Shown piece by piece: positions 1-64,000 of a DNA stretch of 64,000 nucleotides. The stretch is from Thiomicrorhabdus sp. 6S3-12 (GTDB taxonomy: Bacteria; Pseudomonadota; Gammaproteobacteria; Thiomicrospirales; Thiomicrospiraceae): positions 1-64,000 of the forward strand of contig NZ_JAGETW010000001.1 of assembly GCF_017571475.1 (NCBI RefSeq), read 5' to 3'. Both the position numbers and the translations under genes were made by a program. A model generated the notes under the pieces. The model did no database searches. It was not told where the DNA came from and was given only the letters and a program-made list of their open reading frames with translations. The first letter of the stretch is position 1. Each line of letters starts with the position of its first letter.

Positions 1-180
1 CCGGAACCTAAGCCGGAACCTAAGCCGGAGCCGGAGCCTAAGCCGGAGCCTAAGCCGGAGCCTAAGCCGGAGCCTAAGCCGGAGCCTAAGCCGGAGCCTA
101 AACCGGAGCCTAAACCGGAGCCTAAACCGGAGCCTAAACCGGAGCCTAAACCGGAGCCTAAACCGGAGCCTAAACCGGAG
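1..180 (+). repeat. 12-bp tandem repeat encoding PEPK units
   Basis: About fourteen near-identical 12-bp units (CCGGAGCCTAAG or CCGGAGCCTAAA) run from the window edge to about position 180, with one short 6-bp unit at 25-30. In the reading frame of the downstream gene they encode Pro-Glu-Pro-Lys. The first two units use GAA for Glu. The next five end in AAG and the last seven in AAA, which suggests stepwise expansion by slippage. The repeat lies inside the TonB-like gene and forms its proline-rich spacer. Confidence 0.95.
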
Positions 181-621
181 CAGGAGACTCAACCTCAGCC
201 GGAACCGATTTCTGAACCTATTGAGCCAATTGAACCGCAACCGGTCACCGCTCAGACGGCAGCGCCAATTGCCACCCCTGAACCGATGCCGCCAAAGTTC
301 AATGCGCAGCAGATCGCCTCAGCCGAAAATGTTTATTTGCAGGCGCTGCGTCAGAAAATCATGCAATACGCGCAAGACACATACCCGCGTCGCGCCAAAC
401 GTCGACACTGGGAAGGCGAAGCTCTAATCAGTTTCACTCTGTATGCAGATGGCCGCATTACCGATTTGAAGCTGGTTAACAGTTCAGGGCGAAACATACT
501 CGACGAGGCCGCCCTATCGATCATTACCGAGAAAATGCGCTCACACTTCAAAGCCTTTCCGGAAGCGATCGGTCGCGACAGCTGGGAAATACGCGTTCCT
601 GTCAGCTACGAGCTGCGCTAA
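1..621 (+). CDS. tonB: TonB-like energy transducer, 5' end cut by the window
   Basis: The reading frame is open from base 1 and ends with TAA at 619-621, so the N-terminus lies outside the window. Visible parts in order are the (PEPK)n stretch, a Pro/Glu-rich linker, and a C-terminal domain of about 110 residues that starts near [12 protein letters not shown]. This domain ends in the typical TonB C-terminal pattern: basic [12 protein letters not shown], then [17 protein letters not shown], an ILDEAA segment and a final VPVSYEL strand. TonB proteins span the periplasm through such Pro-Glu/Pro-Lys rods and pass proton-motive energy from ExbB/ExbD to outer-membrane receptors. The exbB/exbD partners are not visible. 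A TonB-family paralogue with another role cannot be excluded. Confidence 0.85.
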
Positions 622-698
622 ATCAAATCAGTGCTGAATCAGCCCGGCCGTTAAAAATTTGCTAAACTATGCCTTTTTTGAATTCGCAGGAAAAAGAC

Positions 699-1136
699 AT
701 GGACTTTACTGTGCCGAGCAAAAGCATTGCCGAAGTACAAGAAGATCTGGTAAAGCGTTTTACCCACTTTGCCAATCCAAAAGATCGCTATCGCTATCTG
801 ATCGACATGGGAAAAACCCTACAGGGAATGGATGAGAGCTTTCAAACCGAAGAAAATCGCATCCACGGCTGCCAGTCGCAGGTATGGATTCATATTGAAG
901 AAAACGACGGCCGCCTGTTTATGCAAGCCAAAAGCGACGCCGCCATTGTCTCCGGCTTGATCGCCCTTCTTCTGCGCGTCTATAATGGACGAACCCCGGA
1001 AGAGGTCGCAACGGCGCCTTTGGAGTTTCTTGGCAAAATCGGCCTGTTGCAACAGCTCTCGCCAAACCGCTCTACCGGCCTCTACCATATGATCAAGCGT
1101 ATTCAGTCTGAAGGCAAAAAACGCATCGCGGCTTAA
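699..1136 (+). CDS. sufE: SufE family sulfur acceptor protein
   Basis: The 145-residue product matches the SufE/CsdE family, which accepts persulfide sulfur from a cysteine desulfurase for Fe-S cluster assembly in the cytoplasm. The signature is the GCQSQVW segment, whose Cys is the sulfur acceptor, followed by the family-typical DAAIVSGLIALLLRVYNG. The ATG at 699 is chosen over the ATG at 669 because an AGGA lies about 8 bases before it and the family normally starts near this point. No sufBCDS or cysteine desulfurase gene is nearby. A hairpin follows the gene, so it is probably a single-gene transcript. Confidence 0.88.
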   Translation: MDFTVPSKSIAEVQEDLVKRFTHFANPKDRYRYLIDMGKTLQGMDESFQTEENRIHGCQSQVWIHIEENDGRLFMQAKSDAAIVSGLIALLLRVYNGRTPEEVATAPLEFLGKIGLLQQLSPNRSTGLYHMIKRIQSEGKKRIAA

Positions 1137-1144
1137 ACGTCGAA

Positions 1145-1175
1145 GCCGCAGCTCCCGGCTGCGGTCAACTTTTCC
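1145..1175 (+). terminator. probable terminator after sufE
   Basis: GCCGCAGC and GCTGCGGT form an 8-bp stem (one G-U pair) around a TCCCG loop, just after the sufE stop codon. A modest T-rich stretch (CAACTTTTCC) follows. Confidence 0.6.
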
Positions 1176-1289
1176 TACATTTCCGTTAAAAAAACCGCTC
1201 CCGGGCTTCATCCGCTCAGAATTTATCGGTATGCTTTTAATTCGACCTAAAAGGCATCATCAGATAATCAAAAAAGGATGGAGAATCGA

Positions 1290-2486
1290 ATGTCCTACTT
1301 AAAAAACAGTCCGAATGCAGAAGGCTATTTTGGCGAATTTGGCGGTGCATTCCTGCCACCGGAACTTGAACCACATTTTGCTGAAATCAATAAAGCCTAT
1401 CAGGAGCTGGGACGCTCAGCGGACTTTCTGAATGAACTGAAATATATCCGTAAACACTATCAGGGACGTCCGACACCGGTTTATTATGCGCATAACCTGA
1501 GCAAGGAAGTCGGCGCGCATATCTACCTGAAACGTGAAGACCTTAACCACTCTGGTGCCCACAAACTGAACCACTGCATGGCTGAAGCGCTTTTGGCCAA
1601 ACATATGGGCAAAACCAAATTGATCGCCGAAACCGGCGCCGGCCAACACGGTGTGGCACTGGCGACAGCTGCGGCCTATTTCGGCATGGAGTGCGAAATC
1701 CATATGGGCGAGATCGATATCGCTAAAGAAGCTCCGAACGTCACGCGCATGAAACTGCTCGGCGCAACTGTTGTTCCGGTCTCTTTCGGCGGACGCAGTC
1801 TTAAAGAAGCTGTCGACTCCGCATTCCAATCTTACGTTCCACAGGCTGATACGGCGCTCTTCGCCATCGGCTCGGTTGTCGGTCCACATCCGTTTCCGAT
1901 GATGGTTCGCAACTTCCAGTCGGTTGTCGGTCATGAGGCACGCGAGCAATATCTTGAGATGGCCGGAGAACTTCCGGATCAGGTCGGCGCTTGCGTCGGC
2001 GGCGGTTCCAACGCCATGGGAATGTTTGCCGGCTTTATCGAAGACGAAAGCGTCGGCCTGAACGGCGTCGAACCGCTAGGTAAAGGTACCAAGCTGGGTG
2101 AACATTCGGCCACCATGACCTACGGAAAACCAGGCATGATTCATGGCTTTAAGTGTCTGCTTCTATCGGATGAGGAAGGCAACCCGGCTCCGGTTCATTC
2201 GATCGCATCCGGACTGGATTATCCCGGTGTCGGCCCGGAACACTCCTATCTGAAGACCTCCGGCAAGGTCAACTACCATGCCGTAACGGATCAAGAGACT
2301 TTGGATGCCTTCTATAAACTATCACGTATGGAAGGAATTATTCCGGCACTGGAAAGCTCGCACGCGGTTGCCTGGGCAATGAAACACGGTCAGGAAAATC
2401 CGGGCAGCACCATTCTAATTAACCTGTCGGGACGCGGCGATAAAGACATCGACTATGTCGCCGACAACTTCGGAACCGGCGAATAA
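1290..2486 (+). CDS. trpB: tryptophan synthase beta chain, stand-alone type
   Basis: The 398-residue PLP enzyme is recognisably TrpB, which makes tryptophan from indole and serine. It has [10 protein letters not shown] at the N-terminus, the PLP-lysine segment [26 protein letters not shown], the phosphate-binding [12 protein letters not shown], and a C-terminal [10 protein letters not shown]. Start 1290 is preferred to the ATG at 1278 because GGAG lies 6 bases before it. The usual partner trpA is absent: sufE lies upstream and an unrelated minus-strand gene downstream. HKLNH replaces the more usual HKINN/HKTNQ, and the sequence resembles, from memory, a second TrpB type found in epsilonproteobacteria. 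It may be an extra, possibly transferred, copy. Confidence 0.9.
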
Positions 2487-2502
2487 GTTCTTTAGCACAG
2501 GT

Positions 2503-2530
2503 GGCGCTTACAATCTTCTTTGTAGGCGCT
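2503..2530 (+). terminator. stem-loop after trpB
   Basis: GCGCTTACAA and TTGTAGGCGC pair over about 10 bp with one G-U, about 17 bases after the trpB stop. No T-run follows, so intrinsic termination is uncertain. GGCGCTTAC also occurs as a direct repeat here. Confidence 0.35.
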
Positions 2531-2585
2531 TACCGCTAAGCAATATTCAATTCTTTACAGCCGGCTGAAAACAATCAATCCATTT

Positions 2586-3161
2586 TTATAGAATCTGATT
2601 CTGTGAAATCAGATACAGCATGCCTAAATTGAGTACAACACTCAACCAAAAGCCAATTCTAAACGATAGCTTTTTTGTCTTATGTCGATAGCGCTGCTGC
2701 GCCAGGATCGCGCCAATCCAGCCGCCCGAAAAATCGATAAGATGCAACATATTCTCAGGCAATCGCCAAGCGTTTCGCTGCGCGGCGTCTTTGTCATACC
2801 AATAAAAACTAAAAGACAAGAGACTCATCAGTACATAAACGGGCACAACCCAAATCGTCACCAGGCCACTTGCAAGGAGATAGATCATTACCAATGAAAA
2901 CAGTGCGATAAAAGCAAACCAAAAATAGTTTATGGAAACGCCCTTGTTCTGCTTAAGGTAAGCACCATAAAGAATCGCATTTTGCGCGCATGGCCGCCCC
3001 TGTTTATCACGCCCGACAACAAAACTGATTTTTTGCCCCTGCATGGGACGCCAATCGAATTCGTTAATATGTATAAACAATTCTCTGCCATTGCCATCGG
3101 GCTTTACAAAACCATAACCCTTTTTCTCATTCCACTTAATAATCTTTCCGGTCAATCTCAT
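2586..3161 (-). CDS. cold-shock-domain / DUF1294 membrane protein
   Basis: The 191-residue protein has two parts. Residues about 1-65 are a cold-shock (OB-fold) domain with KGYGFVKPDG and LFIHINEF, the RNP-like nucleic-acid binding motifs. The rest is a DUF1294 domain with about four hydrophobic segments (FWFAFIALFSLVMIYLL, VTIWVVPVYVLMSLLSF, GGWIGAILAQQ, FWLSVVLNLGMLYLI) and the family-typical DKDAAQRNAWRLPE and HKTKKLSF motifs. The ATG at 3161 fits the upstream AGG better than the GTG at 3170. The fusion is known in proteobacteria, but its function is unknown. It presumably places a nucleic-acid-binding domain at the inner membrane. Confidence 0.85.
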   Translation of the reverse strand: MRLTGKIIKWNEKKGYGFVKPDGNGRELFIHINEFDWRPMQGQKISFVVGRDKQGRPCAQNAILYGAYLKQNKGVSINYFWFAFIALFSLVMIYLLASGLVTIWVVPVYVLMSLLSFSFYWYDKDAAQRNAWRLPENMLHLIDFSGGWIGAILAQQRYRHKTKKLSFRIGFWLSVVLNLGMLYLISQNQIL

Positions 3162-3236
3162 CAACAACACCGCCTGTAGATTTCAATAAGCAAAATCTAC
3201 CATTAATTCAGCCGGCAAAACGACAAAAACTACACT

Positions 3237-3276
3237 CAATAAAAAACCCCGCCAAGAATACACTTGCGGGGTTGTT
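3237..3276 (-). terminator. terminator of the 44-aa membrane protein gene
   Basis: On the minus strand AACCCCGC and GCGGGGTT form a strong stem followed by TTTTTTATT. It lies 45 bases after the stop codon of the small gene at 3321-3455. Confidence 0.85.
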
Positions 3277-3320
3277 TGCAGCCGGTTTATACCCAGCCGG
3301 CGAATCCGAATCGGTAACGA

Positions 3321-3455
3321 TTATTGAACGCTTAGAATTGGAGCAACAATCTGGTTTACCAGAACAATTGGAGCCACCAGCAACAGAGCGCCAATAATGC
3401 CGTATTTGATCCATGAGCTATTTTTTCTTGTGTTATTTTCGATGTTGTTAGACAT
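3321..3455 (-). CDS. 44-residue single-pass membrane protein, unknown
   Basis: Reading the minus strand from ATG at 3455 gives 44 residues ending in TAA at 3321. There is a polar Asn-rich head (MSNNIENNTRKNSS), then one hydrophobic helix (IKYGIIGALLLVAPIVLV) and a short NQIVAPILSVQ tail. A strong terminator follows directly, which supports a real, separately transcribed gene. The ribosome-binding site is weak (GCGAG about 8 bases before the ATG). An overlapping open frame at 3208-3414 runs through the terminator and looks spurious. No family is recognised. The composition fits small inner-membrane peptides, but no function can be assigned. Confidence 0.6.
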   Translation of the reverse strand: MSNNIENNTRKNSSWIKYGIIGALLLVAPIVLVNQIVAPILSVQ

Positions 3456-3624
3456 GTCAAAACTCGCTTGTCAGTTTAAAAAAGCGACAATATATAACAT
3501 TCATTTATAAAACATTATTTGATTTACTTATTAGTTACTAAAATAATTATATACCCTGACTATCGCTACCCGTTTGACTGGATCTTTAGTCAGTAACTTT
3601 ATAAAACTGGCGCAAAATTAGAAA

Positions 3625-3660
3625 TAAAAAACCCCGCGAAGGCAGACCTTGCGGGGTTTT
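3625..3660 (-). terminator. htpX terminator
   Basis: AAACCCCGC and GCGGGGTTT form a perfect 9-bp stem. Read on the minus strand it is followed by TTTATTTC, 47 bases after the htpX stop codon. Confidence 0.85.
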
Positions 3661-3706
3661 CCGGAAGAATCGGTTTCCACCGATCCTAATCAATCCGTAT
3701 TACGGA

Positions 3707-4603
3707 TTAAGCAACTTTAAGCTGATCCTGAGTGGTCGCTTCCAGCTTGGCGATACGGTCGTTCAAATCAGGGTGCGATTTGAACAGATCACCGAATGAA
3801 GACGGTGCCGCAGAGATACCGAATGCCGCCATCTGGTCAGGCAACTGTCCAGGCTGCATAGTCTGCAGACGACGCAGCGCCGCAATCATATTCTCTTTAC
3901 CGGCCAGGTAAGCGCCGCCGTTATCGGCATGGAATTCGCGGTAACGCGAGAACCACATAGCGATAATGCTGGCCAGAATACCGAACAGGATCTGCGCCAC
4001 GATATCGGTAATGATAAACGCCCAGCTATGGCCTTCTTCTTCGTTTTTAAGCACGACGCGGTCAACCACATAAGCGACGATTTTCGCGAAGAAGATAACG
4101 AAAGTGTTCAAAACACCTTGTAGAAGCGCCATAGTAACCATATCACCGTTGGCAACGTGCGCCACCTCATGACCCAGCACAGCTTCAACTTCGTTACGCT
4201 GCATAAAGCGCAACAGACCGGTAGAGACAGCAACCATGGAGTTGTTTTTGCTCATACCGGTCGCAAAGGCGTTCGGCTCAGGAGAATCGTAGATCGCAAC
4301 TTCCGGGCATTTGATGCCGGCTTTTTCCGCCTGACGACGAACTGTCTCGACCAGCCACTGCTCATCAGCATTACGCGGTGTCTCGATAACTTGCGCACCG
4401 GTGGTCATTTTCGCCATCCACTTCGACATTGCCAAAGAAACAAAAGAACCGGCAAAACCGAAAATCAGGGCAAACATGAACAGGTTACCCAAATTCAGGC
4501 TGGTTCCCTGCATATAATTACCGACCCCCAAAAGGTTCAGCATAATCATTGCAACTGCGATGACCGCAATGTTTGTTAACAGAAATAAACCAATTCGCTT
4601 CAT
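3707..4603 (-). CDS. htpX: membrane zinc protease HtpX
   Basis: The 298-residue M48 metalloprotease is close to the length of E. coli HtpX. Two N-terminal membrane segments ([19 protein letters not shown] and [19 protein letters not shown]) precede the catalytic [11 protein letters not shown] with its HExxH zinc motif. Two further hydrophobic segments follow, then the downstream Glu region [14 protein letters not shown]. HtpX degrades misfolded inner-membrane proteins. AAGGAG lies about 6 bases before the ATG, fixing the start. It is a single gene with its own terminator. In enterobacteria it is envelope-stress controlled, but no regulatory site was identified here. Confidence 0.96.
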
Positions 4604-4790
4604 GAAATTCTCCTTAGCCGTTGGTTATGAACTCACTTATCAAGAAATATGTATGACTAATATAAGGTTTTTCTATAACCTTTCAAGCCTTTTGAACATT
4701 ATTATCTGCTGATTGTACCGATTCGGCGGATTTTAGCGAGTATCAAGAGTGACAAAATCCGCTTAAACCCTGACAAAATCTTGAAGCAAC

Positions 4791-4828
4791 AAAAAACGGG
4801 GTGACGCCAAAGCAATTCACCCCGTTTC
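4791..4828 (-). terminator. gatCAB operon terminator
   Basis: AAACGGGGTGA and TCACCCCGTTT form an 11-bp perfect stem. On the minus strand a TTTTTTG run follows, 24 bases past the gatB stop codon. Confidence 0.9.
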
Positions 4829-4851
4829 ATCGATCCGTTACGACATCTAAT

Positions 4852-6285
4852 TTAGCTGCTCAGTTTTTCCTTCAACAGCTTATTAACCTGTCCCGGATTG
4901 GCCTGTCCGCCGGACGCTTTCATCACCTGACCGACAAAGTAACCCATCATCTTCTCCTGACCGCCTTTATAGGCTTCGACCTGAGAAGGATTATTGGCCA
5001 GCACTTCGTCAACCATGGCTTCAATCGCACCGGTATCGGTAATCTGCTTCAAACCTTTGGCTTCGATGATCTCATCGGCGCTTCCTTCGCCTTTCCACAT
5101 GGCATCAAACACCTGCTTGGCGATCTTACCGGAGATGGTATCGTCCTGAATGCGGTTAATCATACCGGCCAGCATCTGTTCACTGATCGGAGAATCCGCG
5201 ATATCCAGACCCGCTTTATTCAGCGCCCCCGCCAGATCAGACGTAATCCAGTTGGCACAGACTTTAGCATCCTTGCCACCGGTGTGCTCCAGCAACGCTT
5301 CGAAGTATTCCGCCATGGCACGTGACGAAGTCAGAACACCGGCATCGTACTCGCTCAGCCCCAATTCAGCCACATAACGCGCACGTTTGGCACCCGGCAG
5401 TTCCGGCATGGTCGCACGTACGGCTTCAATATCTTCGTCGGTAATACGCACCGGCAAAAGATCCGGACAAGGGAAATAACGGTAATCGTTAGCTTCTTCC
5501 TTAGTACGCATTGAACGCGTGGTATTGGTTTCCGAGTCGTACAGACGCGTTTCCTGAACAACCTTGCCGCCGCTTTCGATCAGGTCGATCTGGCGCTCGA
5601 TTTCAAACTCGATCGCTTTTTCGATAAAGCGGAAAGAGTTGATGTTTTTCAGCTCGGCACGCGTACCCAACGGTTCACCCGGACGACGTACCGATACGTT
5701 GGAGTCGACACGGAAAGAACCTTCCTGCATGTTACCGTCACAAATCCCCAGGAAAGTCACCAGTTCGTGCATTTTACGCGCGTAAGCGACCGCTTCCTGC
5801 GCCGAAGACAGATCCGGTTCGGAAACAATTTCCAATAGCGGAGTACCGGCACGGTTCAAATCGATCCCCGTCATACCCGGCACGATACCATGATTCGATT
5901 TACCAGCATCTTCTTCCAAGTGCGCACGGGTCACACCGATGCGTTTGGTTTCGCCATCGATTTCAATATCCAGATACCCCTTGCCGACAATCGGATAGTC
6001 CATCTGCGTGGTTTGGTAACCTTTCGGCAAATCCGGATAGAAGTAATTCTTACGGTCAAAGACCTGTTTCTTACCCAGCTCGGCGTTCAGAGCCAACCCC
6101 AGAGCAATTCCTTTTCCGATTACCGCGTGGTTTACCACCGGCAACATACCCGGCATACCTAAATCTACCGCGCACGCCTGGCTGTTTGGAGCCGCACCGT
6201 AAGCGATTGACGCGCCTGAAAAGATTTTCGACTTGGTGGTCAACTGAGCGTGAATCTCAAGACCGATCACAACTTCCCAACTCAT
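4852..6285 (-). CDS. gatB: Asp-tRNA(Asn)/Glu-tRNA(Gln) amidotransferase subunit B
   Basis: The 477-residue protein begins [13 protein letters not shown] and contains [15 protein letters not shown] and [10 protein letters not shown], all GatB signatures. The C-terminal helical/YqeY tRNA-binding domain ends VNKLLKEKL. GatB binds the mischarged tRNA and phosphorylates the acyl group, while GatA supplies ammonia from glutamine. GGGAGAG stands 7 bases before the ATG. It is the last gene of gatC-gatA-gatB, 21 bases after gatA, and is followed by a strong terminator. Its length and motifs are ordinary. Confidence 0.97.
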
Positions 6286-6306
6286 TTATATTCTCTCCCT
6301 GCGCGC

Positions 6307-7764
6307 TTATTGGTACTGTGCTGGCGTTTGCTTATGCCAGTCAGTGACTTGTTGGAATTGGTGCCCGATATTCAGCAGTTTCGCTTCCGAGAAGTAAGGC
6401 CCGACAATGTGCAAGCCTACCGGACGACCGTTGGCAAAACCGGCCGGAACCGACATGCCCGGGAAACCGCCAAGGTTAACCGGAATGGTATAAAGGTCAG
6501 CCAGATACATGCTGGTCGGATCATCGGTTTTTTCACCAATATTAAAGGCAGGCGTCGGCGCTACCGGTCCCATAATGACATCACACTGTTCGAAAGCATT
6601 CGTGAAGTCATCACGCACCATGCGACGCAGACGCTGTGCTTTCAGATAGTACGCATCGTAGTAACCCGCCGACAGCGCATAGGCACCGACCATAATACGG
6701 CGCTTAACTTCGGCACCGAAACCTTCGGCACGCGAACGTTTATAAAGATCCTGCAGATCGGTTGGGTTTTCGCAGCGGTAACCGAAACGTACGCCGTCGT
6801 AACGCGACAGGTTGGAAGAGGCTTCTGCCGGAGCCAAAACATAGTAAGAAGGTACCGCCAGATCTTTATTTGGAAGACTCACCGGAACAGTCGTCGCGCC
6901 AAGTTTTTCAATTTCAGCGATCGCGTCTTTAACGACCTTCTCAACTTCCGGATCCAGACCTTCACCGAAATATTCGGCAGGCACACCGACCTTAAGACCT
7001 TGCAGTGAATCACCTAGATTCGCGGCAAAGTCAGGGCGTTCCATATCCAAACAGGTTGAATCACGACTATCAAATTCAGACATCGCATTTAACATCCACG
7101 CCGACTCTTCCGCCGAACGTGACATAGGCCCTGCTTGGTCGAAACTGGATGCATAGGCGATAATCCCGAAACGCGACACGGTTCCGTAAGTCGGCTTAAT
7201 TCCTGTAATCCCGCAGAAAGACGCTGGCTGACGAATCGAACCACCGGTATCGGTACCGGTCGCCATAGGCGCCAGATTAGCCGCAACAACCGCTGCCGCA
7301 CCACCGGAAGAACCACCCGGAACCGCATTCAGATCCCAAGGATTTTTGGTCGGACCGTAATAAGAACTCTCTGACGATGAACCCATCGCGAACTCATCCA
7401 TATTGGTTTTACCTAGAATAGGCATACCCGCTTTTTTCAGCAAGGTAACAACATGAGCATCGTAAGGCGCGATAAAATTATCCAGCATTTTCGACGAACA
7501 GGTCGTTTTAACGCCGTCGGTACAGAAAATATCTTTATGCGCGACCGGAATACCGGTCAGAACGCCGGCGGTACCGTTTTTCAAACGCTCATCCGCTTCG
7601 CGCGCCATTTCCAACGCCAGTTCAGGCGTAACCGTAACGTAAGCGTTCAGTTCCGGATCAAATTGAGAGATGCGGTCCAGATAGTGCTGTGTTAATTCGA
7701 CACTGCTGATCTCGCCCGCATGGAGCTTTTCGCTCATCTGTTTTACGCTTAGAGTGTGTAGCAT
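6307..7764 (-). CDS. gatA: Asp-tRNA(Asn)/Glu-tRNA(Gln) amidotransferase subunit A
   Basis: The 485-residue amidase-signature protein hydrolyses glutamine and channels ammonia to GatB. The Ser-Ser-Lys triad elements are visible as [12 protein letters not shown] (Lys), [14 protein letters not shown] (cis-Ser) and [16 protein letters not shown] (Ser nucleophile region). The ATG at 7764 is chosen over the TTG at 7785 because AGAG lies just upstream and family members begin with a similar [10 protein letters not shown] helix. It starts 13 bases after the gatC stop codon, indicating one operon. Confidence 0.96.
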
Positions 7765-7777
7765 GCTTTTTCTCTTA

Positions 7778-8065
7778 TCATTCAATTACTTGCGGAACAA
7801 GATACATATCTTGTGCAGTGGCTGGTGCAACGGACTGAAGTTTTTCGTGCTGATCCGTCTCGGTAATCTCATCCGCGCGCAGACGCTGCGCTACCTCATG
7901 TGGATGCGCCATAGGCTCTACACCGTCGGTATTGACCGCTTCCATCTGCGCAAACAGATCCAGCACCTTACTCAGTTTTGCAGAGACTTGCTCCACTTCA
8001 TCGTCCGCGACATCAATCATCGCCAAACGCGAAATATATTCCACTTCGCTTTTTCCAATAGACAC
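7778..8065 (-). CDS. gatC: Asp-tRNA(Asn)/Glu-tRNA(Gln) amidotransferase subunit C
   Basis: The 95-residue GatC wraps around GatA and stabilises the GatCAB complex. It shows [12 protein letters not shown] at the N-terminus and the typical [17 protein letters not shown] and C-terminal [10 protein letters not shown]. The frame stays open further upstream, but the GTG at 8065 is the probable start. GGGAG lies 7 bases before it, and family members begin just here. The extra upstream residues are basic and unlike any GatC. It is the first gene of the operon. Confidence 0.93.
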
Positions 8066-8532
8066 TTCGACACTCCCAATCTGGAAATTTGATATGGCCC
8101 GCGACACGACCTTTACGCTCAAAAGCCGTAAAAAGCCACGAAAATAAGCAGGGCCACGCCGGGCAAAAAATAACGCAATAAAATACCATAAAACCGCCTT
8201 CATATACAGTCCGAGCGAACGGACTTTATCTGAAAACCGGCTTTCTCCTGAAATGAAGTTCGCTTAAGTGCCGGGCAAACTTTCACCGGAAACGGAAACG
8301 CCTCGGGCCAAGATCGAATTCTTTTACAAAGCGCCACCAAACATAAGCATTTTATAATACAAACAACGACTAACCGAATGCCTTTGCCACTCTTATTAGT
8401 GGCGATGGTTCGCTCTCGCCTTGCGCCTTATTTTTCTCATCCGTTTTGCACAGAGAATACTTCTACCCTCAAATTAATTCAGTTAGAATAGGCCAATTGT
8501 TTAATTTTGACCGACATCAAGGATTCACCATA
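8066..8532. promoter_or_regulatory. divergent gatC / mreB intergenic region
   Basis: This 467-base gap separates two divergent operons and must hold both promoters. A TATAAT-like box on the plus strand lies at 8353-8358, but its upstream TTTACA (8323-8328) is too far away for a standard spacer. A small hairpin, GCCACT-CTTATT-AGTGGC, lies at 8386-8403. No convincing coding sequence or RNA gene was recognised. Confidence 0.4.
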
Positions 8533-9579
8533 ATGTTTCGCAAATTAATGGGGCTTTTCTCTAACGACCTTTCTATCGACCTTGGAACCGCCAACACCTT
8601 AATCTATGTCCGCGGTAAAGGCATGGTACTGAATGAGCCTTCAGTCGTCTCCATTCGCAACAATCATCGCGGGAGCGGCATGCGTTCGATCGTCGCCGTC
8701 GGCGAAAATGCCAAAATGATGTTGGGTAAAGAGAATAAAGACATCGAAACGGTCCGTCCTATGAAAGACGGCGTAATCGCCGACTTCGAAGTCACTGAAA
8801 AAATGCTGCAGTCTTTCATTCGCAAAGTACACGAAGCGAAATTTTTTCAGCCTAGCCCTCGAGTTCTGGTCTGCGTTCCTTGCGGTTCAACTCAAGTGGA
8901 ACGCCGTGCGATCCGCGAATCCGCTGCAGGAGCCGGCGCACGCGAAGTGTACCTGATTGAAGAACCGATGGCCGCAGCCATCGGTGCCGGCATGCCGGTT
9001 TCCGAGCCGACCGGCTCCATGGTTGTTGATATCGGCGGCGGGACGACTGAAGTCGCAACCCTGTCCCTGAACGGGATTGTCTGGTCGGACTCAGTCAAAG
9101 TCGGTGGTGACCGTTTTGACGATGCCATTATTAAATATGTGCGCCGTAACTACGGCATGGTCATCGGTGAATCGACCGCCGAACGCATTAAGAAAACCAT
9201 TGGTACCGCTTACCATGAAGTTAATCCACAAACGATGGAAGTTCACGGCAGCAATATGGCTGAATCGGTTCCGCGCCGTTTCACCTTGAACAGTAATGAA
9301 GTTCTGGAAGCTCTGCAAGAACCGTTACAGGCGATCATCAGTTCGGTTCGCACCGCTCTGGAGAACACTCCGCCGGAACTGGGTGCCGATATCGCCGAAC
9401 ACGGTATTGTTCTGACCGGTGGCGGCGCACTGCTGCGCAACATCCACACATTAATCTCCGAAGAAACAGGTATTCCGGTAATTATCGCCGATGATCCTTT
9501 GACCTGTGTTGCTCGTGGTGGTGGCCGTGCCCTGGAGCTGATGGACGAAAAAGGTCTTGATGTCTTCTCTTTTGACTAA
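8533..9579 (+). CDS. mreB: rod-shape actin homologue MreB
   Basis: The 348-residue protein is an actin-fold ATPase that polymerises under the inner membrane and guides the elongasome. It has an amphipathic N-terminal [13 protein letters not shown] and phosphate-1 [11 protein letters not shown]. It also has the phosphate-2 motif [12 protein letters not shown] and adenosine motif [16 protein letters not shown] lies about 10 bases before the ATG at 8533. The longer frame from 8446 adds residues not found in MreB. It is the first gene of mreB-mreC-mreD-mrdA-rodA, which acts as one rod-shape and septum-independent wall-synthesis module. Confidence 0.97.
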
Positions 9580-9590
9580 AACGTCAATTC

Positions 9591-9595
9591 AGGAG
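9591..9595 (+). promoter_or_regulatory. ribosome-binding site that points to an AUC start for mreC
   Basis: AGGAG ends 6 bases before ATC at 9602, the ideal distance for initiation. No ATG, GTG or TTG in the mreC frame lies at a suitable distance. The first conventional start codon, GTG at 9650, lacks a properly spaced site. Confidence 0.55.
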
Positions 9596-9601
9596 TGACC
9601 T

Positions 9602-10525
9602 ATCAAGCATTCGGCAACAACCCCTCAACAGGAAGCTATTCACTTTCTTGTGGCCTTCATTCTCTCCTTGAGCGTGATTGCCGCGGATCGTTACGGCGAT
9701 TTCATGGGCGACTTTCGAAGCGCCCTGCTGACGCTGCTTGATCCGGTTGAGCGTATCGCTCAAGCGCCGAAGTTAATCTACGACAACCTGACCACCGACT
9801 TCACATCGTACGACGAACTGAAGCTGGAAAACGAGCGTTTGAAAGCCGAACTGCTGTTACTTAACGCAAAACAGCAGCAGCTGCTTAAGATGGAACAGGA
9901 AGTCGGACGCTTGCGCGCCCTGCTCGGCACGACAGGTCAAGTCAACAACGCCACTTTTCAGATCGCTACCGTCAACTATTTCTCCAATAATCCTCTGTCA
10001 CAATTTATTACCATAAACAAAGGCAGAATGGACGGGGTTCAACCCAAACAGACGGTCATCGACGCCAAAGGGATTATCGGCCAGGTTGTTTCCATTACGC
10101 CAAGCACTTCGCGGATATTGCTGATTACCGACCCGGCACATCAAATTCCGGTACGTATTCAGCGTACGGGGCAAAGAGGCATCCTCAGCGGGAGCGGATA
10201 TGACGCGACTCAGCTGAACTTTATTCCTAAAAGCAGCGAAGTCCGCGTCGGCGACTTGCTGGAAAGCTCCGGACTCGGCGGCGTTTTTCCGTCTGGCTAT
10301 CCGGTCGCAGTGGTGACCAAGGTCATCAGTCAGGACAGCGCCCCTTATTATGAAATTCATGCCAGCCCGCTCGGCGAACTCCATCAGGCGCAACAGGTAC
10401 TGATTCTCAAGCAGTACCGGGATTCATTGACGGAAATTAAATCGCAAGCGAGCGAGACGCCGGAGCAGGAAGAGCACAAGGAATCCAACGCCGAAACGGA
10501 ACAAACCAAAGCCACCGAAAATTAA
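9602..10525 (+). CDS. mreC: rod-shape protein MreC
   Basis: MreC is the periplasmic scaffold that activates the PBP2-RodA elongation complex. A short cytoplasmic tail is followed by one membrane helix (HFLVAFILSLSVIAAD) and a coiled coil rich in LKLENERLKAELLLL. The two beta-barrel domains carry YFSNNPLSQFITINKG and an IGQV-VSITPSTSRILLITDP segment, and the C-terminal tail is acidic. The first conventional start, GTG at 9650, would remove the tail and part of the membrane helix. The frame is open from 9599 and AGGAG precedes ATC at 9602, so an AUC start is proposed (308 residues, against 291 from GTG). The identity is certain, but the start is not. Confidence 0.9.
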   Translation: MKHSATTPQQEAIHFLVAFILSLSVIAADRYGDFMGDFRSALLTLLDPVERIAQAPKLIYDNLTTDFTSYDELKLENERLKAELLLLNAKQQQLLKMEQEVGRLRALLGTTGQVNNATFQIATVNYFSNNPLSQFITINKGRMDGVQPKQTVIDAKGIIGQVVSITPSTSRILLITDPAHQIPVRIQRTGQRGILSGSGYDATQLNFIPKSSEVRVGDLLESSGLGGVFPSGYPVAVVTKVISQDSAPYYEIHASPLGELHQAQQVLILKQYRDSLTEIKSQASETPEQEEHKESNAETEQTKATEN

Positions 10526-10562
10526 ACGGGTGTCACTTCTGACAGGATAGAAAGAAACGATT

Positions 10563-11069
10563 ATGGGTGATAATTTTATTTACATTTCCAGCCGTCAGGT
10601 GCGCTGGCTTATCGTTTTGAGCTTTGTCTTTGCACTGATTCTGGACAGCATCAATATCATCGGTCAGAACTATCTGTTCCTGCCGCCTTTCACCCTTCTG
10701 GTGCTGTTGTACTGGGCCGGTCACTTTCTCGACTATACCTATATGAGCACCGCTTTTGCGATCGGCTTGTTCGCCGATACCATCTATCAGAACACTCTGG
10801 GTGTGCATGCGCTGATCTATGTCGTTCTCACCTTTGCCATGTTGCGCCACCGCCTGCGTTTCCGCGGTTATACCATCTGGCAACAAAGCCTCAATATCGT
10901 CGGCTTCTGTTTTATTTACCAGATCATGCATCTCTTCACACTGGCTCCCAAGCTTGACGATCAGCAACAGCTTGCCTACTGGATCATGCCTCTGGTCGGT
11001 GGCGTTTTATGGGCTTTGATCGCACTGTCGCTCAACCGCTTGAGCCAGCAGAATGTGACTGAAAATTAA
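10563..11069 (+). CDS. mreD: rod-shape protein MreD
   Basis: The 168-residue membrane protein is almost entirely hydrophobic, with about five predicted helices (WLIVLSFVFALILDSI, FLPPFTLLVLLYWAG, FAIGLFADTIYQNTLG, ALIYVVLTFAMLRHR, IMPLVGGVLWALIALSL). The GLFADTIYQNTLGVHAL pattern is typical of MreD, in which a conserved Gly-Asp/Leu-Gly segment follows the third helix. It acts with MreC and RodA in the elongasome. It lies 37 bases after mreC and 13 before mrdA. Family sequences are weakly conserved, so the call rests on position plus topology. Confidence 0.92.
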   Translation: MGDNFIYISSRQVRWLIVLSFVFALILDSINIIGQNYLFLPPFTLLVLLYWAGHFLDYTYMSTAFAIGLFADTIYQNTLGVHALIYVVLTFAMLRHRLRFRGYTIWQQSLNIVGFCFIYQIMHLFTLAPKLDDQQQLAYWIMPLVGGVLWALIALSLNRLSQQNVTEN

Positions 11070-11082
11070 GTTCACCGTCACT

Positions 11083-12945
11083 ATGCAAGAAAGACTGGAG
11101 TTCAGCACAGATCAGGAGAACCAGAGACGCAAACGTCAGTTTCGCCAGCGACTGATTGTCGCCTTTGTCTTTACCGCTTCCCTGTTTCTGTTTCTGATCG
11201 GACGCATGGCCTACCTGCAATGGTTCAACTACGAGCGTTACCACGGCCTTGCCGAAGGGAACCGTATCTCTATCGAAGTTTTGCCTCCTACACGAGGCAA
11301 GATTTACGATCGCAACCATGTATTGATTGCCGATAACCAACCGGTTTTCGCGATCAAAATGATCCGTGAAGACATGGATGACATCGATCTCTTCGAAGAG
11401 GACTTAAAGAGCATTCTCAGCGACTATCCGACGGAACGACTGGATAAATTTTTCGATAAATTCCGCAAGGGACGACGCGCTAAAACCTATACCCTGCCGT
11501 ACACGCTGAACGAACAGGAAGCGGCGCGTTTTGCCGTCATCAGTCACAAGCACCCGGGCGTCACTCTGAGCAGCCGTCTAAAACGCACTTATCCATTTAA
11601 AGACATCGGCGTACATGCCATCGGCTATGTCGGTCGCATCAACCAGAAAGAGTTGCAAAAACTGGATGAGAAACGCTACCGAGGCACCGAGATCATCGGA
11701 AAATCCGGTATCGAGAAATATTACGAAGATATCCTGCACGGCTATCCCGGCGTACAGCAGGTTGAAACCAATGTCCGCGGCAGCGTATTGCGCAAACTGG
11801 AAACCACTCCTGCCGTCAGCGGGCAGGACATCCACCTGACGCTGGATATTACCCTTCAGGAATTCGCTGAAAAACTGATGGGCGAAAGACGCGGCAGTAT
11901 CGTTGCAATTGATCCGCAGACCGGAGAGATTCTGGCGTATGTCAGCACGCCGACTTTCGATCCGAACCTCTTCGTTGACGGGATCGACGCCAAAACCTAT
12001 AGAGAACTGCTCAACGACCCGAACCGACCGTTTATCAACCGTGCAATAAACGGCCAGTACCCGCCGGGATCGACCATCAAGCCGTTTGTCGCTTTGGGAG
12101 CCATCGAAAACGATTACATCACCCCGACTAAAAAAGTGTACGATCCGGGTTATTTTGAGTACAAAGGACACCGCTACCGTGACTGGAAACGCTGGGGCCA
12201 CGGCCTGGTCGACATGCATAAAGCAATTGCCCAGTCCTGCGACACCTATTTTTACGAACTCAGCCTCGACATGGGAATCGACGCCATCCATGACGCCATG
12301 GCCCCCTTCGGTTTCGGAGAGCGCAGCGGAGTCGACATCCCCGGCGAATCCAAAGGCATTCTCCCCTCGCAGGAATGGAAACGCACGGTCAAAGGCAAGC
12401 CTTGGTATCGCGGCGAAACCATCATCTCTTCGATCGGCCAGGGGTATCACCTCTCGACGCCGCTTCAATTAGCGCGCGCCACTGCGATTCTGGCCAACCG
12501 AGGCAAACAGATTACGCCGCACCTGCTGCAAAAAATGCAGGACGAATTCGACGCCCCCATGCAGATCGAAATTAAAAAAATAGAAAACTGGGAAAAAGTC
12601 ATCCAGAGTATGGTCGCAGTCATGCACGGCAAAACCGGAACCGCGCGCCGTTACGGCGCGGATCTGCCATTTACCATGGCCGGAAAAACCGGAACCGCAC
12701 AGGTATTCAGTCTGAATGAAGCCGACTACGATGCCGCCAAACTGGACAAATCGCTGCATGACCACTCGCTGTTTATCGGCTTCGCGCCGGTCGAAAGACC
12801 ACGCATTGCGGTAGCCGTCATTGCCGAGAATTCAGGAAGCGGCTCGAAAACGGCGGCGCCGATCGCCGTTAATGTGATAAAACGTTATTTAAGACCGGAT
12901 CTGCCTCTGACGCCGATACCGGCAGAAGCAGGATATGACCGATGA
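11083..12945 (+). CDS. mrdA: penicillin-binding protein 2 (elongation transpeptidase)
   Basis: The 620-residue class B PBP cross-links peptidoglycan during cell elongation. A membrane anchor (IVAFVFTASLFLFLIGRMAYL) is followed by the dimerisation domain with PPTRGKIYDRN and then the transpeptidase domain. Catalytic motifs are S330 in PPGSTIKP (SxxK), SCD in AQSCDTYFYE (SxN) and K535 in AGKTGTAQVF. A second KTGTA occurs at K517, 18 residues earlier (MHGKTGTARR), at the position where E. coli PBP2 has only a degenerate GTA. K535 aligns with the true active-site motif. The stop codon overlaps the rodA start (ATGA). Confidence 0.97.
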   Translation: MQERLEFSTDQENQRRKRQFRQRLIVAFVFTASLFLFLIGRMAYLQWFNYERYHGLAEGNRISIEVLPPTRGKIYDRNHVLIADNQPVFAIKMIREDMDDIDLFEEDLKSILSDYPTERLDKFFDKFRKGRRAKTYTLPYTLNEQEAARFAVISHKHPGVTLSSRLKRTYPFKDIGVHAIGYVGRINQKELQKLDEKRYRGTEIIGKSGIEKYYEDILHGYPGVQQVETNVRGSVLRKLETTPAVSGQDIHLTLDITLQEFAEKLMGERRGSIVAIDPQTGEILAYVSTPTFDPNLFVDGIDAKTYRELLNDPNRPFINRAINGQYPPGSTIKPFVALGAIENDYITPTKKVYDPGYFEYKGHRYRDWKRWGHGLVDMHKAIAQSCDTYFYELSLDMGIDAIHDAMAPFGFGERSGVDIPGESKGILPSQEWKRTVKGKPWYRGETIISSIGQGYHLSTPLQLARATAILANRGKQITPHLLQKMQDEFDAPMQIEIKKIENWEKVIQSMVAVMHGKTGTARRYGADLPFTMAGKTGTAQVFSLNEADYDAAKLDKSLHDHSLFIGFAPVERPRIAVAVIAENSGSGSKTAAPIAVNVIKRYLRPDLPLTPIPAEAGYDR

Positions 12946-14066
12946 AAATAGTCGATCAAAGCGAACAGATGTACCGTAGAAACCGCGGTTTCCTGAACCG
13001 TCTTCATCTCGACGGCCTTTTACTTCTGGGCATACTGCTGCTTTTGAGCACCAGTGTCGCAATCGTTTACAGCGCCTCGGGCGGCGACTGGGACGTAACC
13101 CAACGGCATATTATCCGTGTCACTTTCGCTCTCGGGTTAATGGTTCTCTTTGCGCAGATCAAACCTTCGCTGATTTTTCTATTCACCCCTTTTCTGTTTC
13201 TGTTTGCACTCGCGCTGCTGATCGCCGTGCCGCTTGTCGGGGAGATAGGTAAAGGCGCCCAGCGCTGGCTGGAATTTGGGCCGGTTCGCTTTCAGCCATC
13301 GGAACTGATGAAAGTGGTGCTGCCGATTATGGTCGCATGGATTTTTGCCCACAGCAGCTATCCGCCGAGTTACCAGCGCATCGTATCGGCTCTATTGGTG
13401 ATCGCGATCAGCGCCGGACTGATCGTCATTCAGCCTGATCTCGGAACCTCCCTGCTGATTGCCATGTCCGGCCTGTTCGTTATTTTCTTTGCCGGACTGC
13501 CGTGGAAACTGATTTTCGGCGCTCTGCTGCTGGCGGCGGCCAGTGTTCCGATCGCCTGGGAATATATGCATGACTACCAGAAACAGCGTGTTTTGACCTT
13601 TCTGAACCCCGAATCCGACCCTCTTGGTGCCGGCTATCATATTATTCAGTCGAAGATCGCCATCGGCTCCGGGGGGATTGAAGGTAAAGGCTATCTGGGC
13701 AGCACTCAGGCGCACCTGGAATTTCTGCCGGAAAGTACAACCGACTTTATTTTCTCGGTGCTTTCCGAAGAGTTTGGACTGATCGGCGTCATTCTGTTGC
13801 TGGCCATGTATCTGTTCGTGATCGGTCGCGGACTCTATATCGCCGCCAGCGCCCAGGACCAATTCACCCGCCTGATCGCCGCCAGCCTGACCATGATTTT
13901 CTTCGTGTATGTCTTCGTCAATATCGGCATGGTCAGCGGACTGCTGCCGGTTGTCGGTCTGCCTCTTCCGCTGATCAGTTACGGGGGCAGCTCGCTGGTC
14001 ACACTGATGATCAGCTTCGGAATCATGATGTCGATTCAAACCCACCGCAAGATGTTAACTGAGTAA
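12942..14066 (+). CDS. rodA: peptidoglycan glycosyltransferase RodA
   Basis: The 374-residue SEDS-family membrane protein polymerises glycan strands from lipid II as the partner of PBP2. About ten hydrophobic helices are present. Signatures are KGAQRWLEFGPVRFQPSELMK, the catalytic-loop region LGAGYHIIQSKIAIGSGG with FLPESTTDFIFSVL, and the C-terminal GLPLPLISYGGSSL. It overlaps mrdA by 4 bases, which suggests translational coupling that helps keep the two subunits equal. Length and motifs are normal. Confidence 0.97.
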   Translation: MKIVDQSEQMYRRNRGFLNRLHLDGLLLLGILLLLSTSVAIVYSASGGDWDVTQRHIIRVTFALGLMVLFAQIKPSLIFLFTPFLFLFALALLIAVPLVGEIGKGAQRWLEFGPVRFQPSELMKVVLPIMVAWIFAHSSYPPSYQRIVSALLVIAISAGLIVIQPDLGTSLLIAMSGLFVIFFAGLPWKLIFGALLLAAASVPIAWEYMHDYQKQRVLTFLNPESDPLGAGYHIIQSKIAIGSGGIEGKGYLGSTQAHLEFLPESTTDFIFSVLSEEFGLIGVILLLAMYLFVIGRGLYIAASAQDQFTRLIAASLTMIFFVYVFVNIGMVSGLLPVVGLPLPLISYGGSSLVTLMISFGIMMSIQTHRKMLTE

Positions 14067-14238
14067 GCAAATTCTACTTTTCACCCTTCAAGGGTTTTGT
14101 CATTAATGCACTGAGGTTGGGTTTAGGTTTTGCTGCAAAATATGGTAAATTAGCAAACAATTTTATTATTGATATCCGAGCCTTGGCGTCGGCTATCATT
14201 TCTTTTCTGCTTTAGAAAATCGAGAAAATCTGAATACT

Positions 14239-15450
14239 ATGCATTACACACAAGCTTTTAGCACCTATTTGCGTCTCTTCTTTTTAAGTCTGGCGGTTTT
14301 TTTCGCGCCGCAGAGCATGGCTGCGCCGGTTGCCGACGCGCTTGCTGCACCAGTTCCGCACGTAGTGCCTTCACCGCCGGAAATCGCCGGTGATGCTTAC
14401 CTGCTGATCGACTTCAACAGCGGCCGCGTTCTGGCGGAAAAGAAATCCAACGATCGTGTAGAGCCGGCCAGTCTGACCAAAATCATGACCGGCTATGTTG
14501 TGATCAATGAACTGCGCAACGGCAATATGAAAATGGACGACATGGTCACCATTTCCAAAAAAGCGTGGAAAATGCCAGGCTCGAAAATGTTTATCGAAGT
14601 CGGTAAGCAGGTTTCGGTTCGCGATCTGATCAAGGGGATGGTTATCCAATCCGGCAACGATGCCAGCGTTGCTCTGGCCGAACACATCGCCGGCAGCGAA
14701 GAAGTTTTTGCACAGTTGATGAATAAGTACGCCAAATCTCTGGGCATGACTAACACGCACTATGTTAACGCGACCGGTCTGCCGCACCCTGAGCACTACA
14801 CCACTGCTCACGACCTGGCTATTCTGACTAAAGCGCTGATTCAGAACTTCCCGGACGAGTACAAATGGTACTCGGAAAAGAAATTCACTTTTAACGGCAT
14901 TACACAATACAACCGCAATAAACTGTTGTGGCAAGACGAGACCGTTGACGGCCTGAAAACCGGTCATACCGAAAGCGCAGGTTTCTGTCTGGTCTCTTCC
15001 GCCAAGCGCGACGAAATGCGTCTGATCAGTGTGGTTCTGGGAACCAGCAGTGCCAACACCCGTATTCAGGAAACGCAAAAACTGCTTAACTACGGTTTCC
15101 GTTTCTTTGAAACACACAAACTGTACAACGCTTTCCAGCGTCTTAAGGACGTAACCATCTGGGAAGGAAATCGCGACCTGGTCGGGCTTGGCTTGAATAA
15201 CGACCTGTATGTCACCATTCCTCGCGGGCAGTACAAAAACATCAAGATCGACACTCTAGTAGAACCGACCATCAAAGCTCCGGCCAGCGAAGGCGATGAA
15301 CTAGGCTCTCTACAGATCACTCTGGGTGGTGAAGAAGTCGCTAACCGACCTCTGGTTGCGTTGGACACGGTTGAAGAAGGCTCTTTCTTCAAGAAACTGA
15401 TTGACCAGCTGAAACTGACCTTCAAGTCATTATTCGGCAGCGAAGCCTGA
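14239..15450 (+). CDS. dacA: D-alanyl-D-alanine carboxypeptidase (PBP5/6 type)
   Basis: The 403-residue secreted enzyme trims the terminal D-Ala from peptidoglycan stem peptides. An N-terminal signal peptide (LRLFFLSLAVFFAPQSMA) precedes the class C PBP catalytic domain with S78/K81 in EPASLTKIM, SGN in IQSGNDASVAL and KTG in DGLKTGHTESAGFC. A beta-sandwich domain follows. The C-terminal FFKKLIDQLKLTFKSLFGS is an amphipathic helix that holds the protein to the outer face of the inner membrane. Codon use is biased towards common codons, in keeping with high expression. A terminator follows. Confidence 0.96.
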   Translation: MHYTQAFSTYLRLFFLSLAVFFAPQSMAAPVADALAAPVPHVVPSPPEIAGDAYLLIDFNSGRVLAEKKSNDRVEPASLTKIMTGYVVINELRNGNMKMDDMVTISKKAWKMPGSKMFIEVGKQVSVRDLIKGMVIQSGNDASVALAEHIAGSEEVFAQLMNKYAKSLGMTNTHYVNATGLPHPEHYTTAHDLAILTKALIQNFPDEYKWYSEKKFTFNGITQYNRNKLLWQDETVDGLKTGHTESAGFCLVSSAKRDEMRLISVVLGTSSANTRIQETQKLLNYGFRFFETHKLYNAFQRLKDVTIWEGNRDLVGLGLNNDLYVTIPRGQYKNIKIDTLVEPTIKAPASEGDELGSLQITLGGEEVANRPLVALDTVEEGSFFKKLIDQLKLTFKSLFGSEA

Positions 15451-15526
15451 TAGCGAAGCATTCTTAAAGGATGCCGCCAATCTGAAACGGTAACGGCGCA
15501 GGCCGCCCCTTCAGAACCCGATACTG

Positions 15527-15561
15527 AGTCGCGATCCTTAAAAGGTCGCGACTTTTTATTT
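15527..15561 (+). terminator. dacA terminator
   Basis: AGTCGCGA and TCGCGACT form an 8-bp stem around a loop that itself contains CCTTAAAAGG. TTTTATTT follows. It may only partly terminate, since ybeD-lipB-lipA continue on the same strand. Confidence 0.85.
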
Positions 15562-15646
15562 GCTGACGCTAAAATATAAGCATTGCAACCAGCCAACCAG
15601 AAGTGGACTTTCTTTATCTGAGTGGCGAAGAATACAGAGAACATCT

Positions 15647-15931
15647 ATGACAAAAGATTTACACACTCCCGATAGCGAAACGCTGATTGAATTTCCGTGT
15701 GACTATAAACTTAAAGCGATGGGCCGCAACCATGACGAGTTTATCGATCTGGTGTACGAAATTACCTGTAAATACGCGCCCAACACTCCGCGGGACAACA
15801 TCTATATCAATAACTCGAAAGGCAAAAAGTTTATTTCGGTCAACATCACTTTCTATGCCACCTGTATTGAACAGATACACGGCATTTACGGTGACCTGAA
15901 AAAGCATCCTGAAGTCCTAATGACTCTCTGA
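15647..15931 (+). CDS. ybeD: YbeD/DUF493 family protein
   Basis: The 94-residue cytoplasmic protein has the DUF493 pattern: LIEFPCDYKLKAMG at the start, a central helix, the segment NSKGKKFISVNITFYA and a closing YGDLKKHPEVLMTL. The ATG at 15647 is used because residues encoded upstream are not part of the family. It lies 9 bases before lipB. In E. coli ybeD also sits between dacA and lipB, so this is an old arrangement. The fold resembles an ACT-like regulatory domain. The exact role, perhaps linked to lipoate metabolism, is not established. Confidence 0.9.
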   Translation: MTKDLHTPDSETLIEFPCDYKLKAMGRNHDEFIDLVYEITCKYAPNTPRDNIYINNSKGKKFISVNITFYATCIEQIHGIYGDLKKHPEVLMTL

Positions 15932-15940
15932 TCGCTTGCC

Positions 15941-16582
15941 ATGGACTTAATTGTCAAACAACTCGGCCAACAGGACTATCAAACTGCCTGGGAGGCGATG
16001 CAGACGTTTACCCGGCAGCGCGACGAAGACACCCCGGATGAATTGTGGATCGTAGAGCATCCTCCAGTTTACACTCAAGGCCTCAATGGCAAAGCCGAAC
16101 ACGTGCTACACCCGAACCCGGAAATCCCGATTGTGCAAACCGATCGCGGCGGTCAGATTACCTATCACGGCCCCGGACAACTGGTGATCTATATCCTTGT
16201 AGACCTCAAACGACGCAAACTCGGAGTGCGTGCGCTGGTCAGCATTATCGAAAATGCCATTATCGAACTGCTGGCAAGCTTTCATATCGATGCCGTCGCC
16301 CGTGCCGATGCACCCGGTGTCTATGTCAACGGGCAAAAGATTGCCTCTCTCGGTCTGAAAATCCGCAAACAGAAGAGTTATCACGGACTGGCGCTGAATG
16401 TCGATATGGATCTCGAGCCTTTTCAGGCCATCAATCCATGCGGTTTGCTCGGCATGCAAATGGCGCAACTCAGCGATTTCATCGCCGCCGAACAGCGCCC
16501 GCAAATCAGCGAGTTAGGTTCTCATCTGTGCCGTATTCTACAACAGCAACTGGATGCCGGCGCGCCCAGCAACGCTCAGTAA
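15941..16582 (+). CDS. lipB: lipoyl(octanoyl) transferase
   Basis: The 213-residue enzyme moves octanoyl groups from acyl carrier protein to lipoyl domains of 2-oxoacid dehydrogenases and GcvH. Seen are the substrate-binding [19 protein letters not shown], the lysine region [22 protein letters not shown], and [10 protein letters not shown] with the catalytic Cys. The gene is followed 74 bases later by lipA, so the two steps of lipoate formation are adjacent. The length is normal. Confidence 0.96.
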
Positions 16583-16656
16583 AACTGCGTGGATTTCTTA
16601 AAACTTTACGGATGGCTTATAATAGCTGCCTTTCTAGCGAACACGAGTGAAAACTT

Positions 16657-17685
16657 ATGTCTCAACCACCGCAGCGACAAGAGATTTCCATTGATCAAAT
16701 CGGCTCTCTAAAAGAGCGCAATGCCGCCATGCCCAAAGGACAGTACAAGACCAAATCGCTGAAGCACCGTCCGGACCCGAATGCGGAAAAGCTTAAAAAG
16801 CCGCGCTGGATCAAAGCCCAGCTTCCGAAAGCCAAAGACATTCACCGTATTCGCGAATTAAAAAACATCATGCGCGAGCAAGGCCTGCACAGTGTCTGTG
16901 AAGAAGCGTCGTGCCCGAATCTGGGCGAGTGTTTCGGACACGGCACCGCGACCTTTATGATTATGGGTGACATCTGTACCCGCAAATGCCCTTTCTGCGA
17001 TGTCACACATGGCCGTCCGAAAGCGCTTAATCAGGAAGAGCCGGCCCATCTGGCGCGCACCGTTAAAGCGATGGGCCTGAACTATATCGTTATTACTTCG
17101 GTTGACCGCGACGATCTGCGTGACGGCGGCGCGCAGCATTTTGTCGACTGTGTCCGTGAGCTCAGAGAACAGTCGCCAAACACCAAAATCGAAACACTGG
17201 TACCGGATTTCCGCGGCCGTCTCAGCGTGGCACTGGAAACTCTGTCCAAACAGCCGCCGGATGTTCTCAACCACAATCTGGAAACCATTCCTCGCCTATA
17301 CGAAGAGGCGCGTCCGGGTGCCGACTACCAGTCGTCACTGGACTTGCTCAAACGCTTCAAGGAAATGCATCCGGAAGTGAAAACCAAATCCGGTCTGATG
17401 GTCGGCCTGGGTGAAAGCATGGAAGAGCTGTTGCAGGTCATGCGTGATTTGCGCGCTCACAATGTTGAAATGCTGACCGTCGGCCAATATTTACAACCGA
17501 GCAGTTATCATCTGGCGGTCAAAAAATACTGGACGCCGCAAGAGTTCAAACAGGTTGAAGAAGCCGGCTACGAAATGGGCTTCGAGAACGTTGCTTCCGG
17601 CCCGATGGTCAGATCGTCCTACCACGCCGATCTGCAGGCCAAAAGCGATAACGGCAAACAAGATATTCAATTTAATGCGCTTTAA
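16657..17685 (+). CDS. lipA: lipoyl synthase
   Basis: The 342-residue radical-SAM enzyme inserts two sulfur atoms into protein-bound octanoyl groups. Both Fe-S clusters are evident. The auxiliary cluster uses [12 protein letters not shown] (Cys-x4-Cys-x5-Cys), and the radical-SAM cluster uses CTRKCPFC (CxxxCxxC). The C-terminal segment holds the RSSYHADLQ motif, whose Ser is an auxiliary-cluster ligand. The N-terminal extension of about 40 residues is somewhat long and basic. It lies between lipB and hslO, 15 bases before the latter. Confidence 0.97.
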
Positions 17686-17700
17686 TTTTGGAACAAAGTC

Positions 17701-18558
17701 ATGGCACAAGATGTAATTCAGCGTTTTCTATTTAAAGAACACAATATCCGCGGGCAGGTAATCCAGCTTGACGAAGCCTGGCAGAAAATGACCCGTGATC
17801 GCCATTATCCGGAGGTGATCAGCCGACTGTTGGGCGAACTGACCGCCGTCAGTGTCATTCTGGCCAGCGGCCTGAAACACAGCGGCAAGATCACCCTGCA
17901 GATTCAGGGCAAAGGCCCGGTCAATCTACTGGTGGTTGAAGTAACCCATGATTTCAAACTGCGCGGTGTGGCCAAGACCTCTCAGCCAATCGAGAATCAG
18001 AAAACAATGGATGAGCTTCTCGGTAACGGACAAATACTGGTCACATTGGAAAATACCCAGACCAACAGACACTTCCAGAGTTATGTCCCTCGCGAAGGGG
18101 ACACTGTAGCGCAATGTTTTGAGACCTTCTTCCAACAATCCGAACAGCTGCCTTCCAGATTGTGGCTGGCCGCTGACGAAAATCAGCTTGGAGGTCTGCT
18201 GCTGCAAAAGATGCCGGATACCGACAACAAGGATGCTGACGCATGGGATCGCGTCAGCCATCTGGCGGAAACGGTCAAGGATGACGAATTAATGCAATTA
18301 CCGAGTGAGGAATTGCTACATCGCTTGTTCCATGAAGAAACCGTCGAACTTTTCGAAGGCAATGCGGTTATTTATGAATGTCCGCAAGACAAATCGCGCG
18401 TCGATGACATGCTGCGTAAGCTCGGAGAAGATGAAGTTCGCGAAATGCTCGAAGAGCAGGGAGAGATCGTCATTCACAATGAGATCTGTAACTATCATAT
18501 CCGCTACAACGCCGACGATATCGACGCTCTGTTTGAAAAACAAGAAACACTGCAATAA
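17701..18558 (+). CDS. hslO: Hsp33-type redox chaperone, zinc site incomplete
   Basis: The 285-residue protein is HslO/Hsp33. The N-terminal domain has KITLQIQGKGPVNLLVVEV, the central linker has QLPSRLWLAADENQLGG, and the end holds the redox-switch region. In E. coli four Cys (232, 234, 265, 268) bind zinc as CxC and CxxC. Here they align to C227, Q229, N260 and C263, so two ligands are missing (YECPQD and HNEIC). The rest of the region, including LGEDEVREMLEEQGEI, is well preserved, so the gene is not simply decayed. Chaperone activity may be constitutive or triggered differently, for example by one disulfide between C227 and C263. A strong terminator follows. Confidence 0.93.
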   Translation: MAQDVIQRFLFKEHNIRGQVIQLDEAWQKMTRDRHYPEVISRLLGELTAVSVILASGLKHSGKITLQIQGKGPVNLLVVEVTHDFKLRGVAKTSQPIENQKTMDELLGNGQILVTLENTQTNRHFQSYVPREGDTVAQCFETFFQQSEQLPSRLWLAADENQLGGLLLQKMPDTDNKDADAWDRVSHLAETVKDDELMQLPSEELLHRLFHEETVELFEGNAVIYECPQDKSRVDDMLRKLGEDEVREMLEEQGEIVIHNEICNYHIRYNADDIDALFEKQETLQ

Positions 18559-18593
18559 CAGAACATGCCCTGAAACGATTCAGAGCAATGTAA

Positions 18594-18639
18594 ATAAAAA
18601 ACCGCCGCAGGATGGATTTTCCCGCGGCGGTTTTTTATT
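18594..18639. terminator. bidirectional terminator between hslO and yaaA
   Basis: ACCGCCGC and GCGGCGGT form an 8-bp stem with A-rich sequence before and TTTTTTATT after. It can therefore end both convergent transcripts. Confidence 0.9.
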
Positions 18640-18670
18640 ACCTGAACCAAGTCTCGGCAAAGCGGTGAAT

Positions 18671-19447
18671 TTACTCTTCCAGTTTACGCGTAAAGACCCA
18701 GTCGGTTTCATTCGACATTTCCGGCTCAAATCCATAGCCCTGATAATCGAAGTATTTCAGCCCTTCGGCTTCTTCCAGTTTGTGATCCGCTGCATAACGA
18801 GCCATCAGACCACGCGCTTTTTTCGCATGGAAACTGATAATCTTATATTTACCGCCTTTCCAATCCTTGAAAATCGGCGTAATGATCCGCCCGTTCAGCG
18901 CTTTTTTATCAATCGCTTTGAAATACTCGTTCGATGCCAGATTTACGATTGTTTTGCTGCCCTGCGCTTGCAGATCCCGGTTCAGAGACTCGCTTAATTT
19001 CGCCCCCCAGAACTGATACAGATCCTTGCCTTTATGGTTGGCGAACTTGGTGCCCATTTCCAGGCGGTATGGCAACATCAGATCACATGGTTTTAAGAGT
19101 CCGTAAAGCCCGGAAAGAATACGCAGATGCTTCTGCAGATAATCAATCGACTCCTGATCCAGACTGTACGCATCCAGCCCCTGATAAACATCCCCTTTGA
19201 ACAACCATGCAGACTGCTTTGCTCTGTCTTCGGCAAACGGGTAAGTCCACTCCTGAAATCGCTGGTAATTCAACTCGGAAAGTTTTTCACTGATGCTCAT
19301 CAGCTGGCCGATCTCCACCGGTCCAAGCTGCTGCAGCTGCTCAATCAGTTCCTTGGCTTCCTCAGCAAACTGAAACTGAGTCGCGGTCGCAGTCTGAACC
19401 GGCGTCTTTTCATCCAGCGACTTGGCTGGAGAAACAAGCATTAACAT
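18671..19447 (-). CDS. yaaA: peroxide stress protein YaaA
   Basis: The 258-residue protein belongs to the YaaA/DUF328 family, which limits free iron and DNA damage during hydrogen peroxide stress. Diagnostic segments are [10 protein letters not shown] at the start, [48 protein letters not shown] and [18 protein letters not shown] stands just before the ATG. It is a single gene converging on hslO with a shared terminator. The neighbouring redox chaperone may be only a chance association. Confidence 0.95.
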
Positions 19448-19492
19448 GGTGAACTCCTGAAAAAATTAACGGGGGTAGAAAAATTCGCTGAT

Positions 19493-19517
19493 AAAAAACC
19501 CAGCACAAGGCCGGGTT
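19493..19517 (-). terminator. minCDE operon terminator
   Basis: On the minus strand AACCCGGC and GCTGGGTT form a stem (one G-U) followed by TTTTTATC. It lies about 20 bases after the minE stop codon. Confidence 0.82.
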
Positions 19518-19537
19518 CGCTAGAAACAGGCAACGGT

Positions 19538-19795
19538 TTACTTATCTTCCGGAAGAACCAGGTTCAGCTCCAGAACCTCGAAGCCGTTCTCTTCATCAAT
19601 TGAAATCTTCAACTGATCCTGATCAATCTCGACGTATTTAGCAATCACCTGCAAAATTTCATCACGCATTTTCGGCAAGTAGTCCGGCGCTTTTGCTTCC
19701 GTTCTTTCATGCGCTAAAAGGATCTGCAAGCGATCCTTTGCCAGATTTGCAGACTTCTTTTTTCGTTGCCCGAGTAGATAGTCTAGTAAAGCCAT
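19538..19795 (-). CDS. minE: cell division topological specificity factor MinE
   Basis: The 85-residue protein has the MinE anti-MinCD segment (KDRLQILLAHERT) near residues 20-32 and the C-terminal topological domain ending with EVLELNLVLPED. MinE drives pole-to-pole oscillation of MinCD and so places the septum at midcell. It follows minD by two bases and closes the minC-minD-minE operon. Confidence 0.96.
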   Translation of the reverse strand: MALLDYLLGQRKKKSANLAKDRLQILLAHERTEAKAPDYLPKMRDEILQVIAKYVEIDQDQLKISIDEENGFEVLELNLVLPEDK

Positions 19796-19797
19796 AA

Positions 19798-20613
19798 TTA
19801 TTTTTTCCCGAATAGTTTATTAAGGAAGCCTTTCTTCTCTTCAGTCAGGAAACGGTGCTCCTTCTCTTCACCCAAGAAACGCTCAACAATATCCAGGTAC
19901 GCCTGAGCCGCATCGGAGTTGTCGTTCAAAACAACCGGCTCACCCGAGTTGGAGGCATTCAAAACTTCCTGTGATTCAGGTACCACACCCAATAGCTTGA
20001 TGCTCAATAGGTCGATAACATCATCATGCGACAACATTTCACCGGCATTGACTCGGCTAGGGTTATAACGGGTCAGCACCAGATGTTCGACAACCGGATC
20101 TTCGCCTTTCTCGGCGCGGCGGGATTTAGCCTGTAGAATCCCCAGGATACGATCGGAATCGCGTACCGAAGAAACCTCAGGGTTGGTCACGACAATTGCC
20201 TCGTCCGCGAAATACAGCGCCAGCTGAGCCCCTTTTTCGATCCCGGCCGGAGAGTCACAGATAATGTAGTCAAAGCCGTCCGCTTTAAGTTCCTCGATGA
20301 CTTTCTCAACGCCTTCCAGTGTCAAAGCGTCTTTATCACGGGTCTGTGACGCCGCCAGAATATACAGACCTTCAACACGTTTATCTTTAATCAATGCCTG
20401 TTTAAGCGTCGCTTCACCCTGCACCACATTGACGAAATCATAAACTACGCGGCGCTCGACGCCCATAATCAGATCCAGATTACGCAGACCCACATCAAAA
20501 TCGATAACCGCAACCTTGTTGCCTTTCAGCGCCAGCGCCGTTGAAATGCTCGCGCTCGTCGTGGTTTTACCGACTCCGCCCTTTCCAGAAGTGACCACTA
20601 TGACTCTTGACAC
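19798..20613 (-). CDS. minD: septum site-determining ATPase MinD
   Basis: The 271-residue ParA-type ATPase carries the deviant Walker A GKGGVGKTT near the N-terminus. It also has DFDVGLRNLDLIMG (switch I), DYIICDSPAGIE (Walker B) and a C-terminal amphipathic membrane-targeting helix (GFLNKLFGKK). The GTG at 20613 has AGGAG 9 bases upstream and gives the normal SRVIVVTSGKGG start. The open frame reaches further upstream to 20652, but this adds non-family residues. It recruits MinC and is displaced by MinE. Confidence 0.97.
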   Translation of the reverse strand: MSRVIVVTSGKGGVGKTTTSASISTALALKGNKVAVIDFDVGLRNLDLIMGVERRVVYDFVNVVQGEATLKQALIKDKRVEGLYILAASQTRDKDALTLEGVEKVIEELKADGFDYIICDSPAGIEKGAQLALYFADEAIVVTNPEVSSVRDSDRILGILQAKSRRAEKGEDPVVEHLVLTRYNPSRVNAGEMLSHDDVIDLLSIKLLGVVPESQEVLNASNSGEPVVLNDNSDAAQAYLDIVERFLGEEKEHRFLTEEKKGFLNKLFGKK

Positions 20614-20662
20614 TCTAAACTCTCCTAATCTCTGATTAATCTTAATAATCAACTATTTAAAA

Positions 20663-21403
20663 TTAAATATGGTTTATCACCAATTGTTCTTGTTGTAATT
20701 TGACTTCAACCAGACCGTTGCCTTTGAACTCTTCGGCAATATCGTCTGCCAGCTGATAAACGCCGGCGATGCAGACCAACTCCGGATCCAGCTGCTTGGC
20801 AAAAATTTTTGCTTCCATTTCGCCGGATGAACCGGCGATGGCTTTGCCCTGCATTTTACCGAAAACGGTGATATTACCGTCGGCAATAATCTCCGCTCCC
20901 GGATTGACCGATCCCAGAATAATCAGATCGCGGTCTTTGGCATACACCTGCTGTCCGGAACGCACCGCACGCTCAATCACCAGCGCGGATTTCAATCCGC
21001 CTTCATCCAGCACCACAGGCGCATAATTCTGCGGCTCTTCCGCCCCCTGTTTGTCAGCGGACTGCTCGTCTTTTTTCTCTTTGGTCGTCGGACGACGCGT
21101 ATCTTCCGGGAAAATGGCCAGACCGGCGAAATTCGCCTGACTCTGAATCATCGGATCCTGCGAGCGCAGTCCGATCGGAATCATCTGCAACTGATGCAGG
21201 TATTCAACCAGCAAAGCAAGGAAAGTCGGATCGCTGATTTCAATTTTAGGCTCAAGAATGATCGGAATTCCGACAAAGAAACTCGGTGCCTGCTCGATCT
21301 TTCTGGCCAGAGCCGCTTTGGTTTCATTAATATCCGCTGAATGGAGATGCAGAACGGTGAGAGAGAGAACCGAACCTTTTAATTCTATGACTTTTTCAGA
21401 CAT
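20663..21403 (-). CDS. minC: septum site-determining protein MinC
   Basis: The 246-residue FtsZ-assembly inhibitor has an N-terminal FtsZ-binding domain (residues about 1-105). A polar linker rich in Lys, Asp and Gln follows (TKEKKDEQSADKQGAEEP). The C-terminal beta-helix domain has VRSGQQVYAKDRDLIILG, VNPGAEIIADGNI and GKMQGKAIAG, which bind MinD. It is the first gene of the min operon, and its ATG faces a 269-base gap with no other convincing gene. Confidence 0.96.
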   Translation of the reverse strand: MSEKVIELKGSVLSLTVLHLHSADINETKAALARKIEQAPSFFVGIPIILEPKIEISDPTFLALLVEYLHQLQMIPIGLRSQDPMIQSQANFAGLAIFPEDTRRPTTKEKKDEQSADKQGAEEPQNYAPVVLDEGGLKSALVIERAVRSGQQVYAKDRDLIILGSVNPGAEIIADGNITVFGKMQGKAIAGSSGEMEAKIFAKQLDPELVCIAGVYQLADDIAEEFKGNGLVEVKLQQEQLVINHI

Positions 21404-21672
21404 TCGTTATGACTTTATCGTTTTTGTTTGTATGTGTTTTTATATGCACTGGTTCTGCCGCCGGAAAACAGCTTTGCTGGATCCGGTCAGCCAGCCCTGA
21501 CGCCGCCGCAAGCGACTTGTTCGATGTTTTTCTAGCGGGCAAATCGCTCACGAATCGAGGTTACGAGATTCGCTGTAAAACCTTGCGAAACATCTCGCAC
21601 TGATTTTAGATTTTAATTGCCGCAAATACTACCTTATGGCGGAAATAAGCGACGATTTTCGCACAAAATATA

Positions 21673-21930
21673 TTAAGGGGTAATCCCCGCGCCTTCCAGA
21701 AAATGTTTCAGACGGGTGACATCCCCTTTATCACTCAACTCATGTCCGTGATGCGGCAGACTGATAATCAACTCGGCATGGCCAATGCGAATGCGTGCTT
21801 TACTCGCAGTCGTGTAGTCAATTTCGGCACCGTAATGCTCCAGAGTCGCAGCCAGCTTTTTCCAATCCAGATTGGTCGCTATCGGATGCGCAAAAACCTT
21901 ACGCAGCATATTTTTATGTTTCTGACTCAT
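21673..21930 (-). CDS. solitary HicA-like small protein
   Basis: The 85-residue protein resembles the broad HicA mRNA-interferase fold as seen in chromosomal hypothetical proteins: KMLRKVFAHP-like start, LDWKKLAATLEHYGAEI, a central beta hairpin and LKHFLEGAGI at the end. The catalytic Gly-Ser-His of active HicA is not visible (SKARIRIG instead), although SLPHHGHE follows. No hicB antitoxin gene lies next to it. It is therefore probably not an active toxin module, and the family assignment is moderate. Start and stop are unambiguous. Confidence 0.65.
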   Translation of the reverse strand: MSQKHKNMLRKVFAHPIATNLDWKKLAATLEHYGAEIDYTTASKARIRIGHAELIISLPHHGHELSDKGDVTRLKHFLEGAGITP

Positions 21931-22001
21931 CTCCGTCTCCTTAAGATCTCCACTGGCGTCGCCACACGCTCAACGCTCTGATAGTTTCCATCATAGTCGA
22001 T

Positions 22002-22709
22002 CTATCGCAAATTACGTTGCAGCAGGTCAATTTCCTTCTCACTCAGGTGACGCCACTGGCCCTGAGCCAGACCGCTTAGCGGCAAACCGGCGAACTCGAC
22101 GCGCTGCAGACGCAAAACCTGTAACCCGACCTGTCGGCACATTCGTCGAATCTGTCGATGCAGTCCCTGCTGCAATACGATCTGCAGAACATTCGGAGCC
22201 AGCGTGGATACACTGCAAGGCAAGGTTTTCTGTTCTCCTAACAGCATGCCGCCCGCCAACAGGCGCCGCTGCTCGTCGCTGGCGGCTTTATCCACCGTGA
22301 CCAGATAGATTTTGTCCTTGCCCTGACGCTTGTGCAGCAGAGCATCGGCAAACTGGCCCTGATTAGTCAAAAGCAGCAAGCCTTCCGAATCCTTATCCAG
22401 GCGCCCGATCGGGAGCCAGTGCGACGGCAGCGCAAGCCCGACATCGATTAAAGCCTGCGTCAAATTATTCTCGACTTCAAGCGCTTTGCTACAGACTACG
22501 CCTCTGGGCTTGTGATAGAGCACAAACCATCTTTCCGGGAGAAGATTAGTGATCGACCGGCCTGCGATACGAATATGATCCGCTTCGGAAACCTGCATCC
22601 CCAACTCGGCCGGAAAACCGTTTACTTCGACTTTACCGGCGCGGATCAAGCGGTCGGCGGCACGACGGGAGCAGACTCCGTAACGACTGAGGTATTGATT
22701 AAGGCGCAA
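22002..22709 (-). CDS. rluF: rRNA pseudouridine synthase, RsuA/RluF type
   Basis: The 235-residue enzyme has an N-terminal S4 RNA-binding domain (RLNQYLSRYGVCSRRAADRLIRAGKVEVNG). The catalytic domain has the Asp in GRLDKDSEGLLLLTN, then KIYLVTVDK and GLHRQIRRMCRQVG. The last motif is closest to RluF, which modifies U2604 of 23S rRNA, but RluB/RluE/RsuA cannot be excluded. It lies 9 bases after murU on the same strand, so it may be co-transcribed with amgK-murU. The basic C-terminal tail of E. coli RluF is absent. Confidence 0.85.
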   Translation of the reverse strand: MRLNQYLSRYGVCSRRAADRLIRAGKVEVNGFPAELGMQVSEADHIRIAGRSITNLLPERWFVLYHKPRGVVCSKALEVENNLTQALIDVGLALPSHWLPIGRLDKDSEGLLLLTNQGQFADALLHKRQGKDKIYLVTVDKAASDEQRRLLAGGMLLGEQKTLPCSVSTLAPNVLQIVLQQGLHRQIRRMCRQVGLQVLRLQRVEFAGLPLSGLAQGQWRHLSEKEIDLLQRNLR

Positions 22710-22718
22710 AACCGCTCC

Positions 22719-23426
22719 TTAGGCGTCAGGACATAAATGCTGCTGAGCTTCCTGCAGCCGATCCAGCGTACCGATATCCGACCAATAGCCATGAAACACT
22801 TCGCCGTCGAGCAGCTGCTTGTTCATTGCCGCCCTAAGAATCGGTGCCAGCGCAATAAAATCGACTTTCATCCCGGAAAACAACTGCGGCTTCAACACGC
22901 TCAGTCCGGCAAACGTAAATTCGCCCTGTTCACTCACTAGCCCGTCATGCAGGCCAAAATCCCCCTTGGCATTGAACGCCGGGCTCGGTACAAGCGTTAA
23001 ATGCCCCATTTTTCCGGAAGACTGTTGCAGTTGGCGTGCGGACTGCACCAAGCAGTTAAAGTCATAGTCACAGTAAACATCGCCGTTAATCAACAAAAAC
23101 GGCTCTTCGCCCAGTTTCGGCAATGCATTAATAATCCCGCCGGCTGTTTCCAGCCCGCCTTCGGGTTCGGGCGAATAATCGATTTCCAGTCCCCAACGCT
23201 CCCCGCTTCCCAAGCCCTCTTCAATCTGCTTGCCGAGCCAGGCATGATTGATCACCACTTTACGGATTCCCGCGGCCGCCAATTTTCGCAGATGGTACTC
23301 AATCAAAGGCACGCCACACAGCGGTACCAGCGGTTTGGGAATTTTATCGGTCAAGGGACGCAGACGGTTGCCGCGTCCGGCGGCCAGAATCATCGCGCGC
23401 GGGACAAACTCTCCTGCACCGCTCAT
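22719..23426 (-). CDS. murU: N-acetylmuramate-1-phosphate uridylyltransferase
   Basis: The 235-residue nucleotidyltransferase starts AMILAAGRGNRLRPLTDKIPKPL, the nucleotide-binding signature, and contains FLLINGDVYCDYDF and a late FHGYWSDIGTLDRL. MurU makes UDP-MurNAc from MurNAc-1-phosphate in peptidoglycan recycling, bypassing fosfomycin-sensitive de novo synthesis. The ATG at 23426 overlaps the amgK stop codon (ATGA), so the open frame extending to 23492 is not the start. Pairing with amgK distinguishes it from generic mannose-1-phosphate guanylyltransferases. Confidence 0.88.
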   Translation of the reverse strand: MSGAGEFVPRAMILAAGRGNRLRPLTDKIPKPLVPLCGVPLIEYHLRKLAAAGIRKVVINHAWLGKQIEEGLGSGERWGLEIDYSPEPEGGLETAGGIINALPKLGEEPFLLINGDVYCDYDFNCLVQSARQLQQSSGKMGHLTLVPSPAFNAKGDFGLHDGLVSEQGEFTFAGLSVLKPQLFSGMKVDFIALAPILRAAMNKQLLDGEVFHGYWSDIGTLDRLQEAQQHLCPDA

Positions 23427-24520
23427 GAGGCCGCCTTGGATGAAGAGGCCGTTTGAAACTCGGCATTCAGTTTTTCCACTTGCGGAAGCCACTGGTCTTC
23501 GATCCAGCCGACCAGAGGGCGCATTTCCTTATAATCCGATCCGATGGAAGCGATATATTGCAAGGTCTGCGGAATATCGTGCAGATAACCTTCCTTTCCG
23601 TCTCGATGCCAGAGACGGGCAAAAATTCCGGAAGCCTTCAGGTGTCGCTGAATCCCCATCAAATCGAAAGCGCGCTGAAAATCGTTCCATTGCCCCTTAT
23701 CCAGAACCTGGTGTTGACACAATTCCAGAAAGTAGGCTCGCAGCCACTCTTCAACCTGCTCCTGAGGCCAGGCGATGTAGCAGTCGCGCAACAAAGAGAC
23801 GGCGTCGTAGGATAAAGGGCCCTTAACCGCATCCTGAAAATCGAGAATGCCCGGATTGCGTCCAGGCGCCAGCATCAGGTTGCGACTGTGATAGTCTCTA
23901 TGCACATAAGTTTGCGGCTGCTGCAACGCAGAATCGATCAGACACTGCTTCATCTCCTGCCACTGCGCTTTCTGCAGTTTATCGAATTCGCGGGTCAGGT
24001 GTTTTTCGCCCAGCCAATCCGGAAACAGGTCCATTTCGCGGTTCAGCAGCGCGCTATCATAGCTCGGTAAATGCACTGCCTGCTGGCAAGTACGGCTCTG
24101 AAGCTGCACCAGAGCACTTAACGCCTGACGATAGAGCTCATCAACTCGGCTTTCATCAACATTTTGCAGTTCGTTCAGGTAAGTGGTTGACCCGAGATCG
24201 GTCAATAGCAGAAAGCCCTGTTGCAGATCCTGATCCAACACCTTAGGTACATTCAGACCGATTTCTTGCAGCGTCCGCGCCACATCGATAAAAGGCCGGC
24301 AGTCTTCATGCTGCGGCGGCGCATCCATAATAATCAGGCGATCATTGTGATATCCGAGTTCTTCGGAACTCGGCTCAGTAAAAGGCGCGGCCAACTCAAT
24401 TCTGAAATAGCGTCGAAAACTTGCATCACTTGAAGCCGGTACCGGCTCGCTGAAAGTTCGTCCCTGTAAAATCGGCAACTGCTCAAGCCAATCACAAATC
24501 TGTTGAAATCTTTCGTCCAT
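23423..24520 (-). CDS. amgK: N-acetylmuramate/N-acetylglucosamine kinase AmgK
   Basis: The 365-residue protein is of the aminoglycoside-phosphotransferase fold. It has VHRDYHSRNLML (catalytic HxD-like loop) and GILDFQDAVKGPLSYD (metal-binding DFQDA). AmgK phosphorylates MurNAc at the anomeric position, giving the substrate of MurU, with which it overlaps by 4 bases. The pair is divergent from lptD, as in Pseudomonas. The length is slightly above the Pseudomonas enzyme. Assignment rests on fold, the murU partner and gene order. Confidence 0.88.
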   Translation of the reverse strand: MDERFQQICDWLEQLPILQGRTFSEPVPASSDASFRRYFRIELAAPFTEPSSEELGYHNDRLIIMDAPPQHEDCRPFIDVARTLQEIGLNVPKVLDQDLQQGFLLLTDLGSTTYLNELQNVDESRVDELYRQALSALVQLQSRTCQQAVHLPSYDSALLNREMDLFPDWLGEKHLTREFDKLQKAQWQEMKQCLIDSALQQPQTYVHRDYHSRNLMLAPGRNPGILDFQDAVKGPLSYDAVSLLRDCYIAWPQEQVEEWLRAYFLELCQHQVLDKGQWNDFQRAFDLMGIQRHLKASGIFARLWHRDGKEGYLHDIPQTLQYIASIGSDYKEMRPLVGWIEDQWLPQVEKLNAEFQTASSSKAAS

Positions 24521-24577
24521 TAGTCGTTAATCCAGTTAAAATAGGCGATTCACGAATAATTCATTATTGTCTGCGTA

Positions 24578-26935
24578 ATGTCAAATATCGGGCCTCATTT
24601 CCAACTGCATTCTATACCGCATTTAAAACGTAAAACGCTGGTCTGTACGCTCGCAGCCCTCGGCTTTGTCGGCGCAGCGCCCGTATATTCAGTAGAAGAA
24701 TTCGCGGACAAAACGGAATTAACTGCGGAGCAGAAAGCCTGTCTGCCTGCGCTGATCACCCCGCGTCCGGAAGTCTGGCCGAAATCCGATCTGAGCGAGA
24801 AAGTCGGTCCGATGCAGGAAGACGAGGCTCTATTGAATCAACCGATCCGCATTCGCGCCGACGATCTACAGCAACAGGGCAAACAGTCTCTAAGCTTATC
24901 CGGCGATGTCGAACTCGAACATCCAAAAATCCGTATCTACTCCGATGATTTGCAAGTCGATCTTGAAAACAAGCGTGCACAGATGCAAGGCAATATCCGC
25001 CTGTTGCAGGAGCAGTTCAGCCTGACGGCACAACAGCTTGATATCGACGAGCAAAACCTGAAAATCGGCCCTAACCGCTATCAGATCATTCCCAGCCGGG
25101 CTTACGGTGAATCCGATGCCATAGAGGTCAACCAACAGAAACAGCGAGCCGAACTGAAATCGGCCAGTCTGACGACCTGTAAGCTGAACAGCAAAGGGAA
25201 AAAAGACTGGGATCTGCAAGCAAGGGAAATCGTGGTCGATCAGCAAAAGCAGCGGGTTATCGCCAGAGACGCGACCCTGAAGGTCAGGGAAATCCCGATT
25301 TTCTACAGCCCATACTTCGACTACCCTTTGAACGATCGTGCCAGCGGATTACTCTTCCCGGAAATCGGCTCTTACAAAGCGCTGAATAACGATGAACGCA
25401 CCCAATACATCAAAATTCCGTACTATTTCGCGCTGGCGCCGAACTACGACGACACCGTGAATATCATCCCCATGTCGCAACAGGGACTGGCGCTGGACAA
25501 TGAATTCCGCTACCTCGGAAACTTAAGCGGCAGCCGCCAGCGCTGGGAAGTCGAAACCAGCCTGTACCGCAGTGATGAAAGTTTGAGCGAAGCTGAAAAC
25601 CCGCGCTGGCGTATGGTGGTCAATAATCAGCAGCAATGGGGCGAACATGTCAATGCCAGAATCAACTGGCACCAGACTTCGGACGCCAATGTCTACAATG
25701 ACGCGCCGATCGATAAGGATTACACCAATGCGACCCGCGCCCCGCAGGAAATGCAGCTGAACTATCAAAGCGAACGTTTTTCCGCCCACGCACTCTACAG
25801 CGGTTACGAAAAGCTGATCAATTTTCAGAACAACTATGAGAAACGCCCGGAAGTCGGCATGCAATACCGGCAACCGCTTAATGCTTTGACGAACTCCGCT
25901 CTGCCGGGCGACCTGGACTGGTATTTCAACAGTCAGGTCACCGACTTCCGCCTCAAGGAAACCGATACCTCGCGTGCGGAAGGGATGCGCTGGCACAATC
26001 AGAGCGGATTACGCTACCAGCAAAGAAAAACTTACGGCCAGTTCAATGCCCAGCTTAACGCCTATTACAGCGATTACCAACTGGACAACAGCGTCGTGGA
26101 AAGTGAAGAACGCTTTATTCCGCAAGCGGTAATCGACGGCGGACTGATTTTTGACCGACCTGTTTCGGTCGCCGGGAAGACCTATACCCAGACGCTGGAA
26201 CCGCAGATCCAATATCTGTACACCGCTTACCGCGAACAGAATCAGCTGCCGCTTTTCGATTCCGCGCTGCGCAGCCCTGATTTCAGCAACCTCTTCGCGC
26301 TGAACCCTTACGTGGGTTCCGATCGCATTGCCGACACCCATCAGGTCAGTGTTGCATTGAGCAGCCATTTTATCGACGCCAGCGGCAAGGAACGCCTGAA
26401 TCTCGGTATCGGTCAACTGTACCGTTTCACAGAATCCAAAGTGCTTGCCGAGGATGGTTTCAACGGCGACAGCGGAGCGTCGGATATTTATACCAAAGCG
26501 CAGCTGAATCTGGATGCCTTGCGCCTGCACTCGACGCTGGTGTTCGACCCGCAGCAAAAAGAGTTTACCGCCAGCAGCAACCGCGTTTTCTGGCAAGTCA
26601 ACGAGCGTAACGAGCTGTTTATCAACCACATTAAAATGGATCAGACCTCCTCGCAGGCAAACGAAAGCCTGATGCTGGGCGGTTATTCCAAGCTGAATCA
26701 GAACTGGCAGATGAGTCTGGTCACGAATTATGACCTGGATTTAAACCAGACTGTTGAGTCACAATTGAGTCTGCGATTCGACAGCTGCTGTTGGGCGGTT
26801 TCTGCAACAGCGGAACGCACACAACTGGCAAATGATTTGTATAATGACAGCATTCAATTTCAGTTCGAATTCAAAGGACTCAGTAATAACGACCAGTCTT
26901 TGAAGAAGAACTTGAGCAACCTATTTAACTTTTAG
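24578..26935 (+). CDS. lptD: LPS-assembly outer-membrane protein LptD
   Basis: The 785-residue beta-barrel protein inserts lipopolysaccharide into the outer leaflet. A signal peptide (LVCTLAALGFVGAAPVYS) is followed by a jellyroll domain (residues about 85-190, repeats such as IRIRADDLQQQG and VELEHPKIRIYSDDLQ), then the barrel. Four Cys are kept, C55, C201 and the pair C737/C738, matching the two inter-domain disulfides of E. coli LptD. The oxidative folding factors SurA (next gene) and DsbC (elsewhere in the window) act on this protein. The end, FEFKGL and a short Asn/Leu tail, is ordinary. Confidence 0.96.
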   Translation: MSNIGPHFQLHSIPHLKRKTLVCTLAALGFVGAAPVYSVEEFADKTELTAEQKACLPALITPRPEVWPKSDLSEKVGPMQEDEALLNQPIRIRADDLQQQGKQSLSLSGDVELEHPKIRIYSDDLQVDLENKRAQMQGNIRLLQEQFSLTAQQLDIDEQNLKIGPNRYQIIPSRAYGESDAIEVNQQKQRAELKSASLTTCKLNSKGKKDWDLQAREIVVDQQKQRVIARDATLKVREIPIFYSPYFDYPLNDRASGLLFPEIGSYKALNNDERTQYIKIPYYFALAPNYDDTVNIIPMSQQGLALDNEFRYLGNLSGSRQRWEVETSLYRSDESLSEAENPRWRMVVNNQQQWGEHVNARINWHQTSDANVYNDAPIDKDYTNATRAPQEMQLNYQSERFSAHALYSGYEKLINFQNNYEKRPEVGMQYRQPLNALTNSALPGDLDWYFNSQVTDFRLKETDTSRAEGMRWHNQSGLRYQQRKTYGQFNAQLNAYYSDYQLDNSVVESEERFIPQAVIDGGLIFDRPVSVAGKTYTQTLEPQIQYLYTAYREQNQLPLFDSALRSPDFSNLFALNPYVGSDRIADTHQVSVALSSHFIDASGKERLNLGIGQLYRFTESKVLAEDGFNGDSGASDIYTKAQLNLDALRLHSTLVFDPQQKEFTASSNRVFWQVNERNELFINHIKMDQTSSQANESLMLGGYSKLNQNWQMSLVTNYDLDLNQTVESQLSLRFDSCCWAVSATAERTQLANDLYNDSIQFQFEFKGLSNNDQSLKKNLSNLFNF

Positions 26936-26941
26936 TGATAC

Positions 26942-28264
26942 ATGATGAAATCAAAACTTAATTCCACCCTGCTTTCCCTATTGACGCTGTTTGCCATCGG
27001 CGGCCCTGTCAGTGCGGTTCACGCTGCCGAAACACCGGTAAACTCTCAGGACGCATTGGTCGACAGCATCGTTGCGGTGGTCAATGACCGCATTATTCTC
27101 AAAAGCGAACTGAACGCCAAATTACTGGAACAAGCAGAACAGCTGAAAAGCCAGAATATTTCGGTACAGGATGTTGACGCCCTGCGTGAGCAAGTTCTGG
27201 ATAGTTTGATTTTACAAGCCGTACAGCTAAGCCGCGCCGAACAGATCGGCCTGAAGATTTCCGATCAGGAACTCAACCAGCAGATGGAAAAAGTCGCCGC
27301 GCAAAACAATCTATCGCTACTCGAATTGCGCAACCGCCTGAATCTGGAAGCGGACAACGGCTTCAACCGTATTCGCGACAAAATCCGCAACCAGATGATT
27401 ATCCAGAAACTGCGCCAGAAAGAAGTGGTCAGCCGCGCTCAGGTGACCGAGAGCGAAATCAACAACTATCTAAAACGAATGACGCTGGCGAACAAGTATC
27501 GTGAAATCGAACTGCAGCACATCCTGATCGCCCTGCCGGAATCGGCAACCCAGCAGCAACGCCGCGACGCACTGCAAAAAATAACGCAACTGCGTCAACG
27601 TATTGTTCAGGGTGAAGATTTTGCTCAGTTGGCGGTACGCTATTCAAACGGCGCCAAGGCGCTCGATGGCGGGAACCTCGGCTGGATGAAAGACAGCGAA
27701 GTGCCGACCTTTTTCGCAAAACCGGTCGAACAGTTGTCTCTGGGCCAGGTCAGTCAGGTAATTCAAAGTCCGAGCGGCTTCCACCTGATTAAAATCGCCG
27801 ATGAACGTCAGGCGGGAACCCAAAAAGTGGACGAATACCACCTGTACCGCTTCCTGATCCTGAGTGACGATGCCATGCAACAATCCGAAGCGCCGCAATC
27901 TCTACAGAGCGTCGTCGCCAACATCAAGAGCCTTGAAGATTTCGAAGCCCTGAACCAGACCTATTCCGATATTCCGGAAGAGGTCAACGCCGACAGCGAT
28001 ATGGGCTGGCGGGCACAAGAGGAACTCGCCCCCGAACTGCAGAGTATTGTTGCCACACTGGATATCGGCCAGGCAACCCAGCCGATCGCCACCGATCGCG
28101 GCTGGCTGATCTATTATCTGGATGCGGTACGCTCGGTCAGTGAAGATGCTGCGGACAAGAAAGAACAGGCCGCCCGTGCGGTGCGTATGCGTAAGGCCAA
28201 CGAGATGTTTGATCTTTGGTTACGCCGTCTGAGAGACGAAGCGTTCGTACGCATTAATTTATAA
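26942..28264 (+). CDS. surA: periplasmic chaperone/prolyl isomerase SurA
   Basis: The 440-residue secreted chaperone escorts outer-membrane proteins, LptD among them. A signal peptide (LLSLLTLFAIGGPVSAVHA) precedes the N-domain (VDSIVAVVNDRIILKSEL). Two parvulin domains follow: P1 near residues 190-290 (ELQHILIALP, GGNLGWMKDSEVPTFF) and P2 near 295-395 (EYHLYRFLIL, SDMGWRAQEELAPEL), then the C-terminal helix. It starts 7 bases after the lptD stop codon, so the two are co-transcribed. The ATG at 26945 is an equally possible start. Confidence 0.96.
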   Translation: MMKSKLNSTLLSLLTLFAIGGPVSAVHAAETPVNSQDALVDSIVAVVNDRIILKSELNAKLLEQAEQLKSQNISVQDVDALREQVLDSLILQAVQLSRAEQIGLKISDQELNQQMEKVAAQNNLSLLELRNRLNLEADNGFNRIRDKIRNQMIIQKLRQKEVVSRAQVTESEINNYLKRMTLANKYREIELQHILIALPESATQQQRRDALQKITQLRQRIVQGEDFAQLAVRYSNGAKALDGGNLGWMKDSEVPTFFAKPVEQLSLGQVSQVIQSPSGFHLIKIADERQAGTQKVDEYHLYRFLILSDDAMQQSEAPQSLQSVVANIKSLEDFEALNQTYSDIPEEVNADSDMGWRAQEELAPELQSIVATLDIGQATQPIATDRGWLIYYLDAVRSVSEDAADKKEQAARAVRMRKANEMFDLWLRRLRDEAFVRINL

Positions 28265-28290
28265 TTCAGTACATACGCTTGATCAATCCA

Positions 28291-28331
28291 AGACCAGAGC
28301 GCGCAACCGCGCTTTGGTCTTTGTTTTTTAT
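28291..28331 (+). terminator. terminator after surA
   Basis: AGACCAGAGCGCG and CGCGCTTTGGTCT form a long stem with loop CAAC. TTGTTTTTTATT follows. It separates lptD-surA from pdxA at least in part. Confidence 0.88.
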
Positions 28332-28380
28332 TCAGGCGCATGAAAACAAATTTCAATAAAATTTTGAACAGGATAATTGA

Positions 28381-29358
28381 GTGACTGCACGATTTGTCAT
28401 TACTTCAGGGGAACCGGCCGGAATCGGTCCGGATTTGGTACTGCAACTGGCGCAACAGGACTGGCCGATCGAACTGGTTGTTCTCGCCGACAAATCCCTG
28501 CTCCAGCAAAGATCGGCCATGCTTGGCTTGGAAGTGAAAATAATCGATTACGATCCCGAGCAACCTGCACAGCCAAGCCGCGCAGGTACCTTGCTGATCG
28601 AACAGATCGACCTGCCGCAGGCTGTCGAAACCGGCAAGCTGAACCCGATCAATGCCCGCTATGTCATTCAAATGCTCAAGCGTGCAATCAACGGCTGCAT
28701 GAATAAAGAGTTTGCCGCCATGGTCACCGGACCGATTCACAAAGGCGTAATTAACGATGCCGGCCTGAAATTCAGCGGCCACACCGAAATGCTTGCCGAA
28801 GTCAGCGGTACCAAACAGGTCGTAATGATGCTGGCGACTCCGGGATTGCGCGTTGCGCTGGTTACAACCCACCTGCCGCTCAAGGACGTGCCGGAAGCGA
28901 TCACGCAACCTTTGCTGACCGATATTCTGAGTATCACCCATGATTCCCTGAAGAATCAATTTGCCATCGACGACCCGCGCATCCTGGTTACCGGCCTGAA
29001 CCCGCACGCCGGCGAAGACGGTCATATGGGCCGCGAGGAAATCGACGTCATTAAACCGGTTCTGCACAAACTTGGCGAGAGCATGAACGTCCAGGGACCT
29101 TACCCGGCGGACACCCTGTTTACACCGAAATATCTGCAACAGGCCGATGCGGTAGTGGCCATGTATCACGATCAGGGACTGCCGGTATTGAAGCACATGG
29201 GCTTCGGCAACGCGGTCAACATCACTTTGGGTCTGCCGTTTGTGCGCACCTCGGTTGACCACGGCACCGCGCTGGATCTGGCCGGAACCGGTAAAGCGGA
29301 TATCGGCAGTTTCCACTACGCGATCGAAGTCGCCATGCAGATGACTCAGCAGGTTTAA
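28381..29358 (+). CDS. pdxA: 4-hydroxythreonine-4-phosphate dehydrogenase
   Basis: The 325-residue enzyme oxidises 4-phosphohydroxy-L-threonine in pyridoxal phosphate synthesis. Family signatures are [16 protein letters not shown] at the start, the metal-binding MVTGPIHKG and [24 protein letters not shown], and the C-terminal [10 protein letters not shown] with [16 protein letters not shown]. The start is GTG at 28381, with AGGA 9 bases upstream. It lies 5 bases before rsmA. The lptD-surA-pdxA-rsmA-apaH order is conserved among gammaproteobacteria. Confidence 0.97.
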
Positions 29359-29363
29359 ATATT

Positions 29364-30194
29364 ATGGCTAAAGCCCCAAACAAGCGTCGCGAAGCCGGCA
29401 GCGGACACAAACATAAAAAGCAGTTCGGGCAAAACTTCCTGAATAACAGTCGTATTATCGACCGGATCGTCGCGGCAATCCGTCCGCAGGCACAGGATCA
29501 TATGGTTGAAATCGGCCCCGGCGAAGCGGCCTTGACCGAACCTTTGATCAAGACGGTTTCCCATCTGGACATTATCGAAATCGATAATGATCTGATCGGC
29601 CCGCTAAAAATCCGTTTCGCCTGCGAACCGGCGTTTCATCTGCATCACACCGATGCATTGACGTTCAATTATTCGACGCTGCTTAAGGCGGCCGACGAAC
29701 AACTGCGAGTTGTCGGAAATCTGCCTTACAACATCTCCAGCCCGCTGATGTTCCACCTTCTTAGCTATGCCGACAACATCCGCGACATGCACTTTATGCT
29801 GCAAAAAGAAGTGGTCGACCGGATTTGCGCCCAGCCGGGAAGCAAAACCTTTGGCCGCCTCAGCGTGATGATGCAGTACTACTGCAAAACCGAACATCTA
29901 TTCGATGTCGGACCGGAAAACTTCACTCCGCCGCCGAAGGTCGATTCGGCGATTGTGCGCCTACTGCCATACAAAGAAAAGCCTCTGCTGGCAGACGACG
30001 AAACCCTATTCGAAAAATTCGTTAAGCAGTGCTTCGCCCTCAAACGCAAAACCTTGCGCAACAACCTTAAAGGCTGGCTGGAGAGTGAACAGATTGAGTC
30101 CTGTGGCATCAACCCTTCGGCTCGCGCCGAGACACTGCAATTAGCGGATTTTGTTACCCTGTGTAACTATTACCGAAAAACCCTGAACACATAA
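29364..30194 (+). CDS. rsmA: 16S rRNA dimethyladenosine transferase
   Basis: The 276-residue SAM-dependent enzyme dimethylates A1518 and A1519 of 16S rRNA. It has KQFGQNFLNN at the N-terminus, SAM motif I MVEIGPGEAALTEPL, the catalytic NLPYNISSPL, and the C-terminal helical region with FALKRKTLRNNLKG. The N-terminus has a short basic extension (KAPNKRREAGSGHKHKK). It follows pdxA by 5 bases and precedes apaH by 8, so it is in the same operon. Confidence 0.97.
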   Translation: MAKAPNKRREAGSGHKHKKQFGQNFLNNSRIIDRIVAAIRPQAQDHMVEIGPGEAALTEPLIKTVSHLDIIEIDNDLIGPLKIRFACEPAFHLHHTDALTFNYSTLLKAADEQLRVVGNLPYNISSPLMFHLLSYADNIRDMHFMLQKEVVDRICAQPGSKTFGRLSVMMQYYCKTEHLFDVGPENFTPPPKVDSAIVRLLPYKEKPLLADDETLFEKFVKQCFALKRKTLRNNLKGWLESEQIESCGINPSARAETLQLADFVTLCNYYRKTLNT

Positions 30195-30202
30195 TCTGAT
30201 CC

Positions 30203-31078
30203 ATGAAAAACACCTATATCATCGGCGACCTGCAAGGCTGTTTTGACGAGCTGCAACAGCTACTCGGAAAAATCAATTACCGACCGGAAGAAGACTGCCT
30301 GTGGTTTGTCGGCGATCTGATTAACCGTGGACCGAAATCGCTGGAGTGCCTGCGTTTCGTCAAAGCGCTCGAAGAACAGGGGAAAGCGAAAACCGTACTC
30401 GGCAACCATGATTTTCACCTGCTGGCGGTCTATTCCGGGCTGGTAACTTTCCTGAGTAAATCCGATACCATTCAGCCGATACTGGATGCGCCGGACGCCG
30501 ATGAACTCGTAGACTGGCTGCGCAAACAACCGTTAATGATTCGCCACCCGCAACACAACGCGGTCATGGTTCACGCCGGAATTCCGCCGCAGTGGAGTAT
30601 TGAAGAGGCGCTGCAGTTCGCTGCCGAAGCACAGGTTCCGCTGCTCGGTGATGACTGGCAGACATTCGTACGCGAAGAACTGTTTGGCTCGGAAGACACG
30701 TCCTGGGATCCGCAGATGTCCGGCTGGCCGCGAATCCGTTACATTATCAATGCCTTTGCCCGCATGCGCTATTGCGATAAAAAAGGCACGCTCAACTTTA
30801 AACTCAAAGGCAGCCCGAAAAAAGTTAAAAAACTCAAACAGAGTGAGCCAGACCTTAAGGGAATCAAACCCTGGTTCAAATTCAAAAAACGTAAAAGTCT
30901 GGGAACGGAGATATTTTTCGGACACTGGTCGACGCTCGGCGAAGTGGACAAACACGATGTCCACTCGACTGATACCGGCTGCCTGTGGGGAGGCAGCCTA
31001 ACCGCTTACCACCTTGAAAGCGGTCAAAGACTCTGCATCGACTGTCAGCAGCAGATGGCGCCAAAAGGATCAAATTAA
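30203..31078 (+). CDS. apaH: diadenosine tetraphosphatase ApaH
   Basis: The 291-residue symmetric Ap4A hydrolase is a metallophosphoesterase. It has GDLQGCFDELQ, FVGDLINRGPKSLE and VLGNHDFHLL (the metal-binding D, D and N-H residues), MVHAGIPPQW, and the late DTGCLWGG. ApaH removes alarmone Ap4A and decaps Np4-RNAs. A lysine-rich insertion near residues 200-230 (SPKKVKKLKQ and FKFKKRKSLG) makes it longer than E. coli ApaH. The usual neighbour apaG is missing from between rsmA and apaH. Confidence 0.94.
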   Translation: MKNTYIIGDLQGCFDELQQLLGKINYRPEEDCLWFVGDLINRGPKSLECLRFVKALEEQGKAKTVLGNHDFHLLAVYSGLVTFLSKSDTIQPILDAPDADELVDWLRKQPLMIRHPQHNAVMVHAGIPPQWSIEEALQFAAEAQVPLLGDDWQTFVREELFGSEDTSWDPQMSGWPRIRYIINAFARMRYCDKKGTLNFKLKGSPKKVKKLKQSEPDLKGIKPWFKFKKRKSLGTEIFFGHWSTLGEVDKHDVHSTDTGCLWGGSLTAYHLESGQRLCIDCQQQMAPKGSN

Positions 31079-31190
31079 GCGATTTTACAGGCAAACCGTT
31101 ACAGAAAACGCCGATTAAGGTATTCTTATTGCTTAAAGAAAACTCAGAAAATTCTTACCAGGGCAATATTTACGAGGACAGCGATTAACT

Positions 31191-31826
31191 ATGCCGCAGA
31201 AGAAAATGGCTACGGATGCCAAGGCCGCTTATAAGCAGACCGCCGAACAAGAGACGAATTCGCAACCGCTTCCCGACCCGAACGAGTTACTGGATCGCCT
31301 TCAGGCGGTGAATTGCGAACAGTACGATGTTGATAAGCTGGCCGAACTCTATAAAGGACAGAAAGTCTGGTACTCGGCGCTGGCGATTCCGGTCAGTACA
31401 CTGGTTCTGACCGTGTTTACGCTGATCGGCGCTTTCGTATTCGACCAGCCGATTATCAGCTTTATTGTCGCGGCCGCCCTTTTATACTGGATCGCCAGCA
31501 TGATCGACGGCCAGCAGAAGCATATCCCGCTACAGGCCCGCAACGAGATCATCCAGCGAATTGCCGCGACCGAAGGTGAACAGGGACTGGTTCCGCACTT
31601 TAAAGATTTTCTTCCGAAACGTTATCGCCATCTGTGGCAATCCCTGCGAAAAGGCAACTATATTTATATCGACCAATATGTTCAGGCGGTGATGCTACTT
31701 CAGAAGCAGATCGAACGGGATAAATTCATTAAATTCTGGTACCTCAAATACCCGCACACAGCGCCGGAGGCAGAGGAAGAAGAACATCCTTTCGCGGACA
31801 TTATCGGCAACCAGAATCCTTCCTGA
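31191..31826 (+). CDS. unknown two-helix membrane protein
   Basis: No family is recognised for this 211-residue protein. A polar N-terminal region of about 58 residues (Gln/Glu/Lys-rich) is followed by two adjacent hydrophobic segments (ALAIPVSTLVLTVFTLIGAF and IISFIVAAALLYWIASMI). A soluble C-terminal half with many aromatic and basic residues follows (FLPKRYRHLWQSLRKGNYIYI), then an acidic tail (EAEEEEHPF). This suggests a hairpin in the inner membrane with both ends in the cytoplasm. It lies 112 bases after apaH and ends 3 bases from the convergent bolA gene. Confidence 0.7.
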   Translation: MPQKKMATDAKAAYKQTAEQETNSQPLPDPNELLDRLQAVNCEQYDVDKLAELYKGQKVWYSALAIPVSTLVLTVFTLIGAFVFDQPIISFIVAAALLYWIASMIDGQQKHIPLQARNEIIQRIAATEGEQGLVPHFKDFLPKRYRHLWQSLRKGNYIYIDQYVQAVMLLQKQIERDKFIKFWYLKYPHTAPEAEEEEHPFADIIGNQNPS

Positions 31827-31829
31827 GAC

Positions 31830-32132
31830 TTAATGCCCGCCGCCGCATTTTGGCGAGGCGGGAATTGCTTCCCCCTTAGCCATCCACTCTTCAGGCGTAT
31901 AGGTATGCAACGCCAAAGCATGGAATTGCGGCATCAGGTCTGACAAAACCTTATACACCGCCTGTTGACGTTTTACGCGTGTCAAATCGACAAAATCCTC
32001 GCTGACCAGCGTCAGTTTGAAGTGCGACTCACTCGCCGGCCCGGCATGCATATGGCTCTCGTTATCCAGCTGCATAAAGCTGATCGCAAAATTCTCTTCA
32101 ATGGCTGTTTCGATTTGTTGCTGCAAAGACAT
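31830..32132 (-). CDS. bolA: BolA family protein
   Basis: The 100-residue protein shows the BolA fold: SESHFKLTLVSEDF, a helix-turn segment VKRQQAVYKVLSDLM and the conserved HALALHTYTPEEW. BolA proteins bind monothiol glutaredoxin through a shared Fe-S cluster and influence iron and morphology control. The C-terminal tail PASPKCGGGH adds a Cys and a His that could be metal ligands. Single gene, convergent with the unknown membrane protein. The BolA paralogue IbaG is less likely because the protein is longer and ends like BolA. Confidence 0.9.
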   Translation of the reverse strand: MSLQQQIETAIEENFAISFMQLDNESHMHAGPASESHFKLTLVSEDFVDLTRVKRQQAVYKVLSDLMPQFHALALHTYTPEEWMAKGEAIPASPKCGGGH

Positions 32133-32299
32133 AAATCCTTCCCAAGTAATATAAAAATCAATTCAAAAAGAGATTATAAAGAATCGAAGCGTGAATGGGT
32201 CAGCCTATGTTCATAGATAGACACTGCATAATCCCGCTTCAACTCAGTATAATAACGAACACCTAATTCAAAACATAACTGCCTTTATTTGGAGTCAAT

Positions 32300-32818
32300 A
32301 TGTCCCTCTCCCACAAATTCATGGCCCTTGGACTTGCATTAAGCCTTAGCTTCCCTGCACTGGCGAGCGACGTCCCTGCCGCTAAAAGCACCTTTCAATT
32401 AAAACCGGTTCCGGAACTTCAGGATCCGCCAAGCGACCGTTTTCCCGGAGACCCGGCCGAGCACAAAGCGGTCTATATGTGGAATAAAGCAGATCAGGAC
32501 TATCAGATCGGCATCCTAAACTCGATTCAGGCAATGATTAAAAAATACGGTGACAATGTCGAGATCGCCGTCGTCGCCATCGGACCTGGGCTGCATGTAT
32601 TGGCTAAAGAGCCGCAACGTAAAGTCGACCAGCTGATTTATGATCGTGTCGAAGGTTTCGCCAAAGACTATAACGTACGCTGGATTGCCTGCGGGAATAC
32701 CATGAATACTATCCACTGGGAGCACTCCGATATGCGTCAGTTCGCCGAATATTCCGAGGTCGGTGCGGCAGCCTTAATGGAGTTGCAGGAAGAAGGTTAC
32801 AAACTCCTAGTCTGGTAA
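32300..32818 (+). CDS. secreted DsrE-like protein
   Basis: The 172-residue protein has a signal peptide (LGLALSLSFPALASD). A DsrE/F-like domain follows, with NKADQDYQIGILNSIQAMIKKYG, VEIAVVAIGPGLHVLAK and a Cys in WIACGNTMN, the usual place of the active Cys in this sulfur-trafficking fold. Periplasmic DsrE-like proteins are common in sulfur-oxidising bacteria, and their job is poorly known. GGAG lies 6 bases before the ATG. It is a single gene with its own terminator, and nothing else around it points to a sulfur pathway. Confidence 0.78.
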   Translation: MSLSHKFMALGLALSLSFPALASDVPAAKSTFQLKPVPELQDPPSDRFPGDPAEHKAVYMWNKADQDYQIGILNSIQAMIKKYGDNVEIAVVAIGPGLHVLAKEPQRKVDQLIYDRVEGFAKDYNVRWIACGNTMNTIHWEHSDMRQFAEYSEVGAAALMELQEEGYKLLVW

Positions 32819-32834
32819 CGCCTAGAAACGCAAA

Positions 32835-32880
32835 AGAGCACAAAGCCGGTTAGGATTTAACCGTAATGTGCTCTTTTTTA
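32835..32880. terminator. terminator between the DsrE-like gene and the ion channel gene
   Basis: AGAGCACA pairs with TGTGCTCT, and inside it GGTTA pairs with TAACC. TTTTTTATTT follows on the plus strand. On the minus strand the T-run is weaker, so it mainly ends the plus-strand gene. Confidence 0.82.
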
Positions 32881-32892
32881 TTTCGGAACCGG

Positions 32893-33729
32893 CTATTTTT
32901 TCTCTGACTGCATAGCCATCAGCTGATCCAGCTTCGTATGCAGCGACTGCATCTCGTCCTGAACGCGTTTTTCAAACGATTCGTGCTCCTCAAGCGTCAG
33001 CCCCATCTTTTCCGCTTCCATTTTTTTGTGTTCTTCAGCCAAGACATCGACTACGATTCCGATCATCATATTCAGGAACACGAACGCTGAGAAGAAAATA
33101 AACGAAATGTAATACATCCAGCTCAGACTGTACACCGCCATGGTTTCGTACATAACATCGGTCCAATCCTCGAAAGTCGCAACGCGGAACAGTGTCAGCA
33201 GCGAAATCCCCAAATCACCCCACAGGCCCGGATTGATCTGCGAGAACAGCAGGTTGCCGATTACGGCATACAGATAAAAGATAATGAACATCAGTAAGGC
33301 GACATAGCCCATTCGCGGTAAGGCCGTAATCAACGCCGTCACCAGCACGCGCAATTCCGGTATAAAAGAGATCAAACGCATGACACGGAAAAGACGCAGC
33401 ATTCGTGCTATCAGTGCATATTCCGTCGAGTCCATCGGAATCAAACTGACCACGACAATCACGAAGTCAAAGACATTCCAACCTTTCTTGAAAAAGTTCA
33501 GCAACCGATCCTCGGCCGCCATTCGGATCATAATCTCAACCAGAAAAAACAGCGTAACGGCATAGTCCAGTGTTAAAAGAATCGACTCATACAGCGGGTC
33601 AAGCTGATAAGTTCGAATACCGATCATCAGCGATGAAAAGATAATCACCGTAATAACAAAAATCTCGAAAAGTTTGTTATCACGAACCATTTGAAATCGT
33701 CGTTGAAAACCGTTCCAGGTCATATTCAT
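32893..33729 (-). CDS. voltage-gated cation channel of the bacterial NaChBac type
   Basis: This is a one-repeat, six-helix channel of 278 residues that would work as a homotetramer in the inner membrane. S1 starts FEIFVITVIIFSSLMIG. S4 is ARMLRLFRVMRLI, with four Arg at every third position, the voltage-sensor pattern. The pore helix and filter read TLFRVATFEDWTD (filter residues about 185-191), then S6 FIFFSAFVFLNMMIGIVVDV. A C-terminal coiled coil follows. NaChBac has TLESWAS and engineered CavAb has TLDDWSD; FEDWTD adds two acidic residues, so calcium permeability is plausible. The ATG at 33729 is chosen over the GTG at 33735. Confidence 0.88.
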   Translation of the reverse strand: MNMTWNGFQRRFQMVRDNKLFEIFVITVIIFSSLMIGIRTYQLDPLYESILLTLDYAVTLFFLVEIMIRMAAEDRLLNFFKKGWNVFDFVIVVVSLIPMDSTEYALIARMLRLFRVMRLISFIPELRVLVTALITALPRMGYVALLMFIIFYLYAVIGNLLFSQINPGLWGDLGISLLTLFRVATFEDWTDVMYETMAVYSLSWMYYISFIFFSAFVFLNMMIGIVVDVLAEEHKKMEAEKMGLTLEEHESFEKRVQDEMQSLHTKLDQLMAMQSEKK

Positions 33730-33863
33730 GCTCACTATAAAAACTGATAAATTAAACTTATAGGCTAATCAGGCGGTATTTTACTGCAAATATTGCCCAG
33801 GTGTTCACCTTTGAAATTGCTAGAATAACTATTTCGAATACGATCAGAATGGAGTAACAAACT

Positions 33864-34115
33864 ATGTCAAAAATTACAGTCATCGGACAGGGAGAGTGCG
33901 AATTTGACGGGCAATTTTCAATGCTGGAAGCATTGGACGAAAACGGCTTTGACATGCCGTACAGCTGTCGCGGCGGAAACTGCGGTGCCTGTCGCGTCAA
34001 ACTGGTTTCCGGAGAGGTAGAAGAGATCCAAACGCCAATCTACGAAACCGGGGAAGGCGAAATTCTGACCTGTAGCGTGATTCCGCTAAACGATGTTGTT
34101 ATCGAACTGCTGTAG
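33864..34115 (+). CDS. plant-type [2Fe-2S] ferredoxin
   Basis: The 83-residue protein has the plant-type cluster-binding motif CRGGNCGAC (Cys-x4-Cys-x2-Cys) near residues 35-43 and a fourth Cys in ILTCSVIPL about 26 residues later. The surrounding beta-grasp residues (EALDENGFDMPYS, GEVEEIQTPI) fit. It is an electron carrier of the cytoplasm, and its redox partner is unknown because no reductase gene is nearby. GGAG stands before the ATG. Divergent from the channel gene, and convergent with pstS across a terminator. Confidence 0.93.
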   Translation: MSKITVIGQGECEFDGQFSMLEALDENGFDMPYSCRGGNCGACRVKLVSGEVEEIQTPIYETGEGEILTCSVIPLNDVVIELL

Positions 34116-34154
34116 TCGGCAAATAGAACTCCGACACGCTTGAACAGAAAAGAT

Positions 34155-34191
34155 AAAACCCCGCCGGAAATCCTTTTCCGACGGGGTTTAT
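34155..34191. terminator. bidirectional terminator between ferredoxin and pstS genes
   Basis: AAACCCCG and CGGGGTTT pair, with an inner CCGGAAA/TTTTCCG region. T-rich sequence lies on both sides, and the hairpin serves both convergent genes. Confidence 0.82.
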
Positions 34192-34238
34192 CTGTTTCAG
34201 CGGCCGGATAAAAATCCGGCCTGCAACTTGATTAAATC

Positions 34239-35201
34239 TTACTTGATTTTAGCCAGCTGCTTCTCTAGAACAGTTTTTGGAAGTGCAATGTAACCGTCTT
34301 TTTCTACATCTTCCTGACCTTTCTTAGAAAGAACCAGCTTCAAGAATTCCTTAACTACCGGCTCAAGCTCTTTGTTAGGCGCTTTGTTTACATAAACATA
34401 AAGTAGACGAGACAGAGGATAAGTACCGTTTACCGCATTTTCAGGCGTCGCTGCTACAAAAGGCTTACCGTCTTTCTTCGCTAGAGGAACCGCTTTAACA
34501 CCCGCTGTTTTGTAACCGATACCAGAGTAACCGATACCGTTGATTGATGCTGAAACCGACTGAACAACAGAAGCAGAACCAGGCTGTTCGTTTACAGAAG
34601 ATTTGTAGTCACCTTTACAAAGTGCTTTCTTCTTGTAGTAACCGTAAGTACCGGAAACCGAGTTACGACCGTAAAGCTGGATAGACTTGGCAGCCAGATC
34701 CCCTTCAACACCCGCCTGACCCCAAGTAGCGATATCTTCTTTCGCGCCACACTTACGTGTAGAAGAGAAGATTGCATCAACCTGAGGAATCGTCAAACCT
34801 TTGATTGGGTTATCTTTGTGTACGTAAACCGCTAGTGCATCGATCGCAACCGCAACTGGAGTTGGCTTATAACCATGCTTCTCTTCGAACATCGCGATTT
34901 CTTTGTCTTTCATCTTACGGCTCATTGGACCGATGTTTGACGTGCTTTCAGTCAGAGCTGGAGGCGCAGTAGAAGAACCCGCCGCCTGAATCTGAATGTT
35001 AACGTTCGGATAAGTACGTTTGAACTCTTCCGCCCATAGCGTCATCAGATTCGCAAGGGTATCGGAACCGACAGAAGAAAGGTTACCGGAAATACCAGAA
35101 ACTTTCTGATACTCAGGTAGATCATCTACAGCGTAAGCGCTCGCTGGAACAAAAGAAGCAGCAGCAATACCCATTGCTAGAAGAAGGCTTGATTTTTTCA
35201 T
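34239..35201 (-). CDS. pstS: phosphate-binding periplasmic protein PstS
   Basis: The 320-residue protein has a signal peptide ([23 protein letters not shown]) and the phosphate-binding fold: [17 protein letters not shown] (Ser-Asp ligands), [28 protein letters not shown], and [19 protein letters not shown]. It captures phosphate for PstCAB. Codon use is strongly biased (for example GGT and CGT), which suggests high expression under phosphate starvation. It is transcribed alone, away from pstCAB, behind a Pho box with a TATAAT at 35249-35254. Its type is the longer PstS found in marine gammaproteobacteria. Confidence 0.95.
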
Positions 35202-35248
35202 TGGAAACTCCAGGTAAGTGAAATCAATTTGCTTAAAAAGTGATCCAA

Positions 35249-35303
35249 ATTATAGGTAGGCTCTGTAACCCCCTCTTGACATAAATATGACATTCACATG
35301 ACA
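35249..35303 (-). promoter_or_regulatory. PhoB-controlled promoter of pstS
   Basis: On the minus strand TGTCA-type heptamers occur with an 11-base period: TGTCATGTGAA, TGTCATATTTA, TGTCAAGAGGG, and a weaker GGTTACAGAGC. A TATAAT -10 element (35249-35254) follows. This matches the known Pho box layout, in which PhoB replaces the -35 element, so two adjacent Pho boxes are likely. Confidence 0.82.
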
Positions 35304-35540
35304 AACAAAAAGGAAACATTCTTGACCCAAACCCTATAAATCCGTGCGTTCAAACGCTCCCTTGTTCTTTCCGGCCGGATCAGAGCGCCGTTTCATAGCG
35401 CTAATGGAAAATCGCTCAATGACAAATTTTGCCCTGCTAAGCTATTCAGCTTCAATTTTCTGTAACATTTCTTCTTAATTGGAAGAAAAATTCTATACAA
35501 TTCCCCAGACTGATAAACACATAAAAAATCGGAAGGCCTT

Positions 35541-37112
35541 ATGGATTTTCGCGATATACATGACTTGGAAAACGCCACAACCAAAAGCCGAAAAGAGATG
35601 TTCCGTTTCGGAACGGCGATGCTCTTTATCGTCTTAATCATTCTTTTCACCTCAAACATGCAAATCGGAACCGGTACGGTCAGCACCGAACTGGTCATTG
35701 CCGCCATGATCGGCGGATATATGGCATTGAATATCGGTGCCAATGACGTCGCCAACAATGTCGGCCCGGCCGTCGGCTCGAAAGCGCTGACATTGACCGG
35801 AGCAATCATTATCGCCGCGATTTTCGAATCGGCGGGCGCGTTGATTGCCGGCGGGGATGTCGTCAGCACCATTAAAAAAGGCATTATCGACCCGGCATTG
35901 ATCGGTGACGCCGATACCTTTATCTGGCTAATGATGTCCGCACTGCTTGCCGGAGCCGTCTGGCTAAACCTGGCAACCGCGCTCGGCGCTCCGGTTTCTA
36001 CCACCCACTCGATTGTCGGCGGTGTTCTCGGTGCGGGGATTGCAGCCGCCGGTTGGAATATCGCCAACTGGGATCAAATGAGTGCCATCGCCGCCAGCTG
36101 GGTGATTTCCCCGGTTATCGGCGGCTTGATCGCCGCGGCCTTCCTTATGTGGATAAAAAAATCCATTACCTATAAAGAAGACATGCTCGAGGCCGCCAAA
36201 AGGGTGGTGCCGATTTTAATCGCGATCATGGCCTGGGCATTTTCAACCTACCTGATTTTAAAAGGTCTGAAAAAGGTCTGGAAAACCGACTTTATCACCG
36301 CCCTGCTTATCGGCCTTGCCATCGCCAGTGTCGTCTACCTGATGGTTAAACCGATGATCGCCCGTCAGGCCAGATTCCTCGACAGCAGCAAAGCAAGCAT
36401 TAACCAGTTGTTCACCATGCCGTTGATCTTTGCCGCAGCTCTACTGAGCTTTGCGCACGGCGCCAACGACGTCGCTAACGCGGTCGGTCCGCTGGCGGCG
36501 ATCAACGATGCCCTGCAAAGTCACGAAGTCTCCACCAAAGCCGAAATCCCTCTATGGGTCATGGTAATCGGTGCCTTGGGGATCTCACTGGGACTAATGC
36601 TTTTCGGCCCGAAACTGATCCGTACCGTCGGATCGGAGATCACTGAACTGGATCAGATGCGAGCCTTTTCGATCGCTATGGCGGCCGCCATTACCGTAAT
36701 CGTTGCCTCCCAGCTCGGATTACCGGTAAGTTCGACGCACATCGCCGTTGGTGCCATTTTCGGTGTCGGTTTCCTGCGTGAATATCTGAAGCGCAGCTAT
36801 GCCAAAGCGATTCAGGAGATCAAGGATCACCATCAGGGTGAAGATGAGCAGGAAGTCAACGAATTCATCAACCGCTTCTCTAAAGCTTCGGTTCCGGAGA
36901 AAAAGGTGATGCTGGCTCAATTAAAAGAGAAGAAAGCTGAAGTTGAATTAAGCAAAAAAGAACGCAAATCGCTGAACAAGGTATATCAGAAAGAGTTGGT
37001 TAAACGCTCGGCCTTTTTGAAAATCGTTGCCGCTTGGGTGATTACCGTTCCGGCCTCTGCCCTGCTGGCCGCTTTCCTTTTCTTTGCTATCCGCGGAATG
37101 ATGCTGCCGTAA
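35541..37112 (+). CDS. pit: low-affinity inorganic phosphate permease (PiT family)
   Basis: The 523-residue membrane protein has the two internal PiT repeats, each with the signature GANDVANNVGPAVG (near residue 73) and GANDVANAVGPLAAI (near residue 310). Matching APVSTTHSIVGGVLG and LPVSSTHIAVGAIFGVG segments complete the repeats. About ten helices flank a cytoplasmic stretch, and a charged Lys/Glu-rich region (EKKAEVELSKKERKSL) precedes the last helix. It carries metal-phosphate complexes by proton symport. It lies divergent from pstS and convergent with phoR, so low-affinity and high-affinity uptake share a locus. Confidence 0.95.
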   Translation: MDFRDIHDLENATTKSRKEMFRFGTAMLFIVLIILFTSNMQIGTGTVSTELVIAAMIGGYMALNIGANDVANNVGPAVGSKALTLTGAIIIAAIFESAGALIAGGDVVSTIKKGIIDPALIGDADTFIWLMMSALLAGAVWLNLATALGAPVSTTHSIVGGVLGAGIAAAGWNIANWDQMSAIAASWVISPVIGGLIAAAFLMWIKKSITYKEDMLEAAKRVVPILIAIMAWAFSTYLILKGLKKVWKTDFITALLIGLAIASVVYLMVKPMIARQARFLDSSKASINQLFTMPLIFAAALLSFAHGANDVANAVGPLAAINDALQSHEVSTKAEIPLWVMVIGALGISLGLMLFGPKLIRTVGSEITELDQMRAFSIAMAAAITVIVASQLGLPVSSTHIAVGAIFGVGFLREYLKRSYAKAIQEIKDHHQGEDEQEVNEFINRFSKASVPEKKVMLAQLKEKKAEVELSKKERKSLNKVYQKELVKRSAFLKIVAAWVITVPASALLAAFLFFAIRGMMLP

Positions 37113-37133
37113 GACAAATGATTTCGACCGGAT

Positions 37134-37166
37134 AAAATAAAACCCGCTTAATGCGGGTTTTATTTT
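37134..37166. terminator. bidirectional terminator between pit and phoR
   Basis: AAAATAAAACCCGC and GCGGGTTTTATTTT form a 14-bp perfect stem around TTAAT. T-runs are present on both strands, and it serves the convergent pit and phoR genes. Confidence 0.92.
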
Positions 37167-37247
37167 GTCTGTTGATGATTCCTGCCGGAGTTTCAACACC
37201 CCTGGTGATGCCTCTGGCGGCTGCACCAGACTCTCAGGCAGATTTCG

Positions 37248-38540
37248 TCAGGCATCCTTCTGCCCCTGAATCACCCGATTAAGTGCAAAACTGCAACCGA
37301 AAGTACTGCCAACACCCGGCATACTGCTCACCTCCAGGTGAGAGTCGTGCTTATCCAGAACATGCTTAACAATCGCCAATCCCAGCCCTGTACCACCGGT
37401 CACCCGCGAGCGGTCTTTATCAACACGGTAAAAACGCTCGGTCAGACGTGGAATATGTTCCGGAGAAATCCCCAACCCCTGATCGGAGACACTGAAGTGC
37501 GCACCCTCGTCATCGACATACCAGCGCACGCTTACCTCCCCGCCATCCGGCGAGTAGCGGATCGCATTTGACAGCAGATTCATAAATACGCTTTTCAACG
37601 GCTCCGGCATACCTTTTATCATCAACCCCGGAGTAATTTCGAATTTCAGCTTATGTCCGGCCGACGCCAACTGATCGACTTCGGCTTTTAGCTGCTCGAG
37701 AATTTTCGGCACATCGACTTCTTCCTGTTTGGCATTAATCGATCCCGCTTCGATTGAAGAAAGCGTCAAAAGATCCTCGATGATTGCACGCATCCGAACG
37801 GTCTGATTACTCATATGTTCTAAAGGTGTATCCCACTGCGGGTCGTGCGGCATATCGGTTAACAACTCCAGATAACCGTGTAATACGGTCAAAGGCGTGC
37901 GCAATTCATGCGAAGCATTCGCCACAAAATCACGGCGAATCTGCGCCAACTGATAGAGCTCGGTAATATCCGTAGCGATCAACAAACGGTGATTTTCAAA
38001 ATAATTGATGATCTTGACTTCAAAAATCCGCGACTGATCCAGGGTCAGAGTAATGGCCCGACGGTAGTCGCCGGATTTCAGATATTCGAGAAAATCCGGC
38101 TGGCGAAGAATCGCTTCAATCCGGCGCCCGACATCCTGGCGAAGCAGTCCAAGCATTCGCGTTGCAGGCTCGTTAAGCCATTCGATATAGTGATTCTGGT
38201 CGATCGAAACCACCGCCGAGGGCAGTAACATCGAAGCCGCCTTGAACTGCTCGGATTTATAGAAGTTCAGATCCGCATGTTTTTCCAGAGCGCGCTGCTT
38301 CTTCGAAACCTGGTAGGAGACTTCGCTCCACAAGCCGGTCAACGGCGGATGCGCATCGATACTGGTGCCTTGAATCCATTTTTCGAAACGCCGGACGCTC
38401 CATAAATGACGACCGATATACAAAACGACAAAACCGGCTGAGGTTAAATACCACCAGCCGGTCAGCCAGGCAAAGCCGAAAGCGAGCCAGAGCGCCCCGA
38501 TAACCCAGGTCAGCTCGCGTTTAATTCCACTTGATAACAA
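37248..38540 (-). CDS. phoR: phosphate regulon sensor histidine kinase PhoR
   Basis: The 430-residue kinase has two short N-terminal membrane helices (WVIGALWLAFGFAWLTGWWYL and SAGFVVLYIG). A PAS-like domain follows (AVVSIDQNHYIEWLNEPATRMLG), then the dimerisation box with phospho-His in ANASHELRTPLTVLHG and the ATPase domain (LLSNAIRYSPDGG, GLGISPEHIPRLTERFYRV, GGTGLGLAIV). There is no periplasmic sensing domain, as in E. coli PhoR, which senses through PstSCAB-PhoU. The start is TTG with GAGGA 9 bases upstream, 5 bases after phoB. Confidence 0.96.
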   Translation of the reverse strand: MLSSGIKRELTWVIGALWLAFGFAWLTGWWYLTSAGFVVLYIGRHLWSVRRFEKWIQGTSIDAHPPLTGLWSEVSYQVSKKQRALEKHADLNFYKSEQFKAASMLLPSAVVSIDQNHYIEWLNEPATRMLGLLRQDVGRRIEAILRQPDFLEYLKSGDYRRAITLTLDQSRIFEVKIINYFENHRLLIATDITELYQLAQIRRDFVANASHELRTPLTVLHGYLELLTDMPHDPQWDTPLEHMSNQTVRMRAIIEDLLTLSSIEAGSINAKQEEVDVPKILEQLKAEVDQLASAGHKLKFEITPGLMIKGMPEPLKSVFMNLLSNAIRYSPDGGEVSVRWYVDDEGAHFSVSDQGLGISPEHIPRLTERFYRVDKDRSRVTGGTGLGLAIVKHVLDKHDSHLEVSSMPGVGSTFGCSFALNRVIQGQKDA

Positions 38541-38545
38541 TCAGC

Positions 38546-39250
38546 TTATTCCTCAACAACTGAAAAACGATATCCCGAACCACGAATGGTCTGAATGTAA
38601 TTATCGACTCCGACGGGCTCCAGAAGCTTGCGCAGGCGACGAATATGCACATCGACGGTACGCTCTTCGACCACGACATTCAGTCCCCAGACCTGATCTA
38701 GCAACTGAGTTCGAGAAAACACCCGGTTCGCATGCGACATAAAAAAGTTAATCAACTTAAATTCGGTCGGCCCCAACTTAAGTTCTTCGCCATCGACATA
38801 GAAACGGTGACTTTCAATATCCATACACATACGACCGGCAATAATCTGCTGCCCGTCGTTCGCACCGACAGCACCATGCTGGCGGCGGAGAATAGCGTTC
38901 ACACGCGCAACCAAGGCACGCGGAGAGAAAGGTTTGACGACATAATCATCCACTCCGGCATCAAATCCCTGAACCTGAGCTTCTTCCTCGCCCCGTGCAG
39001 TCAGCATGATAATCGGCATATCGCGCGTCTGTTCATTCTGACGCAGTTTCTGCGCCATGGTGACTCCGGAAATCCCCGGCAACATCCAATCCAACAGAAT
39101 CAAATCCGGCGTTTTGTCCAAAGCCAGGCGCATACCTTGCTCAGCATTGTCCGCTTCTTCTACCCAAAAGCCCGACGAACTTAAAGTAAATTTAAGCATA
39201 TCGCGAATTGCGGCTTCATCTTCGACGATGAGAATAGTTTTTTGACTCAA
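38546..39250 (-). CDS. phoB: phosphate regulon response regulator PhoB
   Basis: The 234-residue regulator has a receiver domain (ILIVEDEAAIRDML, phospho-acceptor Asp in LILLDWMLPG, Lys in YVVKPFSPRAL). An OmpR-type winged helix follows (LGPTEFKLINFFMSHANRVFSRTQLLDQVWG, ERTVDVHIRRLRKLLE). It binds Pho boxes such as the one before pstS. The start codon is TTG (LSQKTILIVEDE) with GGAG 7 bases upstream. It follows phoU by 30 bases and precedes phoR by 5. Confidence 0.97.
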   Translation of the reverse strand: MSQKTILIVEDEAAIRDMLKFTLSSSGFWVEEADNAEQGMRLALDKTPDLILLDWMLPGISGVTMAQKLRQNEQTRDMPIIMLTARGEEEAQVQGFDAGVDDYVVKPFSPRALVARVNAILRRQHGAVGANDGQQIIAGRMCMDIESHRFYVDGEELKLGPTEFKLINFFMSHANRVFSRTQLLDQVWGLNVVVEERTVDVHIRRLRKLLEPVGVDNYIQTIRGSGYRFSVVEE

Positions 39251-39280
39251 ACCTCTTCTCCAAACAGTAATATAACGTCT

Positions 39281-40012
39281 CTATTTTTGAGACAAAAGTT
39301 TCGCCATCGCCTCTTCGTCAAGATTTCGTATATCCTGACCCTTAACCAGATAAGCGACGCTTTCACCAATATTCAAGGCATGATCGGTAATACGCTCGGC
39401 GGCACGAACGGCCATCAGCATACGCAACTGCAAATCGACCTTATCGGCACTGTCGGAAACAAGCAATTCACTTTTGATCGACTCAACCGCCTGATTCAAA
39501 ACTTCATCCATACGCTCCTCTTCGTGATAGATCGACATCACATCGGACGTGTCCAAACGAGAGAAGCCATTCAATGCGGTCTTGATCATCTGGCTGCTTG
39601 CCAGCATCAGCTGGCGCAGAAAATTATAAGCCGGCATAGTGGTACAGTCACCACCAATAGTACATTGTTCCAGCGCCATTTTAGCAATTTTAACCGCTTC
39701 GTCGCCCATACGCTCCAGATCCATAGCAATGCGAATCGCCATTACAATCAGTCGTAAATCAGACGCGGTCGGCTGCTGTCGAGCCAGAACCGTCGAGCAG
39801 AGACGATCGATCTCCATCTCGCCACGGTTAATGTTTTCATCCTGTTTAATGGCATCTTTCGCCAATTCAACATCGTTGCTTTCCAATGCACGATTCAAAT
39901 CCGCCAGCTGCTGTTCAACCAGGCCGCCCATTTCCAGAACTTCATTAAACAGAGCTTCAATATTGCGGTTCATCTGCTCTGAAATATGCTTGTTAAATTC
40001 ATCACGATTCAT
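39281..40012 (-). CDS. phoU: phosphate transport regulator PhoU
   Basis: The 243-residue protein is all helical with the two PhoU repeats. Metal-binding Glu/Asp motifs are visible in DLERMGDEAVKIAKMAL and in the second repeat VRAAERITDHALNIGESVAYLV. PhoU links PstSCAB to PhoR and damps phosphate uptake. It lies 21 bases after pstB, in the order pstC-pstA-pstB-phoU-phoB-phoR. AGGAG stands before the ATG. Length and motifs are normal. Confidence 0.97.
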   Translation of the reverse strand: MNRDEFNKHISEQMNRNIEALFNEVLEMGGLVEQQLADLNRALESNDVELAKDAIKQDENINRGEMEIDRLCSTVLARQQPTASDLRLIVMAIRIAMDLERMGDEAVKIAKMALEQCTIGGDCTTMPAYNFLRQLMLASSQMIKTALNGFSRLDTSDVMSIYHEEERMDEVLNQAVESIKSELLVSDSADKVDLQLRMLMAVRAAERITDHALNIGESVAYLVKGQDIRNLDEEAMAKLLSQK

Positions 40013-40033
40013 AGGTTTCTCCTCCCGCTAAAA

Positions 40034-40852
40034 TTAACCGTAACGGCCGGTAATGTAATCTTCGGTACGCTTCACCTGCGGATTGGTAAACAGTGTATCC
40101 GTATCAGTATATTCAATCAGTTCGCCCATATACATAAAGGCCGTGTAATCCGACACACGAGCCGCCTGTTGCATATTGTGGGTAACGATCAGAATAGTAA
40201 AATCTTTCTTCAGCTCGAAAATCAGCTCTTCAATCGCCAGCGTTGAAATCGGATCCAGCGCCGAAGTCGGTTCGTCCAGAAGCAGAACTTCCGGCTTGAT
40301 CGCGATCGCGCGGGCGATACACAGACGCTGCTGCTGACCACCGGACATCCCCAGTGCATTATCATTCAGGCGATCCTTGACCTCTTCCCACAATCCGGCA
40401 CCCTTAAGCGCCCACTCGACGCTTTCATCCAGCACGCGCTTATCTTTAATACCCTGCAGACGTAAACCGTAACAGACGTTCTCATAGATCGACTTCGGAA
40501 AAGGATTCGGCTTCTGGAACACCATACCGACACGACGGCGCAAAGCGGCAACATCCATCCCTTTGGCATACATATCGTCGCCATGCAGAGTCATTTCCCC
40601 TTCCACACGGACAATATCGATCAGATCGTTCATGCGGTTAAAACAGCGCAACAAGGTTGACTTACCGCACCCGGAAGGGCCGATAAATGCGGTTACGCGG
40701 TTTTCCGGCAATTTCATCGATACATTGGATAATGCCTGCTTATTACCGTAGTACAGGTTCCAGTCATTGACTTCAATCGCAACCTTTTCGTCCTCCAAAC
40801 GAAGATTACGGCTGTCGCGATCCATTGTAATGCTGACGTTATTTTCACTCAT
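40034..40852 (-). CDS. pstB: phosphate ABC transporter ATPase PstB
   Basis: The 272-residue ATPase has Walker [20 protein letters not shown], the Q-loop [15 protein letters not shown], the signature [17 protein letters not shown], Walker [13 protein letters not shown] and the switch His in [14 protein letters not shown]. These are highly typical of PstB. It powers the PstCA channel. An 83-base gap separates it from pstA, and 21 bases separate it from phoU. The N-terminus is about 15 residues longer than E. coli PstB. Confidence 0.97.
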
Positions 40853-40935
40853 AATTTAACCCTTCTAGCCAACTCCGTTGGCAAATTTAAATCTGTATTT
40901 ACTTTAAATATGCTCAATTTACCCACTGAATTGGC

Positions 40936-42573
40936 TTAATTATCCAGTGCCTTATATTTCTCACGCAGGCGGTTACGAATTGAAATCGCCCCTAAGTTCA
41001 AACCGACAATAATCAGCACCAGCAATAGCGAAGTGGCGTAAACCAAGGGCTGAGACGCTTCGACGTTCGGGCTTTGGAAGCCGACATCATAAATATGGAA
41101 ACCCAGGTGCATAAATTTACGGTCCAGATGCACAAACGGCGCAATGGTATCAACCGGCAGTTCCGGAGCCAGCTTCACCACACCGACCAGCATCAGCGGC
41201 GCAACCTCACCGGCCGCACGCGCAACCGCCAGAATCAGACCGGTCATAATCGCCGGAAGCGCCATCGGAAGAACAATCTTGCTGATCACCTCAATCTTGG
41301 TTGCCCCCAGCGCCAATCCGCCCTCACGCAACGCACGCGGGATTCGGGAAAGTCCTTCTTCAGTCGAAACGATCACCACCGGAAGCGTCAACAGCGCCAT
41401 AGTCAGTGAAGCCCACAGCAGACCCGGCGTTCCGAAAGTCGGACTCGGCAAAGCATAACCGTAGAACAGCTCGTCAATCGAGCCCCCCAGGATATAGACA
41501 AAGAAACCAAGACCGAAAATACCGAATACGATCGAAGGAACCCCCGCCAAGTTGTTAATCGAGATTCGCACCATACGCAGAACCGGGCCGTCTTTGGCGT
41601 ATTCACGCATATAAACCGCTGCGACCACACCCATAGGCGTAACCAGAATGGTCATAATCAACACCATCGTAATGGTACCGATCATCGCCGGGAAAATACC
41701 GCCTTCGGTATTGGCTTCACGCGGATCCTCGGTCAGGAAACGCTTGATACCGTGGAAAAAGAAGCCCAGCTTATCGGCCAGATTCATTTCGTTCGGCTGC
41801 CAGTATTCAACGATATTTTTCACCGGAACATTCAGCGTCTGACCGCCACTGACGGTCATCGTCAATTCACCCAGTGTTTTCTGCAGCTGATAAAGCTCTT
41901 GCGTCTGTGCCTGGTACTCGCGGAACTGCTGATCCAAGGCCGCGCGTTCATCTTTCATAAGCTGCGCTTTTGCATCTGTCCAGTCGCCGTCGGCTTGCAG
42001 ACGTTTTTCTTCAAGTCGCAGTTGTTCGATTTTATAATTGATCAAACCGATATCGCCCTTTTCGATCGACTTGATCTCGTCATGCAGGCGTTTGCCCTCT
42101 GCAACCTGTTTGGCAAGCGCTGCCTGCAAGTCCGAACCGCTGAAGGTTTCGTCCGCGACTTTCAGGCTCTGATACCAGCCATAAACATTACCGTACTCAT
42201 AGCGCTCGATGACCACCGCATCCTGAGCAATTTTCGGCTCGTCGCTGACCAGTTCGTCACTGCTTAACCAACGAAAATCAATACCATACAGATCACGGTT
42301 ACCGACCTTGATCAGAAGCTGAGGAATTTCCTGAGGGGCCTGACCTTCTCCGGCAGAAACCTCTTTCATTTTGCTGTCGCGCAACTCACCGACAACTCGC
42401 TCGATCTCTTTTCCGTTTTGCAACTGATATTCATACACCTCATGCGGCCAGAAATGCACCAGCCCCTTATAGGTGATCATTGAAAACAACCCGAATACCA
42501 GCACGACGCTCAACGCCACCATAGCGGAGCTCATCCAGATCCAGTGTTCGCCTTTTTTGAACCATTCTCTCAT
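40936..42573 (-). CDS. pstA: phosphate ABC transporter permease PstA, long form
   Basis: The C-terminal half (from about residue 290) is a normal PstA permease domain with the EAA-type loop SRIPRALREGGLALGATK and typical helices (FGIFGLGFFVYILGGS, LVYATSLLLVLIIVGLNL). Compared with the usual length of about 290 residues, the protein has 545. The first helix (MSSAMVALSVVLVFGLFSMI) is followed by about 230 extra periplasmic residues with a coiled-coil-like stretch rich in Lys, Glu and Gln. Long PstA proteins are known in marine gammaproteobacteria. The role of the insert is unclear. It starts 11 bases after pstC. Confidence 0.94.
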   Translation of the reverse strand: MREWFKKGEHWIWMSSAMVALSVVLVFGLFSMITYKGLVHFWPHEVYEYQLQNGKEIERVVGELRDSKMKEVSAGEGQAPQEIPQLLIKVGNRDLYGIDFRWLSSDELVSDEPKIAQDAVVIERYEYGNVYGWYQSLKVADETFSGSDLQAALAKQVAEGKRLHDEIKSIEKGDIGLINYKIEQLRLEEKRLQADGDWTDAKAQLMKDERAALDQQFREYQAQTQELYQLQKTLGELTMTVSGGQTLNVPVKNIVEYWQPNEMNLADKLGFFFHGIKRFLTEDPREANTEGGIFPAMIGTITMVLIMTILVTPMGVVAAVYMREYAKDGPVLRMVRISINNLAGVPSIVFGIFGLGFFVYILGGSIDELFYGYALPSPTFGTPGLLWASLTMALLTLPVVIVSTEEGLSRIPRALREGGLALGATKIEVISKIVLPMALPAIMTGLILAVARAAGEVAPLMLVGVVKLAPELPVDTIAPFVHLDRKFMHLGFHIYDVGFQSPNVEASQPLVYATSLLLVLIIVGLNLGAISIRNRLREKYKALDN

Positions 42574-42584
42574 TATGAAAATCC

Positions 42585-44852
42585 TTATAGTGAACCGTAC
42601 TTGCGGCGCATACGCTGGCGAACCACTTCGGCAAGCGTGTTAAAGAAGAAAGTAAAGATAAACAGAACCAGTCCGGACAGGAACAAGACGCGATAATGCG
42701 AACTGGCCACCTCCGCTTCCGGCATTTCAACCGCCAGGTTCGCAGATAGCGTACGCATCCCTTCAAACAGGTTGGCGTTCATCAGCGGCGTGTTACCCGA
42801 AGCCATCAGTACGATCATCGTCTCACCGACACCACGACCGAAGCCAAGCATGATCGCCGAGAAAATCCCCGGGGATGCGGTCGGGATCACGACACCGACC
42901 AGAGTCTGCCAGCCGGAAGCACCCAGCGCCAAAGAACCGTTGACCAAATAGGAAGGCACGTTATAAATCGCATCTTCAGCAACCGAGAAAATCGTCGGAA
43001 TCAACGCGAACCCCATAGCAAAACCGATTACCATCGCGTTACGCTGATCAAAATCGATGCCCGCAGAATAGGTTAACCAGTGACGCATATCACCGTTGAA
43101 GAAAGCGTTCTCCAGCGGCGAGCTCAACTGCAGCGCAAACCAGCCAAGGAAGATAATGACCGGGATCATCAATACCGCTCGACGACCGACCGGTACTTTC
43201 TGGCGAATCGCTTTCGGCAGTTTGGTCCAACCATAGCCAAACAGAATAATACCCAACGGTAAGACGACAAATATCGCAAAGAACCCGGGAAGATTCGCTT
43301 CCATATGCGGAGCCAACCACAGACCGGCCAGGAACCCGAGAATAACTGTCGGCAAGGCCTCGATCATTTCCACCGAAGGCTTGACCCATTGACGGGTCTG
43401 GCGATCCATAAAGAATGCAGTGTAGATCGCCGCCAGAATCGCAATCGGCACGGCAAACAGCATTGAATACAGCGCGGCTTTGATCGTGCCCCAGGTAAGC
43501 GGCATCAAGGAAAACTTCGGCTCAAAATCCGAGCTGGCCGATGATGACTGCCACGTATAAGACGGCTCTTCATAACCTTCATACCAGACCTTACCCCACA
43601 GACTTTCAAGCGAAACGTCCGGGTGTTCGTTCTCGATCATATAATGAACAAGGTCGCCCTTAGCCGTCTCGACCAATGCGCCGTTAGCGCGCGGAGCCAT
43701 AACGACGCGAGTCAGAGAGACGTCCGCCGCCTGCTCGGTTCCCAAATAACGATGGGCCGTCGAGTGCAGCAGGTGGAACTGACCGTCGGCATCCGTCACC
43801 GCAAAACCTTTACGCGCTTTTTCGATACCGATCGAGGTGATCGCCGATTGGCTGACATCGAACTCGCGGATACGCTGAAGTTTGAAACTGTTATCCGCCT
43901 GACGAACCGGGAACCATTGATAGACCTTCCCTTTCTCGGTTCCGACCATAATCGAATAATCGCCCAGCAGGAAGCGAACGACGCTTGGTTTATCATCCTG
44001 CAGCAGTTCGACCTGCTCGATAACCTGCGGCGTACTGACGTCACTCAAATCGATGTACTCGACTTTTCCATCCGCATCGATGTTGTATAAATTACGCCCC
44101 AGGCTGTCGAGTAGAAGCCACTGGGTCGGCAGCGAAGCCATCAGTGAACCGTCTGTATCCTCTTCCAGCTGAACACTGTCCGACAGCATGGATTCAACCT
44201 TACTGAAAAGCATGACTTTGATTTCGGCGGAATCTTTAATCTGATAAACAATACGTACTTCAGAATCGGATTCACGTACCGCAAGATGCTCAATTACGCC
44301 ATCGGCCAATTTGATCGGCTCTTCCCCAAATGGATAGGTTACTTTTGGGGTAATGGTTTTGACATTATTCGGATAGGTAACGGAATAGCCGTATTGCGCA
44401 ACCAGGATTTCACCTGTTGAAAGCCCGAAAGCTATAATGCTTTTCAACTCATTCACAACGGTAAAGCTGGTGATCTGTGCTCCATTCAGGGGCAGCATTT
44501 CTTGCGAAGTCGCGCCCCCTTTAACCAAGTCAAAACCGTAGGCATTCCCGGACTGGGTAAATCTGAGACCGGAAGTCTGATATTCATCAACACCGTAATA
44601 CAAAGTGGTCTCATTCGCACCGCCCGGCAAAGCAAATGTCTGATGCTTTTCTATATGCGCCGGCACAAACAATGGCAGAACCACATAGAAAAGGAAGAAC
44701 ATAATCAGCATCACAGCACCGATAATGCCTAAACCACCGACAGAGATACCGATTTTCGAAAGGTAATCGCGAAGATTACGACGTTTGATACGCTTTTCAA
44801 AAGCTGGCCCAGAGAGCGCTTTATCCAAGGCATTATCTACGGAATGACTCAT
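42585..44852 (-). CDS. pstC: phosphate ABC transporter permease PstC, long form
   Basis: The 755-residue protein is more than twice the usual PstC length. The first helix (IGAVMLIMFFLFYVVLPLFVP) is followed by roughly 380 periplasmic residues that look like beta-propeller blades (for example TDADGQFHLLHSTAHR, GTEKGKVYQWFPV). A normal permease domain then follows with LPTVILGFLAGLWLAP, ALGASGWQTLVGVVIPTASPG and GRGVGETMIVL. The ATG at 44852 is favoured by AGG 9 bases upstream, and the longer frame from 44894 has no support. It is the first gene of the pstCAB-phoUBR series, with a Pho box upstream. Confidence 0.93.
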   Translation of the reverse strand: MSHSVDNALDKALSGPAFEKRIKRRNLRDYLSKIGISVGGLGIIGAVMLIMFFLFYVVLPLFVPAHIEKHQTFALPGGANETTLYYGVDEYQTSGLRFTQSGNAYGFDLVKGGATSQEMLPLNGAQITSFTVVNELKSIIAFGLSTGEILVAQYGYSVTYPNNVKTITPKVTYPFGEEPIKLADGVIEHLAVRESDSEVRIVYQIKDSAEIKVMLFSKVESMLSDSVQLEEDTDGSLMASLPTQWLLLDSLGRNLYNIDADGKVEYIDLSDVSTPQVIEQVELLQDDKPSVVRFLLGDYSIMVGTEKGKVYQWFPVRQADNSFKLQRIREFDVSQSAITSIGIEKARKGFAVTDADGQFHLLHSTAHRYLGTEQAADVSLTRVVMAPRANGALVETAKGDLVHYMIENEHPDVSLESLWGKVWYEGYEEPSYTWQSSSASSDFEPKFSLMPLTWGTIKAALYSMLFAVPIAILAAIYTAFFMDRQTRQWVKPSVEMIEALPTVILGFLAGLWLAPHMEANLPGFFAIFVVLPLGIILFGYGWTKLPKAIRQKVPVGRRAVLMIPVIIFLGWFALQLSSPLENAFFNGDMRHWLTYSAGIDFDQRNAMVIGFAMGFALIPTIFSVAEDAIYNVPSYLVNGSLALGASGWQTLVGVVIPTASPGIFSAIMLGFGRGVGETMIVLMASGNTPLMNANLFEGMRTLSANLAVEMPEAEVASSHYRVLFLSGLVLFIFTFFFNTLAEVVRQRMRRKYGSL

Positions 44853-44972
44853 AATGTTTAACCTATCCAAACTAATATTTATTGGTGTAATCACAGACGG
44901 TAAACAGCAAAAACTGTCATCACCTGAATTCTGTTTTTCTACCTATATAACTTAAGCCTGAATACTAGAGAT

Positions 44973-44994
44973 TGAATGTGACATTCAAATAACA
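44973..44994 (-). promoter_or_regulatory. Pho-box-like repeat facing pstC
   Basis: On the minus strand TGTTATTTGAA is followed directly by TGTCACATTCA, two TGTCA-like units with the 11-base period of PhoB sites. They lie about 120 bases before the pstC start, in the right orientation. Confidence 0.65.
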
Positions 44995-45016
44995 TTTTGC
45001 GCCCTTTTTCATGTTT

Positions 45017-45038
45017 TTGTAACATAACTGTCACATTA
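45017..45038 (+). promoter_or_regulatory. Pho-box-like repeat facing glnA
   Basis: TTGTAACATAA and CTGTCACATTA are TGTCA-like units 11 bases apart on the plus strand, directed towards glnA. PhoB could act here on glnA or co-bind with the site for pstC. No -10 element was matched. Confidence 0.45.
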
Positions 45039-45187
45039 AAAAAACAGCATTTTGCACCACATTTAAACGCCAATTGACCCAAATTAAAACAACACTTCAC
45101 AAGAGTGTCCATCTTTGGAAGAATCCGGGCAATTCAATCCACAATCAAATCAACCATTTAGTGCATAAAGAAAAAAAAGGTGCAATC

Positions 45188-45204
45188 TGGCACGATTCCA
45201 GCTA
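45188..45204 (+). promoter_or_regulatory. sigma-54-type promoter of glnA
   Basis: TGGCACG is followed by the GC element exactly 10 bases after GG (TGGCACGATTCCAGCT), the -24/-12 layout read by RpoN. A start about 12 bases later would leave a leader of roughly 40 bases before the ATG at 45258. TGCACCA (45053-45059) and GTGCA half-sites (45161-45165, 45180-45184) could bind NtrC. Confidence 0.75.
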
Positions 45205-45257
45205 ACATCAATTCTGTTTTTTATTTCAAATAACCCAGTCATATAGGATTATTAACA

Positions 45258-46664
45258 ATGCCACAAGCAATCTTAGACTTAATCAAAGAAAACGACGTTA
45301 AATGGGCGGATCTGCGCTTTACCGATACCCATGGTAAAGAACAGCACGTAACCATTCCTGCTTCTCGTGTAGACGAAGACTTCTTTACTGACGGTGAAAC
45401 TTTCGACGGCTCCTCTATTCAGGGCTGGAAAGGCATCAACCAGTCAGACATGATCCTTATGCCTCAGACTGACGGTTACTACATGGACCCGTTCACCAAC
45501 GATCCGACAATCGTTATTCGCATGATGATCGTAGAACCATCAACAATGGAAGCTTACGAAAAAGATCCTCGTGGTATTGCCAAGAAAGCAGAAGCTTACC
45601 TTAAATCAACCGGTATTGCGGACACTGCATTCTTCGGTCCGGAACCAGAATTCTTCATTTTTGACGATGTTCGCTGGGGTGCGGACATGTCCGGTTCATT
45701 TGTTAAAATCAATGCAGGTGAATCGACTTGGGAAGCCGAACGCGTTGTCGAAGGCGGAAACCTAGCTCACCGTCCACGCGTTAAAGGCGGTTACTTCCCG
45801 GTTCCTCCTGTTGACCAGCTACATGAAGTTCGTGCGGACATCTGCGCAATGTCTGAAGCAATGGGCCTTAAACTTGAAGCTCACCACCACGAAGTGGCTG
45901 GTGCAGGTCAATGTGAGCTTGCGGTTGCAGGTAACACTTTGACAGCAAAAGCGGACGAAGTTCAGATTCTTAAATATGCGGTTCACAACACCTGTCAGGC
46001 ACTTGGTAAAACGGCAACATTCATGCCTAAGCCGATTGTTGGTGATAACGGTACCGGTATGCACATTAACCAGTCACTATCTAAAGACGGTAAAAACATC
46101 TTTGCAGGTGACATCTACTCAGGTCTTTCTCAAGAAGCTCTTTGGTATCTTGGTGGTCTGATGAAGCACGCACGCGCACTGAATGCGTTCTGTAACCCTG
46201 GTACAAACTCGTACAAGCGTCTGGTTCCAGGCTTTGAAGCACCAATTCTTATCGCTTACTCTGGTTCAAACCGTTCTGCTTCGATCCGTATCCCATACGC
46301 GCCTTCAGAAAGATCTCGTCGCGTAGAACTACGTTTCCCTGATCCAACAGCAAACCCATACCTAGCGTTCTCAGCATGTCTGATGGCTGGTCTTGACGGT
46401 ATCATGAACAAGATCGATCCAGGCGCGCCTTCAGAAAAAGATCTATATGACCTTGAGCCTGAAGAAGAAGCAGGTTACGAGTCTCTATGTGCATCTCTGG
46501 AAGAAGCTCTGGACGCACTGGACAAAGACCGTGACTTCTTGACTGCCGGCGGTGTATTCACTGATGAAGCCATTGATTCTTACATCAAACTGAAAATGGA
46601 AGACGTTACTCGCCTTCGCGCGACAACTCACCCAATCGAGTTTGACATGTACTACTCAAGCTAA
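45258..46664 (+). CDS. glnA: type I glutamine synthetase
   Basis: The 468-residue enzyme makes glutamine from glutamate and ammonia. It shows [44 protein letters not shown], the ATP-binding [18 protein letters not shown], and SASIRIPY. The adenylylation Tyr is Y397 in [10 protein letters not shown], exactly the E. coli position, so GlnE (next gene) can switch it off. The class is GSI-beta. Codon choice is strongly biased, as expected for an abundant protein. A sigma-54-type promoter and a clear terminator frame it as a single-gene transcript. Confidence 0.97.
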
Positions 46665-46718
46665 TCCTTCGGATACAGCTCGCCTTCTGCCTGCCCTTAA
46701 CAAACAGGCAGAAACAAA

Positions 46719-46749
46719 AAAAGCCTCGAAATTTTCGAGGCTTTTTTAT
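46719..46749. terminator. bidirectional terminator between glnA and glnE
   Basis: AAGCCTCGAAA and TTTCGAGGCTT form an 11-bp stem with T-runs on both strands. A second hairpin (CTGCCTG...CAGGCAG) lies just upstream. It ends both convergent genes. Confidence 0.9.
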
Positions 46750-46802
46750 TTCCGCCGACAAGAACTGAACTTTAAACGCAACTCAAGCGTCCATCCATTC
46801 AC

Positions 46803-49541
46803 TCAATCAACCATTAACTGCTGCCAGATTGCAGCGACATTTTCACGCTGTTGCGGATAACAACTATTCGGCACCATCGCTTTCTCGTTCTGCAATGAAA
46901 GACGGTGATATTTGGAACGATACACTTGATAAGCCTCCATCAGAGCTTCAACCTGCCCGGTCTCAAGCAACTGATGCTCAGCAACCTTTTCCAGAATCCG
47001 CATATTATCGCTAAATTCCGTCAGATCCGGATACTGACAGGCATAGCCGAGCACCAGATACTGCATCATGAATTCAATATCAACAATCCCGCCACGCCCC
47101 TGCTTAAGATCAAACACATCTTGATTCGACTTATCCAGCGAGTCCTGCATCTTCTGACGCATTTCCACCACTTCTTCGCGCAATTTGGACAATTGGCGCC
47201 CTCGAGCAATAAACCCCTGTTTAAAGCCGTTAAAGCTCTGTACAGCCTCGTCACTGCCAGCTACCGCGCGCACTCTGACCAGAGCCTGATGTTCCCATGT
47301 CCAGGCTTTATTCTCGATATAGTTACAGAACTCCTCAAAACTGACGACCATCATTCCCGAAGCACCATTCGGACGTAGACGAGTATCCAATTCATAGAGA
47401 ACGCCGGCCGGCATCAGCGTGGTAATCAGTGAAACCACTTTTTGCCCCATGCGCACAAAATACAGAGAATTATCCAGCGGCCGACCGCTCGGCGAAACCG
47501 ATTGAGCCCCCGGATCCACACCATGATAAAGCATCACAACATCCAGATCCGATCCGTAGCCAAGTTCGATTCCGCCCAATTTTCCGTAACCCAGAACCAG
47601 CATCGGATTAGGATCTGACTCACCCAGTCCACCAGGCAGCCCGCTTTTGTGCTTCATTAGGCGCCAGGCAAATTCGACCGTGACCTTGAGCACCGCTTCA
47701 GCAATCCAGGTCAAATAATCGCTGACCTTCATAATATGAACATTGCCGGTCACATCCGCAGCGGCAACTTTGAATACCTGAGCATGGCGCCACTGACGCA
47801 AATCCTGCATAAAACGTTCTTCATCAAGGTCACACTGCTCCATCAGCATCCAGGCTTCCTTCACCAAGGATTCGGCATCCAATGGTGCATAAAGACTGCG
47901 CTCGTCGATCAACTGATCCAACAACGCCGGATACTTGACCAACATATCACTCAACCAGGCGCTGACATGACATAACTGCAACAGATTCTTAAGCGCCTGA
48001 GGATTCTCCTTCAACAACACCAGATAGACACTGCGGCGCGCAATCGCTTCAATGACCGCCAGGGCACGTCCGAGCGCCACCTCGTCATATTCAGGCTTCA
48101 GAGCTTCATGCAATAACAGCGGCATAACCACATCCAGACGGTCCCGGCCATCTTTACTCAACATCTGCAAAGTTCTGGAGCTTTTCAAGCCCTTAAGCAA
48201 AGAAAGCACTTCCGCCCTACGCCCTTCTGACAAGTCAAACTCGGCAAGCATCTCAGACTCATCTAGCTCGCTCTGCCAAAGCTGATCCATCGAATCGCGC
48301 TCACCGACTACATCCTGCTCGGCAAACACTTGGGAGAACTGATCCTGAACAAACTGACGATGATCGCTCAAAGCATCAATAAAGCGCTCATAGGAGGCAA
48401 AACCCATTGATTCAGCCAAAGATTGCTGCTGCTCCGGATTTTGAGGTAAATCATGCGTCTGCATGTCATTCCACATTTGCAAACGGTTCTCGGCCCGGCG
48501 CAAAAAGCTGTACGCCTGACGCAGTTTTTCGGCGACTTCCGCATCAAAAAACCCACGTTCTTCCAACAACGCCAGCATCGGCAGAAGCTGACGCCCCTGC
48601 AGAGCACGATCGCGACCGCCATGCACCAACTGGAACGCCTGCACAATAAACTCTACCTCGCGAATACCGCCGGGACCGAGTTTGATATTATCCAGCATCC
48701 CCTTTTTATTGACCTGATCGCGAATCATGCGCTTAAGATCGCGTAGAGAGTCCATGGCGGTAAAATCGACATAACGGCGATAGACAAACGGACGCAAAAC
48801 TTCAAACAACTCGGCAGCCTGCTCCGACTCTCCAGCCATCACCCGCGCCTTGACCAAAGCATAACGCTCCCAGGCGCGCCCGTGCACTTCATAGTAATGC
48901 TCCAAAGCCGCAAAACTGACCGCCAGAGTGCCCGAATCACCAAAAGGACGCAGGCGCATATCAACACGGTAAACAAAGCCGTCATCCGTCACTTCAACCA
49001 GAGATTTATTCATCGCCTGACCAAGACGCACAAAAAACTCCTCATTCGAAACTTTTCGCGCACCGTTAGTCTCGCCACGCTCAGGATAAGCAAAAATCAA
49101 ATCAATGTCGGATGAGAAGTTCAGCTCCTGACCGCCCAGCTTGCCCATACCGATTACCAGCATTTTCTGCGGTTCACCGGATTCTTCCCCTATCGGCAGA
49201 CCATAGCGTTCGGACAATTTAGCGTAATGCCAATCCAAGGCTGCATTTACCAAAGCATCCGCCAAATCGGACACTTCACGCATCGATTCCTCGAGAGCCG
49301 CCAGGCCACTTAAATCACGCACTGCAATGCGAGCCATCATCTGATTGCGCTCCAGCCGCAGACGCTGTTTCAAAGTCGCCTCGTCGCCACTGGCAACAAC
49401 ATTTTCATACACCTGACGATACAAAGCCCCCTGCTCAAGAGCTTTTTCCCACGGCCGCACTTCCAACAGCTCCGGATAGCGACGTAAATTCCGTTCGATA
49501 AACGGACTCCACTTTTGGACCTGCGCTAAATCATATTTCAT
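46803..49541 (-). CDS. glnE: glutamine synthetase adenylyltransferase/adenylyl-removing enzyme
   Basis: The 912-residue protein has two nucleotidyltransferase domains. The N-terminal de-adenylylating domain has LVIGMGKLGGQELNFSSDIDLIFAYPERG, and the C-terminal adenylylating domain has LVLGYGKLGGIELGYGSDLDVVMLYHG. Each is followed by a long helical region, and the GPGGIREVEFIVQ and GRGGIVDIEFMMQ motifs are present. GlnE attaches or removes AMP at Y397 of GlnA, governed by PII. It is convergent with its target glnA, a telling arrangement. Length is near the E. coli enzyme (946), slightly shorter at the N-terminus. Confidence 0.96.
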   Translation of the reverse strand: MKYDLAQVQKWSPFIERNLRRYPELLEVRPWEKALEQGALYRQVYENVVASGDEATLKQRLRLERNQMMARIAVRDLSGLAALEESMREVSDLADALVNAALDWHYAKLSERYGLPIGEESGEPQKMLVIGMGKLGGQELNFSSDIDLIFAYPERGETNGARKVSNEEFFVRLGQAMNKSLVEVTDDGFVYRVDMRLRPFGDSGTLAVSFAALEHYYEVHGRAWERYALVKARVMAGESEQAAELFEVLRPFVYRRYVDFTAMDSLRDLKRMIRDQVNKKGMLDNIKLGPGGIREVEFIVQAFQLVHGGRDRALQGRQLLPMLALLEERGFFDAEVAEKLRQAYSFLRRAENRLQMWNDMQTHDLPQNPEQQQSLAESMGFASYERFIDALSDHRQFVQDQFSQVFAEQDVVGERDSMDQLWQSELDESEMLAEFDLSEGRRAEVLSLLKGLKSSRTLQMLSKDGRDRLDVVMPLLLHEALKPEYDEVALGRALAVIEAIARRSVYLVLLKENPQALKNLLQLCHVSAWLSDMLVKYPALLDQLIDERSLYAPLDAESLVKEAWMLMEQCDLDEERFMQDLRQWRHAQVFKVAAADVTGNVHIMKVSDYLTWIAEAVLKVTVEFAWRLMKHKSGLPGGLGESDPNPMLVLGYGKLGGIELGYGSDLDVVMLYHGVDPGAQSVSPSGRPLDNSLYFVRMGQKVVSLITTLMPAGVLYELDTRLRPNGASGMMVVSFEEFCNYIENKAWTWEHQALVRVRAVAGSDEAVQSFNGFKQGFIARGRQLSKLREEVVEMRQKMQDSLDKSNQDVFDLKQGRGGIVDIEFMMQYLVLGYACQYPDLTEFSDNMRILEKVAEHQLLETGQVEALMEAYQVYRSKYHRLSLQNEKAMVPNSCYPQQRENVAAIWQQLMVD

Positions 49542-50362
49542 TCAACTTCACCTTTGATTCCGGCTGTTCCTTGATTACTCTGGCTCCCCATTTTAAAGCC
49601 AGACATCTTATAGATATAAAATTGTGTTTGACGCCGGTCATCTAATGACCAGATTTCACTCGGCTCCACACCGGGAACCGCAAAGCTGTTGCTGACAAAA
49701 ACCGCTTCGCTCGGCAGCTCGCTGAGCAACTTTTCCCACAGGCGCGGCATCGGTTGAGGAGAGAGAAAAGCATACACAAAATCATACTTGGAAAGGTCCG
49801 TCTTCCAGATATCTTGCGCCAAAACGGTGCCACCCGACACGGCCACTCGCAACTTGGCTAAAAGCACCGAAAGCAGTGCCGTCTCTACACCGTCAGAAAC
49901 CTTGATCTCCGGCTGTTTTGACATAAAAGCGACGTTCGCACCGAAACCACACCCCAAATCGATAAAGCGCGTAAGCTCAGCTTCTCTAGCCAACAGAGCC
50001 AGGGCCTGTCGCGCGGTTTTATTACTCAAGTACAAAGGAACACTTTCCGTAAAGGCGTTCTTGAACAGCAGCCAGACCATCAACGCCAGGAGCAAGCCAA
50101 ACCATGGATTGATACCGCTTAATACGGCAAGATATAACAGATAAGGAAACAGTAATTGAATCCACACCCACCAGCGAGGAAGGCCGAACAGGCGACTAAA
50201 AAACACGGCTAAAGCCGCCTGCCCGGTAAGCAGCATCCAATCCTCATAGGGCGGTTCGATAAAATGTGTCGCCACCAATACCGCCAACGCCAAAAAAACC
50301 AACGCCAACAACTGGGCGGCAAAAGCAAGAAAAATCCTCGGCACCCTGTTAAACAAATGCAA
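49538..50362 (-). CDS. membrane-anchored SAM-dependent methyltransferase-like protein
   Basis: Roughly the first 115 residues hold four hydrophobic segments (FLAFAAQLLALVFLALAVLVA, WMLLTGQAALAVFFSRLFG, WVWIQLLFPYLLYLAVLSG, WFGLLLALMVWLLF). A cytoplasmic domain follows with SAM motif I (FIDLGCGFGANVAFMS), SDGVETALLSVLLAKL and YDFVYAFLSPQPM. The substrate is unknown. The stop overlaps the glnE start (ATGA), so glnE depends on this gene for translation. The start is uncertain: TTG at 50362 has AAGGA 7 bases upstream and is preferred to TTG at 50407 or GTG at 50404, which lack a site. Similar proteins may exist near glnE elsewhere, but I cannot confirm it. Confidence 0.7.
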   Translation of the reverse strand: MHLFNRVPRIFLAFAAQLLALVFLALAVLVATHFIEPPYEDWMLLTGQAALAVFFSRLFGLPRWWVWIQLLFPYLLYLAVLSGINPWFGLLLALMVWLLFKNAFTESVPLYLSNKTARQALALLAREAELTRFIDLGCGFGANVAFMSKQPEIKVSDGVETALLSVLLAKLRVAVSGGTVLAQDIWKTDLSKYDFVYAFLSPQPMPRLWEKLLSELPSEAVFVSNSFAVPGVEPSEIWSLDDRRQTQFYIYKMSGFKMGSQSNQGTAGIKGEVE

Positions 50363-50375
50363 CAAACTTTCCTTC

Positions 50376-50427
50376 TGCACCAAACAAAAACACCCCTTTT
50401 GCACCAATTACAAACACAATTGCACCA
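50376..50427. promoter_or_regulatory. three TGCACCA elements between glnK and the methyltransferase gene
   Basis: TGCACCA occurs at 50376-50382, 50400-50406 and 50421-50427, spaced 24 and 21 bases, close to two helical turns. It is a half-site of the NtrC consensus (TGCACC-N5-GGTGCA). It also occurs upstream of glnA. Full palindromes are absent, so binding by NtrC is inferred. Confidence 0.5.
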
Positions 50428-50523
50428 TACAAAAACAATTCATCGACATAAAATCGGACAATTTTCAAAAAAAAACCCAAAAAACTAATTATCTAATTGA
50501 TATGAAAGGAATTTTTGAAACTA

Positions 50524-50539
50524 TGGCACGTTAAATGTT
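50524..50539 (+). promoter_or_regulatory. sigma-54-like promoter of glnK-amtB
   Basis: TGGCACGTTAAATGTT has a perfect -24 element and a -12 element with G at the right position but T for C. It lies about 46 bases before the glnK ATG and shares TGGCACG with the glnA promoter. Confidence 0.65.
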
Positions 50540-50545
50540 TATTGA

Positions 50546-50923
<378 letters not shown>

Positions 50924-50940
50924 AAGATAGGGGAAAAACA

Positions 50941-52188
50941 ATGGAACAAGTATTACAACTCAGTTATGCCCTCGACACATTTTATTTCTTAATGTCTGGG
51001 GCACTCGTTATGTGGATGGCAGCTGGTTTTGCCATGCTGGAAGCCGGTATGGTCCGCGCCAAAAACACAACGGAAATTCTTGCTAAAAACGTCGGGCTTT
51101 TTGCTATCGCCTGTATTATGTATATGCTGGTTGGTTACAACATCATGTACCCTGGTGAAGCAGTATCAAGCTTCTTCCCTGGCATCAGCTTCCTTCTAGG
51201 TGGTGACAATGCGGTTGCAGATGTTATTGCCGGTGGCGATGACGCTCCTTATTACTCAGGTATGTCAGACTTCTTCTTCCAGGTTGTTTTCGTTGCAACA
51301 GCAATGTCAGTAGTCTCTGGTGCGGTTGCTGAGCGTATGAAACTGATGGCGTTCTTCACTTTCGCAATCGTTTTCACTGCCTTCATCTACCCAATGCAAG
51401 GTTTCTGGAAATGGGGCGGCGGTTTCCTTGACGGTCTAGGATTCCTTGACTTCGCAGGTTCTGGTGTTGTTCACATGGCTGGTGCTTCTGCAGCTCTAGC
51501 AGGTGTTATCCTACTAGGTGCCCGTAAAGGTAAATACTCTGCTGAAGGCGAGTCTCGCGCTATCCCTGGTGCAAACCTGCCTCTTGCAACTCTAGGTACT
51601 TTCATCCTTTGGTTGGGTTGGTTCGGTTTCAACGGTGGTTCAGAGCTTAAAATCTCTAACGTTGACGAAGCGAACGCAGTTGCAATGATCTTTGTTAACA
51701 CGCTAATGGCTGCTGCCGGTGGTGTTATCGGTGCCCTGGTTATGTCTAAGATCAAGTTCGGTAAAGCGGATCTGACTATGATGCTAAACGGTGCTCTTGC
51801 TGGTCTAGTTGCAATCACAGCTGAACCTTTGACACCTAGCGCTCTATCTGCAACCCTGATCGGTTTCGCAGGCGGTATCATCGTAGTGTTCTCAATCCTG
51901 ATCGTTGACCGTACCTTCAAAATCGATGATCCAGTTGGTGCGATCTCAGTTCACGGTGTTGTCGGTATCTTCGGTCTGATCGCAGTAACTTTCACTAACT
52001 CTGACGCTTCACTTGTTGCTCAGCTTACTGGTATCGCAGTAATCTTTGCATGGGTATTCATCACAAGCTTGATCGTCTGGGCGATTATCAAAGCGGTCAT
52101 GGGCATCCGTATCTCTGAAGAAGACGAGTACGAAGGTGCTGACCAATCAGAATGTGGTATGGAAGCTTATCCAGAATTCACCAAGTAA
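50941..52188 (+). CDS. amtB: ammonium transporter AmtB
   Basis: The 415-residue protein has eleven hydrophobic segments and the AmtB signatures FAMLEAGMVRAKNTTEIL, the pore histidines in GVVHMAGASAALAG and ISVHGVVGIFG, and a cytoplasmic tail starting ISEEDEYEGADQSE. It conducts ammonium into the cell and is blocked by GlnK. No cleavable signal peptide is obvious, so the N-terminus begins near the membrane. Codons are biased towards GGT/GCT/CTT, unlike neighbouring genes, in keeping with high expression in nitrogen shortage. It ends in a strong terminator. Confidence 0.97.
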   Translation: MEQVLQLSYALDTFYFLMSGALVMWMAAGFAMLEAGMVRAKNTTEILAKNVGLFAIACIMYMLVGYNIMYPGEAVSSFFPGISFLLGGDNAVADVIAGGDDAPYYSGMSDFFFQVVFVATAMSVVSGAVAERMKLMAFFTFAIVFTAFIYPMQGFWKWGGGFLDGLGFLDFAGSGVVHMAGASAALAGVILLGARKGKYSAEGESRAIPGANLPLATLGTFILWLGWFGFNGGSELKISNVDEANAVAMIFVNTLMAAAGGVIGALVMSKIKFGKADLTMMLNGALAGLVAITAEPLTPSALSATLIGFAGGIIVVFSILIVDRTFKIDDPVGAISVHGVVGIFGLIAVTFTNSDASLVAQLTGIAVIFAWVFITSLIVWAIIKAVMGIRISEEDEYEGADQSECGMEAYPEFTK

Positions 52189-52239
52189 TTCGCAAGCTTA
52201 CCACTAAAAGAACCTTACCAAACTCCTCGGTAACGTTTC

Positions 52240-52264
52240 ACCCCGCTTCGGCGGGGTTTTTTTA
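52240..52264 (+). terminator. glnK-amtB terminator
   Basis: ACCCCGC and GCGGGGT pair around a stable TTCG tetraloop, followed by TTTTTTAT. Confidence 0.95.
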
Positions 52265-52388
52265 TGCCTGATAAAAACAGGCTTTTTTGATAACGGACAA
52301 CTTAAACACCGTTTGCCTTTTCAATACTCAGGCTTCCGCAACGGTTACGGGTAAAATCTAAATTGCCAGAACCAACCAGGAACCTGCA

Positions 52389-52844
52389 ATGAATCGAAAG
52401 CTACTCACACTCCTAATTGCGACACTGCTCAGCGTGCCGACCGCCCTTCCTGCAAATGCCGAAGAACAGGAAACACTCAGTTACTCACCTAAATACAAAC
52501 AGTTCGATGCGCCGGAAGAAAAAATTCCCAAGTATTTTTCGATGGAGAAAAATGTGGTGAACTTTCGCGGAGAAGGCAAAGCGAAGTTCCTTGCCGTAGA
52601 TTTGAAATTCATGTCCTATTATCCGCAACTGGTAGAAGTTGAGATGGAACACCTGCGCCCGATATTGAAAAACGACGTGGATCGTGTTCTGCGAGGCCAG
52701 ACGTACAGCGACCTGAAAACCCCAGACGGCCCGGATCAACTGCGCGAAGAGTTGTTGAATACCGCCCGTTCGATTCTGGAAAAACACAATCTGTATCCGG
52801 GACTGCTGGAAGACGTCTATCTGGAACGCTTTGTAATGCAATAA
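52389..52844 (+). CDS. FliL-like secreted protein
   Basis: The 151-residue protein has a signal peptide (TLLIATLLSVPTALPANA). A FliL-type domain follows: YFSMEKNVVNFRGEGKAKFLAVDLKFM, then HLRPILKNDVDRVLRGQTYSDLKTPDG, and REELLNTARSILEKH with a final VYLERFVMQ. FliL supports the flagellar stator, but this copy has a cleavable signal rather than the usual single-pass anchor and lies outside a flagellar operon. A paralogue acting in the periplasm, perhaps on stators, is likely. The next plus-strand gene, 560 bases away, is a flagellin. Confidence 0.78.
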   Translation: MNRKLLTLLIATLLSVPTALPANAEEQETLSYSPKYKQFDAPEEKIPKYFSMEKNVVNFRGEGKAKFLAVDLKFMSYYPQLVEVEMEHLRPILKNDVDRVLRGQTYSDLKTPDGPDQLREELLNTARSILEKHNLYPGLLEDVYLERFVMQ

Positions 52845-52874
52845 GCCAAACAAGGCTCTGAAAAACTTTGTCGG

Positions 52875-53309
52875 TTAACGCCCGAGATTGCGCATTTTAT
52901 AGAGAAAGCTCAACCAGCGCTCTTTCAACGTCAGTTTTTTCTCAACCAGATGCCCGTACACCATCAGTACAGGCGTTTCGCTTGGATTGTGCAACGGGTG
53001 CCGATACCAATTAATCAGCTCTTCATAGTCCACGCCGCTGTCGTGCGCAACCAACTGCCAAGGGATAACCTCATCCGAAGCAGTCGGTTTCAGCTCGCCG
53101 GGTAAAACCTGAAGCGGAATCTTACGATCAATGACCACGGTTTTGGTCTTGCCGGACTCCATCCAGATACGAACGACCTCCCCCTGTTGCAGCAGGGTGC
53201 CATATGGAAGAAACTGATATTTTGCTTGCAGGTTACTGACCGGATCATCCACAATCGGCGGCCCTTCCGGAAACTTAAACTGACAGTAACCTCCTGAACA
53301 ACAAGACAT
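52875..53309 (-). CDS. unknown protein with N-terminal Cys cluster
   Basis: The 144-residue product is not recognised. It starts MSCCSGGYCQFKFPEG, with three Cys in seven residues, which may bind metal or be lipid-modified or redox-active. A beta-rich central region follows (VVRIWMESGKTKTVVIDRKIPLQVLPGEL), then an aromatic stretch (DYEELINWYRHPLHNPSETPV) and a basic tail. There is no signal peptide or membrane helix. It lies between the FliL-like and flagellin genes but on the opposite strand, so a link to motility is uncertain. Confidence 0.65.
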   Translation of the reverse strand: MSCCSGGYCQFKFPEGPPIVDDPVSNLQAKYQFLPYGTLLQQGEVVRIWMESGKTKTVVIDRKIPLQVLPGELKPTASDEVIPWQLVAHDSGVDYEELINWYRHPLHNPSETPVLMVYGHLVEKKLTLKERWLSFLYKMRNLGR

Positions 53310-53351
53310 TTTACCCGGGCTCCTATTCGATAATTTCTTTAATATGATCGC

Positions 53352-53376
53352 TAAAAAGCGTAAACTTATTCTATAA
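53352..53376 (+). promoter_or_regulatory. weak candidate FliA promoter before flagellin
   Basis: TAAA at 53352-53355 is followed 15 bases later by CTATAA (53371-53376), near the sigma-28 layout TAAA-N15-GCCGATAA. Only about five of eight -10 bases match, so this is tentative. Confidence 0.35.
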
Positions 53377-53403
53377 GGAATTCAGTTTTGCGGAGATCAT
53401 ATC

Positions 53404-54201
53404 ATGGCTATTAACGGTTACAATGTCTTAAATATACCGTCATACGCGCTGAACAATGAAATCAGCCGTACCAATCAATCCATGACCAGCGGATCGCAAA
53501 TCAATCAATCGGCAGACAATGCCAGTGGTCAGGCGATTGTTACCGCACTCAGTACTCAGATTTCTACTCAGGATATTGCCGGTCGCAACACTCTGGACGG
53601 CATGTCTCTTTTGCAGACCGCGGACGGAGCCAGCGCAACGATCGCCGAACGCTTGCAGCGCATGACCGAACTGACGGTACAGGCATTGAACGGCACCATG
53701 AGCGTTTCGCAGAGAAGCATGCTTGATCAGGAGTTCCAGCAGAATCTCGCCGGCATCAACGAAGTCGCCCAAAACACCAGTTTCAACCAGCAAAACCTGC
53801 TGAACGGTAGCACCGGTTCCATTGACATTGCTATGGGCGACACAAGCACAAGCCTGAACCTTCCCGACTTGACGACCAACGGTCTAGGGCTATCCGGACT
53901 GTCAATCGACAACCCGGCCAACGCTTCGACTGTTCTCGACGGTTTGAGCAGCGCAATGGAATCGCTCAGCCTGACTCGAAGTGGATTCGGTGCGCAGCAA
54001 CAGGGCTTGATGACGTCTTATAACAACCTCCAGACACAAAACGAAAGTGCTCAAGCAGCGCGCAGTCGAATTAACGACACCAATATGGCTCAGGCTTCAA
54101 CCGATCAGGCAAGACAAAACATGCTACTGGATGCGCGCATCACCATGCAGGCGCAAAGCAACCAACAACAGGCTTCCGTCCTGCAACTGCTGAACAGTTA
54201 A
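53404..54201 (+). CDS. flagellin-family protein, isolated gene
   Basis: The 265-residue protein has both conserved flagellin ends. At the N-terminus are SGSQINQSADNASGQAI, TLDGMSLLQTADGASATIAERLQRMTELTVQALNG and NTSFNQQNLLNG. At the C-terminus are RSGFGAQQQGLMTSYNNLQ and ARSRINDTNMAQASTDQARQNMLLDARITMQAQSNQQQ. The variable centre is only about 40 residues, so this is a small flagellin. No flgL, fliD, fliS or other flagellar genes lie alongside. It may be an accessory filament protein. GGAG lies 8 bases before the ATG. Confidence 0.88.
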   Translation: MAINGYNVLNIPSYALNNEISRTNQSMTSGSQINQSADNASGQAIVTALSTQISTQDIAGRNTLDGMSLLQTADGASATIAERLQRMTELTVQALNGTMSVSQRSMLDQEFQQNLAGINEVAQNTSFNQQNLLNGSTGSIDIAMGDTSTSLNLPDLTTNGLGLSGLSIDNPANASTVLDGLSSAMESLSLTRSGFGAQQQGLMTSYNNLQTQNESAQAARSRINDTNMAQASTDQARQNMLLDARITMQAQSNQQQASVLQLLNS

Positions 54202-54231
54202 GCTCTCCGTCTCTCTCCATTGACAGATAAT

Positions 54232-54258
54232 TAAAGCGGCGCAAGTCGCTTTATTTTT
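54232..54258 (+). terminator. flagellin gene terminator
   Basis: TAAAGCG and CGCTTTA form a 7-bp stem around an 8-base loop, followed by TTTTTG, 30 bases past the flagellin stop codon. Confidence 0.7.
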
Positions 54259-54390
54259 GCCTCGAACATTCTTCCCCTTCTGGAAGCAACAAACAACGAT
54301 TTACTGACTTAGCTATGACAAGCCTATGCTGGATTGCTATAATCTCACGATTATTTTTCACAATATTTTAATGAGTTGATTAAGAGTTCC

Positions 54391-57162
54391 ATGGATAAGC
54401 ATTTCGACCCTAACGCAATTGAAACCAAGTGGTATCAGACTTGGGAAAACCAAGGTTATTTCAAACCGAGCTACCAAGATTCCGCAGACCCGTACTGCAT
54501 TATGATTCCGCCGCCGAACGTCACCGGTTCTCTGCATATGGGTCACGCTTTCCAAGACACCATTATGGATACCTTAATCCGCTTTAACCGTATGCGCGGT
54601 AAAAACACCCTATGGCAACCGGGGACAGACCACGCCGGCATCGCCACGCAAATGGTTGTTGAACGACGCTTGGCCGCCGAAGGCCTAAGCCGCCATGACG
54701 TTGGTCGCGAAAAATTCATCGAAAAAATCTGGGAATGGAAAGAAGAATCCGGCGGCACCATCACCAAACAGCTTCGCCGCATGGGCGCCTCTCCAGACTG
54801 GAGTCGTGAGCGTTTCACTATGGATGACGGTCTTTCCGAGGCGGTTAAAGAAGTTTTCGTTCGCCTGTACGAAGAAGACCTGATCTACCGCGGCAAGCGA
54901 CTGGTCAACTGGGATCCGGTTCTGCACACCGCAGTTTCCGACCTTGAAGTTATCTCTGAAGAAGAACAAGGTAACCTGTGGCACTTTAACTATCCGCTGA
55001 CCGACGGTTCCGGGCATCTGACTGTGGCCACCACGCGTCCGGAAACCATGCTCGGAGACCAGGCCGTTGCGGTTCACCCGGAAGACGAACGTTATAAAGA
55101 TCTGGTTGGTAAAACCATTACCCTGCCACTGGTCGGTCGCGAAATTCCGATTATCGCCGATGATTATGTCGATATGGAATTCGGAACCGGTTGTGTGAAA
55201 ATCACACCGGCGCACGATTTTAATGACTACGAAATGGGGAAACGCCATAACCTGCCAATGCTGAACATCCTAACCGTGGATGCGGCGATCAACGACGAAG
55301 CGCCGGAAAAATACCGTGGCATGGATCGTTTTGAAGCACGTAAAACCATCGTTGCCGACCTGGACGAACTAGGCCTGCTGGATAGCATTAAACCGCATAC
55401 ACTAATGGTTCCACGCGGCGACCGTTCGCACTCGGTTATCGAACCATTCCTGACCGACCAGTGGTATGTGGCGGTTGAATCTTTGGCAAAACCAGCGATT
55501 GATGCGGTCAAAAACGGCGATATCGAGTTTGTACCTAAAAACTGGGAAAACACCTATTTCGAATGGATGAACAATATCCAGGACTGGTGTATTTCGCGCC
55601 AAATCTGGTGGGGACACCGAATCCCGGCCTGGTACGATGCTGACGGTAAGGTTTATGTTGGCCGTACCGAAAACGAAGTGCGTGAAAAATACAACATCTC
55701 AGCTGAGATTGAACTGAAGCAGGATGATGACGTTCTGGATACCTGGTTCTCATCAGCGCTTTGGACCTTCTCGACACTTGGCTGGCCGGAAAAAACACCT
55801 GAACTGGAAACTTTCCATCCGACGTCTGTATTGGTTACCGGGTTCGACATCATCTTCTTCTGGGTGGCCCGTATGATTATGATGGGTCTGAAATTCACCG
55901 GTCAGGTTCCATTCAAACAGGTTTATGTACACGGTCTGGTTCGTGACGGCGAAGGTCAGAAAATGTCCAAGTCTAAAGGTAACGTACTGGATCCTATCGA
56001 CCTGATCGACGGTATCGACCTTGAATCACTGGTCGGCAAACGCACCTACGGTATGATGCAACCGGAAAAAGCGGCGAAAATCGAAAAAGCGACCCGCCGC
56101 CAATTCCCGGACGGCATCGAGCCTTACGGTACTGATGCCATTCGCTTTACGTTTGCCTCTCTGGCATCAACCGGTCGCGATATCCGTTTCGATCTACAGC
56201 GTGCCGAAGGTTACCGCAACTTCTGTAACAAACTATGGAACGCAACCCGTTACGTGCTGATGAATACCGAAGGTTTCGATACCGGCGTTGATGAATCGCA
56301 GCCTTGCGAACTTTCTCTGGCTGACCGCTGGATTACATCTCGTCTGCAACAGGTTGAAGCGGAAGTTCAGAAGCATTTCGACAGCTACCGCTTTGACTTG
56401 GCAGCCAACGCGCTATACGAATTCACCTGGAATGAATACTGCGACTGGTATCTGGAGCTTGCGAAGCCGATTCTAAACAAAGACTCTTCAAATGAAGCGA
56501 AACGCGGTACCCGTAAAACACTGGTTCGTGTACTGGAAGCCCTACTTCGTCTAATGCACCCGGTTATGCCGTTTATTACTGAAGAAGCGTGGCAGGCGGT
56601 TGCGCCTCTTGCTGGCAAGGACGGCAATACCATTATGACTCAGCCCTACCCTCAGGCCGATGAAAATAAAATCGACGCCGGCGCTATGGCTGAGCTGGAA
56701 TGGGTAAAACAATTCATCGTCGGTGTGCGCAAGATCCGCTCCGAGATGGATATCGCACCAAGCAAGCCGCTACCGGTGCTATTGGCAGGCCTGAACGCTC
56801 AAGACCAGAGTTGGCTAAACAATAACCAGCTGTTCTTGCAAACCCTGGCAAAACTTGAAAACATCACTGTTCTGGACAATGAAGCCGAAGCTCCGGAATC
56901 CGCAGTTGCTCTGGTTGGCGAAATGAAGGTATTAATCCCAATGGCCGGCCTGATCGACAAGGATGCCGAACTGGCACGCCTTGACAAAGAGATCAAGAAA
57001 CTGCAAGGTGAGATCAAACGTCTAAGCGGCAAATTGAATAACGAAAGTTTTGTCGCTAAAGCACCGGAAGCGGTCGTTGCCAAAGAACGTGAAAAACTGG
57101 CCGACAGTGAAACCGCCCTAACCAATCTAGAGGGACAGTATGAAAAAATCTCTAAACTCTAA
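54391..57162 (+). CDS. valS: valyl-tRNA synthetase
   Basis: The 923-residue class I synthetase charges tRNA-Val. It has the HIGH-type motif [15 protein letters not shown], the editing-domain [17 protein letters not shown], the KMSKS motif ([16 protein letters not shown]), the anticodon-binding helical domain, and the C-terminal coiled coil ([19 protein letters not shown]) typical of bacterial ValRS. The ATG at 54391 with AAGAG just upstream is preferred to the TTG at 54376. Its 3' end overlaps the next gene by 23 bases. Length and motifs are ordinary. Confidence 0.97.
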
Positions 57163-57874
57163 TTCCGTCTTTTCCCACGCCAAGCCGCTTGCCTTGGCGA
57201 CACTATTGGGTGCATCGTTTTTACTGAGCACCCACAGTACTCCTGTTCAGGCGGCGGTAAGTGGCTACACCAATTATGTCACCGATTCGATTGATGTTCC
57301 GGTGCGTCGCGGTGCGGGTTACAAATACAAGATCTCGCAGATGCTGAAATCCGGTACTCCGGTTAAGATCCTTGAAGTCAATAACGACGGCTGGGCCAAT
57401 GTCCAGTACAGCAAAGGTTCAAAAACCCATACCGGCTGGATGCCGTCGAGCATGCTGCAAAACCAGCCGATTGCCAAAATCCGACTGCAGGAGCAGATTG
57501 AAAAGACCAATAAAGTCGAAGAGAAATTCAATACATTAACGTTGGAACTGAACACGCTTAAAGAACGTTTTGAAGCGGCCAGTAACGAACTGAGCACCAT
57601 CAAGCAGGAAAAGTTCGAACAAAGTCAGGAACTTGAACACCTTAAATCCATCTCCAGTAACGCCGTGGCTATGGATGAAGAAAATAAGGCGATGAAAGTT
57701 CGACTGAACGAGGTCGAAAGCCAGAATGCGATTATGCGCGAACAGATCGACCAATCCGAAGATGCTATTAAGCGCCAATGGTTCCTGACTGGTGGAGGCG
57801 TTCTCCTACTCGGTTTGCTTCTTGGACGCTTCTTCCGCATGCCTACCAAACGTAAACGCTGGGGGGAAATTTAA
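57140..57874 (+). CDS. SH3/coiled-coil envelope protein (YgiM/TIGR04211 type)
   Basis: The 244-residue protein has a signal peptide or anchor ([22 protein letters not shown]) followed by a bacterial SH3 domain ([56 protein letters not shown]). A long coiled coil follows, then a C-terminal membrane helix ([19 protein letters not shown]) with a basic tail. This is the layout of the YgiM/TIGR04211 family, with the SH3 domain in the periplasm. Function is not firmly known. The gene begins inside valS (23-base overlap), so its expression is coupled to valS. Confidence 0.88.
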
Positions 57875-57904
57875 GGTTTAACACCTTATACTTTCCTTAG
57901 GAAA

Positions 57905-57937
57905 TAAAAAATCCCGCCATGGCGGGATTTTTTTATT
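57905..57937. terminator. bidirectional terminator between SH3-protein and DUF4382 genes
   Basis: AAATCCCGCC and GGCGGGATTT pair with a minimal central ATG/AT loop. T-runs on both strands suit the convergent genes. Confidence 0.9.
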
Positions 57938-57964
57938 TACAGCACAACAAGAGCGCTGATCGTT

Positions 57965-58948
57965 TTATGGTGCAGGTGCAGGCTCTGGAGCGGGTTCCGG
58001 AGCCGGCTCGACAGGAGCTTCAAGAGTGACTGTCGTTGTTTGACCTGCGACAACAGCGGCATTAACTTGCGAGTTAAACTCGATTGTCTCAGCACTCTCA
58101 ACCAAATCCTGATCGGCATTACAGGTAAAGGCGACTGTATAAGGTCCTTCAGACAAGTAGCCTACTTCAAACTCATAAGCTTGCGTATCAGGGTTATAGG
58201 CGACCAGAGCCGTTGTGACCGGATCATCTACACTGCCACTGATATCAACAGGAGTGACATCTGTACCGGCATAAACATAAGCCGAGTTATAAGTATCAGG
58301 ATCTTCATCGGAACAGGTCCAGCTGGCACCACTGGTCAATAACTCTGGCGCTACCGTACCTGAAATATGTCCGATCGTATTATCCTGCTCGATACGCAAA
58401 ACCGGTTTAAGTTTATAGTCACCATTTCCTTGGGCAACGATCGACTTGCGCACATCAAAATCGATGGTGAAAGCCGCATCGCCACTTTCCGGTACGACAA
58501 GGGTTCCTTTAACTTTCAAACCCGAAGTAGAACCACTCGGAACATCTAACTGATCCGTAGTGTCCTGACCATCATTAAGAACAATATAAGAGTTGGCTTC
58601 GTTGATATCCAAACGAATTTCCGAATAAGTCCCTGCCGGAAGATCTTCACCCGTCAGCAATGAGACTCTTTGAGAACCTTGCAGGTCCAGAAGGTTGATG
58701 CTCTGCTCTTGTGCAAAATCAAATTCAATCCACGAAGACTCGTCATCTAAATCCTGTCGAATAGCAACACCGGTAAAGGCGACTGTTACTTCTTTCGCAT
58801 CATCTATAGGTGCATCCGTCAGGCTTAATGAAAGGGTACCCGTTCCAGAGCTTGAATCCCCGCCTCCGCAGCCCGTTAGCATCATAGCCGGCAGCAGACT
58901 GGCTAGCAGTAATTTTTTCGCCGTCTTAATATGAGATATATTTGTCAT
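57965..58948 (-). CDS. DUF4382 lipoprotein
   Basis: The 327-residue protein begins with a lipoprotein signal whose lipobox is LTGC. The DUF4382 domain follows with GTLSLSLTDAPIDDAKEVTVAFTGVAI, INLLDLQGSQRVSLLTGEDLPAGTYSEIRLDI, and further beta-rich repeats (VKGTLVVPESGDAAFTIDFDVRKSI). It ends in a Pro-rich tail of EPAPEP units. It is probably attached to the outer membrane. Related proteins are of unknown function, and the tail may cross the cell wall. Single gene with shared terminator. Confidence 0.85.
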   Translation of the reverse strand: MTNISHIKTAKKLLLASLLPAMMLTGCGGGDSSSGTGTLSLSLTDAPIDDAKEVTVAFTGVAIRQDLDDESSWIEFDFAQEQSINLLDLQGSQRVSLLTGEDLPAGTYSEIRLDINEANSYIVLNDGQDTTDQLDVPSGSTSGLKVKGTLVVPESGDAAFTIDFDVRKSIVAQGNGDYKLKPVLRIEQDNTIGHISGTVAPELLTSGASWTCSDEDPDTYNSAYVYAGTDVTPVDISGSVDDPVTTALVAYNPDTQAYEFEVGYLSEGPYTVAFTCNADQDLVESAETIEFNSQVNAAVVAGQTTTVTLEAPVEPAPEPAPEPAPAP

Positions 58949-59142
58949 TGTTTTCCTCCTCGGCCTTTTTCAGGCACTGTACTTAAGGGCAAGTTAATTT
59001 TTCTAACTGGCTTTAAAAAAGAATAACAAATCCTTTGTTACCCGCGATAGAGTAAATATTAGTTATCATTTTTATTATACCCTTACCGGAAGTCAGTCTA
59101 TTATCTCAACTCAATAACGGCAATACGCACCTTTTCTAAGAA

Positions 59143-59173
59143 CAAAAAAAGCACCTGAAAAGGTGCTTTAATT
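59143..59173 (-). terminator. dsbC terminator
   Basis: AAAGCACCT and AGGTGCTTT form a 9-bp stem with a four-base loop. On the minus strand TTTTTTTG follows, 33 bases after the dsbC stop codon. Confidence 0.9.
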
Positions 59174-59204
59174 ATTGAAAGCGCATACAAACAAGGCGCG
59201 ACGG

Positions 59205-59957
59205 TTATTTTGTAAAAATTTCTTTAATCAGCTCTTTGGCCGGAACATAGCCGGGAATCAGCCGGCCGTCGTCCACCAAGATATTCGGGGTTCCGTTCAC
59301 CTGAAAGAACTGGGCCAGCTGCATATGTTGCTTGATCGGATTATCGCACTGCTTTTCAGCTACTTTCTGCCCCTTCATCACCTGATCCAACGCCTCCAGC
59401 GGTTTATCCGCACACCAGACGGAAACCGCATCCGTGTAGGATTGCGAGGCAGCCCCCGCTCGCGGATAAGCCAGATAACGAACGGTCACACCAGCCTTAT
59501 TCAACTCAGGCACCTCCAAATGCAATTTCCGGCAGTAAGGACAGTGAATATCGGTAAACACAGTAATCGTCGCTTTGCGCTGAGCCTTTTCGTCACCCGG
59601 ATAAATCCACATTGACGCTTCGGGAATTCCCGCCAAAGCCTTAATCCGCTGCTGCATGCTAACCTGTCGTGTCAGGTTTACCTTATTTTGCAGATCAATC
59701 AGATCTCCCTGCACCAGAAATTGGCCGTCCTCGCTCATATAAACAACATCTACACCCAAAATCACCTGATAAAGCCCCTTGATGCCGGTCGGCTGGATAT
59801 CAAAATGATCCAACCCCGGAATCATCGTTTGCAGCTGTTTCTGAATAGCCGAGAAATCATGTGCCTGATCCGGCTGATCAGCCGGCGTTTGAGCATAAGC
59901 CGAAAGCATTACAGAGCCAAGAACAAGCCCACCCAAAAGTTTTTTCGCAAAATTCAC
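59205..59957 (-). CDS. dsbC: periplasmic disulfide isomerase DsbC
   Basis: The 250-residue protein has a signal peptide (KKLLGGLVLGSVMLSAYAQ) and an N-terminal dimerisation domain. The thioredoxin domain has the active site DIHCPYCRKLH (CPYC), the cis-Pro in VNGTPNILVDDGRLIPGYV, and the conserved QCDNPI structural Cys. DsbC reshuffles wrong disulfides, relevant here to LptD. dsbC often lies beside xerD, but in this window two genes (the lipoprotein and kinase) lie between them. The extended N-terminal PADQPDQAHDF is slightly unusual. Confidence 0.95.
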   Translation of the reverse strand: MNFAKKLLGGLVLGSVMLSAYAQTPADQPDQAHDFSAIQKQLQTMIPGLDHFDIQPTGIKGLYQVILGVDVVYMSEDGQFLVQGDLIDLQNKVNLTRQVSMQQRIKALAGIPEASMWIYPGDEKAQRKATITVFTDIHCPYCRKLHLEVPELNKAGVTVRYLAYPRAGAASQSYTDAVSVWCADKPLEALDQVMKGQKVAEKQCDNPIKQHMQLAQFFQVNGTPNILVDDGRLIPGYVPAKELIKEIFTK

Positions 59958-60124
59958 TGTGTTGCATCCCTGAGGTTGATAAATTCACTTGGGCCGGTCA
60001 AACGAGAACGCCCGAAAAAGTGCACATCAATATACCACGCTCAAATCAATTTTTAAGTTAAAGAGTCGCGCAAAACCTTTAAAAACCGTTAAATTATTAA
60101 GGAGTTATCAGGGATAATATTGCC

Positions 60125-60961
60125 ATGCTACGGATCGTTTTCACTTTAACCCTTTCTTTATTGCTGACCGCCTGTCAACAAGGCTCGAATGCACCGGCTT
60201 CCAATTCAAAACCGGAACTGCTCATCTACAGCGGAATCACCATGGTTCGACCGCTGCAACAGCTTGCGACCGAATTCGAAAACCAAAAAGGCGTTAAAAT
60301 CACGATCATTCAAGGCGCTTCTGGCTTTATTCTCAAAACCCTGAAAAACCAGCAGATCGGAGACATTTACTTCCCCGGCTCGACCATCTTCCGCTCCAGA
60401 CCCGAGAACCAAAAAATTTTCGACCGCTATGTACTGGTCGGCTATAACCGTCTGGCCTTAATCGTTCCCAAAGACAACCCAAAGCACTTAAACTCGGATT
60501 TAAACCAGTTAACCGACCCCGAGCTCTCGATTGTACTTTCTTCTCCCGGAAGCAGCTCTGTTGGCAAAGCGACTGAAACACTGTTGAACAAACAAAATCT
60601 GAAAGATCGCGTTTTCGAAAATGTCACCTATTTCACCACCGACTCGCATCGACTTTTCAAGTCGATCCAGAACGGAGATGCCGATCTGGCCGTCAACTGG
60701 TTTGCCACCACCAAATGGCCGGAAACAGAATCTTATATGGATGCCATTCTGATTGATCAGGCGCTCGCCCCAAAACGCTCACTGGAGTTAATCCTGCTTA
60801 AATACTCGAAAAACAAAGCGCTCGCACTGGAATTCATGGCCTATGCCAGTTCTGTTCATGGCCTGGAAACCTTTGCACGATACGGCTTCCTGAACGAAGA
60901 GGAACTTAAAACTCTGTCAGCCTCTCCGCAGCAGATCAAAGTATTGGAGCCGACTAAATGA
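60125..60961 (+). CDS. ModA-like solute-binding lipoprotein
   Basis: The 278-residue protein is a periplasmic binding protein of the molybdate/phosphate type. A lipobox (LLTAC, Cys17) ends the signal. The binding fold follows: LLIYSGITMVRPLQQLATEFENQKGVKI, IQGASGFILKTLKNQQIGDIYFPGS, and late LALEFMAYASSVHGLETFARYGFL. No transporter genes are nearby. Its stop overlaps the start of a hybrid kinase (ATGA), so the binding protein probably hands ligand information to the kinase, much as TorT does for TorS. The ligand is unknown; a small oxyanion is suggested by family only. Confidence 0.83.
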   Translation: MLRIVFTLTLSLLLTACQQGSNAPASNSKPELLIYSGITMVRPLQQLATEFENQKGVKITIIQGASGFILKTLKNQQIGDIYFPGSTIFRSRPENQKIFDRYVLVGYNRLALIVPKDNPKHLNSDLNQLTDPELSIVLSSPGSSSVGKATETLLNKQNLKDRVFENVTYFTTDSHRLFKSIQNGDADLAVNWFATTKWPETESYMDAILIDQALAPKRSLELILLKYSKNKALALEFMAYASSVHGLETFARYGFLNEEELKTLSASPQQIKVLEPTK

Positions 60962-63279
60962 CGAAACCTATCACTGTGAAAAAACCTTCCATCGTCACTC
61001 GAACCGGCATCAACCTGTTTCTTCTGCTGGTCATTTTCATTCTCGGGCTCGGAGCCCAGGCCATCTTAAATTTCAGCATTACCAACTACACCCATGAGCT
61101 GGATAAAAAAATCCGTAATGCCGAAGTGGAGAACAATCTCGGGCTGGAAGTTATTCTGGAAATTTACAAGACCGAAGCCAGTTTCTTTCAGATAACCGCA
61201 TTCCCGAATAAGCATATGCGAAAAATTATCGAACATGAAATTGAAGAGAGTCAGGAAGAGATTACTCACGTCCTGCAAGTATTGAATCAGGGCGGAACCT
61301 ATAAACACAATCTCGACCTGAACTTGCCCAATACCGAAGAACAATTCGAGATCATGTTCTACAAGCCGATAACCAGCAATCAATTTACGTTTGCCGAGGC
61401 CGACGTCCTTCCGAAACTGGAACTCATTACTCATAAAATAAAAGAGCTTAATCAACTGCTCAAACAAATCGACCACTATCGGTTAACCCAAGATCCGCGT
61501 CTCGGAAAAAGCATTTCGACACTAAAACTTGAGGTTAAGCTGTTTGAACCGGTCTTCCATCGCCTCAAAGAAGACGCCAATCAGATTTTCTACACCCACC
61601 GTCAGAACTTTACCCAGATCCGCAAAGAAGTTGAAGATCAAAAGCGCTTCTATAAAAGTCTGCAAATATTCCTGACGCTGTTCTTATTGATTGTTGGTCT
61701 CTATGCTTTCTGGCGCTTGAGTTTAAACATCCACCGCACATCGCAAGAAATTGAAAAAACGCATGATTACACTCGCGACATCCTGAATTCGCAAGACAAC
61801 ATTATCATTGTCAACGACGGGGAAAAAATCATTGACGTCAGTGGCGGGTTCTTTAAATTCTTCTACGAATACCCCGATCTCAAAGCATTTTCCGCAGACT
61901 ATAACTGCGTCTGTGATCTTTTTGTCAAAGAAGAAGGACTGGTCTATAAATTCGAAGATAAAAGCTGGATCGAATATGTCGTCGAAAACCCGGACAAGAC
62001 GCATAAAGCCAAACTGCGTTATCACGGCACCGAGCATGTTTATAAAATCTACGGACAAAAATCCAAAAAATATCAGCGCTATATCATCTCGCTGCTGGAC
62101 ATTACCGAATTTGAAAAGATTAACCGCGATCTCCAGGAACAGAAAAACCGCGCGCTCGAAGCAACCCGTTCGAAAGGCGAATTTCTGGCCAATATGTCAC
62201 ACGAAATTCGTACTCCATTGAATGCGATACTCGGTTTCATTGACCTGCTCAAAGAAAAGCCCTTGGACCAGGAAGGGAAAAAATACCTCGAAACGGTTAC
62301 CCAATCGAGTCACACCCTGCTCGGCATTATCAATGACATTCTCGATCTGACCAAAATTGAAAGCGGTAAACTGGATATCGATATCAGCGAGTTTTCACCG
62401 AAAGACGAACTGACCGGCGTTGCCGATCTGTTTAGAGCGCGTTGCAGCGAGAAAAACATCAATTTCGTCACCCACTTCTCGGAAAATCTTCCAAGCGGCA
62501 TCAAATCCGACGCCCTGCGCATTAAGCAGGTTATCTCAAACCTGCTGTCCAATGCGGTCAAATTCACCGATTCCGGAAAAACCATCACCCTCGATATCAG
62601 CTATAACCCCGGATGGCTGCGAATTTCGGTCGAGGACGAAGGGATCGGCATGACCCGGGAAGCGCAGGAGAAAATCTTCGAGGCTTTCTCCCAGGCGGAA
62701 ACCTCGACAACCCGCAAATACGGCGGCACCGGTCTTGGCCTGACCATCAGCTCTCGCCTGATTAAAATGCTGGGCGGCAGCCTGAAGGTGACATCACGTC
62801 TCGGCGAGGGCAGTAAATTCTATTTCAGCATTCCGGTTCAAGCGGTAGAACTCGCGCCTAAAACCCGAGCTCCTGCCGAAGGAAAAGAAATTGTCCGTTA
62901 CCACGGCGATATTCTTCTGGTGGAAGACAATACAACCAATCAGATGCTGATGGTTGCGATTCTGAAAAAATTCGGCTTGAGCTGTCTGATTGCCAATGAC
63001 GGTCTGGAAGCGCTGGAACAAGCCAAAAGCCGTCGTTTTGACCTGATACTGATGGATGAAAACATGCCAAACCTCAACGGAATCGAGGCCACCAGACAGA
63101 TCCGCGAACACGAAAAACAAACCGGCGCGCACAGACAACACATTGTTGCCCTGACGGCAAACGCCATGACGGGAGACCGGGAACGCTTTATCGAAGCGGG
63201 TATGGACGAATACCTGACCAAACCGGTGAACATCGGCGAATTGACCAAGGTATTCGAGAAGTTTTTACCTAAAAAGTAA
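60958..63279 (+). CDS. hybrid sensor histidine kinase partnered with the upstream lipoprotein
   Basis: The 773-residue kinase has helix TM1 (GINLFLLLVIFILGLGAQAIL) and a periplasmic helical domain of about 200 residues (coiled-coil-like, Glu/Lys-rich). TM2 is IFLTLFLLIVGLYAFWRL, followed by a PAS-like region (IIIVNDGEKIIDVSGGFFKFF). The phospho-His is H415 in MSHEIRTPLNAIL. An ATPase domain (SNLLSNAVKFTDSG, GIGMTREAQEKIFEAFSQ, GGTGLGLTISSRLI) and a receiver domain (LLVEDNTTNQMLMVAIL, phospho-Asp D700 in LILMDENMP, TKPVNIGELTKV) follow. No HAMP or HPt domain and no separate response regulator are evident in the window. It resembles TorS in layout. Confidence 0.92.
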   Translation: MTKPITVKKPSIVTRTGINLFLLLVIFILGLGAQAILNFSITNYTHELDKKIRNAEVENNLGLEVILEIYKTEASFFQITAFPNKHMRKIIEHEIEESQEEITHVLQVLNQGGTYKHNLDLNLPNTEEQFEIMFYKPITSNQFTFAEADVLPKLELITHKIKELNQLLKQIDHYRLTQDPRLGKSISTLKLEVKLFEPVFHRLKEDANQIFYTHRQNFTQIRKEVEDQKRFYKSLQIFLTLFLLIVGLYAFWRLSLNIHRTSQEIEKTHDYTRDILNSQDNIIIVNDGEKIIDVSGGFFKFFYEYPDLKAFSADYNCVCDLFVKEEGLVYKFEDKSWIEYVVENPDKTHKAKLRYHGTEHVYKIYGQKSKKYQRYIISLLDITEFEKINRDLQEQKNRALEATRSKGEFLANMSHEIRTPLNAILGFIDLLKEKPLDQEGKKYLETVTQSSHTLLGIINDILDLTKIESGKLDIDISEFSPKDELTGVADLFRARCSEKNINFVTHFSENLPSGIKSDALRIKQVISNLLSNAVKFTDSGKTITLDISYNPGWLRISVEDEGIGMTREAQEKIFEAFSQAETSTTRKYGGTGLGLTISSRLIKMLGGSLKVTSRLGEGSKFYFSIPVQAVELAPKTRAPAEGKEIVRYHGDILLVEDNTTNQMLMVAILKKFGLSCLIANDGLEALEQAKSRRFDLILMDENMPNLNGIEATRQIREHEKQTGAHRQHIVALTANAMTGDRERFIEAGMDEYLTKPVNIGELTKVFEKFLPKK

Positions 63280-63286
63280 TCGCCGC

Positions 63287-63306
63287 CATCACCCTCGAGG
63301 GTGATG
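63287..63306. repeat. 20-bp perfect palindrome between kinase and xerD
   Basis: CATCACCCTCGAGGGTGATG is a perfect palindrome. It overlaps the end of xerD, where it encodes part of a His-rich tail, and begins 7 bases after the kinase stop codon. It could act as a shared terminator hairpin, but a T-run is missing. Confidence 0.7.
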
Positions 63307-64000
63307 GTGCTGATGCAGGCTTTGCAGACGCTGCTTAGCGACATGCGTATAAATCTGCGTGGTCGACAGATCACTATGTCCGAGCAAAAGCTGGACACTG
63401 CGCAGATCCGCGCCATGATTGATCAGGTGGGTGGCAAAAGCGTGCCTTAAGCCGTGCGGCGACAACTTATTGAAGATTCCGACCGATTCCGCCAGCTTGC
63501 GCACCCGATGCCAAAGCGTCTGACGCGTCATTGGACGACCGAGACGGGAAACAAACAGCGTCGACACTCTTTTCTTTCCGACCAGTTCGCCACGCGCGCC
63601 CTGCAAATAACGTTGCAACCATTCAGAGGCAACTTCACCAATTGGCACGATGCGCTCCTTGGCCCCCTTACCGGTTACCTGAACCACTCCGGCGGATAAA
63701 TTGAGCTGCTCGAACGGCAGGCCAACCACTTCGGAAACCCGTAGTCCCGATGCATACATCAACTCCAGAATTGCCCGATCTCGGATTCCCAATGCCGTAG
63801 TCAGATCCGGTGCCTCAAGCAGCGCTTCTATCTGCACTTCACTCAACACCTTGGGAATCTTACGCTCGGCTTTCGGCGCCTTAAGCTGCTGAACAGGATT
63901 GTTTTCAATCGGGTACTGCTGATTGGCCCACTGATAGAAACGCTTGATACTGCTTAGCATACGCGCGTTCGAACTCGCTTTACGCTGTGCCATCAGCTGC
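63289..64000 (-). CDS. xerD: tyrosine recombinase XerD, 5' part outside the window
   Basis: The minus-strand frame is open to the window end, so the first about 65 residues are missing. Visible are the rest of the N-terminal SAM-like domain (ARMLSSIKRFYQWANQQYP) and the catalytic domain. Catalytic residues are Arg in ASGLRVSEVVGL, His/Arg in HGLRHAFATHL, and His plus the Tyr nucleophile in LGHSDLSTTQIYTHV. XerD with XerC resolves chromosome dimers at dif with FtsK. The tail HQHHHPRG is encoded partly by the palindrome. Since dsbC is near, the usual dsbC-xerD neighbourhood holds. Confidence 0.92.
   Translation of the reverse strand, partial: QLMAQRKASSNARMLSSIKRFYQWANQQYPIENNPVQQLKAPKAERKIPKVLSEVQIEALLEAPDLTTALGIRDRAILELMYASGLRVSEVVGLPFEQLNLSAGVVQVTGKGAKERIVPIGEVASEWLQRYLQGARGELVGKKRVSTLFVSRLGRPMTRQTLWHRVRKLAESVGIFNKLSPHGLRHAFATHLINHGADLRSVQLLLGHSDLSTTQIYTHVAKQRLQSLHQHHHPRG

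What the first reader, a model, noticed from the sequence alone, without database searches (positions are those of the whole stretch)
18379..18489. Hsp33 with two of four zinc cysteines lost
C227 and C263 remain, but the CxC and CxxC partners are Q229 and N260. The rest of the switch region is preserved, which argues for altered control, not decay. The zinc-thiol redox trigger cannot form in its known way.
Basis: partly seen in the sequence, partly recalled or inferred. Interest (0 to 1): 0.6.

Follow-up and report, generated by a model that had tools for sequence, protein, structure and literature searches.

The report
Two-cysteine Hsp33 subfamily without zinc site
The bacterium's oxidation-triggered chaperone Hsp33 lacks two of the four cysteines that normally hold zinc, and so do its relatives in at least six bacterial families; this is an inherited, well-conserved variant whose switch must be built differently from the textbook one.

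Summary
Window 17701-18558 (+) is an intact 285-aa Hsp33 (hslO). C227 and C263 are present. The CxC partner is Q229 (CAA) and the CxxC partner is N260 (AAT). It is the only Hsp33 in the genome. It is not a sequencing error or decay: of 62 genomes of the window's GTDB order that encode Hsp33, 61 were read as two-Cys (one has Ns at residue 260). The form recurs in f93 (probably Thioglobaceae), in ammonia oxidisers (probably Nitrosomonas) and in three more betaproteobacterial families. All two-Cys proteins form one clade (100/100, switch columns removed). C227 and C263 are invariant in 118 of 118; 38 of 116 full-length proteins have no other cysteine. Clade-specific changes accompany the loss: S230 to D/N/E, C260 to N/D, F262 to I/M/L/V, F225 to Y. 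Neither the Zn(Cys4) centre nor the two canonical neighbour disulfides can form. Best mechanism (inferred): a zinc-independent, thermally poised holdase in which the remaining thiols form one cross-knuckle C227-C263 redox pair. The papers I could read call the four cysteines highly or absolutely conserved; I found no description of this clade. Verdict: new variant of a known kind.

The parts
17701..18558 (+). hslO: complete two-cysteine Hsp33 (285 aa)
   Evidence: PF01430 E 2.5e-72; phmmer to E. coli 1i7f E 7e-56; only copy in the genome
18379..18381 (+). C227 codon (TGT), first Cys of the former CxC; kept
   Evidence: Cys in 118/118 two-Cys and 122/122 four-Cys proteins
18385..18387 (+). Q229 codon (CAA), where CxC has its second Cys; lost
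   Evidence: Q/E/K/R/D/G/H/A/N/Y in two-Cys proteins, Cys in 122/122 four-Cys
18388..18390 (+). D230 codon (GAC), accompanying substitution: S/T in 120 of 122 four-Cys proteins (N in 2), D/N/E in 118/118 two-Cys
18478..18480 (+). N260 codon (AAT), where CxxC has its first Cys; lost (N in the gamma families, D in the beta families)
18484..18486 (+). I262 codon, accompanying substitution: F/Y in 121 of 122 four-Cys proteins, I/M/L/V in 118/118 two-Cys
18487..18489 (+). C263 codon (TGT), last Cys of the former CxxC; kept
   Evidence: invariant
16657..17685 (+). lipA (lipoyl synthase), ends 15 bases before hslO; with lipB (15941-16582) conserved upstream neighbour in most Thiomicrorhabdus relatives examined
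18671..19447 (-). yaaA (peroxide stress protein family), convergent neighbour, often conserved nearby

Best explanation
This is a vertically maintained and horizontally spread subfamily of Hsp33 holdase chaperones whose redox-switch domain keeps its fold but has replaced the Zn(Cys4) core by a metal-independent packed core, with one thiol left on each of the two knuckles. SHOWN: the residue pattern, one monophyletic group, purifying selection, invariance of C227 and C263, co-substitution of 225, 230, 260 and 262, and a confident predicted fold. INFERRED: without zinc the domain is held by its hydrophobic core and an Asx/Glx hydrogen-bond network (D/N/E230, N/D260, E/D261). It is therefore less tightly latched and is triggered by heat or other unfolding stress. 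C227 and C263, neighbours in the folded state because both occupied the zinc site, act as one two-thiol redox pair: oxidation makes a single C227-C263 cross-knuckle disulfide instead of the two neighbour disulfides of E. coli. Whether that disulfide opens the linker (activating) or staples the domain shut (the opposite polarity) is open.
For: Single clade, 100/100 support, in trees with the switch columns removed. All 62 order members with the gene carry C227 and C263 and none has the other two; 61 read as two-Cys, L030 has Ns at 259-261. Four-Cys is the state of all other lineages read, 122 distinct proteins plus 8 alphaproteobacteria. C227/C263 invariant in 118/118; 38 of 116 full-length proteins contain no other cysteine, so any intramolecular disulfide there must be C227-C263. 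Fixed accompanying changes at 230, 260, 262. dN/dS 0.05 overall, 0.09 in the switch domain against L003. AlphaFold2 with a two-Cys-only alignment: pLDDT 84-92 across the switch domain to residue 280, same elements as the mixed run; the mixed-alignment model matches full-length closed B. subtilis Hsp33, TM 0.82. Precedent: algal Hsp33 lost one Cys and zinc binding and is more sensitive to mild heat or oxidation (PMC7423844); [quoted passage not shown]
Against: No zinc, thiol-state or chaperone data exist here. AlphaFold2 does not model metals or redox state, and I could not read side-chain distances from the model. A two-Cys plus Asp/Glu/His metal site is not excluded, above all in the beta branch with invariant D260. 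The hydrogen-bond-network idea rests on conservation only.
Confidence: 0.5

Rival explanations
1. A re-tooled metal site: C227 and C263 plus one or two oxygen or nitrogen ligands (D/E229-230, N/D260, E/D261, or H259/H266) still bind zinc or another metal, with weaker affinity and a lower oxidation threshold, so the protein works like canonical Hsp33 but with one disulfide.
For: The retained cysteines are the two that lay on opposite knuckles of the zinc site; acidic/amide residues are fixed at 230, 260 and 261, and D260 is invariant in 35 betaproteobacterial proteins. H259 (51 of 62) and H266 (53 of 62) are common in the window's order.
Against: No histidine is invariant (H259 is F/S/Y and H266 is Y/S/T in some order members; f158 has E266). 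Some two-Cys proteins have N230 with N260 and Q229, leaving no carboxylate except E261, which is ancestral. Asn is a rare zinc ligand (own knowledge).
Confidence: 0.25
2. The switch is dead as a redox device: the protein is a heat-activated or partly constitutive holdase, and C227/C263 are kept only as buried core residues.
For: Both canonical disulfides are impossible; linker destabilisation alone is sufficient to activate E. coli Hsp33 (PMC4735815).
Against: Strict invariance of both cysteines over 118 proteins, down to 36% identity to the window, while flanking positions such as 228 and 229 vary freely; a buried structural Cys usually tolerates Ala, Ser or Val (own knowledge).
Confidence: 0.2
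3. Sequencing error or a decaying gene in this genome, with an intact second hslO elsewhere.
For: None found for this genome. Decayed copies do exist in some reduced f93 genomes.
Against: Same residues in the other genomes of the order, one copy per genome with rare split or doubled hits elsewhere, open frame, strong purifying selection.
Confidence: 0.01

Closest known systems
Canonical Hsp33/HslO (E. coli, B. subtilis 1VZY, T. maritima 1VQ0; PF01430)
   Same: Full-length homology with N-terminal, linker and switch domains; predicted closed fold TM 0.82 to 1VZY; C232 and C268 equivalents kept
   Different: C234 and C265 equivalents replaced (Q229, N260); S/T230 to D, F262 to I; no Zn(Cys4), no neighbour disulfides possible; scores 232.8 bits against NCBIfam's HslO equivalog NF001033, below its 244-bit cut-off
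Algal Hsp33 of C. reinhardtii (as described in PMC7423844)
   Same: Natural loss of zinc-ligand cysteine with a retained chaperone
   Different: One cysteine lost and in eukaryotes; here two are lost, one from each motif, in a bacterial clade. The primary paper was not available to me
Rare bacterial Hsp33 lacking the second cysteine (fewer than 10 of 1579 in PMC7423844)
   Same: Loss of the CxC second position
   Different: Not described there as a clade, nor with loss of the CxxC first position or the accompanying changes

Membership tests
Hsp33/HslO (PF01430) | Full-length sequence homology over the curated cut-off | tested here: met
   243.5 bits against 21.4
Hsp33/HslO (PF01430) | Hsp33 fold with N-terminal core, linker and C-terminal switch domain | tested here: met
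   AlphaFold2 pLDDT 94.6; Foldseek top hits 3m7m, 1hw7, 1i7f, 1vzy, 1vq0
Hsp33/HslO (PF01430) | NCBIfam HslO equivalog NF001033 cut-off | tested here: not met
   232.8 bits, cut-off 244
Zinc-thiol redox-regulated Hsp33 | Four cysteines CxC and CxxC binding zinc | tested here: not met
   C227, Q229, N260, C263
Zinc-thiol redox-regulated Hsp33 | Two neighbour disulfides (232-234 and 265-268) on oxidation | tested here: not met
   Partner cysteines absent from the sequence
Zinc-thiol redox-regulated Hsp33 | Oxidation-dependent holdase activity and metal content | not testable with these tools
   Needs purified protein
Two-Cys Hsp33 subfamily (this work) | C227 and C263 kept, non-Cys at 229, N/D at 260, D/N/E at 230, aliphatic at 262, placed in the two-Cys clade | tested here: met

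The most novel reading that the evidence does not exclude
The two-Cys clade carries a zinc-free, single-disulfide switch whose polarity differs from E. coli Hsp33: the reduced protein is only thermally latched and heat-activated, and oxidation staples the two knuckles through C227-C263, tuning or reversing activation. This would be a natural reversal of a textbook redox switch within one chaperone family.
Probability: 0.2. Interest if true: 0.75.

Novelty: new variant of a known kind. Interest (0 to 1): 0.55.

Why it matters
Hsp33 is the textbook zinc-thiol redox switch, and its four cysteines are described as absolutely or highly conserved (PMC4735815, PMC7423844). A large natural clade that fixed the loss of one ligand from each motif, with matching changes around the site, is a ready experiment on what zinc and each disulfide contribute to activation. 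Reversion and transplant mutants between the two forms would directly separate thermal from oxidative triggering.

Tried and rejected
(1) Sequencing error, decay or second copy: rejected. (2) Independent losses in each lineage: rejected for the lineages sampled; one clade, 100/100, in 100% of 200 bootstrap trees checked, even with nine switch columns removed. (3) Link with lithoautotrophy: RuBisCO in 18 of 21 two-Cys against 25 of 34 four-Cys genomes, Fisher p 0.34, not supported. (5) First guess that family f158 was Psychrobacter: wrong; 16S nearest to Burkholderiales records and multi-copy amoA point to a betaproteobacterial ammonia oxidiser, probably Nitrosomonas. (6) The named genome-contig scan with the single protein gave only two loci, so most organism names are inferred. 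(7) Side-chain geometry from AlphaFold2 could not be read. (8) Two key papers were not held.

Full report
OBSERVATION. Window 17701-18558 (+) encodes a 285-aa protein without internal stops, matching PF01430 (HSP33) at 243.5 bits against a cut-off of 21.4 and E. coli Hsp33 along its length. In the switch domain it reads YE-C227-P-Q229-D230 ... IH-N260-E-I-C263-N. The alignment to 1i7f places C227 and C263 on the first Cys of CxC and the last Cys of CxxC (E. coli C232 and C268), and Q229 and N260 on the two missing ones. The coordinates 18379-18489 are exact. The genome has a single Hsp33.

EXTENT. All 63 genomes held of the window's GTDB family, which is also the whole order (7 genera), were searched; 62 encode an Hsp33, one copy each, with one gene hit in two pieces. 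The rest were fetched and aligned. All 62 carry C227 and C263 and none has the other two cysteines; 61 are counted as two-Cys, and L030 has Ns over residues 259-261. Position 260 is N in all 61; position 229 is variable (Q, K, E, D, R, G, H, A). A named relative at 79% is Thiomicrorhabdus marina, so the window is most likely a Thiomicrorhabdus.

f158 is betaproteobacterial by 16S, and members tested carry up to three amoA copies, so probably Nitrosomonas. A phylum and an order search added nine proteins from three further betaproteobacterial families f196, f197 and f273. The other proteins read, 122 distinct ones plus 8 alphaproteobacteria, have CCCC. One (L148) has a second Cys shifted by one residue.

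ONE CLADE. Maximum-likelihood trees put all two-Cys proteins on one side of a branch with 100/100 support, both when the four cysteine columns are removed and when nine switch columns are removed and the new beta families are added. The clade mixes two gamma orders with four beta families, while other beta and gamma families keep four cysteines, so horizontal transfer (or old duplication with differential loss) is needed. f93 falls inside the window's order with moderate support. The four-Cys state in alphaproteobacteria, B. subtilis and T. maritima makes four cysteines ancestral and the loss derived (T. maritima from own knowledge).

SELECTION AND CO-CHANGES. In 118 two-Cys proteins C227 and C263 are invariant; 38 of 116 full-length ones have no other cysteine at all (31 in the window's order, 7 in f93). 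With the cysteine loss came: position 230 S/T (120 of 122) to D/N/E (118/118); 260 C to N (gamma) or D (beta); 262 F/Y (121 of 122) to I/M/L/V (118/118); 225 F (118 of 122) to Y (110 of 118). E/D261 and N264 are older features. dN/dS against the 94% relative is 0.05 overall and 0.09 in the switch domain; synonymous sites are saturated against several of the more distant relatives tried.

STRUCTURE. AlphaFold2 gives mean pLDDT 94.6 with a mixed alignment and 91.4 with a two-Cys-only alignment, with the switch-domain blocks up to residue 280 at 84-92 in the latter. Foldseek (mixed-alignment model) matches closed full-length B. subtilis Hsp33 (TM 0.82) and T. maritima Hsp33 (0.78). So the fold is expected to survive without the four-cysteine site; AlphaFold2 cannot tell whether metal is bound.

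MECHANISM. In E. coli the four thiolates bind zinc; oxidation makes two disulfides, releases zinc, and the linker unfolds to expose the client site (PMC4735815; PMC7423844). Here neither disulfide can form. The two thiols left come from opposite knuckles and would sit next to each other in the folded domain (inference from tetrahedral zinc geometry, own knowledge). The simplest reading is a metal-free core with one cross-knuckle redox pair and a looser, more heat-sensitive latch. [quoted passage not shown] A mixed Cys2/carboxylate metal site remains possible, above all with D260 in the beta branch, but proteins combining Q229, N230 and N260 and the lack of an invariant histidine weigh against it.

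CONTEXT. hslO lies 15 bases after lipA in a lipB-lipA-hslO order, with the peroxide-stress gene yaaA convergent. This neighbourhood recurs in much of the genus but not in f93 or the beta genomes. An association with RuBisCO was tested and not supported.

NOVELTY. The papers I could read describe the four cysteines as absolutely or highly conserved, with fewer than 10 of 1579 lacking the second. A search for Hsp33 with these genera found nothing relevant. I therefore rate this a new variant of a known kind; absence from an open-access library is not proof that it is undescribed.

Noticed in passing
L209, L210 and matches in G536, G537, G539, G540, G541: hslO is broken (several stops or fragments) in five f93 genomes of 1.2-1.5 Mb (one genus) and absent from several others of the family, fitting decay in reduced, probably symbiont, genomes.
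   Followed up: no
L148 (G157): A gammaproteobacterial Hsp33 whose second cysteine is shifted by one residue (CVGC instead of CxC), still four cysteines in all.
   Followed up: no
window 15941-19447: lipB-lipA-hslO with convergent yaaA is a recurring neighbourhood in Thiomicrorhabdus relatives.
   Followed up: partly
G490:C67 and G490:C8: One f158 genome (3% contamination) shows two full-length two-Cys Hsp33 genes (the second not read residue by residue).
   Followed up: no
window 17701-18558: NCBI's HslO equivalog model NF001033 scores this protein below its cut-off (232.8 against 244 bits), so automatic naming may miss or mislabel the subfamily.
   Followed up: no
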